Shown piece after piece: positions 1 through 64,000 of a DNA stretch of 64,000 nucleotides. Origin of the DNA: Marchantia polymorpha subsp. ruderalis (taxonomy: Eukaryota > Streptophyta > Marchantiopsida > Marchantiales > Marchantiaceae); NCBI GenBank assembly GCA_037833965.1, contig AP031356.1, forward strand, positions 9,818,501 through 9,882,500, written 5' to 3'. How positions within the stretch are numbered: the first letter of the stretch is position 1; every line of letters starts with the position of its first letter. Below the pieces are notes generated by a model. That model was not told the DNA's origin. It saw nothing but the letters and a program-made list of their open reading frames with translations, and did not search any database. The translations under genes and the position numbers were made by a program.

Positions 1-194
1 AATTTTAAAATAGCTTTGCTCATCCTGAACTTTTTATAGATTCTCCTACATAAATTTTGAAAAAAGATTAGAAAGCAAATTTTATAACCAAAGTAAGGAT
101 TTGGATTAATTCTGCAATACATACAATCATATGCAAAAAACCACAAATATATTTATGACCGCAATCAACTTATGTAAACAACATGTATTTTGTT

Positions 195-980
195 ATTGTG
201 CTTATCTCTTTGTTATCTTCTGAGTAAGTCGAATGAGTCAAAATAAGTGAAAGTTTTCAGGTTTGCCCATCTCTTTGTCATATCTTATTTGAGTTGAATG
301 AGTCTTGTTTGATCCTTATGTGGTTGCATGTGTTGAGATTTGCAGCGCTTATTTGTTATCTCCTAACTCAGTTCATTGAATCTCACGTTTATCCTACTGT
401 AGTTGTATATTTTGAGGTTTGCTTATCTCTTTGTCATGTCTTAAATGAGTTGAATGTGTTGAGAGTTGCTTATCTCTTTGTCCACTCCTAAGTGATTTGA
501 ATGAACCAAACTTAAGTTAAAAGAGTTGAGGTTGCCCATCTCTTTGTCGTGTCTTGATTGAGTTGAAAGTGTTGAGAGTTGATAATCTCTTTGTCCATTC
601 CTAACTGAGCTGACTGAATCAAACTTAAGTTAAAAGTGTTGAGGTTTGCTAATGTCTTTGTCATGTCTTGATTGAGTTGAATGTGATCAAAGTTGCTTAT
701 CTCTTTGTCCACTCCTAAGTGAGTTGAATGAACCAAACTTAAGTTAAAAGTGCTGAGTTTTGTTCATCTTTTAGTCATCTATTAACTCATTAGAAGAAGT
801 CTTGCTTTACCCCTATGTGGTTGCATCTCTGAGCTTATTTGACTGATTCTTGCTTGATGATTCGGTTGCATGTGTTGAGGTTTGCTGAAAATCTCTTTGT
901 CATCTCCTAATTGACTTGAACATATTGTGATTTGGTAATATATTCGTCATCTACTAATTGCGTAGAATGAGACTAACTTA
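195..980. repeat. Diverged tandem repeat, composite unit of about 114 bp
   Basis: The motif ATCTCTTTGTC and close variants recur at about 203, 268, 426, 469, 537, 585, 652, 697, 766 and 887. Spacings alternate between about 45 and 68 bp in the middle, giving a composite period of 111-115 bp. Each longer half carries AACTTAAGTTAAAAG followed by GTTGAGGTTTG. Copies differ by many substitutions, so the array is old. Short open frames through it are by-products of the repeat, not genes. Confidence 0.8.
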
Positions 981-2828
981 GTTAATTGAGTTTTGCTATT
1001 TTGAAAATCTGATGATTCTAGCAATATATTTATCTTTAAGTATTTCAATAGGAGATTTGTTCAAATTATCAAATGTGTTGATGGTTATAATTTTACTACA
1101 TCAGTATTCATAAGTACTTCTCCTTTCGTCGTTGTTGATATTATAGAGAAAAGCCACAATAATCAGAACGGTGTCTTCATTAACTTTCATGTTGCTAATA
1201 GGCAGTGAATATATGCATGAAAGTTGAACAAACCAACAATCTAGAAGATGCAACAATCAGATATTTTATGACTAAGGGTCGGAGATATTGTCATTGTTGA
1301 AGACAAGGCAATTGACATGTCGTCTTGAAAGTTCAAAGAGCCTTCGAGGAGCTACCGAGCGCCACCTGATTGAGCTCTCGTGTACGAAATTTCGTTTTCT
1401 CAGAATCATCAGCGCAAAAGAAAGATAGCAAGAGTTGTTCGATTCGTCTTCGACAGACGAACTGAAAACAACTGCAGTGCTTGGCACACGAACAAAGCTT
1501 CAGACATTTGATGTGGAAAGTCGAAGCGGTACCACAACATTGTCAGAGACGAAACCCTCAGCGATGGTACAACACAATTCCGTTCAATCGGTACGAGCGT
1601 ACCAGAAACCATCGCCGAATGCACACCATCTTCGGATGGGAATGAAGGAAGGCCAAGACGGAGAAAATCGCTGATGCCGATAAGAGCCCTCCGTCCTCCA
1701 CAAGCCCAGAGGCCAATCCGCCACACGACGATCCAAGAAAGGACAAAACGGTAAAAGTTCCGATCTACTGAATGAACATCGAAGAAAGCTCAGAACGTCA
1801 GTTTCAGAGGGAGCAGCCTCCGCATGCATGTCGTGAAGTCGGGAAACCGGAGGACGCAGACCGGTGGTCAGAAGTCGAGTACACCCGCGGTCTCGCGACG
1901 ATATGTTTCCAGGACTCACGACATTCAGAGTTCAAATGCCTCTCGTACCGCAGCCGCCGCGCCGCAGGCTTGCCGCTGACTGGACCCAGCTGCTCAGCGC
2001 GCCGCGCTCGCGCGTCCCTCTCTCCCACAAGAACATTTAAAACAAATTTCTCCAGAGATATAATTCCGCTTCCAAGCTCTGGAGAAAGAATATTCGGAGC
2101 ATCCGCAGTTCAGCAGACAAAATCTTTCTTATCCAGCTTTGGATTATCCAGAAAATTTTCTCCAGAAATATGTTTCTTTCTTTAAATATTTCTTATTGAC
2201 GCTTGGATTTTTCGTGACTTTCGGATGAGACTGGTGTGCTTGGTCACTATGTGGGGCGATTGCAGCACCGAGGGTGATAGTTATAGGAACTAGACGTCGG
2301 AGTGCGAATTTGAGATTAGGCTCGTGAGAAGCAAAGACGTGTGTTCAAGAAACGCTTGGGAGCTATTTGAAATGTTGACACAGGAGAGAGAGAGAGATCG
2401 ATGGGTACAAGGCATGAAAGGTGCTGCGGGGCGGAACGATGCTGCGCGCGTACAAATGGAGAAATGGAGGAATGGAGATCGAATGCATGTAGAGATGCGA
2501 GAGATGTAGAGGACTCAGATGAATATGTACGTCATAAATAAAAAATCTCAAAGATCGAAGGAGTATCGCCACGCCATCTTGCTTTAGCAGTCTGGAGAAT
2601 TTCAGTTGATGCGGAGGGCAGAACTGAAGATCTGATCTGCTTGCGCATGGAGGTGGGATTGAGAGTTTGATGTGTTGTGTGAATGAGAGACGATTTCTGT
2701 GCTGTGGAAATTTGGGAGTTCGACGTGTTCACATGGAGAAAAAGATTTACAGGGAGGATCACGAGGAACAGCCCTTTGATATGGAGGATTCTCTGATCTT
2801 TACAGCCCGTCAAAACATCGTGTTGGAG
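981..2828. other. Region upstream of the GT61 gene, no gene recognised
   Basis: Composition shifts from AT-rich to mixed at about 1,270. A GC-rich patch lies near 1,930-2,030 and a short GA run near 2,382-2,396. Open frames on both strands overlap one another and match no family I know. The 3' part probably includes the promoter and 5' leader of the glycosyltransferase gene starting near 2,829, but no TATA box can be assigned with confidence. Confidence 0.4.
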
Positions 2829-4786
2829 ATGAAGAGGAGTCCCATCAAGCGGTACTCGGCGCTGTTTTCTGTTCTTCTGGTCTTCAGTTTTGCGTCTACT
2901 GCTACACGTCTGCGGCACGTCGTTTTACCTTCACTTCGTTTGTGTGAAGGATTTCTACCCAACTCCCGCTTGTGTAAGTAGTTTCTCTTGACTTTGATAT
3001 GTCAGTGCTGGCGAGATTGTATCAGCTTTTCTAGGCACTCTTTTGTCTAAATGCGCTCACCGTAACTAGCGGCTTGAGTCTGAATTAATTTTACCTATTG
3101 ATTTCAAACGTCAGCTTTCATACTTATGGACACAGAGTCTTGTAATCTTTTCTAGCTTCTCCGATGATCCAGATTTTGAAGATGTCATAATGAAGAGGAC
3201 TTTGTTAGTGTGTATCATTGATCCCATCACATGTAGTCTCCATCGTAATTGAAAGTCAACAACCAGAATAGATTGGAGTATTCAAGACATTGTCCAATAC
3301 TCTCGTGTTTGGTTCTTATCCTGTTTTCTTTCCACTCATACTTGATTCATGTGCTTCACTTCAGGTTCAGATACTGCGCGGCTGCTCACGGGACATCGGA
3401 GTGAGACATACTGGTGCGATCGCTCCGATAATCGAACAGATATATGTTACATACATGGCGATGTTCATTTATATCCTGGCATTGCAGGACAGAAAGTTTC
3501 GGTACATCTCTTTTCAAACGACGATTCAACTTGGCACGGAGAAGAACAAATTCAACCGTACACCCGCAAGTATGATCCAGCAACCATGGACACAGTGGAC
3601 CCTGTCGTTCTCAAGAGCAAGTATACAGAGTTTTTTCATCCTGTTGAGTCGGTCTGTGACATTGTTCATTCTGTTCCTCTCATACTGTTTTCTGCCGGCG
3701 GCTATACTGGGAATCCTTATCATGACTTTCAAGATGTGCTTGTGCCCATGTTCATAACGTCCAAACCTTACAATGGCGAGGTGGTTTTCGGCATCACCCA
3801 AGCGAGAGACTGGTGGCTAGAAAAGTTCAGCCCTCTGTTGAGGCAAATGACTAAGTACGAAATTATTGACATGAACCAGAACAAAAAGGTTCATTGCTTT
3901 CCAGACGCAACCATCGGCCTTCGTTTGCATGGAGAGTTGAAAGTGGATCCAGCCCACATGCCACACAATGAGACTATGAAAGATTTTCAAGATATGGTGC
4001 ACCGAGCTTATGGGGACTGCCCCAGCCACAAACATCTAGCGGAAGCAAAAGCAAGCAGCAGATGTGCAAACTACTCATTAAAAGGTAGTGACTGCAAGCT
4101 AAAGCTAGTCATACTCGCTCGGAATCAAACACGAATGATTCTGAATCAAGCGCAGGTAGCAAGTTTCGCACAAAGAGAAGGCTTTGATGTGCAAGTGCTA
4201 AATCCATGGGGAGGTACAAACTTAAGGACACTCTACAAGTACGTTATCCTACCTTTGATCCCTGAACCACTACGAATTCTAGTGACTGAGTTTTTGTGTC
4301 TCCCATTGACAAGTCCTGAAATCTGCTCGCTTGTATCTTGTCGCAGTTTTGTCTCCCATCATCATACTTCCTGCTTTCATGGGCTGTTCTGCTTACATGC
4401 GCAGGGTGATAAACGGAGCCGATGTGATGATGGGCGTCCATGGTGCGGCTTTAACTCATATGGTGTTCATGCGACCACGGTCGGTTCTCATCCAAATCGT
4501 GCCGCTAGGTACAGACTGGCCCTCCCGTACATATTACCAGGAGCCGGCTATCAACAGCTTGCATCTGCAGTACTTAGAGTATCGAATAACTCCTGATGAG
4601 AGCACACTCAGTCGCACCTACAGCCGGGACCATCCTGCTGTGACCGATCCAGAGGCAGTCATTGCGAAGAACTGGGAGACTCGTAAGAAGATCTACATGC
4701 AAGGACAAGATGTGCGCTTGTCGTTGCAGAAGCTCAAAATGGTGCTGCATGAGGCTAAACGCTTAGCTTCGATGTCGATGAGTTGA
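2829..4786 (+). CDS. Golgi glycosyltransferase of family GT61 (DUF563), three exons
   Basis: Three exons, 2829-2973, 3365-4238 and 4405-4786, join at GT-AG sites into one frame of 1,401 bases (466 residues). Exon 1 gives a short basic N terminus (MKRSPIKRY) and a hydrophobic segment (ALFSVLLVFSF), as in a type II Golgi protein. Exon 2 opens with the plant GT61 feature CDRSDNRTDICYIHGDV. It continues with the region of the nucleotide-sugar fold that contains GLRLHGELKVDP. Exon 3 holds the family hallmark GVHGAALTHMVFMRP. GT61 members transfer pentoses such as xylose or arabinose to xylan, or beta-1,2-xylose to N-glycans; the acceptor cannot be read from this sequence. Both introns are short (391 and 166 bp). 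The frame is open upstream of 2829 with further ATGs (for example near 2670), so the start is not certain, but 2829 places the membrane anchor near the N terminus as is usual. No frame-breaking changes are seen. Confidence 0.92.
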
Positions 4787-7440
4787 TGGATAGCAGTTGG
4801 TGGCAGTGGTGTCTAAGACTGTTACAAATTTCCTGTAATTCAAAGCTTCAGTATCCAGCGCTAATCATTCAATCCAGCAGGGCTTACAAGCTAGATGTCA
4901 CGACGGAATTACGTGTTGTTATTAAGAGATTTTATCAAATACTAGACCTCTCAGAAAGGTTTGAATTATAAGACTCATAGATAACTTAATTTTGTATATA
5001 ATGACCACGAGATTTTTTTTCAGATATACGATGCTTGGCTTCGTAACAAGTCTCTATCTGGACCTTATCAGCTGAGAAACTTCATCATTGCCAGTTTGAT
5101 AGTATCAAAATTTAGAATGAAAGAATCGAGCACTCTTGGAATATTAGAGCAAAGAACGCTTCTGCACGTACCATATGAATGCCACGAGTTCACTTGAGCC
5201 AATATAAGTTTAACTGTCGGTAATTTTAGACAGTTCACACGATATCTAAGCATATGAAACAGATTCATAGCGACGTGGCTGGCCAGACCATTTTTGAGAG
5301 TATATGCTGCTAAGTTATTGCATTTCCTTATCACGGATCTTCATTCTAACGCTAACTCAACTAGAACTGCTGATGAAGCAGGTTTTGTGATAGCAGAGAT
5401 TTTCAGATGTTCGATCCTGCTCAAGGACCTCATTGTCGGTCTAGTAATTATTATAAATAGCTTTTTCATCTTTGGTGATATTAATGTAGACAATCTCAAA
5501 AGATTCTCTTAACTCAATAGTATGTTGGAATGTGATATTGTAAATATTATACGAATTCTTTTCACCTAAAATGCATCCTGTGAAAATTCATTATTTTTAT
5601 GTGGTAAGGTTTATAATGTAAGATGTATTGAAATTAATATACATTTTAGGCAAAATATGAGTAAATATAGCTGTCTGTCGTCCCCATGAGAAAAAAATTC
5701 ACTAGAACTCATCATTTTTGTAATATATTGATAGAGGAAATTATTCATGTACATATCTTACAACAACAAACATGGTTGTGACATGAAATTTTTACGTACC
5801 AACACAGATTTACCATAATCTAGACCTCTAACCTATAATAATCTATAATCTCAGCTTGTATTTTGAAAAATATCAGTTTTTATCAAAATTATTACATATT
5901 AAATAAATCGTAAAACTCAACATTTCATAAAAAAATATTTTAAAGGTGCAAAAAAATAATATATCAAAAAATCAAAAATTGCAAATTTACTATCATTATA
6001 ATATTATAAAGTAAATTAAAAGACTTTTGAATAATTTTTAATTTTTTATAATATGAAAAAAAAATTCATATTAAATCTTGAAAGATAAACTATACAATTT
6101 ATATTACGATTTTGATACAAACATTTTTATTTTTATTTCTCAAAAAAAACTAAATTTAAAGATTTTTTTAAAACGAATCAGAAGAAAAATTTCATATTAT
6201 TTATATTCTGATAGTGATAAGTTAGATTATTTATCAATATATATTCAAATCAAAATTAAAAAAATAATTTATGATAATATATTCAAAGAATAAAAGGATT
6301 ATTTTTAAAATACATAATGTTGAAATATGTCTAAATCTTGCACATTATTGAGTTCAAAATTGCTATATTCAAAATATATTTATATAATCTATCATCAATT
6401 ATTCAAATGGTGGACCAAAAAAATGAAATTTATTCCATTGATTCCGTAATTATAATTTGAAATTTAGAATTTGTACACGCATTTGAAGTAATGATGGTTA
6501 ATGGTAATATTTTATATAATGTTTTCTTACAAATCAAACTCATTATCCATTAATACAATGCTTTTGTAGAAACATACTGATGTAATGCAATGTTTATGAG
6601 CATAAATATATTGACACTTGATAGCTATGTATTGGATCAAGAAATGATTTTGTATTATTTTCAAATGAAAAAAAGTGAAGATTTCTAATTCTCACTTGAA
6701 ATATTGTAATTTTTTTTCTTTAATAGGTTTTGTATTCCAAGTACAGAAATCAATTTTTCAAGGATTGATTCAAAATGAAGTTTTTACAATTTTGTGTATA
6801 AAAAGCTTAGATTATTTGTATCTATTGAAAAATAGTCATGGTTAGATATATTCAGTTACGTCTGATTGAAAATATATCACGGGCAAATGTTTGAAAATTA
6901 TTAATTAAATTTAAGTTCTTAAAATCAAATAAATCTTTATATTGGAATCTTTTTTGGTAATGTAGAATTCTTCCATGAAGCAATATTCATAAAGGATTAA
7001 GGAACATATAGGACTAGGTTATAGAACCTACACAAATCATACCGAATAATGATCTATCTAATTTACTCCTCCTTATCAGTCAATGACAAGACCTAAGTAT
7101 CTAGTTTGCTAAGTTAGTGATAGTGCTAATAGTGCTAAGTTAGTTCATCGTCATGCACTAAATGATATAATAAAAAAAATAAAAGTTTTCAACATCTCAC
7201 TTAACTCCAGTCTTGACCATTCAGAGTCCATAGTAACACGTAAACTCATGTGTCGCAAACCTTTCAAAGGGCGATGATCAACACGGTCCCGAACTTTGGA
7301 TCGTCTTGTTGTGAAGAGGTATAGTCATCAAATGACTGAACGGCAAAAGTCATAGACCAGGAGAGGGACCCCAGGAAAATAAGCCAGCATTGATTCTATT
7401 GGCAGCAGAGGCTCAAGTTTCAACCATGGTAGAAAACTCA
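4787..7440. other. AT-rich spacer downstream of GT61
   Basis: After the GT61 stop codon the sequence becomes strongly AT-rich, especially 5,500-7,250, with many poly-A and poly-T runs. No conserved protein segment, RNA gene or clear repeat boundary could be identified. A 71-residue open frame at 6,078-6,293 is almost all K, I, F, Y and N codons, as expected by chance in such DNA. Confidence 0.6.
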
Positions 7441-9000
7441 CAGAACGCAGTCCGTCCGATCGAGACGAATTAGGGGCGTGGGGCCTCGCAGTCCGGAATC
7501 AATTAATGGCACAAGCACGGTCAATGCTTATCGGGGGCCATGCCATGTAGGGCCCACGTCGCCCTGGCTCAGACGGTGGGGGAGTCCCCGATTGGCACAT
7601 GGACGATGCGAAGCCGGCCCTGTCCCCACCACGTCCACCGGGTCTCCGACATCCATGGACCTTCTTGCGTTCCGGACGACTGCCCGACGGCGAGTGTGTG
7701 TCCTCGTGCATGACTAGAACCGGCTCCGCAGCCCGCAATACACCGACAGTTGTACATCGCCGCATTCGGAACACCTTGTCTCCCAATGGCGTTGGGCGTG
7801 GTCGTGTTCGTGATCCTGCCCCTGCCCCTTCCCCTTGCCCTGCCCCCTTTCATCCCACGAGGCAGATCGAGAATTGCTCGAGGTTGTTGGTCGGTCGGTG
7901 GTCGGGGTTGCAGTGGGAGGCGAGAATGTGCTTCCAGCGCCAATCGCCCCAGCTCGGTCGCCATCCCTGTGAAGAAGAAGAAGAAGAAGGAGAAGTTGTC
8001 GAGGAGAGCTCGAGGGGAGAGAGGGAGTGGGAGTGGGAGTGGGAGTAGGAGGAGGAGGAGGAAGAAGAAAAGAAGAAGCGACGGAGCATGGCGCAGCAAA
8101 AGTGGTCGAGGTGGATAGTCGGTGGATTCCTCTGGTCCTCAGCGTATCTGCTGGTGGGAGTTCTCACAGTCTGCCCTTTCGTGCACAAGGCGATCGTCTT
8201 CCTCTTCTGCTGATGAGCTAGTTGCGACTGGGTGGGATCGGAATCGGAATGCTCGTGTTGGAGCCCATCGTGGCTCGATCAGCAGGCGACGGTGAGGTCT
8301 GGTCGATGGCCGGATTCGAGTCGTGCTCCGATGATTATTCCCAGAAGGGTGAGGACGGAGCCCGACCACGACGACGATGGTGGTGATGGTGGTAGAGATA
8401 GAGATAGAGATGCAGAGGGAAGTGCAAGGGACACGGGTTAGCCGGAAGATTGGGCTTGGCTAGTCTGTTGTATGTCGCAATTGAGAGATGGGAGCTTCGG
8501 CGTTGTAAAACTTTGTGAATGGGATCAGACATCAGACGACTAATTCTGCAGCAGGTTATGGGTGGCGGGTCGGAGGGTCGGAAGGAATGAAGGGAGGAAG
8601 AATCGGGTGAGGCGTCTGGGGGATGATGAGATCTGAGAAGACTGTCTGGACCTGGCCCTTCCGCCTTGAGTTCGCACGCAGGCCATCTTCGTCGCACTGC
8701 TGGTCACTTGATGACGCTCTAATGAGACGGTTGACATCTGAGCATGATTGGTTCGAGAGCCAAAGTTCTCCCGGGAATGCAAGTGACACAGTCTTCCTCG
8801 ATGATTAAGGAGCTGAAAGTTCATCGTACGTGGCGAGCGATGGAGCTGTAGTTCGGTAGTATAGTGTGAAGTTGTTCAACTGGAAGTTGTCCTGCTGCTG
8901 CTTTCGTCCTGCAGCAGGGGTACGACCAACCCTCCGTCCATTACTCGATAGTGAGAGCGAGATAGCTCATCGCACTGTGAGGTTTTGGAAATGATTCAGA
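7441..9000. other. GC-rich low-complexity island
   Basis: The composition changes abruptly to GC-rich at about 7,440. The block has a GAA run (7,972-7,995), a GTGGGA/GGA/GAAGAA stretch (about 8,020-8,080), ATGGTGGTGATGGTGG near 8,375 and GATAGA repeats near 8,396. Overlapping frames of 100-176 codons exist on both strands but consist of K, E, R, G or S, P, L runs from these repeats, and none resembles a known domain. The island could be a promoter or leader of an unrecognised transcript. Confidence 0.4.
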
Positions 9001-9375
9001 ATTCATGGAGAACAGTCCTCAGATGGGTAACGAAAGGGTACTTGCGTTTCCAATTGTCACTCATGGAGAATTTCTGTGTCTTTCCTTCGTGAGACACACA
9101 CCGTGCACGAGAGAGAGAGTGCACAAATCGAAATTGCTTCTGAATTGTAAGACAGTCCCGTGCTCAGTTTTGTGTGTGATTGTCGTAAAAAACATCGCAT
9201 GTGATCATCCCTTTTAGCTCTCGTCGGAGCAACTAACCAAACGTATGTCCCTGACATCGATGCGATGGTGTGGTCAACATTCTGATCCGCTCTAGTGGGA
9301 GATCTATTCGATGGAAAGACAACAATTATTCATCTGATCGTCTGATACTTTTACAATTTGCGTTGCAGCTTTGCA

Positions 9376-9411
9376 ACTAATCTTATCACCGTCCACGGTG
9401 ATAAGATTAGT
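9376..9411. repeat. Perfect 17-bp inverted repeat with 2-base spacer
   Basis: The arm ACTAATCTTATCACCGT is followed by CC and then by its exact reverse complement. The match ends abruptly at both sides. It lies in a region without a recognised gene. It could form a cruciform or, if transcribed, a long hairpin. Confidence 0.9.
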
Positions 9412-9779
9412 GTTGGTGTGCAGCACCGGGTGTACAAAGTAACGATGTAGATCGTACGTATCTGGAGAGCCTCCACTCGTGCGGGTCCGCAAGAGGGCTG
9501 ACTCACATTTAGCCTTATCCCTTTTCTGGTAGACTCCCTTAGTACCGAGCAGTGAGGCTGGATCTCAATTTCTAACGAGGGAAGTTCTGATTGTAAGCCG
9601 TCTCTAGCAAAAGCGACAAGAAGAATTTTGTGCAGTACAATCATGATGTCTTCATTTCGGAAGGTTTAACGAATGGAAGAATTTGAGTACACTGTTACAT
9701 TGTATGAATCCGCCAAGACGAAAGCAAAAGTGAATTTCGTGTCAAGGATTCATAATATAGCGGATACTTGAAGACTACT

Positions 9780-10500
9780 TTTACTCCCAAACTTTGACGG
9801 GGGAGAAGGGTTTGACGGCGCTGTCCACCCATTCTCAACTACTTGGAAGTCATTTATCAACAAGTAAAAGTTTTCTGAAGAAGTAGATAGACACAATATA
9901 AAGTCATGCTATCATTTTATTAATGTTTTTTTCAAACAGTTTTGCAAAATTACTAGTTTAAAAAAATTTATAAAATTTTCAGTTGAAATTTGAAGTTTCT
10001 TATGAAAGTTTTCAAAATAATGTGTACGTAACTTTCAATTGAAGTTGATAAGAATTACACTTTCAGCATGCTAACTATGTAAGCAACTAATGATATTGTT
10101 CGAATAAAATAATTTTCTGATTAGATTTAATTTCTTAAATTTCAAAATAATTTAAAAAAATATTTTATAAATTTTAGAACATTATTTATGGATTCAATAT
10201 ATAATATGTTTGAAATGTATGATGATTAATATATATATAAAATTTGTACATATAATCTAGTAAATAATATATTACTATTCAATTTCTAATAAGAAATTAA
10301 AAAAAATTCAATTAATACATATTTTTATTTTGATCTTTTGATAAACTAGATTTTGATTTAACTTAGAATTATGCTTTTGAAATTATAAAATTCAATATTT
10401 TTATATACATAATGTATTAGAATTTCATTTAGATTTTGAAGCATTATATTTACTTCATTATAGTTAGTTCATATATTTAGCGAAATTTCATATATGTTAA
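9780..10500. other. AT-rich spacer before the rDNA fragment
   Basis: From about 9,900 the sequence is AT-rich and shows no protein-like frame, no RNA gene and no clear tandem repeat. It ends where the inverted flank of the 5.8S fragment begins, near 10,505. Confidence 0.5.
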
Positions 10501-10504
10501 CGAG

Positions 10505-10582
10505 AAGTGAAGTTGGCGGAAATTTGAGAAATTTGCTTGATAGGACCCAATACGTTCCATTTTACCCGACGGGTCACCGTTA
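10505..10582 (-). repeat. Left arm of inverted repeat flanking the 5.8S fragment
   Basis: Read on the minus strand this segment contains TAAAATGGAACGTATTGGGT followed by CATCAAGCAAATTTCTC-like sequence. That closely matches plus-strand sequence at about 11,389-11,485. The two arms flank the 5.8S/ITS1 fragment in opposite orientation. The right arm is longer because part of it (GGGTCC..ATCAAGCA) is duplicated. Confidence 0.7.
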
Positions 10583-10719
10583 TTTATGTTCTTGTAACTG
10601 ATTTGTTTCCACTTCAATGAAAAAAAATAATTTCTTCCCGAATTTAAATTAGTGAGATTTTCCATGGCTCCCAATCTCCGTAGTGGAAGAGCAAAATGTC
10701 TCGCGACCAAAGTCCTCTT

Positions 10720-11005
10720 CCCGACGGGGAGGGGGCCGTCGGCCGCAGGGTCGGTGCTTTTCCTTCAACAACCGTAGTTAAATTTTATGACTGAGTTCAT
10801 GTTCCGAGGAGCACCGCCGCTCTCTCTGTCCGGTGGGAGATTCCCGAACCGTCGCGGTGTAAGAGTCCGGGCCCTGTGATGGGGTTCGGGTTCGAGGCTG
10901 CGGGTCCCTGTCATGGGGAATCGTTTCCGTTCCGTGGCGGGGTGGGAGGCTCCCGTCGGATAGGGCTAGTCGGCGTGTCCGCCCTTTGAGCAGGAAAAAA
11001 AAAAA
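10720..11005 (+). other. Probable ITS1 fragment of ribosomal DNA
   Basis: A GC-rich segment of about 280 bp, unlike its AT-rich surroundings, directly precedes the 5.8S-like sequence and ends in a run of A before the 5.8S start. Position and composition fit internal transcribed spacer 1. The conserved 18S 3' end is not found upstream, so the rDNA copy is truncated on this side. Confidence 0.6.
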
Positions 11006-11162
11006 CTTACGACTCTCAGCGACGGATATCTTGGCTCCCGTAACGATGAAGAACGCAGCGAAATGCGATATCTAGTGTGAATTGCAGAATTCCCCGAATC
11101 ATCGAGTTTTTGAACGCATGTTGCGCCCGAGGCTTTGCCGAGGGCATGTCTACCTGATGTCC
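11006..11162 (+). pseudogene. 5.8S rRNA pseudogene
   Basis: The segment begins with TTACGACTCTCAGCGACGGA and contains the diagnostic GATGAAGAACGCAGCGAAAT, GTGTGAATTGCAGAATTCC and GAATCATCGAGTTTTTGAAC. It ends in a GCCCGAGGC..GAGGGCATGTCT stretch. Several normally invariant bases differ: GCGATATCTAGTG where GCGATACSTAGTG is usual, TTCCCCGAATC for TTCCGCGAATC, and CGCATGTTGC for CGCAAGTTGC. Immediately after the 5.8S-like part the sequence becomes unrelated AT-rich DNA, with no ITS2 or 28S. A single, mutated, truncated copy outside an rDNA array is best read as a relic. The form resembles bryophyte 5.8S. Confidence 0.88.
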
Positions 11163-11384
11163 CATAATGATTTTACAGTTATCATGTATAGGCATAATCT
11201 ACTTACTCCTTACTCTATTTTTTTCTAAAACTCTTGGTGGAAATCATGTCAGTTGTGTATTTTGGTCCGTGAAGTGCATTTCACTTTTCAACAAAGAGCT
11301 TAAGTGCTTTTACTAACCCGGATTGAAAAGAATAACAAGAACTCGCAGTAGAACATCGATGACGGTGGATTGAATTGCCGTCGG

Positions 11385-11490
11385 AAGGGTCCCATAGGTT
11401 AAAATGGAACTTATTGGGTCCAATCAAGCATTCAACGTTCTGATGGGATCTCATCAAGCAAATTTCTCGCGGAATTTACTAAACCATCGA
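11385..11490 (+). repeat. Right arm of inverted repeat flanking the 5.8S fragment
   Basis: This segment contains TTAAAATGGAACTTATTGGG and later TCAAGCAAATTTCTCGCGGA. It is the partner of minus-strand sequence at about 10,505-10,582. An internal partial duplication (GGGTCCAATCAAGCA, then GGGATCTCATCAAGCA) lengthens this arm. The arms could be two copies of a repeat that the rDNA piece landed between, or the ends of a captured segment. Confidence 0.65.
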
Positions 11491-13100
11491 TAGTTTTGGT
11501 AGTTTACTTAATCCGTCTGGGTACATGCATCTAGAGAGGAAGGTTAGGGCATTTGCTCTACTTATTAGAGCAGCGAGTTTGATTGCGGCGCTCAACATCT
11601 TATTCTATGTCTCCGTGGAATCCTAGAAAGGAAAACCGCGTGATATCTTTGTGTAGGCTCATGCTCTCCGTCTTCTCTACTCGTGTTGTGCTGATTATTA
11701 ATTTTCACTTCATCAATTAAATAACATAATTTTAAAAAAAATTTGTTTACTGATTTGTGCTTTTTCTATACTTGCATTGCATATATGTATTGATAAGAAT
11801 ATAAATTTGATAACAATTTCAGTCATTTGAATGTTCAATTATTGAGATGTGAGTTCTGTCTTAATCTCACTTACATTTAATATGAATGGCATTCCGGGAT
11901 GATTTAGCATAAAGTTTATAAATTGTCTTCGCTCAAAAAATTTCTGTAGTTTAATATATCTACAAAAATCTCTTCTTATATCTTTCAAAATTATTCATAA
12001 AATAAATTATTTATCAATGAATACAAAGATGACACACATTTTTTTTCCAAATTGATTCAAAGTTTAAAAAATAATTTTTCATTTATTTCAATGACCAATT
12101 TTTGTTATAAAATAAAAAAATTATTATAGAATTTTATTCTTAGTGAACTTAATCAAAATAACTATTATTAATTAATGTGAAATTTTTTGTATTAAAAGTA
12201 CCACTAACTTGGCTAAAATTTCTAGAAATTGTATTACGCATATATTCAAATTTTGAAATTATAATGACAATCTTGAATATTTTTAAAACTGATTTTAATT
12301 CAAAATCAAATGAAAATCAATTTTTTTTTCAATTTACATCCTAAATATTTTAAACCTTGTGTACTAAATTATTATATTCGGTAAAAATTATTTCAAATAT
12401 ACTGCGAAATAAAAAATCAATAATTGAATCCAATCATGACTACAAGGATAATAAGTTATAATTTTATTGGTGAATTCTAGAATAGATTTAATCTTATAAT
12501 CCTTACAACGATATAATGCAATGGCATAATTATAGCGATATAAAATATTGTTTTCACAGACAAGTTATGTTTGATCAAATCAACATCTATGAGCGACATA
12601 GTTTTTTTTGATAAAACTAAATGTATACTACGTTTTAAGTATTGTATTTGGATAGAAATATCATGAATTTACAATTTTGTTATCTCTTAATATGATTTTC
12701 TTCAATAATGTTCCGGTTTTGAGTTAGTTCTAATTCAACTATGTTGTATTAGTTTCTTGAATTTTTTTTATAATGGTTGAATATATTATGGAGATCACTG
12801 ATTTTAAGATACGAATCAGGAATGAAATTCGTAGAAGTCAGTTAAATTGTTATAAGTCATTCATTTAATTCTATTGGATTCAAACATGCTAGTCTTAACC
12901 AAGTAACTTGTCATTGTATAAAAAAATTAATCTTGAAATTAAGATGAAGATGAAATATTTATAAATTTGGAAAATAATATTTTGTTATGATAACACAAAA
13001 ATACCAAAATAGAACACAATGGTACAGATTTGTCAGGACAGAAGCAACATCGAAGATTCAAGAATTGTCACTAATTAACATTCTATTGAAGAGTTTTACT
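11491..13100. other. AT-rich spacer without recognised features
   Basis: A mixed-composition stretch to about 11,690 is followed by strongly AT-rich sequence. I see no coding similarity, RNA gene or tandem repeat. Confidence 0.5.
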
Positions 13101-13516
13101 TCTCAGACTCATGTCACTCCCAGAAGACATTGCTCAATTACGGCCAAAGGTCCGAAGAGCAGAGTATAATCACACACACAACCTGAAATTTGTCCAATCA
13201 AAGCTTGCAGGAATCGCATCTGACCTCACACTCAGATTTCAGGGGAAAAAACTTCCCAGAATTGCTCATTCTCAGCCCACTGCTCCGAATATTTGAACTT
13301 GAACTTGCCTAAATCCTAAATAGCATCATGCACACTCGGAACATCCGAATCGGATACTCGCGACTTCAGATGCGATATCTTCAACAAACTGAAGCGCACC
13401 ATGCACGGTGACAGACACACACAACTTCACGAACGCGCACGATAGACACAGGTTGACAACAAAGATGAAACAATTGACAGAAAAGCTCCCAAGAAAAGAA
13501 CCTTGGGTCTCTTTAT

Positions 13517-16178
13517 TCACTCTAAACTCCTAGACATCTCAACTGCCCGAGGCAAGGTAGTGTAAGGCATAGTGCCATCAGACACAACGGTTACAGTACC
13601 TGCGTTCTCTGAGATTCCGTCCGCTCCTAATCTATGCAACACGCCTAAAATCTTGATCTCTAAGTTCTCCCGCGTTTTTTCAAATCCGGAAGAGAAAAAA
13701 TTGACTACTCTAACTAACTGCCAATGTCCGACGGTTCCGCTGGTCTTGAGTCCCATCAATCGCCGCTAGAGCGAATCCAATTTCAGCCATTTCAACGTTT
13801 GGACTTTCCACATAACAAAACCATGCAGACACTTCTCAACTTGCATACGCAAACAGTCGGTTGTTTCCTCCTTCAGCTGACAAAACGCCAATTCCGCCAC
13901 TTCCACTCTAGTCCACGACGCCTCCAACTGCTCCGTAATTGCCTTCAACTGATCTCGCAGCCGATCGCAATCTGCATCCAACTTTAATCTACATTCGACC
14001 TTCGAAGACTTGGCCATTTCACACTCTGTCAATTTCGTCGTCCAACTAGCCATTTCGACTTCATGCTTCTTCATCTGCTCCGTCTAACTCGCCGTAAGTT
14101 CATTTGTGTGCTGCAATTCTTTGTTGTGGACTGCAGTGCGTGCCTGGATCCTTCATTGAAGTTCCATCCTCTCAGTCTTCATCGTCGCAATCTCTCGCCG
14201 AAGATCTTCTCTTCTCAGTTCTTCTTCTGCACGAAGTTACTTCTCCTTGGCTAGGTTCAACCGAAGGACTTCGCACTCCATTTCCTTTGCTCAAAGTTGC
14301 TCTTCACGCTCCTGCAAAGTAATTGTCGCGCACTCAGAAGTCAAGCTCGCAAATCTTTTTGCTACCTTCACTATTGCTTCCACACACTTTCTCTTCATCT
14401 CTTAGGTGGTCTTCACTGCAGTTGCTCGCCTGATGTTAGTTCTAATCTTGACCAACTCTACATAAAACCCTGCCTCCTTCGATATCGCATTCTTCTCTCG
14501 CTTCCCATCCAAGTACCTCAACAAGGTAAAAACACTATTCTGCAGGAAGTCTGGAAATGTAACCACCAACTCCTTAGACTCTTCCGTCGGAGTGCTCTTC
14601 TCAGCTTCCGGTCTTACCAACTCCGAAAACACCTGAGGCGAGGAAATCTAAGGAGATTTCACCACCGTCCCATCAATCTACTCTACTACATGCTCTAGTA
14701 TCTTCTCGCTCAGAGTAAGCTCCTTCGCGTGCTCTTCGCTAGTCTTCGGCTCTAGCACGTCCGTCTTCTCCGAAATTTCATTCTTCTCCGGAGATGATTG
14801 CTTCCTCTCCGAAGGCTAAAGACCTTGACTTGATGTCGTTGTCCTCTCCCCTGAAGATTTCACGTCCTTCTCCAAAGGGTCATCATTCTAGACTCTTGAA
14901 GGTCATGACTCTATAGTCCAAAATTTCACTTCTTCCCTTGTATCCTCATCCGTTGTAGATGCGGCGCCTCAGTCATGGCTACACTACCCTTCAAACTCTC
15001 TAATACTACCACTCAGCAATTTACCTTCTTGTTTGGTCTAGCGCGTATCTTCGGCGTTCTTAAACGCGTTACATCTATTCCTGCCGTTCGTGCTTTCAGT
15101 CTTTGGATTTCGCCGCAAGCTTTGGTTACCTTCTGCCTCTTCGCCGGCCGCCGCTCAAATTCTTCTTCTGCCTTGACTACTTTCACTCGAACCGGTACTC
15201 ATGCTCCTCTTTGGCTTGAGTGTCGTCATCCTTCTCAGAGTCTTTGTCCGACTCCAGCTCCAAGACCTCACTTTCCTTGGGGAATCGTTTCTCTTCACTC
15301 TTCGTCAACAGTCCCATCCCGTGATAAAAGTACACCAAGAAGGAAGTAATATGCTTTATCGAAGCTCCGCGCCACCTTTTGCTAACATTGATCCAAACGA
15401 GGTAGCAGAAGATCTTCGTCCAATGAATTGACTCCCCTCGCACTACGTGCTCTATAAATTCCACTTGCCACGCCGTGACATAGGTCGTTCGTTGCGGCCG
15501 TAAGATGTGCATCAAAGCTGTTGCCACCGCAAGCCTCTTCGGATCGCAATACTTCATTATTCGCCAATCATTCGTACTCGATCGAGTATTCTTGAAGAGC
15601 GGCGCGAATGTAAATTCTTCGGCCTGCGTCACTTTCACGCTTTCCTTCTTGAAAGTGTAATACCTTCCTTGCCCGCGCATGATCTTAAGACGTGCGTCCA
15701 ATGTTTGATCCTTCATAGCAGTGGATTGCCTCGGAGATCAGTGCCCTCATTTTGATTCTTGTCCATCATCTCATGGTAGATCATCGCCGATACGCAATTC
15801 CAATCTCAGAGCAGAAAATCGAGGTGCGCCGTGATTAACTCTCAACGATACTTACGCAATTCTACATCGGGCACCTTGAGTGAAATCAACTTTGGTACTA
15901 CTTTCCTAGGTCGCACCATGTCTCCTGCCGTGTATTCTTGAATGCTTCCGATTGCAAGTCTCGCTCTCACACAATGTCGGCGCGACATGCCCGTTTCGTG
16001 CCTTTACCCTCGACGCCCTAACGGTTCTCATACGCGCGCGAATTGGCACTTGCAATGCGAGTAGTTCTTCTCTGGCCTCTGGCAAATTTAAATTGTGACA
16101 AGTCTTCGCCGAAGTCCTGTCTATTACATCGACAAAGATGTCTGCGCTGAAGATCTGAAGATCTTTGGCCGAAATCAA
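13517..16178 (-). pseudogene. Decayed repetitive transposon-associated coding sequence
   Basis: Minus-strand blocks read in order. About 16,178-15,906 contains LNLPEAREELLALQVPIRAR; 15,716-15,183 contains CDPKRLAVATALMHILRP, KRWRGASIKHITSFLVYFYH and an acidic tail (LELESDKDSEKDDD). About 14,632-14,402 contains LVVTFPDFLQNSVFTLLRYL and AGFYVELVKIRTNIRRATAV. 14,074-13,766 contains a charged heptad-like stretch (LRDQLKAITEQLEASW), and 13,759-13,517 contains RVVNFFSSGFEKTRENLEI. Stops and frame changes separate the blocks, so it is broken. I recall near-identical ORFs as a high-copy, probably transposon-encoded family in Marchantia, but cannot confirm this here. The first half looks like a gag or plant-mobile-type domain and the second like a coiled coil. 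No polymerase or transposase motif was seen in it. Confidence 0.65.
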
Positions 16179-16334
16179 ATTCTATCATACTTACTTCTGG
16201 TTACCCAATTTCCGTTAGATATTCTAACTTCTATAACGATGAATCTATATGTATATGTTCTACGTCCAATACACTCCAACTTTACTTCTTTATGCAAAAA
16301 TCAAAAAAATTGTGCATCACATGTGTCACTATGA

Positions 16335-17300
16335 ACATGAATTTTAGAGAAATTACACTTACTTTTTAGCTACTGTGTGCTTCATGAGTTTTTTTCTTTG
16401 TATTATGTATGTATTGTAATACACTCTCACATACACATGACATTACAACATACATAGTTATCATATCAAATTACATAAGTTATTATAAATCAACTCAATT
16501 ACATTACAATTTGTTTATTTTCAAAAAAACTAATGGTTAAAGTTCCTTGTTATCAATAAATATTTGTTTTCTAAAATTTTTTTTGAAATTTCCTAAAACA
16601 AGTATACTAGCAATTTTTTTCTTTCAATCTTATTTTACTAAATATTTTTTTGATTAAATATCTATTAAAAACAAAACTATATGCATTGTAAAGCATAACA
16701 AAGAAATAATTATATTTTTATCTAAGAAATAAATATTTTATACATACCGTTACATGAGTTTTGATTTTTCATTGATAATATTTTATATTTTCATTATAAT
16801 TTATTTGTAAATTTTTTCTCATAAGTCATTATTTAAATTTATTATTTTTATATGTAATAATTATTTAACTTGACATTTTTTTGATATAAGTATTTTTAAT
16901 AATTATAATATATAAATAAGTATATCTCTGATAAATCATGATACATATAAGATACACAATAATTTTAGATTGAATAAAAAATTAGGTTTTCATATAGTTA
17001 CAATACTTGAAAAGTAAAAATAGTGTGAAAATTTTGATGTTTGAGATCTTATTGCAAAACTTACAATGACACATTCACAAGAATAATTTAAATCAGAATT
17101 TGTGGAAATTTTAAACAGATTAATCTCAAAATTTGATGATTCAAAGTCGAACAATAGAAGGTGATTTTACATGTTATACTGACATTTATAAATATAATCT
17201 GAAAAAATATATAAAATTAAGATTACATACATATGTATATTATCATGTACACACATGGTGTTGTACTAGGATTAGGAATCACTCTTGTCGGAGAGTATAG
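16335..17300. other. AT-rich spacer
   Basis: Very AT-rich DNA between two decayed transposon-derived regions. No feature other than poly-A and poly-T tracts is visible. Confidence 0.5.
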
Positions 17301-17587
17301 AGTTTTGCAAACTTGATGAACTGACTGTTATTCGAATTGAGCCTTTGCGCGTTGGAGTAGCTTGTAATATACTAGTTGTGGTGTCCCTATGAGCTTTGAC
17401 TCGTAGATTTTGAGGTGTCTAGCGGGTATGGCTTGACATGATGTGACTATTCGTGTTTGAATTAGTGAGATTTGCAAGTAACAATTTATTGAAAGAACTC
17501 CTACACACATATCAAATTTATTAGTGTTTTGTTGGAAGATTTATCATGAGCACCGGAAGGTCTTGACGAAAGGATTCGACGGTTTTC

Positions 17588-20500
17588 TTGAATGTGCAAT
17601 TGGCTTCAATTCGGTTTGAGACATGTAGAATCAGGGAAGCTTTACGAACCGAATGGATTGTACTAGTTGCTATACCATTGGAGCAATTGATGGGGGATAT
17701 CAAAAGCGTTATTAGCGGACGTACCGGTGCTGCGGCTAGTGAAGACACTAGTTGTGGTACTAGTAGCACCGCCGTTGGCAGCTTGAGTGGAAGTGCTAGT
17801 GGCGTGACTTCATTTAGTCCGATTGCGGAGTTCTTGAAGAGGTTGAGGAAGAACTACTAGGGGTTGAAACAGTAAGAAGTTGAGGAGTTTTCAGAAGTTT
17901 GAACGAAAGACTGATGAAAGTCTTCGAGAGTCATAAAAGCGTATGAGATGTTTGATCCCATTTACTCATGGTGTGACTGAGGCATAGACTGTCAAGTATT
18001 GATACCGGATTCTAGACAGAGATTTGCGGAGGAGGGTACGTGATGCTACTCTCATGAGCGATGCATCATCCACATTAGCTCATGTGTTTGTTCTCTTTGA
18101 GAAAATTGAGATTAACAGTTACAATAACTGTATGTTATGATAACAACAATGCTATTGTTGTTAGTAACGATGTCACAGAAGATTCTACGTCGTGTCTATA
18201 ATTCCGTGCAACGTGATTCTACACTCACCGTTGATCGTATATAAGATTTCTTGCGAAGTTCTGAAGCGATGAGAGGCCCGGACATGTCACCTATGACATT
18301 GGTGTATCGCGTAGGTCAGCCTCAGATGGCTCTATCCACGTTGGTTAGTTATCCCGCATCACATGCCTATCGTGATGATGATCTCGTGCTTGTCTGAGAT
18401 ATTCGTGTGTAACATTTGGAAGAATCCAACGCAGATGAGCGCAAACGCGTCATGGGTTTTCCTACTAGTTCAACGATGACTTCTTCAGTTTTAGAGACAT
18501 CACGTCGTCAAGTTTTGGATCATGCTATGGATCTAAACTGTGTGACTTGGATTGTGAGCTTGGGTTTGGCTGAACAACGACGTCTTCGCACTGATTTGGT
18601 TGTTTAGTGCTCAACCAGTGATTAAACACCACTTGATAGCTCATTGCCTATTGGGACAGTAGAGGTAATGGATGGGAGGAACAGGGGAAATATTTATCAT
18701 CCTTGGATTTATTGTGACGTGATCAAAGAGCCTGCTAGAGTTGCAGTCCATGAAGTTGGAGGAGTTTATCACGTGGAGGTTGGATCAAAGGAGGGTACAG
18801 AGAGCAATATCGAGTTTTTGGAGTATGTGACTTAGCAACCAATGAGAGGATCGTCTCCCTCTAATGTGTCTATAGAGAAGGATTGGGAGTCATTGATTGA
18901 TCTCTAGATCATAGGAAGAGAGAAACAACGGTTGACACAATTTCTATGTGCGTATAAGAATTGTTTTGACTTCGACATGAAGGAGTTAGATGCTTTGGTT
19001 AAACCAGACATACAGATAGAGTTGGCTTGTGATACGCTTATCTTTCTATCGGTTTAGTGAAATGAAGGGTGACTTGATTCGGAGTTGATCTACTAGAGGC
19101 TGCGTAGCTAGAGTTGTCACATGGTGAGTATGTGTCAACCATTGTCATGCCGATGAAGAAAGATGTTCATGGAAACTACATTGATAGGCTAACGTGTGAA
19201 GACTACCATCCAATCAATCGATAGACAAAGTCCTATAAGTATGTCATGCCTACACGTGAAGAGATCTCCTATGTGATAAAACATGTGAGGTTTTTCAGTA
19301 CTTTGTATCTTCGGGCATGATATCATCAGTCGCCGACTCGAGAGGAAAACAAAGCAAGACAGCATTTTGGGTTATCAACTCTCGCGGCAGGGATTGTTTG
19401 TATCAATGGTGATTCTTATACTTAGGGTTGGAAAATGCACACGTTGAGTTTTAAAGGGTTATGGACACATCCTAGCAAAGCTGAATTTCGTTAGGTGTTA
19501 CATTGATGAAATATTAGTGTTTAACGACATGATGAAGCAACACCAAATATATTTGCATATTGTGTTTGAGCAGTTGAGTCTCATGGTCTCCGTTTACATA
19601 TGAAGATGTGTAAGTTCTTTTAGTGATTACTTGGGTTCACGTAATCTACCCATGTGATTTGGGATTTCAACAAGCAAAGGTGAAAGCTATTGCACGCATA
19701 CCTCGTCCAACAAATGTGAGTAGAGTTTGTGCATTCATGTATTTGGCGAACTACTATCGAAAGTATGTGAAGTGATTAAGTGCTATAATCAAACATTTGA
19801 ACCTGTTGCTGAAGTCGGATCAGTATTGGCAATGAAGAAATGAACAAGAGAGAGCTTTTGTTCAACTTAATAACCAAGTTGATGACCGTTTCCATCTTGA
19901 GTAAACCTATCAGAGGTTGTTCATACGAATTGCACACTAATTAAAGTATTGTGGGAATTGTTGACGCGTGATGATGAGTATAAGGAGTTTGTGGTTGCGT
20001 ATGCTAATCGTTCAAACAATGCAGCGGAGTTGCGTTATAGTTTGTACAAAAAGAGTGTTTGGCAATTGTGTGAACTATGGCACACTTCATGTGTTACTTG
20101 TTTGGTACTCAGTTTATCCTAGTTATTGATCATCAGACGCTGAAGTGGTTGATGGAGTCCAACAAGCTCATGGAGAAGCTTGCACGGTGGGTTTTCATCT
20201 TACATTAGTACGACTTTCAGATGATGCATAGATCTCGATTTGCAAACTTTGATGCCGGTGGTTTGAGTCGAAACCCATGCATTAACCAGGAGTATGACAT
20301 TGGAGCTAGATGGCGTGATGAAATAGATGAGAAGATGGTGCTTGATTGGCATGCATCTGCATTACGTGGAAAATCTACTAAAGATGATCACTTGACATCT
20401 TACTCTAGTCAAAGAGTGGATGAACAATCTTCAGAATGTGAGATTAAAGATGATGCTATGGATCAGCGTGATATTTACAATAATGCATTAATATTGGAGT

Positions 20501-20640
20501 TCATATGGAGGAGTATGGTGCCAAATACAATGAGTGTCAAAGAGCGAGATCGTGAGATTGTGTTCTCCAGCACACGAAGAGATACTGATTGGAGTGAGCA
20601 CATGTTCTCCGAGTGTGGGAGAATTGTATGATATGAGTAG
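17588..20640 (+). mobile_element. Degenerate Ty3/gypsy LTR retrotransposon internal region (pol)
   Basis: Plus-strand translation across all frames gives gypsy pol in the expected order. A reverse transcriptase entry segment with MPMKKDVHGNY and CEDYHPINR lies at about 19,130-19,230. The block LYLRA-stop-YHQS, for the usual LDLRSGYHQ, is at about 19,300. YIDE stands at 19,499-19,510 where YIDD or YVDD is expected. The thumb/connection segment AIARIPRPTNV and FMYLANYYRKYVK is at about 19,690-19,770. RNase H segments with FVVAYANRSNNAAELRYS and VIDHQTLKWLMESNK are at about 19,990-20,180, followed by an ADGLSR-like DAGGLSRNP at about 20,245. Many stops and frameshifts interrupt it, so it is dead. 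An upstream frame (17,588-17,860) may be gag remnant. No LTR pair could be delimited. Confidence 0.87.
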
Positions 20641-22345
20641 TACCGCATCTAGCTCAGAGAGCGCATATCGTGCGAAATGCTCATGAGCTTCATGACCTTT
20701 AGTTCCATAGGCTCATATTAGCCTAGGCTTATATGAATTTTGCTGAAAGAAGAAAAAACGGGAAGTTCGAAATTGAGTCGAGAAATCCAATATCAACAAA
20801 TAACAAAAAGTCGAGGTTGGAAAACTTGATCAATGTTCCATGTGAGTTGCAAAGATAAACCATTATATTGTTTTCGTGATTGTCAATATAGTCTCTTTAT
20901 ATTTTGAGAATGATCTAACCTAGGCTCCATTTAGAGTTAACTCAATTAGAGTTAAATTTAACTTAATGGGAATTGTGATATTTTTATGTGGATATATTTT
21001 GGTTCATTGTATGAATAGCATGTTAACAATGTTTTTCGTGTATACGTGAAAATAACATATTAATGATATTCTTTATATATAAATATGAATAGCACGTCGT
21101 CATCGTATAAATTATATTGTTGTGCAAATACATATTCGAACAACAAAATATATATAGTAACATAATTAGATTGATATTTTCAAAATCTCGAGAAATTCAC
21201 ACCCAAGAACTAATATTTATCTATGTTAATAACAAATTTGATTTTTTTTCTTGGATATCACAGTTGTATACATCACAAATTACACAGCATTCGGAAATAG
21301 AATTATTTAATTAGCAATGTGATTCCCCCATTATTTCTAGCCGTGAGTATCATAACTTTAAACTTTTAGATTCGAAAAATGATTCGATGGTTCAAGATAA
21401 ACAAATAATATTGGATACAAATACTATACAAAACAAGATAAACAACTCTCTCAAGCCACACTCCATCCAGCCTTCCTTGGGATTTCCAATTGGTTTAAGA
21501 TCAAAAGTGGGAAAGGCTACCTACAAGGTAACGGGAGGTCTAGTAGGCGTTCACTGTACAGCTTGTTTGCCCTCGCACCACGAAACGTCTTGAAACTTAG
21601 TTTTTATATATTAGCCATACGCTGCATCAATTTTCAGCATATCTTAGATTTGCAACACGAACTTTACAATCTTTTTGAACGAAAAGATTATATTTTACGA
21701 GGTCCCTCTTGCACCACGGATGGATACAGACTACAATATTCGGAACAATACAATATTAAAATTCCTCCATCGCACTTCTGGGTTAAGATGGGGAGATATG
21801 GCCTCCATAAAGTAGGTAAAAAGAGAAAAGGAAAAGAGGAATAAGTAGAGTGATATCACTGTTCTCGGTGATATGAAAAAGAAAAGTATTTTGCAGTAAC
21901 ATATTCAGAGTTTTATAAGCACGACAGTTGAGGGAAATTATTAACAAGGATAGTATGAAGATGGTTGAAAACATGTAGGCTACTCGAGCAAAAGCAGTTG
22001 ATGTGGCTTATCTATGTACATTGTAGGAGGAAAGTGGTCATTGTATTCACAAACTTCAGGAGTCAGTCAGCAGAGAAGAGAAGAATCTTGGCGTCCAGAT
22101 GAGACTACAAAATCATATCTAGTGCATCTGGGTCACGTGAATTGGTGGTATCATAGCAAACGGCTTCAACAATCGGCCTTTCGGACAGATGCATAATTGG
22201 CGAGTACTACCTAATATAAGAGAGCCTTATTGTTTTACTTCGAACAAAAGAATAATCTCACTGCACTAACTCAGGAGAAGTGAACTCAGCAGGGCAAATT
22301 CTTCTGGTTTGAAAGCTGGACCCACCTAATAGATCTTGTTTTACA
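20641..22345. other. Spacer between retrotransposon relic and TRAPPC8 3' end
   Basis: A moderately AT-rich region with no recognised protein or RNA. The last 100-200 bases next to 22,345 should hold the 3' untranslated region of the minus-strand TRAPPC8 gene. Short open frames at 21,387-21,593 and 21,563-21,844 have no family resemblance. Confidence 0.45.
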
Positions 22346-25300
22346 TTACAAATCCACCTGAAGGACGGACAAGAGAAGTGGATGACCAGGCCCTACTCCG
22401 AAACTAGTGCTGCTTTTGGACCCACTGGATGAAGATCCACTGACACCACCCTGCTTGTCTGAAGGTGGAGTGAATCCGCTGGCGTAAGTAATTTCCGTGT
22501 TCTTACTCAGCTTTTGAGGGCCAAACACCAATGATTTAGATTTGGGCAACGTCCGCGTCTCTAGAGACTTGTCCAGTAGTGACCATGATATTTGATATCT
22601 CGAGATATCATAGATTCCAGGAGCGAAAAATGCTACACAGAGAGGAACCTGTGCTGATGCTCCAGCTGTGAGCAGAGAAATCTTCGTCGACCTCAAATTA
22701 CACCACATATAGGGCCCACAAGGCGACATTCCACACACGTTTTCCTTATCAGAGTTCGTGGTGGCTATAGTCGCAGGCGTAGTATTCGTTCCACTCTCCG
22801 ATGCCGCCGTTGCTGTTGTACCTTCTCCGACGGCAGGAGAAGCCGATGGAACTAAAGGAAACCAGCCGACACGTTTCTCCATATTAGGAACTGAGCTGGC
22901 CAACGGCATCGGCTTTACGTCGAATGTTTCCACCTTGATTGATGCATCGAAACTTGAACGGTTGCTTATTGTCAGTGTAAGGGACACCTCACAAAACGGA
23001 TCTTTCTCAAAATTATGCTCCACGTATTGGGGTCCTTCTAAAACCCAGACCAATGGTGCAGATCCCTGTACACTGTACACCAAAACACCTATGTCATTCT
23101 TCGATGGATTGCCGTAATATCTGACTCACAGACAATACATGCACCGTAAAGTGGGAGGTAAGGTTAGTTCAGAGATCAGGGGCAGCTAATGACAGCACTG
23201 TAAACTTCCTGAAGACTTCTCGACAGAGGATGTCACCTTCGGCGAATAATATGGTTGAATCCTTCATCCTATCGAACCGAATCTCACCAATCATCTCACA
23301 GAAAGCATCTGCTCATTGCAACTTAGAGCCTAATGGTGAAATGAATCGCTGTGATAATGCTTTTAGCAGCATGTCCTCGAAGTGTACCATGACCTTTGTG
23401 CCTGCAACGCAATAGGTGAAGAAAAGCAGCGTATGGTAGTCTTTTCTGAATTAGCACCACGGCAGTATTACCTGTTTTGGCATATGTCATGCACAAGCAC
23501 TTTGAGACTGTCGTTCCCTGTGGAATCTCGCTTCTCTATACTCATGCCATCTTGCTGCTCGGAAATCAACATCACATCAACCCCTCCACCATCATGCAAG
23601 CTCTCACCGGATGATCCGTATGCTGTCATGTTCTTCCTTTCAGCTTTCGCAGCACTTCCAATCTGTAGTGTTGGCTCAAACGTCATCAGTTGGCCTTTTC
23701 AAGGTCATGTCCTGATCTAGGTCAAGAAACTTTATAAGAGACGACTGTTCGATCGTTTGAAACCCAAACCTAGAAATTACCCAACGGCCTATGCTGTCCA
23801 CCTTCACACTTACTGCCATACAAGAATATACAAATCGAACAATCTAGTTGTGATGCCTGGATATTCGTCTTCCTCCTTCAAATTCGAAGCTAAAGATAGG
23901 ATAAAATGTAATCTACAACGTAGAACATTTGGGATATCTGGTAACGAGTTCTATTTTACCCCCTCTTGTATGTTAGAAGATCTATTTGTGATGGTTGAGT
24001 TTCATACACGATCTACTCCGATAACGTAACATATGATAGATAGATAGCAAAAGATATCGAAATACCTGTTGCTGAGGAACAGAGAGATGAGCAGGTTTTC
24101 TAAAATGCATCTTCTCCCGTAACAGGAAGTTCCGGAGGGGACCACTCGCAATGTCAATAAGTGGCTCAGTGCTGCTGGGAGGACCCAGCTTGATGTTACT
24201 TGTCAATCCTTCCGCGGTCGGTACTTTTCTGGATCCAACTTTCTGTACACAAGCAAGTTGAAATTCTTCATTCATACGATAACATCATCTGGTTGAAAGT
24301 CACAACGGACGGACGAAATTTGCCGCATCTTTGTGGTCCTTAGTGACTCGTCCTTCAAGTTACATCGACAGGGTTATTTGTTGACATCTCCTTTCGCGGT
24401 TGCCTTGGACGGGTCGCACTGGTCATGAGGAGCTAGTTCTGAGATACATCGAAGAACTAGGCATCTGAAAGCAATGAAATCTACGAAAATTCGGTCCTCA
24501 AATCTCACCGAAGGTTATTGATCGTGCATATATAACACGAAGAACACAGGAAAACGAGAGTAAATTGGAGTAATGAGACATTCTCTCTATAGAAAAAATG
24601 TTTCATTACTCCAAACAAGAAACTAGTAACAAGTAAATTGGAGTAATGAGACATTCTCTCTATAGAAAGAATGTTTCATTACTCCAAACAAGAAACTAGT
24701 AACACCACACATATGAAGTTACTATAACCAAATGAAACACCAAAAAAACAAGGGACTTACCAGTAACTTGAAAAACAAAGATAAATTTTGACCTGCTGGC
24801 AAAAGTTGTGACGGGCAAACAGAAGCGGAAAGATATGCAGCTCTAACACTGTCGGCCCCGTCGGCCCCTTCACTTTCTTCGCTCGTCTCCACGATAGGAG
24901 GAGGTAAAGACTCAAGAGACCATTGATTTCCGGCACAAGACACTTGGCGAAGCCAAAAGCTTTCCGCTGAGTGCTCATTCTCGATATCAAGACGAAGTAA
25001 AAACTGCTCTAGGTGCAATGGAGATGGTGAAATCTGAACTCCAACTCGTAGGGAGGGAAGGACCTGCAAACAAAACAAAGTACCTCGAGGTCTCAGAAAC
25101 CCTTAATCCAGTACCGTCTAGAAGACTCAATTTTGGCATAACTTTGAGGACGTACTAAAGGTCAAATCTGGATCTCACGCGCTGCATGTTGATAACTTTG
25201 AGAGATCTTAAAGATCCGAAACTGGACAAACCAAAAGCAGCAAACAATCCAGCTTTTCTCTCTTACTTGAAGAGAATGCGTTATACGAACGGTCCGGAAC

Positions 25301-28300
25301 CGAAGACCTGTTATTGACTTGTCTGGCTCGTAGTAGATCACCGTGTTCAGAATGATGGTTCCTGCTTGGCTTGCATGGAGCCAAAGCGGCCACAACAGAG
25401 TGGAGCCTCCTTCCAAAACAGTTTCCTGTTCTTAAGAAAAAATCCAGCAGCGAGTACATGAGGACCAGAGTTGAAACTTCATTACATAACCTTCAAACTT
25501 GATCAATTGATAATATTCTTAAGTAGTCAAGAACAAGAAGGTGAATCACATAAAGTGTCGCGCAAATAAATATATCAATCAAACTATCATCTAAACAGAA
25601 CTTGGAACATAGAGCACAAATTGCAATTTCTAGTCGCCACCAACTTCGACGGCACCGAGAAAGAAACTGTAGATTTATACATAGTTGACTCCATCTATAT
25701 CTCCATCAATTTTTAAAGACAGGAATATTGACCATTGACAAGGAATAGATCTGCCTGTCTACTTTTTTGGAGAAAATCTATTTGGAAGGCAGAAATAGCA
25801 GAGATAAATAAACACTATAGGAATTAATGATTAATGAAAGATAATCTGGCAGAGCGAAAGGATCTTCTACTAGCAGTGTGGTCCACAAAAGAAGTTCACA
25901 AGTAGCCCACACAAGAGAAGGATGTGGGTACGCAAATCAAGGTGGAGAAACATGATGTGGAGGTAAAAGGGTCGAGTGGGCTCTTTTGATCATGATACTT
26001 TGTGCTTAAAATGGAAACTGACCTCAGGGAAAGAATATATAAAGCCACTGGTGCTACATTCTTCTTCAATACTTGCGGCATCTTCAATGCCAGATGTGTC
26101 CCTCCGCACTTCAAGGCACCCGGGAAATTCTTGATCTAAATCTCCAGAATCTCCGACGAGTAGGAACAAAGGATGATTTGTCTTGAACTTGATCGTCTGC
26201 AAAACCAAGGTTTTAATTGTGATCATTTCAAGCATCAGGATGCAACGATGCAAGTCTAGAACTTCCCTGGTGTGGGAAGAGACTCAACAACGGCGCAAAA
26301 CGTAGACATTCATGAGGGGAAGGAGCAATCAAAGATGAGAAACCTACGCGTGATGCTTAGAAGACAAATCTATGAAACAAACAAACGAAGGTGTGAAATT
26401 TTGAAATGCATAGAGCCTTCCTTATATATGGATGAAGAGATAAAGCATCGATGTATTTTATCAACGCAAACCATGTGGATAGGGCCTAGACATCCCGGTA
26501 ATTGTATGAGAAAGGTGAAAACATACATTGAGCAAAGAGACGAGACAAGTAGAGAGAGTGGGTCAAAGTGCATGAGGTTAGAGAAGAGACAGCAGCAAGA
26601 TGTGAAAGGGCAGTAAGGAGACGGATGACGCTTCTCACAAATGCGCACGATGAGAGTTATGTCCAGTTCTCAAAACATATACGAGGATAATGGAGAAATC
26701 ATATAATGGTTAAAAAAGAGAATTGGTATGTAAAATTATCCATATAGAGGATACTCTCAATCCGAAAGGAGACTTTAACCATAAGTAGGCAACAAAAAGT
26801 ATGAGCGCGAAGGGATAAGCGGGTAATGATTCAAGGTTCGTACAAGAAACATTGAACGTGCAGAGTCCCTTGTGGTTAGACGCTATAAGCCAATCACATA
26901 AACATGCTATCAAATCGACCTAGCACTGTGCCTACTGCTAGAATAAAAGCAAGAGCATTGCTCGACAAGAAGGAAGCCAGAGAAACAATATCAATTACAT
27001 TTGTACTTGATAATATATACTAACAGGCGGTTCCTGGACAACACAAGTATTGCAGAATGTCTAAATATTCTGGTTTAAAACTTCACATACCTTCAAGGTG
27101 GCAGTTGATGGATTTGAAAGTTCCAAAACAAGACGTCGCACCTCACCAGTGTTTACTCTTCCAGGCATTTCATGCAACGACACTTCGAGCCTGGGCATGT
27201 GCTGAAACAACAATGCATCCGTACGAGTCCTTCAGTTCAGGCGTGCTAGTGAACACAAGAACTACAAACGTTGCAATCAAAGCTTCAGTTCTCGTTCGGC
27301 TCAGGGTCTACTTCAAACAAGTATGGTTAAAAAATCCAGTTTTGGGCCACGTTACTTGCACACAACTTCTTATTATACTTCTTATATATCACAACTCCCA
27401 TATATCACGATAAGCACGAAAACGGACAGTCACAAGTGTCACCACTGATAGAGGCAGTTCGTCCGAGAGGAGACAGCCCTCCGGGCGTCCTCTAAAGAAC
27501 TTGGAAGTATCCCACTTCCTCAGATGAAATCACTTGAACAAATCGAACATACGAACCAACGTCATACCAGTTGCAAGACAGTTAATAAACGAAAACGAAC
27601 AGTCACAAGTGTCGTTACTGACAGTGGCAAAACTCAACTACCTCTCCCTCAACGACTGCTTCGTGCCCCGTCGTTGAAGGAGAGGATAGTTGACATAATA
27701 CCTTCTGTTGCAAGTCCTTTATATGCACTAGACATGCATTGACCGCTAGGCTTATGGGGTTTTTCTCCATTTGAAGGCACCAGCGGCGAAACAGTTCCCT
27801 CACAGCATGACCCGTATTGAAACGACGTGATTCACCTAAATTACTGTACTTCCACGGCAGATTACTTCAGGCCATAGCCTAAAAAAACACACACCATCTG
27901 GATTCACATTGTGTTCCATTTGAAACAGACAGCAACGAAAACGTCCCTTCATGGCCTCACCCATATATCTCGTTAAGGACGAAAACGGACAGTCGCAAGT
28001 GTTAGCACTGATAGAGGCAGTTCGTCCGAGAGGAGACAGCCCTCCAGGCGTCTTCTAAAGATCTTGGAAGTAACCAACTTCCTCAGATGAAATCACTGGA
28101 ACAAGTCGAACATACGAATCAACGTCATACCAGTTGCAAGACAGTTTATAAACGAAAACGAACAGTCACAAGTGTCGTTACTGACAGTAGCAAAACTCAA
28201 CTACCTCTCCCTCAACGACTGCTTCGTGCCCCGTCGTTGAAGGAGAGGATAGTTGATATAATACCTTCTGTTGCAAATCCTTTATATGCACTAGACATGC

Positions 28301-31300
28301 ATTGACCACTAGGCTTATGGGGTTTTCCTCCATTTGAAGGCACCAGCGGCGAAACAGTTCTCTCACAGCATGACACGTAATGAAAACGACGTATTTCACT
28401 AACGACGTGATTCGTGATTCATGAATAATTCAGGTGAATCACTACACTTCCACGGCAGATTACCTTACGCCAAAACCTTAAAAAACACACACCATCTGGA
28501 TTCACATTGTGGTCCATTTGAAATAGACGCCAACGAAAACGTCCCTTCATGGCCTGACCCATATATCTCGATAAGGACGAAAACGGACAGTCACAAGTGT
28601 CAGCACTGATAAAGGGAGTCCGTTCGAGACGAGACAGCCCTCCAAAAGTCAGTTGCACAAGTCGAACATATGAACCAACGTCATACCAGTTGCAAGACAG
28701 TTTATAAACGAAAACGAACAGTCACAAGTGTCGTTACTGACAGTGGCAAAACTCAACTACCTCTCCCTCAACGACTGCTTCGTGCCCCGTCGTTGAAGGA
28801 GAGGATAGTTGACATAATACCTTCTGTTGCAAGTCCTTTATATGCACTAGACATGCATTGACCGCTAGGCTTATGGGGTTGTTCTCCATTTGAAGGCACC
28901 AGCGTCGAAACAGTTCCCTCACAGCATGACCCGTATTGAAACGACGTCATTCACCTAAATTACTGTACTTCCACGGCAGATTACTTCAGGCCATAACCTA
29001 AAAGAACACACACCATCTGGATTCACATTGTGTTCCATTTGAAACAGACAGCAACGAAAACGTCCCTTCATGGCCTCACCCATATATCTCGTTAAGGACG
29101 AAAACGGACAGTTGCAAGTGTTAGCACTGATAGAGGCAGTTCGTCCGAGAGGAGACAGCCCTCCAGGCGTCCTCTAAAGAACTTGGAAGTAACCAACTTC
29201 CTCAGATGAAATCACTGGAACAAGTCGAACATACGAATCAACGTCATACCAGTTGCAAGACAGTTTATAAACGAAAACGAACAGTCACAAGTGTCGTTAC
29301 TGACAGTAGCAAAACTCAACTACCTCTCCCTCAACGACTGCTTCGTGCCCCGTCGTTGAAGGAGAGGATAGTTGATATAATACCTTCTGTTGCAAATCCT
29401 TTATATGCACTAGACATGCATTGACCACTAGGCTTATGGGGTTTTCCTCCATTTGAAGGCACCAGCGGCGAAACAGTTCTCTCACAGCATGACACGTAAT
29501 GAAAACGACGTATTTCACTAACGACGTGATTCGTGATTCATGAATAATTCAGGTGAATCACTACACTTCCACGGCAGATTACCTTACGCCAAAACCTTAA
29601 AAAACACACACCATCTGGATTCACATTGTGGTCCATTTGAAATAGACGCCAACGAAAACGTCCTTTAATGGCCTGACCCATATATCTCGATAAGGACGAA
29701 AACGGACAGTCACAAGTGTCAGCACTGATAAAGGGAGTCCGTTCGAGACGAGACAGCCCTCCAAACGTCAGTTGCACAAGTCGAACATATGAACCAACGT
29801 CATACCAGTTGCAAGACAGTTTATAAACGAAAACGAACAGTCACAAGTGTCGTTACTGACAGTGGCAAAACTCAACTACCTCTCCCTCAACGACTGCTTC
29901 GTGCCCCGTCGTTGAAGGAGAGGATAGTTGACATAATACCTTCTGTTGCAAGTCCTTTATATGCACTAGACATGCGTTGACCGCTAGGCTTATGGGGTTT
30001 TTCTCCATTTGAAGGCACCAGCGGCGAAACAGTTCCCTCACAGCATGACCCGTATTGAAACGACGTGATTCACCTAAATTACTGTACTTCCACGGCAGAT
30101 TACTTCAGGCCATAACCTAAAAAAACACACACCATCTGGATTCAAATTGTGTTCCATTTGAAACAGACAGCAACGAAAACGTCCCTTCATGGCCTCACCC
30201 ATATATCTCGTTAAGGACGAAAACGGACAGTCACAAGTGTTAGCACTGGTAGAGGCAGTCCGTTGGAGAGGAGACAGCCCTCCAGGCGTCCTCTAAAGAC
30301 CTTGGAAGGAACCCTCACAGCATAACCGGTATTGAAAACAACGTGATTCACTAACGACGTGATTCGTGATTCGTAATACTTCTTGTTCTATTGCACACAA
30401 CTTAAACCAGTCTAGAGTGCATTGTCGCACTTCGATCCGGTGAAGAGCTACTCAGTACATCTTGCCTGTTATAGACTGAGGACCTTAGATCCGGTGATAA
30501 TGAACGGTGCTGGATAGTAACAAGCTGAGAAAGAGGAGTGACATGGTATGAAGAACGTGGTGAAAGAAGAGGGAGGAATATTTTGCCCACAAATGAGGTT
30601 CCTTCACAGCTTCCAGATGTCAACCAACAATCCTTGACTAGCTCCTCCACCTGTAAAGCTTTTGGGTTCCAGAATATATGGCTCCGGAAGCAGCAGCTTG
30701 GTTTTTGAATTGAAAGTTAATTCAGTATGTTTCTGGTTCCACCAGCTGGGCGAGGTTGTATAATGATGTCACTCTGATCCACTACGACGTGCTGCATGTA
30801 ACTTCGTAATTTCGTCATCTGCACAGCACTGGTCAAATCGCGGGGTGGTTCCAAATGCGGAATCATTCCCATCTGCAACTTCAACTTTGGTCTTGTGCCA
30901 TGGAATGGTAGAAGACAAATGAAATAGAAAGTTGATGATTTCTTACTCCTAAAACACGAAACTTCAGGCGTTGATGAGGAAGCGGTTCGTCTCTCTTATT
31001 ATTTCTCGACATCTTGTTCTTCCTTCCAAGAACAGCAAAATCTCGTCGTCCATGGGCAATCTTGGACAAAATCCAATTCACTCCCATCACTTTTAATATA
31101 CCTGCGCGGGGGGGCTTGACTTTAAGGCGGACCTACAAAACATGCACGAGACGTTTATCAGAAAAATACAAGCTTCTACTCTGATGAAAACTTTTCTGCG
31201 CTACAAGGAAAGATAATACACTAAAAACTGCATACCTTGCGATATACATAGAAATTGGGAAAGGAACCAGCAAAACTAGAAAGAATACAGTTAGGAAGGC

Positions 31301-34300
31301 AACATTGCCGTTCTTCATGTAAGGGGCACTTTGTCACTTACAACTAGCTTCTCTCCTGCTTTTAGAGTGAACGCCTCCTCACTCAAAGCGAGGTCATGTT
31401 GCTCCGAATTGGTTCTGCGAAGTTTGACCAGATGCCTCAGAACAAGGTTGCACAAGAATATATGAACGTGTAGGTCACCAGAAAAATCCCGACAGACGTT
31501 GAGTCCAGTTCGATCTTGGAGGACAGCTTTCTCAATTGAATCTATTAGTGCTGCACATCTTGGTTATGGGAAAAAAAACACAACCAAAAAAAGAGCGGAT
31601 TCCAACACATATTTAGTATCGCTATCCATCCTTAAGAATCTCAACAGGAAATTGAGTCCACTTCGATCTCGGAGGACTGCTTTCAAAATGAATCAAGAAA
31701 AGCTGTACAGCTTGTTTCTCTGGACCAAAAATTGAGAAAGACAGAGTGGCTCCCAACACTTATTTACCCTGGCTGTCCATCCTGAAGTGAGAGATGATCA
31801 ACTGAGCTTGAGAGATCGAGCTTACTTCCTTCAGCATATTCCAGTCCTACAATCCATCGCAACACCACGTTACCAATATTCACTTTCATTCACGAAATGT
31901 CAAGGAAACTCCAACAAAAAGAAACCCAGCTTAGTTGGTTTCCCCCTAGGTGTCCCATGCAAACCGAGTCATGTAAGAGTCAAAATGTTTCGACCCTTAC
32001 CAGATTCTTCTATAGTGCTCTCGGCGGTGAAGTTGCAGACAAGCGATACTCCAGATATATCTAGAGTTACTTGAAGAGGATTTCTAAACTCCACATCCAC
32101 ACCGATCTCCTCTGAATTGATTAGAGTCCAAGCTGCTGGTCAGTAAGAAAGAACAAGGAATTCCACGAACAACGAAAACACATCTCTCCAAAATTTACAG
32201 CAGAAGAAACATAAAGTCTCATGCAAACACAAATGCAGGTCTCACCTAATGATTTATCAATATATCTCCTCTGGTTCAAGTACTATGCACGACAGTAGTT
32301 GGACTTACAGCAAAATGCCAAAAGAGATGCCTACCTTCAAGTCACATGTTCTAGCCTAGTCTACTCCACCCTGCTGGTATAAATATGGATCTGATTGGAG
32401 GGAAGACAAGCACCTCCTGCGACGCAGATGTTGTAGTCCTTTGCTATCTTCGCAATTGCCGTCTTGGCATCTAACCAGTTCACAGCTTTATCAGCTGCAG
32501 GAACAAGACCTTCTTCTACGGATGACCAAACCTCTTCTGGCACACTCGCCTGGTATAGAACAATTTAAAATCAGGTTAATATTCTCTTCAAATCTGGAGT
32601 ATTAACCCTATCTAACATAAAAAATTAATGAAGACTGGGCCTTCCCTGTCGTACTGATTGGCTTGAGCTCGGACAAATCAAAGAATACCTGGACAACTAG
32701 TGTATCCACGATTCCTGATCATACTTTGTTCATTTCCCACTTAAGATGTTATACTACGGAGCTGGGTAACAACGCAAACTTGGACAATGTGCCCAAAGCA
32801 CCCTGTATCCTACCGCTGCGGAAGATGCATATGTACGCTGATCTTCAAAGTGCACGTGGACATGCTCCAAATCAACGGAAGGTAGATCCAACTCCAAGAC
32901 AGCTCCCTTGAGGTGTGACTTCTGGTATCACATGTAACAGAGATTGCTTAATTCTCATCGTAAGATGAGAAATGACATATTCTTGTGATGGTATACCATT
33001 CATTAAAGCCAGCGAGACGATGAGGGAATAGGCAACGCACTTCAATAACGGTAAGAAACTCCGCTAAGTATTTGGCTTGATTTGTCGGCGATTGATGACT
33101 GCAAGCGATCACTTTCTTGAAAAATTGAGCTGCAATAGCGTTGTTTTCAAGAAGAGTACATAACCTGTCAACAGCCCATATACCATCAGATTTCTCTGGA
33201 ACTGTTTCGGAAAATTCCTTTAACGTAGGAAGGCGAGTGTTCAAAAAGACATTGCACGAATAGACCACACGATGGATAAACCCTGAGACAAGCAACTGAC
33301 GCTCGATATTCAAAGAAGTCAAGAAGTGACAAACCTCCCCAAGTGAAAATGTACGTGATCGCTAATGTAGTTCCAACCCTGGTCGCGGAATATACTGAGA
33401 GCAGTCCTGTAAACGAGCATTGCTAGTTTCCTCTGGGAGTACCCATGAAAATGACAAGAAACAACGATATGAGATTCGATATACAAATGGAAGCCAATAT
33501 CCAAAAGAATTAACAACGTAAAATTTGAACTAGCAATAAAGGTATCGTGCTGACATTTAGCGGCGAACTCGGATGCGATAAAACATTTGTCAATATCTGG
33601 CCCGAAATAGGCTGAAGTAGCAAGTCGTCCAACTCTTTGGAAAGAACATCTACAATCTCGTTTCTTTGAGACAAACTTACATCAACGAGTCTTTCACAAC
33701 ACACATTTTTCCGAGAACTTGTTATCAACGAGTTTAAGTCAACTCACTTGTTTCAACAGCAGTCCTACCTGGCCACAATTGGTGTATTGATTGCCAGCGA
33801 GCACAAGATGGAAACCATACTTGCGTAACATAGGAGGTGCAGTGCGCAAGTAGCAGTAGGCAGCTTGCTCCAGTAACAGCGCTGCTCGAAGGCTCTCTTC
33901 CTTCAAACGTGGAATCAGCACTGTCAAGCTTTGCACTAAGTCATTTTTCTCACCACGCTGGCGGATGTATACTGGAGTCGATTTTCAATCAATATCAAAA
34001 GCCTACCAAAATGATAATATACCTCCGTAGATGATCTGAAGAGAACAATAGCCGCTTCTCGATATTGCCCCTTAGCTTTATGCATCTCAGCCAGCCATAA
34101 GGCAGACCTCGTCGCATACTTCGCACTAGACGTTCCACTCTTCTGCATGAACAAGGGCCGTAAAAGTTCAGTATTGTGCAGCAGTAATTTATTCCTTTGA
34201 CTATGTCCAAACATACCTCCTCCACTCGAACGATATTGACATCACAAAGAAGGCTAGTATATCAACTCCAACCAGCAACCTAATGAACTATAATCATGTA

Positions 34301-37300
34301 AAAGGTCTCTTCTTCAAGGAAAATTTAAGAGAAGTTGTTAAGCGAATCGTATATGAGAAAAGCATTGGTTGGAAGGAAATACTTGCCAAAACCAGATAAG
34401 GAATGAGCAACGAAAAATAAGATGTTAAATGTTGCCTTTTGGAATGAGTAAATAAAGGCTGCTCATGTGCAAACAGTTATTACTTTATAAGGTTTTGTTA
34501 TAAACCCAGCGCAATGGACGATTAAGTAGGAAGTTGTCTACCTGGTAATAGTTGATGGCTGTTTCCATACAAAGTTCAGACTCTCTTCTGGATTGATCAA
34601 GCATGAACAGCGAGAGTCCTATCATTTCCTGCGAGAACAAGGACATAAGGGAAAACTAAGGTCACCTGCAAACCAGATCCACACTGATGACATTGGCGAT
34701 TATGTCATCGAGTTTGGATCTGGTTGCATCTACAAAGCTGGAAGACATCTACCAAGGAATCTAGAAATAGTCCACTGTGACGAGCCCACTGGAGAAGAAT
34801 CTTCAGCCTTAGGAAAAATCAATTACAACTCGGATATGCGACTTTCAACCTGGAAAATTGAAGTCAACGCACCTGAACTCCAGCATACCGCTTCCACGCT
34901 TTATCAATCTTATAGTCACTTGAAAGTAAGCGATAGTTTGATAAAGCAAGCTCATAATCACGTAGCACGAAAGCATAATCTGCCAGAACTCTTATCTGTG
35001 ATTCCATTGAGCTGTATGTGTACCTGCCAGAGGTTAAAGAAGCATAAGTCTTGCGCCACAATATTCACAATTTGTGCTTTTTTTTTTCTTCACATTCTGA
35101 TATGTTATCGGGACAACTAAATGCCACATACAAGAGCCTCAATAAAGAAAGACCGACCGAAATTGCAATACAGCTTACAACCCTCCTGATCATCAATAAC
35201 CAATCTCCATATCCATCTTGTGCCATTCAGCTTGGACAGCTGAAAGAGATGGGTGCATGTTTAAGGACAAGGGAGCGGCCATGCACGGCCCGAACGACCT
35301 GAGATCTGAAAGCTATAGATATGATAAGAGGATAAATCCGATGGCAAATGAAAATGGAATGAAAAAACACAAAGGTTACAGTATGGGCACAAATGGCTAC
35401 TGAGACCGAGTCTAGAAAGAAGCAACCCTTGAATGTGTCAGCAATATCTCATCCATTACTCGGGTGTTTCATCAGTCCATAGGTGGTTGCATAGGTTTCT
35501 GCTAATTGCGATGCGGGGGAGGGAAACAAAGAGGCCCAAAAAGAAACCCTGTAAAGCACACCGAATTCCCGTGGTTGTCAAAAGACACCAGGAGTTTACT
35601 CACGTAAACCAGAAAAAAATTCTACGACTGTCCCCAACCTTAAAGCTCCCAACCAAAAACATTGATCGCAGGTCAGCCATAGAGTGAACGAATGTTTCTA
35701 TTGATGTTCACCAAGGTGCATTTCAAGAAGATCCAGATATCTGTCACATAGATGATTGTGAACTCGAAGAATGTTAACTTACAAAGGTCCATTCGACACG
35801 TCAGGGATTTCATCTTTTCCCTTTCGCCACCACAAATTTTTAATCTGATTTTTCAAACCTTTTCTTGTGGCTGCCACCTGCCTCGACCATCCACATTACA
35901 GTTGAAAAGTTACAACCCTGAGGAAGAAAAAACTCACCCAAGGAACCGCTGCCGGACAAAAGGATTCAAGAAATTCACATGCACGATGTTCATCCTTATT
36001 TGACCGTAGTGTGATGTGTTAGGTGTGTAACAATAGCACCTGACTTTGAAACATATACTTCTTATAAAGGAAGTTAGTTGTACTTTCCTTACGTTGTACT
36101 TTCGTTCCCTTTGAAACATTTCAAAGGGAACGAAAGTACAACGACGCCGAATAGGCGAGAATGACAACTGTTGTTTCAATTTGGTACATATTCCATCTCA
36201 GTATGTGCAAAGTATACATGCTTGTAGCCTACCTGTTGATAAAGTGTACGAATTTTCAGCTCCATAGTTGGAATGATGTGCTTGACCGAAATATCCAACA
36301 CAAAATCTGTCAACTGTAGATTGACAATATTTTGATAGTTAATGACCAGACTTACGCGGGACAATCAGAAGCCTTCTCTACAAGTAACACTGGCAAGTCC
36401 GCTCATGTGAATGCTACCTACGACATTGAAAGTCTTCTGTATCCGCCGTTCAACAAAGACCGCTGCAGAAGCAAGTGCAATTCCGACCACGCAGGGATCG
36501 GAAGAGGAAATATTAAGATGTACTCAGAGGGTACGGAGGAAGGGAAGTCATGGTATAGATCAAAGCTATGCTGAATAGACCACCAGAGACAGTAATCAAC
36601 GAAGAAAATATAAGTTAGTATGCATTTAAGTCTTTCCCCGAAGTGATATGGTATACCTCCTCCATGTCAGCCTTGGTGATGTAGCATCCTCGCCTTCGTC
36701 TTGATTGGTCTCTATCCTACAAAATGTCAAAACTATTGGACATCAATCATTTATACGAAGGAGCTATAGAGACTAGCTTATACAGAGATAAACCTGACCC
36801 CTCCGTTTTGACATGCTGGTGGTTAGAACGCTTACCCTATCTGGACGAACTACCTCAAAATTAGTAGCACTATCCATATATTAACTGGAAGTGACGTAAA
36901 ACGGCCTAGTGATACACCACGACGATCGAGCTACGCAGTTACTGCACAGACACAAACCTACGTACCAACTTGTCTGTCTCTTGGGTATTTATAGGTGTCA
37001 TTGGACGTAATGAATGAGATGACCACATATCTTCGCTCGAATTAGGTGATTCCTCATTGGATTCTGGTGAACCTGAATTGATGCACAAAATTCTGCAGTT
37101 GTTGACTCCAAAAGTGCTCCTCATCTCGAGTAGAATTTCATTAGCCCTGAGACAAATTCGCTATAAAGTTTTCAAAAATTGCAGTGAAGTGACTCTAGTT
37201 GAAGGCAGAAGTGCCTTCACTCTAAGTATGGCGATGGTCAATATACAAGCGAGAGCACAGAAATGGAGATGGACCTACCGATCCACGGAACCTTCTTGAA

Positions 37301-39368
37301 GATCATGTACTAAAACGTATAACTTCAATAGCTTTGGATCCATGACCCCCTCATTTATAAGGGCCGGCAGGTGTTCCGTATTGTAGAGCTCTACAAATTT
37401 GCTGATAGGGTGTTCATCACTAGAAGAAACGGCCTGTATACCTGTTCCGGACAGAAAACAGATGAAAAGTCAATTGTGAGAGGCGTAGGACATGCATGAA
37501 AGGCTACGCTGCACACGCTGAAAAGCCTGTGCATCCCTTGCCAGCCGTATCTCGCAGGCCCTTGCCACAGCAAGTGTTGCTAAACTGCCAGCTTCAAATT
37601 CAGTCAGAGCAAGAAAACGAAATTTTTGAATTTGGATTACTTTATGATTATGGACAGCTGGACATATTCAAAACAAGTAGACATCTATGACAATCACTAA
37701 GACTGTTCTCTTAGGAGATATCTTCTACCCAGGAAGCAAGGTCGCATGCTTACCTTTCCCTCGGCTAACCATATAATTATCCATTTGTAATCATATAGTT
37801 CAGGAAGAAAGGTAGAAACAATAAACATGAAAACTTAAATAAAATAAACTTGAATAAAATAAGTGTATCTCAGTGACAATTTTTTCCTCATTAGAAGCCT
37901 TAGTAGTTTTCTGGAGGTTGGAGCACTCACATGCAACAGGATGGTCCACGGCTTCGTGTTCAGAAAAGGCCAGAGTCCGCATGAACTCTTTGCTGTACTT
38001 CTGAAAGGATGGAGTTCGGGCATCTGCCATTGCCCCTGTTGAACACGACTCACAATTAGCCACCACTGCAACCAAGTTCAGGCAGCTTGGAACCTGAGGT
38101 AAGAAGACAGTTTATGGCCACGTAACCTTAAAGCAAGCTATCACAAGTATATACTTACGCATTTTCATAAAGTCACTCTTTTGAGCATCTCCTTCCTGTT
38201 CGCCAGCTAAATGGTCGTTGGTGTCGTTTACCACTTCCAGCAAACATAATTCGGCAGTCTGGCAAAACGCTTGATGAGAAGCTGTACCAAAAGAAATAGT
38301 TGATACCAGGTGACGAACTTCTTAAGTCAATGGTCATGGTGCACATGCCCTACAGCGAAGTATTGGCTTGAAAGAAACATCAAATTGATATACATCCATG
38401 ATAATTTACAGATTTGATTGCTCCAAGAATTTTTGGACCAGCGGGACTTGGAAGCTTTAGTAAAAGACATCCATGGGGGAAATGTCACGTGAAATCTGGA
38501 GGTAGTTCCAAGCCGTCCCAGAGTCCTTACGTATGTCCGCGGCAAAAAAAGTCCTCTAGGCAGTCTGATACATTTATCAAAGGACACGCGCACTGAATCT
38601 TTACCTCTGTCTGTGTTTGGCAAATCTCTGAGGCATAAAACATCCTGACATAGAATTCCTGCAACCGGTAAGGCTGCTCACTTGCGGTGCGTACTGGGAC
38701 TGCCAAATAGGATTTAAGAAAGTCAGATAGCGACGAGATCATAAAGCCATTCAGATCTCATTCAGGCCTTGTTCAACTGCTTACGTCTTCACTGTAACTA
38801 CAGTAGAGGGTTATAACATATGCGAGAGACATACAGCATGACAGAGTTGATAGTACGAGCTTGGATTCAACATTTGGTAGCGCTAACTGCAGTTCCAATT
38901 GGCTTAACACAAAAAGCCGGAGATTACAATCGACAAGTCAAAGGCATATTATATATTTAAGAGGAAACACAAGTTGAAGCAAAGTCAACGTTGTGTCGCT
39001 CCAGATAGCCAATACGTGAGTGACGTTGAAGCAAAGTCTTTTCCATACTTCAGAACTAAGCTTTGCACAGAGCATCCCCTAATGAGAGCACTTTTGGCAT
39101 GTAGGGAATCACCTCGTGAGATTGTTCTCAGCGCACACGTAATTATATGAGAGTTCTGATGCGGATAGCTGCAGTGCGAATTTATATTATGCGTGACAAC
39201 ATACATACCATTTACATTGGCGAGACTGCAGAATGGTGTGAGTAAATCCACGAAGCTAAGTGAATTTCTCTGGCATGATGCTTCCACCTTCGGAGTAGGA
39301 AGAACCATCACAACAGGGGCCATCTGCTGGCGCAGGGACTGCGCCAGCGCAAATCCTGCTCCTTCCAT
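22346..39368 (-). CDS. TRAPPC8: TRAPPC8/TRS85, subunit of the TRAPPIII vesicle-tethering complex, more than 20 exons
   Basis: TRAPPC8/TRS85 defines TRAPPIII, a membrane-tethering complex that activates Rab1/Ypt1-type GTPases in ER-Golgi traffic and autophagy. Coding blocks on the minus strand, with GT-AG ends where given, are 39368-39209 (start; VVMVLPTPKVEASCQRNSLS), 38699-38605 (VPVRTASEQPYRLQEF), about 38281-38159 (tentative), 38035-37931, 37433-37279, 37146-36966, 36716-36657, 36313-36233, 35023-34873 (YTYSSMESQIRVLADYAF), 34628-34542, 34142-34023, about 33929-33769, 33432-33335, about 33180-33041, about 32906-32814, 32549-32414, 32111-32001, about 31440-31342, 31132-30947, 27201-27091, 26196-26023, 25435-25267 (PLWLHASQAGTI), 25063-24761, 24242-24066, 23694-23472 and 23120-22346 (stop). 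Together they follow the plant TRS85 order: N-terminal region, TPR-like middle, beta-rich C-terminal half. Unresolved: a reading-frame gap between 38605 and 38281, the start of the block near 33180, a possible exon near 31,800, and any exon between 36233 and 35023. No definite disabling change is seen. Confidence 0.93.
24560..24704. repeat. Tandem pair of 73-bp units, each a long hairpin, in a TRAPPC8 intron
   Basis: Two near-identical copies start at 24,560 and 24,633 and differ mainly by A versus G at the third base before the right arm. Within each, TTGGAGTAATGAGACATTCT pairs with AGAATGTTTCATTACTCCAA (one G-U type mismatch, small loop with CTATAG). The hairpins lie at 24,565-24,614 and 24,638-24,687. 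They fall in the intron between the blocks ending at 24,761 and starting at 24,242. Confidence 0.88.
27395..30400. repeat. Higher-order tandem repeat array in the 3.7-kb TRAPPC8 intron
   Basis: The start motif ACGAAAACGGACAGT recurs at about 27,416, 27,978, 28,575, 29,097, 29,694 and 30,216, giving steps of 562, 597, 522, 597 and 522 bp. Two unit types alternate, so the real period at the right end is 1,119 bp. The block from about 27,978 and that from about 29,097 are nearly base-identical, which points to a recent duplication. Each unit repeats a related motif (CGAAAACGAACAGTCACAAG) about 174 bp further on. Each also carries a hairpin around CTCTCCCTCAACGAC / GTCGTTGAAGGAGAG. Repeated 60-80-codon frames on both strands are shadows of the repeat. 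The array lies between coding blocks 31132-30947 and 27201-27091, whose protein segments (LKFRVLG then HMPRLEVSLHEMP) join in frame, so it is intronic. Confidence 0.92.
31497..31795. repeat. Diverged tandem duplication of about 150 bp inside TRAPPC8
   Basis: TTGAGTCCAGTTCGATCTTG at about 31,499 and TTGAGTCCACTTCGATCTCG at about 31,650 begin two copies. Both continue through matching GGAGGAC-GCTTTC, CCAACAC-TATTTA and CTATCCATCCT / CTGTCCATCCT elements. The copies are strongly diverged. They lie between coding blocks 32111-32001 and 31440-31342, so one may derive from an exon or both from intron sequence. Confidence 0.7.
36092..36143. repeat. Perfect 25-bp inverted repeat with 2-base spacer in a TRAPPC8 intron
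   Basis: The arm starts CGTTGTACTTTCGTTCCCTT and ends TGAAA. It is followed by CA and the exact reverse complement of the arm. It lies in the intron between blocks 36313-36233 and 35023-34873. A perfect palindrome of this size is easily lost, so it is probably young. Confidence 0.92.
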
Positions 39369-40445
39369 CTTTCCCCTACTTGGCGCCAGTCAGTTTCATA
39401 TTGCTGCCATAGAGACGATACTTTTCGAGTTTATCCTCTGGGTTGTCCAGCTCGTCCAATTTGAACCTAAATTCACAGATTCCAATCGAGCCCAGGAAAT
39501 GATGACTACCACAGCTCCACTAGTTGCTGGCGAGAAAATCCTCGGTCCACAGCCCATTCATGTGCAGAGTCTTCTACAGCGAGCATGAACCTCAATCACT
39601 TCCAACCTGAGGTAAACAATAGTGCGTGTAGGGAGGAATATGTACTATGTTGTCTTCGACTTGTACCTTGCATTTGAAGTGTACAAGATCTGAAATCGAA
39701 AGAAGCACACCGCGCTACGAGGTCTTGTGGAAGACCGGACATATATTAGAAAAGAAAATATACACAGGCTGGGTGTTGATAAAAAAAACACCTCCCCGTT
39801 TTGGATTTTCAAATTCCGACAATGAGGACTGGCTGGAGTTGTGTTCTAGGGTTTAAAGTCGATCACAAAGTGCACCTCACTTTCCGATCTGAATATAGTC
39901 TGCATTGGAATTCCTGCTCTCGAGAGGAAGTCCCTTCCCTCAAAATAATTCACTCATCCTCCGTCAATTGCCAACAAACCACCATCACTGCAGCACGCCT
40001 CCACGGCCTACACAACTCGGTAAGCCAAGAGACGAGCCTGGATCGACATGAACGAGCAATCCCCGCCAACTTCAACAGGAGCAAAGAATGAAACAGCTCG
40101 CGGTCAATTGCGCCTCACAGTGACGTGCATTCAATCCACCAAATGCAGCGAGGGAGCGCTCTTCAAAACGCAGTGAACATCGAAGGGAGGCGAGAGTACA
40201 GGAATCGTCGATCGGACGACATATGTTTTGAATCAATGCCCCCAACTCTCTCCCTCGCTGCTTCTCCTCGTCCTCCTGCCCCGGCTCCTGCGTGTCGTCG
40301 TCGTCAGTCGGTCGGCCGATTGAGCTTCCGCTGCACTTCTTCCTTCTTTGCTGCTCCTCTCTCGTCACGGAGCATCTCAAGGGAGGAGTGAACTGGAGGG
40401 ATCCTCAGCTCCACTGCCCGCCCAGTCCTTCCCCAACCCCTGGGA

Positions 40446-40490
40446 CCCTGCCCTGCCCTGCCCTCCCCTCCCCTCCCCTCCCCTCTCCCA
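40446..40490 (+). repeat. CCCTG/CCCCT pyrimidine-rich microsatellite
   Basis: Three CCCTG-type units are followed by about four CCCCT units and CTCCC. Such homopyrimidine tracts are frequent near plant transcription starts. This one lies about 1.1 kb upstream of the TRAPPC8 start codon. Confidence 0.85.
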
Positions 40491-40655
40491 CTGCAAGATT
40501 AGCACCCAAACTTTCGGACTTTTCGCTCCGACATCAAGGGCACCTTTTTGTTGGATGACATGAAGTACTTATACGGAGCTGAAGGCAGAACACGCGCAAA
40601 ATTATTTGCTGCAAAAGTGACAGAAGTTGTTACGCACAAATGAAAACCTTCTCAC

Positions 40656-40681
40656 GAAAGAAAGAAAGAAAGAAAGAAAGG
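40656..40681 (+). repeat. GAAA tetranucleotide microsatellite
   Basis: About six uninterrupted GAAA units lie in the TRAPPC8-PPR intergenic region. Confidence 0.9.
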
Positions 40682-41981
40682 AGGTGCGACAAAGGACCCA
40701 AAGCACAGGATTCCACATGAGGCGCTAGAAAAAAATATTAATAATAATAATGCAAGCAAGCAAGCAAGGAGACGAAGAGAAGGCAGGCAATGGTAAAAAG
40801 GCAAGCCCGCTCGTCCAGTTGGCCCAGAGAAATCCTAGAAAACCGAGCACTGCCTTGGTCTAGTCGTTTTAGGAGGGGGGGAGCCATTCATGGAACCACG
40901 GAACACCCCAATCGCATCACAATGCGAAATTCGTTCGACGGACGTTTCGGCTCTCTCAGTGGATGCCCTCGATCGGTGGGACCGCACGAGCCTGGCCTTG
41001 GAGTTTGGCGGAGGACACGACATTCACCTCTTGCCAAAAGAAGCTATTACCCGGAAGTCCAATTCCGCCCATTGGAGTGCCCGCACCTCTCATGTATTAA
41101 ATTCTTCTAGTCCCAAATAATATCTCTATTATGAGATATGAGAAGTGATCAGGCCTACTACTGCGAACGAGTTCCGCGGCATACTCTGTAGCCTCTTCCC
41201 TTCCCTTCCATTTCCTTCCTGTCCTTACATATATTTTACTAGTCCGACGGTCAGAAAGTCGAGACCTACGGACGCTTTGTTATGTCCGACGGAACAGACG
41301 AAGCTCCACCGGTTGAATGAATCCTAGTGATACGTGGTTACAGAACAATGGGTGCAAGTACAGTACACCGTGAACGTAACTGTGATCCATAGGCCGTAAA
41401 CTATGGATTTTGGCTCCCCACTGAACCCCGTACCTTACACTGCAGTTACAGTCGACCACTACTCTGCGACGACGTCTTTTGTCGTCCGACATCGTCTGAA
41501 CAATGCTGACGGTCGAGACTTGACTTCTCCGCAGAAAGAGAGCAGAGGAGTGCAGTCGAATCGAGAGTAACCACGGCAATATCTCCAGGGACGAAACCGG
41601 AACGCATTTCGTTTCCGGCTGCGAGCCGGATTGTCATTGGCGCAGTTTGCTTTGCAAGGTTATTGATTAGTGCACGCAGTTGTGGGTGGATAGGGGCCAC
41701 GTGAGTTAGCGGATGGTGACCCGGGGACGGGGAACTCGAGCTCGGTAACCCTAAGAGCCCATAGGCTGCCGGAAGTTGGAACCTTCCGCGTTCGAAGAAG
41801 AAGAAGAAAAGGAAGTAGAAGTTGGAAGAAGGAAGGGGTGCGAGAAGTCAGCAGGTGGAAATGTGGAGTTGTGGTGAGCAGAGGGGAGGAGCATACGGAA
41901 GCTGGCAGGGCAGCTAGCGCGAATCGCCAGGGATGCAGTTAGAAGGTGGAGTGTAGAAGGAGGGGAGGTACGAGGAGGGAT

Positions 41982-44094
41982 ATGCAAACCGTGGTTTCCC
42001 GACTCTGGCAGACTCCGTCTGTCGCCATGTTCAGGTCGGGAGCTTTGCGGAATCTCAACAATGCTCGAACTATTTCGAATTGCCTCATAAGAACACATTG
42101 TCTCTCGAAGTCAGATTTCACAGTTTCGGCTGTTGTTCTTCGCGAGAGGAGATCGGACCAGGATAGATATTCGAAGTACTCGAGGTATTTCCTCAGCTTC
42201 TGCTCGTGCCTTTTTTTTTTTTTTGGGTGACTGGTTGCCTCTGCCCACATTTACGCTGCCGAATGGAATCAGGGTGTAGCAAAATCACTTCGTTTCTTAG
42301 TGACTAATTTGTTTTATTGGTGTTTCGTAGACCGTCACCTCTTCACGTTGACCCTCTAGATAAATCGCAACAGCGGAAGAAGTTCGCATTTCCGGAGCAG
42401 ACTCCCAGGCTTGAGGTAATTGTTACATTCGTGAGGAATGGATGTTCTGTCGCCTCCTGGAGTTGATATTTTTAATCTGGAAATGTGTGAAAAAATTGTG
42501 GAATTCTCCCAGCTAAGTTTGATCGTGGAGCTTGGCCTGATTTCAGTTCTGTCGTTCTGAACGCCATGGTTCAAGCTAAATCCTTTGGGTCTTGGTGTTC
42601 CCTTCTTCTGCAAGGCAGATCACTGCTGGAGGTGGTCCTCGCCCAAGAGCACCGCGACAATGGAAGACCAAGACCAGACGAGGCTCTATTGCTAAGTCTG
42701 TGAAGCTCATTGACATTGTAAGTTTCATTCGTGGCAATTGCAGTCCAGCCGCTGCTTTGCTTTACTTGCGGTGCAGTATCTGTTGGGAGCTTGGTCTTGA
42801 ATTTCACGGAGCAAGATGAGGGGCCAGAAATTCAATTACGATTCGGATATGTATGAAGGTGCACAATCTGTCCAACGTGAAGGAGGAAATTTATAATACA
42901 CTTGACGCCTGGATCGCCTGGGATTTAGAGTTCCCTCTGATCGCTGTCAAGAAAGCGATAAAAGATTTAAGTGCCAACGGAGAGTGGAGGCGCGTTATAC
43001 AGGTAGTTCTCTCATCCATGTAGATACCACGGAGTCGGCTCTTTCGTATGATGTATTGTGAACCTTCCCATTGATGACGTGCATTTGGGCATCTGACTTC
43101 GTGGCAAGAAATAATCAGGACCATGGAAGTTGAACAAGTTCATGGTGCCCTAGTTCGGTCCAGATGCCTCTGTATCAGTAGATGGAAGTTGGCATGAAAT
43201 TCTGAAGACAAACGAGTTTGCTAGTAAGGTTAGGATATTGCATGGTCCAATTTGAGAGCATTGAGGGCTGTACTTTGTTAGACAATACGTACCGCTATGG
43301 ATTCACAGGGTAGGTGTGCGTCGATAGATTTCACTCTAGGATGCACTCTTATGTGTTACCCATGTATGGAGCTTGTGATCGCAGCTTACGAAATGGATGT
43401 TAGACAAAGGTCAAGGGAAAACTTTGGCAACGTATCTTACGCTTTTAGAAGCTCTCGATCATGAGGGAAGAGTCGACGAAGCAGAGGTTTTATGGGAGAA
43501 GGTCTTCCAGGAGAACATGGAGTGTATCCCACGAACAATGTTCTCGCGTATGATCAGCATGTACCAACGTTATGGAAAGCCGAAGCAACTGTTGAAGGTG
43601 AGCGTCTAAACTGCATAATATCTCATGGGCGATCATGATCCACTGTGAACTGAATATCATGTTGGTCGCTTTTTTAGAGGCTACTTATACTAAGAGGCTA
43701 CTACAGGCTCTGTATACACAAATAATGTCGTCAGCGGGAGCTACACAATCGTGAAAGTTTAGTGTCAACGATAAATTTTAGTTTCAGATGCATTATCTTA
43801 CAGCTTCGGCTGCAATTGACATGTAATAAATGGGTTTGTGCTTCTGATGACTTTAGATCGATTTGTTATGATCATGTGAAGGTCTTTGCGGACATGGAAG
43901 AGTTGGGTGTAAAGCCTGATTTCGGTACCGTGAAGAGGGTATCGAAGATATATGCCGACTTCGGATACCCCGAGTACGCTCAGTCACTGTGGAAAAAGTA
44001 CCCCTTCGACTCTGAGGGCAAATTTGTCAGAAAGGAGCGTCCTTCGCGAGGTCCTGGACGAGAAGGTACATCCAAGAGCGCACATCTCACTTGA
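41982..44094 (+). CDS. Small P-class PPR protein, At4g21190/At4g18975-like, six exons
   Basis: Exons 41982-42184, 42331-42415, 42619-42717, 42859-43002, 43385-43597 and 43882-44094 join at GT-AG sites into 957 bases in one frame (318 residues). The first 65 or so residues are rich in R, S, L and T and poor in acidic residues ([20 protein letters not shown]), as in an organelle transit peptide. Exon 3 gives [20 protein letters not shown] and exon 4 [20 protein letters not shown] and [15 protein letters not shown]. Exons 5-6 give PPR-like helical pairs ([40 protein letters not shown]). This is the layout of the plant family that includes Arabidopsis At4g21190 and At4g18975. Such proteins bind organellar RNA; the target cannot be inferred. 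The last residues (after [11 protein letters not shown]) are basic and variable. The 5' end is inferred from the first in-frame ATG with a good transit-like leader. Confidence 0.9.
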
Positions 44095-47072
44095 TTCTTC
44101 GTTAGCTTGATCCGGCACATTGCTTCACAACCGCCTTGCCTGTGGTTTTCTCGCATGCTCTTTCCTCAGGACCAGCATTGCGTGTAGACCCCATGAACTC
44201 CTGTATTTCAAAAGTTAGGATTTATAGAAACTCTTTCAAAGAAAGATAATATCATAGATCCAGTTTCATGCTTCTTCTACATAATCCTGACTCCCCTCTC
44301 TGTTACACGCAAATCCAGAAATAATCAAAACTCCATCGAGGCAAGGAACGAAGAAGTCAGATGGTATCAAAGTCGGGGATAATGTTGCATGACCACCTAT
44401 GAAGCGAACGTTGAAATGAGCGAGATGATGCTCAAGTGTGGTGAATGAAGCAGTAGCAACTGATATATACATCAGTTGATCAAGATCTAACTATCTCTCA
44501 GCTTCTAGCTGAGAAGGATTACAGTTCCACCATTCATCAGATGCTTCACAGTCTAGTTTACCGGGCAGTACAGAGCTTTTGATTTTCGGGATTCAAAACA
44601 CCTGTTGCCCATTGCCCTTGTAACGAAGCTACATGTACATAACTTGAGAGAATTTTATTAAGGTTACACGCCGGATGTAAATGATATGAGTAATGAGTGA
44701 TATTGATTTCATGGAAAACCTTTGCCTCATCAGTACTTAAAAATGGTGCTGCTCGGAGAAATAAATACTCCAAGTCAAGCACAATCCCTCCTACCTCGGA
44801 ATCAACCGCACGTCTTAAATCTTGGTTGGACTAAATTTTGCAGGTGATATATTAGTTTCGCTTTATCACTTATTTGACAAAATTAAAGTTCAGTACAAGT
44901 AATATCAAAAAGAAATATGCGTTAATTGTAACCCCACATTCTTGTTCCTGGTTACCTCCTTGTACACACGAATCTCGGTTATGCTTTTGGGCCCATTTTT
45001 TGTTATATTTCCTCGCTGCTATCACGACTTAAATAGTTCATGGACCGATCTAGGAAGCGTGAATATGTGGAATGCATTTCAGTCTTAATGAGTTATTTCT
45101 GAGAGAAAGTTTTCGACTTAGTGAAAGCTATACTTCATAGTCACATTAAATAACTTTCTTCTGTATTCTGCCCTAAACTCTAAATCTCTGACCACGTTAA
45201 GAGCTGAATTCATGAGGATACACCCAGCATATCACATAACACCGTCTTACAATTCATATGGGCTCGATGTAATACTAACTAAGTAACCCTCGTGTTGTTG
45301 ACACTTTGTTAAACTTAAACAATGAAACTGTAGTAACTTCAACATATATAATTTTGTCTTGTTTTTTCTGTGTCATGGGAGTTATTATTGTTTTTTCCTA
45401 AATATTTGAATGGATTAATTTATTTATTTTCATCATTATTCAAAAAGGCGATTGAATTAAATCTGATTGAATAATTTCTTTAAAAGGAAAAGAAAACTGT
45501 CTTTCAAGAAGTGTTAGCAAACGATTTATCTAAAACTTTACTCACATTTTTTAATCTGGTGGTTTAGAATTTTCGTCCGATATTTTTGATCTAAAACGAT
45601 TTTTAAATCAGAACTTTATATATAATTGACATAAAATAACTTTCTGAAGGTACGTATGTGATACGGAAAATCCGAAATAAAAATACTCAATTTCAATTTA
45701 TACAAATTTGAAACCCTGAATACTTTATATCTCATTGACCGATCTACAACAAATAAAAATGTGTACACTACACTTCAGATTTGTATTTGAACAAGTTTCA
45801 TTGTAAAGTAAATCTCCTTTCATTCAAAGTACACTTCTTCGTATGTTTCATTCATTTTCAGTTAAACTAGTCAAGACTTGAAAGTATTTCAAGATACTAT
45901 CATAAATGAATAATATGACATGACCATTTGCATCTTTGTGAGCATCTTGAAGAAGAATCAACAACAAGTGAGATATCATTCTCCACACTTTGCAGATTCA
46001 TTTAAGACAAAGTATGTTCTTGCATGTATAACATCTAAGCATATGATTAATGGCATGTATAACAAAACCTAGTGTTATCATGTTCAATTATTAGTCCTGG
46101 TACTAGTGTTGTTTGAACACGAGCTGATTAGATCATTGGCTAATGTCACATGATATATTCCTCATGTTGAGGCTATTTGGTGGCAAACCCCGTGTCAAAT
46201 GTTTGGTTTCAACTTGATAAGGTATTATCCACCTGGTGGTCCCTTTTAAACAATCAGTTCAAGAGATGTCGTGGCGTAGAAGATGATATATCAAACATAA
46301 CATGGCGGCAAACCTGCTATGCCCCTACTGCATGAACTACAAACCTGACATACTCGGTATCGGAAATTCTGAATGTATTTGGATGGATGGTTGCTGCAAC
46401 TGGGAGACGTCATAAGATTCAGCGAGCGAATTAGTGTAATGAGAAAAAGCACGAATGGGGAAATATGAAAAGGTTCGCAGTTCTTTGATAATTGCAGTCC
46501 GGGATGAAATAAAATTCTCGAGAGGAGAGGACGAAAGAAAGAAGGGACTGGAGGGGTCTGTCGGAACGGAGCTGAGCTGAGTTCGTAATGGGCACACAAC
46601 GTTCAGAAACTGATGCAATCGTCGTCAAACTCCGTAGTCCGCGCCAGTTACTGATCGCGGAAATTGACATCACCGTCGACCTTGAGGATGCGTGAATCGC
46701 CCTGCCATTTGGCTCGGGTATTACTGCTGCAATCAACAATCGAAGCACGATGTCCTTCTCGCCGAGAGATTCCAGTGCGGAGTCTGGATGCCTCAAAAGT
46801 CTGTAAGGTGTGATCCGTGCGGGGCTCTGTGATTTGTGAGCTGAGCGGGCTTTGCAGGACGTGGGAAGAAGTTCAACCTGGCGAACTTCGAATTCGCAGG
46901 TTCTCTCCTCACCATGCGTGGGCGAGGGAAATCCGTGAACCAGTTTGAACGGTAGCTCTGGTCGCGGAGGATCATGGTTCCGGTCGGCAGGTCATGAGTG
47001 GAGACTGGTGGAGTTCGTCTTTGAATCAAGAGGATGTGAAACTTGGACGCTTTTGCTGGAGCAATTTGCGAC
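44095..47072. other. Spacer between PPR and IMP2 genes
   Basis: The first few hundred bases should hold the PPR 3' untranslated region. Sequence from about 45,300 to 46,100 is AT-rich. Open frames at 46,291-46,796 on the minus strand overlap each other and are not recognisable. No RNA gene or repeat array was seen. Confidence 0.5.
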
Positions 47073-48218
47073 ATGGGTACTCCGCAGGTGATATTAGGTT
47101 TGCTGAGAAGATTCTTGAAAGGCGCAGCAGTAGGAGTGGCTGCAGGGATCACCGTAGCTGATAGATTTGGCTCTGTAGTGCGGTTGAATGGCCGATCCAT
47201 GCAGCCCACATTCAACCCGGAGGATTCGGACTCTCCTAGCAAGGACATTGTGGTGGTGGAAAAATTCTGTCTGCGCAACTTCAGCTTCACCCGCGGAGAC
47301 GTCGTGGCATTCAGGTTTTCATCATGCGTGCTATCATTTATAATTTCTTCTTTGGAGTCATTAGCCGTCAAATCAGGAAACTGGCTCTGCTTGTTGCTCA
47401 GCCTTGTGTCGAACTTGCAGCTTGTACTTCATTCATCTAGAACGTAATTTCAATTCTAGATGCCTCACCTCCGATTGATGCATGAAAGTTCGCATCTATC
47501 GGAGGTGAGTTTCTGCCGGAAGCAGAATTAGAAAATAGCCTTTTGGACTCAGTTCCGATGGCATTTGCGTAGGAAACCTCCATGAGTTTGATGTTGTGAG
47601 TTTGGATTCTTGCTGCTTGAACAAGTTCCGGAAACATGTCATAACCCGCTCGGGACAGGTCACCGCAGGATCCAAAGGAGTACCTTGTGAAACGCCTAAT
47701 AGCACTTCAAGAGGACTGGATTACCGTGCCTGGAACATACGAGATCTTGCAAATTCCCAAAGGCCACTGCTGGGTTGAAGGCGACAATGTGGATGTTAGT
47801 TTAGACTCCAAAGAATTCGGCCCTGTGAGTCACTCATTCCTCGTTCATTAGTTGTTTCGTTTTTTTGAGGATACTGTGTCGCACTCTTGAGAATTAAGCG
47901 CAGTATCAGCTCCAGATGGGGAGGTGATTGATGACAAACTATAGAAGTGGGCATATCATGTGTAGCAAGTCAATACATTCAGTGCACCAAACTTGGCGAA
48001 ATAGGATAGACGGGCGCCTCCAGAGTTTTTGTGTAGTCATAACGATAGTGATGTGCTGCTTTATTTATGCTGATCATAGCTGTTGTGGAGTTCTACAGAT
48101 TCCGATAGCACTCATGCGTGGACGGGTCACCCATGTCGTATGGCCACCGCAAAGACTGGGCCCAGTTGAAAGTAAGTACCCAACCGGGCGTGTTTTTTCG
48201 GGAAAGGATGGTCGATGA
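47073..48218 (+). CDS. IMP2: Mitochondrial inner membrane protease subunit 2 (IMP2), three exons
   Basis: Exons 47073-47314, 47659-47824 and 48099-48218 join at GT-AG sites into 528 bases (175 residues), the usual size for the family. IMP2 is an S26/type I signal peptidase that removes sorting signals from proteins exported to the mitochondrial intermembrane space. Exon 1 has the N-terminal membrane segment (GAAVGVAAGITVADRFG), the catalytic serine box NGRSMQPTFNP and GDVVAFR. Exon 2 completes FRSPQDPKEYLVKRLIALQ, which contains the catalytic lysine (VKR), and adds PKGHCWVEGDNVDVSLDSKE. Exon 3 gives GRVTHVVWPPQRLGPVE near the C terminus. Both catalytic residues are present and there are no stops. 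Alternative splicing at a GTAAGT just after PVES would extend the message differently, but family length favours the stop at 48,216-48,218. Confidence 0.94.
47464..47515. repeat. Inverted repeat in the first IMP2 intron
   Basis: CTCACCTCCGAT and ATCGGAGGTGAG form 12-bp arms about 22-25 bases apart, and the loop itself contains GATGCATGAAAGTTCGCATC, a weaker inner stem. The element lies wholly inside the intron between 47,314 and 47,659. Confidence 0.75.
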
Positions 48219-51200
48219 CAATTTCTTAATGGTTTACGGTTTTCCGTAAACCCTAAACTTGGCAGAACAATTACAGAAAGGATTTCTTCGCCAGTAATGT
48301 GTCAACAATATTTGAAGTTCCTGCGTGGTTGGAGAACCACGACTTTTAGCACAGGCAATTCAAGGCACGATTCAGAAAGAGATTATTTATAATGGAAAAC
48401 TAATATAGACGATCTCTCTCTTAATGTCCTGTTCGCGCTTGCGAATGCTGTATCTCAACGACCTTGGACTTCCTTCTCAAGACCGTGATCTTCTTCTTTT
48501 GTAGAGGATGCAATCCCGGTCACTCTTTTTATCCAGTCAGTGTCAAACTTGGAGATTAGGCAGCCCCATTGGTTAGTTCATTGCGCATTTTTGACCCATT
48601 CCTGGGACTTGATGGCGATAGACGTGACAGTTGTATGTCTGTTAGGATTGCCATGTATCACATAGGAAACACTCGCACGGCTATGAAGTGTTTTCTGACA
48701 ATTAATCGGTCACAAGTCTTCGAAGGTGTGATTCATGATGTATCACGTTCCTTGAAACTCTCAAGGTTAATTACGTGAAGAGATTAGAAACTTCTGGATA
48801 GTGGCTGGAAGTGACTACACGAAATGAGGAATGATTAGTTTCTAAATGTTAAGGAGTCAAACAGGGACGATAAGCCAGTTTCAGACAGTAACACAAAATG
48901 TTCTCATTTCTTGTTACAAAGGCTGTTGTTGTCATTGTTAGCAGCATGGACTTGTACACAGTTATGTACATTTTTCCTTCAAAATTATCAATGATGAGCC
49001 CAAGTTGGATAACCATCTCCATCTTGTATAGACAGAAAGTTTAGATTCAATTCCACCACTTTTCTTCAAGACAATAGGATATGGAAATTTGCTTGCCCTC
49101 TTTCCTCCAGAGCTATTTGTCTGCTGCCGTCTTTGTATCCAATATTGATGTGTAATTCTTGCGCCTGCGAATTTGTATGCGGATAATATAGTAAGACTGG
49201 AAATCTCATTCCTCTGTCTCGTAGCTCATCTTAGCGAGGGAGATACGATTGACGTTGAAAGGCCTCATGGTCATGTACATCTAGTCAATGCAGTAGTTTC
49301 ATACTCGCAGTGGTTTCGCACGACAGTTGGGTATGTGGCGCGAATGTCAACCCCGAAACACATGTCAAGCTCGAAACAGGCAATAAATTGTTAGGACCTT
49401 ACAAAGAAATAAACAGTCAAATTGATTGTTTTGTTGATACAGAGGAGCAAATTTAAATTTTTCACAGTTCTGAACCTCGAAGACAGACAACATCCACAAA
49501 CTGAACAAAAAATCGTCAAGAAACTTGGACTCCTTTTCACAGGGCATATAATCCACCATCATCAGAGAGTTCGAGGTTCAGTTCGCGCAGGCAGAGGCTG
49601 GCCCCCCAGTGATCAAACAATTGAATCCCATCATGGTCTGAACTAGCCATATTCAGAGAGGACGGTTCAAGGAGTTGGGTCGAAGACTACGAAAATTTAT
49701 GATCCGAGTGGGGCAGCGCCAAAGTCTATCAACTGGAGACGGAGGACCCCTCTCCTTACCCCCACGAGCTTGGTTCAGAAGTCCATCCAAGTCTTAATCT
49801 TAAGGAAAGGATTGGGAGAGAACTTTCCGCAACTGCGCTGCTATGCATGCATGGTCAAGGACCTGTAATGGATCGGTGTGCCCGTGTGGATCGTCCTCCA
49901 CATTGTCGAGTTCTCTGTGCGTTGACTCGATCGGCTCATCACTTGCCAAAGGCAACTACCATATCAATATTTCCCTGAAAAAGTGTTTAGTTTATTAAGT
50001 TAGATTCGTTTGATCTCTATATCTTTTGATGTAGTTCGATACATATTACTTGTATTCTTTATTTTTGTTTATTTACTTTAGTAACAATCGAGTATGCGTT
50101 TTCTGCTTATACTTTTAAATTATTTATCTAATTTCATCGTTTGCTATATAGTTACATCAAAGTCCTACATTGCTTAAGCAAACATTTTTTTTTTATCATA
50201 TTTACATGTTTAATATGCATGCAATAATATAGTTTATGATACGATTTTTCATAATAAGCGTGTAACAAATTTTTAGAAAATTATAGGGAATAAGAAATAT
50301 CTCTACACAGATGTCTTTAATCACAAGAAAAGTTAGTTATACCACTGAATTTATGTATATAACAACAATCGTAATTTTAATAAGTCTACTGTAGAGTTTC
50401 AATTCTTTTTTCAATTTGATATGATTAATTTTTAATAGAATTGTGCATTTATGTTGAATTTTCAATTCGTGTGTTCCTTCATTAGAGAATGTTACAATAA
50501 CGCGTGATTTACTTTTTCAATGCAGCAGATTAACATGCTTCGCGACGGCATTTGAGAAGCCCAATTCTGTTCGAGAACGAGAACATTTTGTGCCAAAATC
50601 AGAAATCGTTTGTTTTCCGCGCTCAAAAAAATTCTATCAATCTCAATCAGGCGCCTCGTTCGCTGCCGGTTTGCCTGATGCCGTAAGGTTGTTGTGGTCA
50701 TTTGACTTCGGGTGATGGAACTGCACCTTTCCTCTGCCTTAGTGGTCGCTATATAGTGATGGAGATCAGAGCTATTCATCCAGAATTCACCGCTGGTACA
50801 GGCGATGGATCCGTGACAGGGAAAAGAGCTCCGCCGAGGACAAGAGGGAGAGCTGATAGATCATAGACTGAGAAGAAAGAACTCCGAGAAATCCGACCCA
50901 CAACAATTGTGGGAGGTACCCCAGAGCTGGAATCACCTTCTCGAGTTCTCTACTCAGAGAAATTCCTTGCTTTGCGTCACACATATCTTCCTTAGGTAAC
51001 CCGTTGTTTGCGAGCCTTTCTCAACTCGTAACTAAATTCCCCGTTGTTCGAAGTCGTCGATCTCTTCCGATCGATGCCATAACGCTGACTCGATACACTG
51101 CCAGACGTCTGCTCTTCGGGTCCGAAGCTTATCTCAGACATACACCTTCGACTTTTGACACAATCATGGCTGTCGAGGAGACATCATATCGTCATCAGAC

Positions 51201-51947
51201 ATGCAGGTCATTCTTGATGTCACGCAGAAACGATCACCGTACACGGAGTCCATAAAGGCGACCAGAACGTGCGAATCTCAGTGTGCAGATTTGTGAAACT
51301 GAACTGTGGCTGCCGAAATTCTCAGGACTTTAAATTTGGAGAGATATGAAACTTTGATGCTTATTACTTTTCATCTTGACATCTTGCCCTCTGCAAAGCA
51401 TGGCCGGCTGCGATCGCTTGGGAGTTGCGCCAAAGATCGACCGCATGTATGTAGAGAGCACTTACTCTTGTTCTCTTGATACATCTCCCCGTCGAGGCAC
51501 ATGCCATTTGAGTCCATTTTAAGTTCTGCATCAGAATTTAAAATAAGAGAAATTTCATGCATAGAAGCAATTAGCATCAGTGATCATTGAATGAATCATG
51601 GCATTCGTGGAAAGAGAATATGAAAGAGTGAGAATTTTGATGAATCTGTCTGATGATTGAAATTTGAGTAATCTCTTTCAAGTCCCTCAAAGAGAAATGG
51701 AGAGGGACTTAAACGTACTTAGCGACTTTCTGATGGTATGCCCATTTGTTGCCAGCAGCCTTGGATGACTGCAGGACGAGCAGTCGATGAGAATATGCTG
51801 ATCATTGTGCCATATGTATAAAATCTTTAAAGAGTAAAGACACAAAACTCCTTTGTCGGAGGCATGTGTAAAGTTGAGGTATACACACCATAACACTATA
51901 TCGAGCTAAACTGATACGAATGGCGAGGGCGGACGTAATTCCGTTTA
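48219..51947. other. Spacer downstream of IMP2, nothing recognised
   Basis: Mixed-composition DNA, with an AT-rich section at about 49,980-50,500. Open frames of 65-95 codons occur on both strands (for example 50,492-50,779 minus and 51,004-51,255 plus) but show no domain, signal peptide or splice pattern that I can support. Confidence 0.45.
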
Positions 51948-52363
51948 GGCCTTGGAAAGGTAAAGGTAGAGCCAAACGGATTACTCGATAATTATCTTGT
52001 AACCGAAAAAACAAAAATATGGACATTCTCATAATTATTCAGAATGTAATTGTGCACATTTTACTAAAGTGATCCAAATAAATTGTACTAAACATGTAAA
52101 TTATCTCTAATTTTTACCCTTTAGGGCAGAGATAATAGGATAATTATATGGTAACCTTGATCTTTTAACCTTTAGAGTAGAGGTAATAGAGGAATTACCG
52201 GGTAACTTTGATATAACAGTAACTTTTAAACCTTTAAGAATTCTTATCACGTAATTACCCTAAGGTAAAAGTAGCCAATAGTGACAAGAGTAAGGTAAAA
52301 GATAGAGTAAAGGTAGAGGTCCATGGCTTACCCGGTTACCTTTTACGTTACCTTGCCCAAGCC
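51948..52363. mobile_element. Putative 416-bp MITE with imperfect terminal inverted repeats
   Basis: The left end GGCCTTGGAAAGGTAAAGGT and the right end ACGTTACCTTGCCCAAGCC are imperfect reverse complements, and both are flanked by TA. Inside are GGTAACC/GGGTAAC-type motifs and two diverged direct repeats of about 55 bp (around CCTTTAGGGCAGAGATAATA and CCTTTAGAGTAGAGGTAATA). There is no coding capacity. A TA target duplication would fit a Tc1/mariner-like or related family, but the ends are too imperfect to be sure. Confidence 0.5.
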
Positions 52364-52547
52364 TACTCCTTACTTGAGTTTCCATGACGAATTCCTTCGT
52401 GGTATTCCAATTCTACTTTATAAACGGAGTTTTAACTGATTTTTCCACAATTTTAGTGTTGTATTCTCTCTTGTTGCTGTACAAACCCACCAAACCCATT
52501 GATCCAATATGTATTATAGAATAGTTTTATAAGTTTTACTAGTTCAC

Positions 52548-53185
52548 CGTCGACAAGTTTGTCATCAACAAAAACCATAACAAGGCAAACTTAAAATCGT
52601 TTGTGAAGTAGAAACACAAACACACAACGAATTCTTCATCAATTATATAACCATAATATTGTGTATAGAATAAAGCATAAGCATGCGACAAGTTTTTCAT
52701 CAACAAGGCATATTTAACATTGTTTTGTGAAGTAGAAGCACAATCACACAAAATACATTGACAACGCACAATATTGTTTATAGAATAAAACACAAGCAAG
52801 CGAAAAGTTTGTCATAAAAAAAGCAAACTTAATATGGTTCATGTAGTAGATATATAATCACACAAAGAGTTCGACATCGACCACACCAAATATTTTTTAT
52901 AGAAAAACAAGCATAGTAAGAATTTGCCATCAACGAAGGCAAGTTTAATACATTTCATAAAAAAAAAACACAATCACTTGAGGAATTCTACATCAAAAAC
53001 TTAAAATATTTTTTTTTAGAGTAGAAATACAAACACAGTAAAAATTTGCCATCAACAGAAGTAGGTTTTAAATTATTTATAAAAGAAACACAATCACATG
53101 ATGAATTTCACATCAACAACTTAAAGTATCATTTATATAATAGAAACAAAAGACCAGGAAGAATTTGCCATCTAACACGCAAGAA
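52548..53185. repeat. Satellite-like tandem array, unit of about 115 bp
   Basis: TTTGTCATCAAC / TTTGCCATCAAC motifs, each followed by AAGGCAAACTTAA-type sequence and then ACACAATCACA, recur at about 52,557, 52,692, 52,806, 52,920, 53,045 and 53,163. Intervals are 111-135 bp. Copies are AT-rich and considerably diverged. Confidence 0.78.
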
Positions 53186-55700
53186 CACAAGGTAGGCTTT
53201 TGTACGGACGGATTTAGTTGCACAAACTTATACATAGCCCCTATATATGGCTTTCATAGACTCAGGCAGGTGTCATCCTACAGTGAGCCCTCTCGGAAGT
53301 TCTTCTTTTCTCTGCGAGTCTACTCTTTTTGAACCAAGATGGAAGAATGTGCGGGTAGCTACCCGGGCAGTTTCCTGATTGGCGGAGTATGAAACTTAGT
53401 TTTTCCGGTGGAGAGTTTTCATTGAACTAGATCTCTCCACTTTCCGGCGGAGCGATCTAGCGATGGACTATAAGAACATCTGGGCATCCATCTGCACTCA
53501 ACTACGAGGGGAATCCCTATTCTCACAACCTGGTCGACGTCATACTGACCACCATAATTCCTCACAATGGAACTGTTCAACCGATGCTTGAAACTGTGTG
53601 GGCCACCTTGAAATGTTTCCCGACAGCAGATGTAGTAATAACCCAGTGCATGGATGAAGCTTTATTTTCTGAACATGATAAATCAAAAAATTTGTGCCAA
53701 TGAACATGTAAGCTCTAATATCCATATAGATTTTAACAAAATGCCTTTTTTTTCCATTATGTACCAACCCTTGCTATAAAATGGCAAAGGAACCAAGAGA
53801 GGAGAGAATTTCAGGCTTAACATACAAGCAATGAACAAAGTTTTCAACGCAGAACGGAATTGTTTGGCATGATCGGCTATCGAGCTTTGAGTTATTTTGT
53901 TTTAGTCACTTGCGTGCTATAAGATATCGAGTAAAAAATATCCTGAAGTCGATGATTTTGCTCTGCCTTTGCGATCGAAGTCAGCTTAAAGGGTAGAATC
54001 AGCTTAGAAGGTAGAATCATACAAACTTGTTGAAAAGACGATTAAAGTTATTTGTGGAACATTTGAAGAGTTAACTTGCGTTTGAAGGGCACCTTACCAT
54101 ACTTATGGCTACATATGTCTTGATGAATATACTTTGATTGGAATCTTCTCTTCACTTTATGTTATCCACAAAACTTGAAAAAAGTGGCGGTGAGACCTTG
54201 TTGGATGAAGTCACGTCTGAAGAACATGGCTTCACGTGTTTTCAATCATTTGTTTGATACCTAGCAGTGGATCATAAGCATTGTTTAAATCTTAATTAAA
54301 GATGAATTTATCCAGCATCCATGTATAACTCTCGCTCTTCACGCAAAAGCTATGTTTGATCCAAATTGTAATATATGATTTATAAATATTTATTACATAT
54401 TGGAACATCACTTGAGTTCATGCGAACTATATGCTAGGACATATATAAGTTTTTTCTAAAAGGAAAGACAAAGTGATCAAGAATACTTTGCTCGTGCATT
54501 TATTCTTTCTACGACATAGTACTTTGATAGTTTATTCAGACAACGACGAACTTAGTGAGTTCAAAACCGTGCAGACCAAATAGAAAAATACGCATGGTAC
54601 AAGAAAAGTTGAATTTTCCTTTTGATGAAAGTTGATTCTTGCTAGACGCACTGCACTCACATGCTCCTGTGTATTTCTTTCTGCACAGGAGCATGTAAGC
54701 TTAGTTAAAAAGTAAAGATCTTATGGATGAGACCCGAGTTCATCCAATTATTATCATGCTAACGTAGAGCTGTGGACGGTGTGGTTGATAATGACAGCAA
54801 ATTCAAAACACTAGTCTGCTAGAGGAGATTTTTATTACAATCAATGGATCAGCTGTTTTTTACGTCCAACCAGATTCCAATGTATATTATAAGAGCTTCC
54901 CTATAAAGTAAATTGATTGTAAGGTTTCACTATCTTACTAGATCCTACATTGCTTGTAAAAGTAGCTTGCAAACCCAGTATTCTTATTTCAACAAAACTA
55001 ATCAATATGACGTTAGGTACTCGTGATGGTATTCAAATCAATGTCTAAAACTTATCTTCAAACCCTTAAATTTCCCCATTAAAATCTGACGACTGTAACA
55101 TCCACTAACAATCAATCTTACTAATTTTTCTCACAAAAATACTTCAGATCTTCAACATACTCACCTCCTGAAATCTGGAAACAAGATGAACTTCTTCACA
55201 TGATTTACACGAAGATTTGCAGCTGGGCTTATTCATACACAACTTTTTCAATTGTGACCGGAAACTTGTACAATCTTTCACTATTTATGTTTTAGGTAAA
55301 ATAATTCCTACAAACAAATCATGTCCAAGTCAACATATTGATAGCTTCAAAAGATACAATTATTGATATAGTTGACTTTCGGGGTGGATGTATGCACAGT
55401 CATCGTACAAATTGATTCTTACGGATCAAGAATGTGTAATGAGAGTACAGAGAAACTTGCATATAGGAGTCACATCCAACTCGTCAGTTTTCTACAATTC
55501 ATTTCACATACTAAATATTAGCATGAGCACTTCCTACAGATTTGGCAATTAATAATTGAAGACAAGAGTATTTTATGATAATAAGGTTGACTCCAATAAT
55601 GCTTTTACAACTGTGTTGTGATTTTGGTCCGAGAACTATAATGAGGACCACCGTCTTCTTACTCAAGAGTTGAGTTCACACTGAACATATGTCAATACTC
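53186..55700. other. Spacer before the MULE relic
   Basis: No gene is recognised. A TATATA-like element near 53,243 and a 13-bp perfect inverted repeat with 12-base spacer at 54,659-54,696 (ACATGCTCCTGTG) are the only distinct structures seen. Confidence 0.45.
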
Positions 55701-56029
55701 CTATGGGATGGCTAACTCTCTTGAAAAACTGTGATGATCTCTCAAGCATCCTACAAAAATCATCTCTGCTACATACCGGATCCATAAGAAGATACTACTG
55801 TTGAAAACTGATGATGGTTGGTTCGAACTGTTTTTTTCAGTTTCAACGTTCACATACAGGAGTTCAAACCATGAATAATACATCCATCCGTCTGACGGGT
55901 GTAGAAGATGTGTGGTAATGTTAAATAACAGAACGCGCGGAGTTGTTATAGGGATACTGCCCAAGAAGTGAAATATAAAAGAAGTGAATTTTCCACGTTC
56001 ATCACAAATCCACTTACCTGAATTCAAAA

Positions 56030-57881
56030 TTAGTAAGTTAGATGTACTTGTGGAATACCATTAAGCAAAAAGAGACTTCCAAAATGTAATAACTCCATAT
56101 AGGATGCAAATGTTACAAACTTACACTTAGCCATACAAGATTTCCACTCTGTTTGGAAGTACTTCACGAATTGTGACTCAGAGAGCTGACAATTTTTGTA
56201 AAATAATAGAAGCTTCATCGCAGCAGACCTTTCCACATCAAATTCTTCTACATCAATAGTCAATGTGCTTCCAAAGCACAGGTCTTCTAATGCAGCATTC
56301 ATAATAGCTCTCTTTTCATGATCACTCACAACCTCAATCAATTTCTTTGTCCATGCTTTTCGAACATGATATATGCAAAGAAATACGGGATATGTGGAAA
56401 AACAATGTCTAGGGCAAGTCTCTTATTGTCAACACAATCCGTCATGAAGCAGGAGGGTATCCATCCAAGGATATAATGTTGGACCATCTTCTTCACTGCA
56501 GGTAACAATTCCACCAGATCTTGTGTTTCTTCTTTTTTGAGGAATCCAAAAATAGTAGTATGTCCGTGTTCATATTCGTCACACACCATAAGGGTGTACA
56601 GTGGATACTGCATCGCAAAAATAACGTATAAACGTATGAGTTTGCTGCTAGTAGTTGTCTACAAAGTACTCATCTTCATTGATACTAGGTTAAACTTGAT
56701 AAAAATAAATGATTTGTTATTTTTATGTATTGATAAGCTAGACGTGATCAAGGTATATAAAACAACATTTACAGCACACATTGAGAAGTTCAATAACGTC
56801 TTACTGGACATGTTAAAGCTCCAAACCGTCATTTTTTCAAGTGTCTTGCACATATTTTAAATTGTGAAGTAGAATATACATAATCATGGAAGCCTGATAA
56901 TAAAAACATCAGAATGGACAAGTAGAATATTACCTTATACTTCTGCGTGCCATGCGTTCCATCTATAGCAACACAAGCTCCACTTTCATGTTTTAGCAAC
57001 CATTCTAGGAGCAAGGGTATTGTAACAGCAAGCTTCAATGGTTTAAATGGATCACTTTTTGGTGCTTGATATAGAACAATTTGAGATGAATTCGCTTTCA
57101 TCCATAACATCTATGTGCCTTCTCCAAGTTTCTTTGCCGAGTTCCAATTTGATACTATACACATCAGCAGATGTGATATAATGATCTCTAATAGGGGTCC
57201 CTTGCACATAGCATAAGCTCTGATGATTTTCAAACAGTGCTTTTGCAGCACGCATAAGAATTTATGGAAGAGTTAAACCTCTTCTTAATTCGCATTCAAC
57301 CCATTCCCAGGCAAAGAAACGTAGAAAATATTAGACAACGTGCTTGCGTAGCGTCAAAGTTTTACAAACTGTAATAACAGCAAACTTATTGTACATATTA
57401 CAAATATGACAGGCGATTAACTGTGAACGATAAATAAATACATTAAAAATATTACAAATATGCCGTTACCTGCACTCGGAGGATAAATTGTGCGTCATCT
57501 GAGATGGCAAGCTAACACTATCCCGACACGCTGTGCCATGACAAGCTACACCTGCAGCATTTACATGTCTTTTATGCTTGTATAGCAACTTCGTGGTCCC
57601 TGGTGGAATGTGATCATTAGGCAACAGTTTAATGGCACTAAACCTGTATTGACAACCCTTGTGGTGAGAATCATGATCTAATCTATCCCTGCTACCTGGA
57701 TCAAATTTTGCCTTTGTTGATGGATCTTGAATAAAATTTGAGCTAAGCATACTCTTCTTGCCCATGTCTTGAGTACCATATTTGCAAGAGTACATTGAAT
57801 ACGATTCCCAACGGTGCCTAGCCCCTCCATCCTTGTTTGAGCAACGTGTCATAAATTCCGTCTTCGCATCACTATAACAAA
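56030..57881 (-). pseudogene. Broken Mutator-like (MULE) / FAR1-related transposase gene
   Basis: Minus-strand blocks in order: 57,881-57,472 with a Cys/His-rich region (MTRCSNKDGG, HHKGCQYRFSAIKLLP, LYKHKRHVNAAGVACHG); about 57,255-57,105; 57,110-56,930 ending with the first catalytic Asp motif (CVAIDGTHGTQKYK); 56,613-56,385 with YPLYTLMVCDEYEHGHTTIF and the second Asp region (CFMTDCVDN); and 56,385-56,030 with HVRKAWTKKLIEVVSDHEKR. This is the order of the MULE transposase domain. Two frameshifts are visible: near 57,100 (the frame changes between RRHIDVMD and KANSSQIVLYQAP) and near 56,385 (IPYFF to FLCIYHVRKAW). The 333-bp insertion at 57,882-58,214 splits the first visible exon. The exon's upstream end resumes at about 58,223-58,232 after a CTTTCAG acceptor and is in frame once the insert is ignored. 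The third catalytic residue was not located. It is non-functional. Confidence 0.82.
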
Positions 57882-58214
57882 GGGAATTGCTAGGCACACA
57901 CCCCCCCCCAAAAGAGTGATGACCGCCCGTGACCTTAATAGCACGCTCAAATCGACAGAAGTAGCCGTCTCACTCGCAGAGGCACCATATCACTAAAGAT
58001 GGAGCCACCGCCGCTGGATCGCGTCTACGCGTCGTTGGAAGAAGCTGAGACGGAGATTTTTGCCTTTGCTCACATGAAGGGGTACAGCTTGTTTGACGAA
58101 GCGCTGGCATGTTTCGACGCAGAAATGTTTAGCTTTTGGTGTTTTGACGCAGAAATGTGCTTTGTGGACGAATGGATGTATGCACAGGAGGGGGGTGTGT
58201 GCCTAGCAATTCCC
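57882..58214. mobile_element. Non-autonomous DNA transposon: perfect 25-bp TIRs, 8-bp target duplication
   Basis: The left end GGGAATTGCTAGGCACACAC plus CCCCC (57,882-57,906) is the exact reverse complement of the right end at 58,190-58,214. ATAACAAA occurs immediately outside both ends (57,874-57,881 and 58,215-58,222), a clear target-site duplication. Removing the element and one duplicate restores the host exon frame (AFCYSDAKTEF). An 8-bp duplication fits hAT or MULE elements. The right-hand C/G tract has six bases and the left about nine, so the tract has changed length since insertion. The element is too small to be autonomous. Confidence 0.93.
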
Positions 58215-58235
58215 ATAACAAAATGCCTCTCCTGA
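57999..58235 (+). CDS. Truncated FAR1/MULE-transposase N terminus carried by the 333-bp element
   Basis: An ATG opens 78 codons beginning MEPPPLDRVYASLEEAETEI, followed by FAFAHMKGYSL. This resembles the start of FAR1-type and MULE transposase DNA-binding domains, where a short EEAE helix is followed by a GY(S/A) strand. The rest of the zinc-binding domain and all catalytic parts are missing. A 30-bp tandem duplication (CFDAEMFSFW then CFDAEMC) follows, and the frame runs through the right terminal repeat into flanking DNA before stopping. It reads on the strand opposite to the interrupted host gene. It is best explained as the remnant of a longer parental transposase after internal deletion; I do not expect a functional product. 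Confidence 0.6.
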   Translation: MEPPPLDRVYASLEEAETEIFAFAHMKGYSLFDEALACFDAEMFSFWCFDAEMCFVDEWMYAQEGGVCLAIPITKCLS

Positions 58236-59962
58236 AAGAAAATCGTTAAGCCTCTAGCTTTTGATGTAGGCCGTCCCATTCGATCAATTCAAGATTAACG
58301 AATTGAAAGGGTCATCCCACGGTGGATCCTGCACAATCCATCTTGCCTCCATGCTGTCACCACACCTGCAAAAAGCACATGAAATGACAAGAAAAGGACA
58401 AGCACGAGCTCTGGCACGAGCTTCTCACAGCACTGACACTGGCACCCAAAAGTGATGTCAAAACATCGACGAGCTGGAGGACATAGATGTGACACTATTT
58501 TCAAAAATCCTAAACTTTGCCGCCTAAAATTTTGTCGCCACAATGTGTTATCATTGTTTGAATTACAAATATTACAGTTTGAATTTATTATGTATTCCAA
58601 CTAAGCTATCCCTCCTGAGGTTTAGTTTTAGTTTAACTAAAACAACGGCCTCTACAGTGACGGCCTCTACATGCCTCTACATGGTTGTTGAAATTTAATC
58701 CGGTTGACGGCATCTATATGATTGTCTGGAAGTCGGATCCGCCTACCCTCAAGTCCCCAAAACTGAGATAAAATCCGGCTTACTCGGGGCTCTCCGAATG
58801 GAGCATGAAGCAAGAAAGAAAGAGTAGAAAGAAATTGGGATCCCTAACACCTGGCAGTACGGCAATTTGTATAAGGGCCAAACCACACGACCGGCAGCGG
58901 CATCAAATCCTCGCTTGTTATTGGCACCCGAGCTTCCCCCTTTACCACACGGGAGGGAGTGGCAATTTGATATATCCTAGGTGGCAAAGAAATCGACTTC
59001 TCAAAACTACCGACTCGAAATCCGGTTTTTCCGGAATATATAGACTCCACGTGTACTTTCGCGCCTTCGTGGGTTACTCTTCCAAAGACTTCTCACCGCT
59101 GCGTTGCAATTAGTAGAGATATTTTTCCCTTTTCACTCCAAAGGTAGTGTGGTAGAGGTTATGGAATTTTAGTAGGCCAACTTAGGTCTACGAAAACGTG
59201 GTTTTCTTATAGCTGCCGGTAGTGTGGTAACGCCCTAAGTTTGTGCAACTACGCGAGTAGCTTTTGTACTAGTCAAGCTCGACATACCGTAGAACGGGAT
59301 GTCCAGCTGGCATTCTACATTAGTAACAAGTAGTGGAGACACTTTTATATAGCCTAGAATAACTTGGGAACCAAGATCGGCTCTTCTAACAGGTAAGCTC
59401 GACGCACAACCTCACACTCTACAATGATAATAGAAAGGAGTCGAAGTCTTTTATTTAACCTATAAGAACAAGTTCTTATAGGTACAAGAAACCTAATGAA
59501 TGCGGCCGGCCACACGCGCCATCCCTTACGAGACGTGCCGAACGTAACGGGCAGTTGTAGCGTAGTCGCGCGCTATGTTTCGAGCGCGGAGGCTTATTTG
59601 ATCGCTAAGTAATTAATCGGTAAATCATCGATAATTAATCGATAATTGCGAAAATCACATTAATCGGTAAATAACACCAAAATCCATGTGCTCGATCCTT
59701 AGATAATTTCCGTCTGTTGTTCTCGGTACGTTTCCAGGTCCCGGGACTGACCTTCTGATCTGCTCACTCTTCCTCAGATTTAGATGACGGTGAATTTCAA
59801 TCTAGTGGCAATTTAGTGGCAACAGTCAAGGTTCGAGGCTCGAGGATTCCATCTCATGCACCGCTTCGGCCACAGGAATTGTGTGATTCAAAATTCCAGG
59901 ATTGCTGCTCCGCTTCCCTCCTTCTTGCATTGGAGCCGTGAACTAAACCCCATAAACACCTT

Positions 59963-59990
59963 CCGACCGACCGACCGACCGACCGACCGC
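59963..59990 (+). repeat. CCGA tetranucleotide microsatellite
   Basis: About seven CCGA units in tandem, with no coding context. Confidence 0.9.
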
Positions 59991-60703
59991 TTTGACGAAT
60001 CATGGCGTGCACCAACGCAAAAGTTCATGCCTGCATTTATTTATTGACAGCCGTTCCGACCTCCATTGCAGGACTAGCATCACTCCACGACGGGACGGGA
60101 CGAGACGACAGTGAATCGATGAGTTTCTATGCCAATGCTTTTTCGACGATGACGTGATGGACATCTTCATTACGCTGTAGCTTCTCGAAGTGCGTCACGA
60201 GGAAGGCATTTGATGATTTGGGCTCAATAATTTATGTTGTCTGAATGTTTGCATGAATTGCTCACGGATGACAAGGAGAATCTGAATCCTCTCGGTACAT
60301 TGCGGCAGCTACTTTCGAGGGCGGCAACAGCTGTGGTCGCCCTCGATCGTGGGATGCGAATGTGTATCTCCCCTCGAGATTTCCCATGCTCTTCACAAGT
60401 CGCAGATACGCGTAAAATTTCTGGTAGAAAGTAATCAGAAGATTCAGATTCGAGCATGTCTTTGGGAGTTTCAGCAGGCACCCGGCAACGACTGTGAGTG
60501 AAGCTTGGAAGCATGCATCACGAGTACAGGTGTAGTCTCACTTACTTCCGGTCATGACCCTCGAGCTCGAGGGCCTCGGAGATTCTGAGCGAATTCAGCT
60601 ACTATCCTGGTATCAGAGATCCAACGAGTAGGTCAAGCACCAGACGAGGAATCGTTACTCATCATGAACGAAGCAAGATTGACGTTTCTGAACGTGATCG
60701 TTT

Positions 60704-60706
<3 letters not shown>

Positions 60707-60734
<28 letters not shown>
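60707..60734 (+). repeat. AG dinucleotide microsatellite
   Basis: An uninterrupted AG run of about 14 units. Read on the opposite strand it gives a CT tract about 400 bp downstream of the phytocyanin stop codon. Confidence 0.9.
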
Positions 60735-61100
60735 CTAAGATGCAATCCAAGTATGATCACGCCGATGGTTCGGAGAGCAGGGAATCTTGCACGAAGCCAA
60801 TCTTGGAGTTTAGATTTGCTCATGTCACCTTCATATTTCTCATTGCTTAAACTCAAGAAATTCAGTGACACATAGATGTGTGAACTCCAGCAGCTGGTGG
60901 AGAGATTCACTACACTCAGTCCTGTTCTGAACTAGACCCATTGTTTGGAAAGAGGGTCGATGCGCACACGCCTTATCCGAGAAACAATCACTGTGAGCCA
61001 GCCAGCCAGCCCTACATGCCTTCCGTTCACACGCTACACCTTCGCAGTGAGGCGAAGTGAGCTATGGTGATGATGCTCGTAGCTTTCTCTTCACAGATCA

Positions 61101-62545
61101 TCAGGTGAGGGTGGTGGAGGTCAGAAGCACGAGGAGCAAAGCTGCAATTGCAGCCAATTTGACGGACCCAGATGCAGGACGAGGCCTGGGGCCAGCTGCT
61201 GATGGTGGCGGGGGAGTGGAACCTCCCTTTGGGGCAGCCAAAGCTTCGGGAACGGAGCCTACGAGTGTGACGTGCAGCTTCTGCTGGAGCCAGCAGTGCG
61301 ATGGACCTCCGCAGACGAAGAAGTAATCTCTCATGCCTGGACGATTGAGAGTGATGGTGTCATTTCCAGAAGAGTACGAGTCCAGGGGATCCTCGAGAAG
61401 GCACGTCTCGTAGGCCGAAGCATTCACAAGAAGAACATCATGCGTCGCTGTTGAATATCTGAAAACTGCACCCACCCACACATCACAGCACTTCCGTCTG
61501 TCAGAAGCCGATAACCTAGACCTTTCTGCAGCTCGAGCATGCACTCCTCGTGCTCCTCGACTGCGGTTCCATGCCTCATAATCTCAAATGTACTTTGTCG
61601 TGGACTCACACTAGTATTTGCAGCAATTCATCATCCCGAACGAAGGCCAAGGCATGCAGCGTTTGATCGGAGCAGACTGAAATGCATGATTCTCAGACAC
61701 TAGAATCTTACAGCTGAGGGCACCATACACCAGCAGCTCGACATATTTATATGGGCACGAAGATTTCGAGATCTCTACATGACATGACCCTGCTGACATG
61801 CATATTTCAAACGACTGTCACTGATGGCCACGCAGCACGTGATCAACCAGCATCCTATTGACGAATGCCGTGCATCGACTGTCGTTGGTCACAGATGTAA
61901 AATTATCTATGAGAGGCTTGGAAGTATTTCAAACATCAACTCTTTCGGAAGCTGAATTACACAAAGATTTTTTGAGATTCAGCAAACGTGTTATCTCTGT
62001 CTTACCATCTGTTATCTCTATTGCTGCAATTCACTGGTATAAGTTTCCGGATGGAAGTCATACGTTGATGCTAGCCTTGTATACTGTAATCTGATTTACA
62101 CGTTCTGAAACAAAATGTCCATTGAGTTCTTGAGATTCCAGGATCACAAAATGAGATTACTTACAGAATTTCTCGTCATGGAAAGCCCAGTTACAAATCA
62201 TCGAGAGGAGCAGCAAAGTTGCTGTGAAGATAGGATAGGCATGAGCTGCTCAAACTACGAATACATCTAAATCATCGTGCGACATGAATCCTCCTGCAAC
62301 GGTGCAACGGTGCAGGAGCCACGTTGGAAAGCAGAAGATGACTTACTCAGATCATCTCCAAATCGGAAGTTTCTTGATTCAGCCCAGGCGGTGTAGTTGA
62401 GATCATTTGTTGTGGCCGGGATAGTCCAAGTTCCTGCGTCATCTCCGACCATGTAAGTGGCAGCATTCACAGCTGCGATGAGTCCTGCTGCCAGAAATAA
62501 AATTACAGCCCCTCTATATAATCTCAAGCTTTGTGCACCAGTCAT
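61101..62545 (-). CDS. Phytocyanin (plastocyanin-like copper protein), GPI-anchored, two exons
   Basis: Exons 62545-62347 and 61465-61101 join at GT-AG sites (intron 881 bp) into 564 bases (187 residues). Residues 1-28 or so form a signal peptide (RGAVILFLAAGLIAAVNA) followed by the mature start ATYMVGDDAGTW. The cupredoxin domain continues with the N(F/Y)TAW-type strand (YTAWAESRNFRFGDDL). Copper ligands are visible as THDVLLVN (His), DYFFVCGG (Cys) and PSHCWLQQKL (His, and Gln or Met position). Gln at the axial position suggests a stellacyanin-like site. Cysteines at YETC and SHC can form the usual disulfide. A Pro-rich stretch (STPPPPSAAGPRPRPASG) and a final hydrophobic tail (LAAIAALLLVLL) indicate a GPI-anchored, arabinogalactan-like protein at the cell surface. 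Phytocyanins act in the apoplast in redox or cell-wall roles. Start 62545 is chosen because an upstream in-frame GTG at 62,578 is not a plant start codon. Confidence 0.93.
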
Positions 62546-64000
62546 CGCTTCCGAAGGCTGCAGTAGCCGTCTGCTCACTTCTCATAAGCTCCGAAACTGT
62601 TTCGTTCCCCGTCCGAAGAGACCTTCCTGTCGAGAATCTCAAATGCCCAATTTGAGTTCAGTCTGTCACTATACAATCGAAGCGATAGTGGCTCAGCCAG
62701 TCAGCTATCCATTTCAAACCGCAGCTGGCAGCAAAACATCCAGCAACGAAACCGACCAGAAATCTATGGGAGAGCTAATGAGAGAGTGATATAAAGTGGC
62801 AGTGTTGTGACACAACCGGATCCATGGAGCTGCCACTTATAGCCAGCGCAGTGATAAAGAATAGATCTCGTGCAGCTGTTGGAGGGAGTGACCCTGAGAG
62901 GGTCCTTTCATGTTCACTGTAGGGCACAAAGGAAGGGCCTGAGGCTTGCAGCGGAGGATGAGGAAGGCGAGGACCCACCATAAAACAGCAACAGTTAACT
63001 ACATCAGATTAGCTGAACAGGAGTTGGAGCCCAGGAGGGCGTTGACATGACCTCGTCCAGATCCTCTGAGGTTCGCCTGCGCTGTATCGAGCGCCGCACT
63101 AATAGATCAGTCACGTCATTGGTTGGCGGGCTCTGTAGGCACCAAATATCCGGCTATTTCGACCGTTTCCTGCTGCAACAAATCCGCCAGGATCCCAACA
63201 ATTGCTGAGAAGCGATCCACCCGTCTCACTAGAATTTGAAATCTCTGTCAAGCATCTCAGCCATCTCAGACAAAGGTTCGTTCGAAGTTCCTTTGGCTCG
63301 TGCCAAATGCCACCAATCAGCCCTCTGTGTCTTGGACTCGAAATTATTGTACTGTACATGGGCATAGCTGAGCTGAGCTGAGCTGAGTCCGTGCTTTTAT
63401 ATTCCTATTCATGGTCAGGTCCAGCACATATACCAGTACGTAGAAGAAGCTGATTAAAGGTAATCACCACGGTCTCTGACTCTTAATCCAAAATCCTATG
63501 TGACGGTACTGAGAAATGAGTGACAGTTCCATGGCTGCAGCCTGTGTCTCTCACTGCGAATGTCTCGTCAGATTAAGTCCTTCTCGTGGCCGCTGATCCC
63601 ATAGCTACGGCATGTTCGTTACGACAGAGTTCAATCCCTCTCGGAGGATTGGAGACCTCTCATTCTGTCACTTGATCAACATGATATCCAAGGCCTAGCT
63701 TAATTCGGCGTTAATTTCCCGGATGAAGTGCACCTGATCTCTAATCGGGCGGCTCGTAAATGGATTCTCGCCCACTATGGATTGGTGCTGTCTTTGGAAT
63801 ATCTCAGAGATTTTTCCCGGTGGCGGTGATGTACCTCAGCAACTCTCAAGGTTTGACATGGAATCTCTAAAGCCTTGGAAGTGTGGAATAAAATAAAAGA
63901 AATGAGGCACTCCACAGATGTCAACGCTGACAGTGTGAGTGACCTGACTGATGCGCAGCAAACCAGACCGTGGTTCACTCCATTCCTAACCATCTGAAGC
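62546..64000. other. Region upstream of phytocyanin, nothing recognised
   Basis: This should include the phytocyanin promoter. An AGCTG pentamer run lies at 63,367-63,388. No other gene, RNA or repeat was seen up to the window edge. Confidence 0.45.

Follow-up and report, generated by a model that had tools for sequence, protein, structure and literature searches.

A 333-bp Mutator-like element in Marchantia polymorpha and a family of differently deleted copies with constrained total length

Mutator-like elements (MULEs) are described as producing target duplications of 8–10 bp, with 8 or 9 bp in the case of Muta1 (PMC5225508), and an 8-bp duplication is therefore ordinary for the group. Size optima and tandem terminal inverted repeats (TIRs) of MULEs are discussed in PMC3310237, and tomato Pack-MULE sizes peak at 1000–1200 bp (PMC3310237). 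The origin of the typical sizes of non-autonomous transposons is unsettled. A literature search on size restriction yielded one close precedent, though others may be in print: the mariner element Rpmar17 of Rhodnius prolixus, whose 227 copies have few common breakpoints and are in the majority 900–950 bp long (PMC4678618). A scatter of breakpoint against breakpoint shows a size limit in these copies, and the authors say that such a requirement for size is hard to understand (PMC4678618).

The window analysed here is a 64,000-nucleotide stretch of the genome of Marchantia polymorpha subsp. ruderalis (GCA_037833965.1, contig AP031356.1). It contains a 333-bp element that is almost certainly a non-autonomous member of a MULE family, formed by internal deletion of an element of ~2.3 kb. 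The features of this element and of the element that hosts it are given below, in window coordinates.

55980..58875, minus strand: host, a copy of a high-copy MULE-domain element with paralogues about 90% identical
57466..57881, minus strand: coding sequence of the host, flanking the insert on one side
57874..57881, no strand: left target-site duplication ATAACAAA
57882..58214, plus strand (the sense of the transposase remnant): internally deleted MULE, 333 bp
57882..57906, plus strand: left TIR, 25 bp
57882..58091, plus strand: segment retained at the transposase-start end (element 1–210; matches the long relative L058 to element position 231, transposase strand)
57999..58235, plus strand: MEPPPL reading frame, running past the element into the flank
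58088..58091, no strand: deletion junction with 4-bp microhomology
58088..58214, plus strand: segment retained at the opposite end (element 207–333; matches L058 from element position 2175)
58110..58158, no strand: two 19-bp subterminal repeats (58110–58128 and 58140–58158)
58190..58214, minus strand: right TIR, 25 bp
58215..58222, no strand: right target-site duplication ATAACAAA

An earlier, sequence-only reading of this stretch had described a transposon with perfect 25-bp TIRs and direct repeats outside both ends. Both observations hold: the inverted arms (57882–57909 and 58187–58214) are 28 nt long and 96% identical, with no mismatch in the outer 25, and the direct repeats are the 8-bp copies of ATAACAAA that abut them. 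The two 19-bp subterminal repeats are possible transposase binding sites. The element is short and non-coding with two TIRs, as MITEs are, and Pfam finds no MULE domain in it; its ties to the MULEs are the 8-bp duplication, which lies within the 8–10 bp of the group, and L058, which has the same TIRs and encodes a transposase with a MULE domain. Recent movement, proposed from the clean footprint, survives only in a relative sense, in that the window copy is 2–3% divergent from its closest relatives (over 101–234 shared bp), against a family median of 4.7%.

Aligned to L058, the element consists of ~205 matched bases of one end and 127 of the other, which is the structure of L058 minus ~1.95 kb. 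Since the two ends are joined over microhomology, the MEPPPL frame represents transposase for ~31 residues only: residues 1 to ~31 derive from the transposase start, and the frame then crosses the deletion junction into 3′ subterminal DNA and finally the flank, so that a functional protein is unlikely. The proposal that this frame encodes a FAR1/MULE-like N terminus is thus correct for the first ~31 residues, which match a transposase start, but not for the remainder. Nor is the label FAR1-like borne out, as Pfam assigns the catalytic piece of the transposase to MULE and not to FAR1; no Pfam family matches the MEPPPL piece, and the FAR1 DNA-binding domain (PF03101) gives no match up to E 1 for this piece or the pieces that follow it.

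The insertion lies inside a transposase-like gene, in line with the reading from the sequence. A MULE domain is present in the host (PF10551, E 2e-7), and a stop-free frame of 25–205 aa spans the insertion point in eight of nine fetched paralogues, the ninth (L081) being one that the script did not place. All nine, a set from which the window's own copy is excluded, lack the insert and are continuous across the site with a single copy of the target; these paralogous sites take the place of the second assembly against which the direct repeats were to be checked. Of 98 candidate matches to the host flank in the genome, 40 were scored, the nine paralogues among them; the host limits, 55980 and 58875, are the points at which matches of the fetched paralogues end, and a search for the host element's own ends did not find them.

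A genome search for a longer element sharing both ends, which had been suggested as a check, returned a single long copy, L058:3001–5301, of 2301 bp, with the 21-bp TIR pattern at both ends at 0 mismatches. On its minus strand, a reading frame starts with MEPPPLDRVYASLEEAEMEI and has a MULE domain downstream (PF10551, E 1.1e-17). Three stop codons interrupt this frame, which also shifts phase twice, the first shift being possibly an intron; D-D-E-like positions were noted by eye. A 176-aa piece of the frame matches, besides itself, fragments in the short copies L050 and L056, all further matches being to other families at ≤42% identity; since no other full family copy is found with this piece, a search that gives a lower bound, no intact source of the window family was found in this assembly. 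The earlier view of the element as a deleted derivative of an autonomous one is therefore upheld as regards internal deletion of a ~2.3-kb MULE, but the sole long copy found is broken, and the suggestion that the autonomous element may still be active is left without support. The transposase may come from a related family acting in trans. In L058, L049, L054, L060, L067 and others, one or both TIRs are followed on their inner side by a second copy of the TIR core (TTGCTAGGCACACACC); the window copy has single ends. These doubled cores are comparable with the tandem-TIR MULEs of PMC3310237.

With the 21-bp TIR pattern, which is blind to element length, 66 matches were found in the genome at ≤3 mismatches, and none with the reversed control. 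They form 30 convergent pairs, 29 of them at 333–595 bp and one at 2301 bp. Two copies were added from DNA matches: L045, whose left end is damaged (homology gives 324 bp; a guessed end put it in the set at 334), and L070, whose right TIR has diverged to 4 mismatches. L048 (C4:4558538), with one TIR and no partner end, was excluded. The window element is accordingly one of 31 short copies that accompany a longer element, and not the single occurrence that would have spoken against its being an internally deleted derivative. Among these 32 copies, 8-bp duplications are perfect in 22 and have ≤1 mismatch in 26; when the left flank of one copy is paired with the right flank of another, only 3 of 992 pairs match perfectly. 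The 22 perfect duplications are 95% A+T, mostly with T first and A last, and the flanks of the 32 loci show no homology to one another.

When aligned to L058, every one of the 31 short copies has a different junction, and 0 of 465 pairs share one; even in the closest pair, L044 and L062, the junctions are near yet different. These are not, then, the homogeneous copies of one deleted progenitor that characterise a MITE. Pairwise divergence (median 4.7%, minimum 1.4%, 352 pairs) does not vary with the distance between breakpoints (rho 0.02, p 0.73, same pairs). Amplification of one short MITE, with length inherited and breakpoints that merely appear different, does hold for ten copies of a second family described below; for the window family it is refuted by copies that keep different parts of the 2.3-kb element, by the lack of any common junction and by divergence that does not track breakpoints, and the explanation has hardly any credibility left.

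The lengths kept at the two ends span 18–536 bp and 23–471 bp, respectively, and are strongly anticorrelated (Spearman −0.92), so that the totals stay at 324–595 bp. The standard deviation of the summed kept lengths is 69 bp, compared with 177 bp in shuffled pairs, and none of 100,000 shuffles gave a value as small; shuffled ends would put 37% of copies below 324 bp and 13% above 600 bp. The position of the junction along the element is uniform (KS p 0.96). Copies pile up near the floor, 11 of the 31 being 324–352 bp long, and the excess over the minimum length is approximately exponential, with a mean of 66 bp (KS p 0.72, the fit parameters being taken from the same data). No helical phasing of the lengths was detected (p 0.89 at 10.5 bp; best of 8–60 bp, p 0.19), and no element between 595 and 2301 bp was found in the window family. 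Uniform random deletion of the 2301-bp element was considered and set aside, as only 4.6% of its products would fall at 324–600 bp.

Ten of the 31 junctions have no filler and 1–4 bp of microhomology, and the other 21 contain 1–47 bp of filler, which in four copies partly matches other parts of the element. Such junctions fit abortive gap repair in place, the printed explanation for internal deletions in other families (PMC5490172, PMC4678618), whereby full-length insertions were later excised and incomplete copying from the sister chromatid left a different deletion at each site. One deletion per site is also what this process predicts. Two independent repair tracts, however, would not yield anticorrelated lengths, and exponential tracts fitted to the tail would leave ~900 sub-floor copies for the 31 seen, of which none was found in the family; we consider repair in place unlikely.

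Two further families in the same genome partly repeat the pattern. The second MULE family (L085; PF10551, E 1.9e-22) has 24 TIR pairs among 74 matches, with 4 and 5 for the reversed control, and the pair lengths are 193 bp, twenty of 333–466 bp, and then 2218, 2957 and 2980 bp. Ten of its 21 short copies align over nearly their whole length and represent one MITE, and their lengths cannot count as independent observations; the other eleven appear to comprise several structures, as judged by eye from alignments and without clustering. A 7–9-bp duplication with ≤1 mismatch flanks 19 of the 21. The 193-bp copy, L101, lies below the floor with a perfect 9-bp duplication and matches L102 over 144 bases; it may have shrunk after insertion. 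L085 (C2:12161119-12164075, 2957 bp) and L108 (C2:27289060-27292039, 2980 bp) have the ends GGGAATTGTTAAATACACTAC and long open frames. The third family (L110), found by protein similarity, has eight TIR pairs among 22 matches, of 317, 324, 326, 497, 594, 2414, 2416 and 2424 bp, each length including 4 bases per end that were added on the model of the single copy read. L110 itself (C3:23988085-23990492) has 219-bp inverted ends that are 96% alike and built of short internal repeats, with apparently an 8-bp duplication, TTACTTTA. A further candidate family, L109, was dropped when no matching TIRs were found. Across the three families, 56 of 57 short copies lie at 317–595 bp (L045 counted as 334), the exception being the 193-bp copy.

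The sibling MULEs L072, L073 and L074 have ends three mismatches away from those of the window family and mutual DNA identities of 74–82%. L072 (1570 bp) and L074 (1599 bp) retain their two ends but are missing interior sequence found in L073, and mid-size deleted copies therefore exist in a related family; a sibling TIR search, whose 62 matches belong mostly to the window family, showed no short swarm of sibling elements.

These mid-size siblings could be underway in a process of iterative shrinking, in which interior DNA is lost at each round of movement until a near-minimum length is reached and movement stops. Shrinking of this kind would account for the unique junctions, the 11 copies at 324–352 bp and the absence of common deletions, but the window family has no intermediate between 595 and 2301 bp, and the loss would also have to precede re-insertion, as sub-floor copies would otherwise be expected; its probability appears low. 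Still less probable is selection or search bias, whereby only short insertions survive or others were missed. The search would indeed miss any copy whose TIRs differ from the pattern by more than 3 mismatches, and selection could explain an upper limit; it explains no lower limit, however, and the length-blind pattern did recover pairs at 193 bp and at 2301–2980 bp.

As repair tracts predict no anticorrelation and amplification predicts common junctions, we infer that shortening took place before or during insertion and that length decides success. In the sequence of events that we propose, the middle ~1.95 kb would have been lost from a ~2.3-kb MULE, giving a 333-bp non-autonomous element, which would then have been inserted into another MULE-domain element by transposase supplied in trans, with an 8-bp AT-rich duplication. 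The element would already have been short when inserted, and this order of deletion and insertion is the more probable one. Excision or insertion would be gated by end-to-end length, with a floor at about 320–335 bp and a steep fall above it in the window family; such a gate could arise if the intervening DNA has to be bent back for two ends with bound transposase to meet. The scheme as a whole, a deleted MULE inserted in trans with its total length gated, is the best explanation and a probable one; for the gate as the cause of the near-constant totals the balance tips only narrowly in favour, our estimate having been lowered slightly because L072 and L074 exist. Siblings of 1570 and 1599 bp, whose lengths fall where the size range is otherwise empty, count against the generality of the gate, and the 193-bp L101 with its perfect duplication counts against the floor, unless it shrank later. 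The data nevertheless suggest that length itself helps decide which copies jump, and the identity of the kept bases seems to have no effect beyond the terminal ~20–25 bp.

A variant that we regard as rather doubtful has the element shortened while it moves: once it is excised or copied out, the stretch between its paired ends would be broken and joined again ahead of integration, and a loop or circle below about 320–335 bp would be too short for rejoining or synapsis. A new deletion would then come with every jump, and product length would be set by DNA stiffness. For the preferred reading, in which length gates excision or insertion, a single genome supplies 31 deletions that arose independently, their junctions lying anywhere along the element while the total hardly varies, so that an effect of length can be separated from an effect of sequence, and the floor is a directly testable number. 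The pattern argues for deletions before insertion and against the usual picture of incomplete donor-site repair.

The window family resembles known MULEs and their non-autonomous derivatives in the MULE domain of its long copy L058, its TIRs and its 8-bp duplications, which are nothing new (PMC5225508), and differs from them in its short 25-bp TIRs, its swarm of single-copy deletions and its near-constant total length. The maize Ds elements Ds-del and Ds-l4 likewise derive from an autonomous element with its interior deleted, but belong to the hAT superfamily, and the interior of Ds-l4 is unrelated filler of about 1 kb. The IS256 family, as described for ISCth4, shares a MULE-related transposase and AT-rich 8-bp duplications, but is bacterial and moves by copy-out/paste-in through circles (PMC7780238). 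Closest is Rpmar17, with size-restricted copies that have different breakpoints, although it belongs to another superfamily and kingdom and its copies are rearranged, with a 3′ part replacing the 5′ part (PMC4678618). Rpmar17 has a size limit (PMC4678618), whereas the window family cuts off sharply on the short side and has a long relative in which both ends are present; within the literature searched, what is new is the size pattern in a MULE, its sharp lower edge and its partial repeat in two further families.
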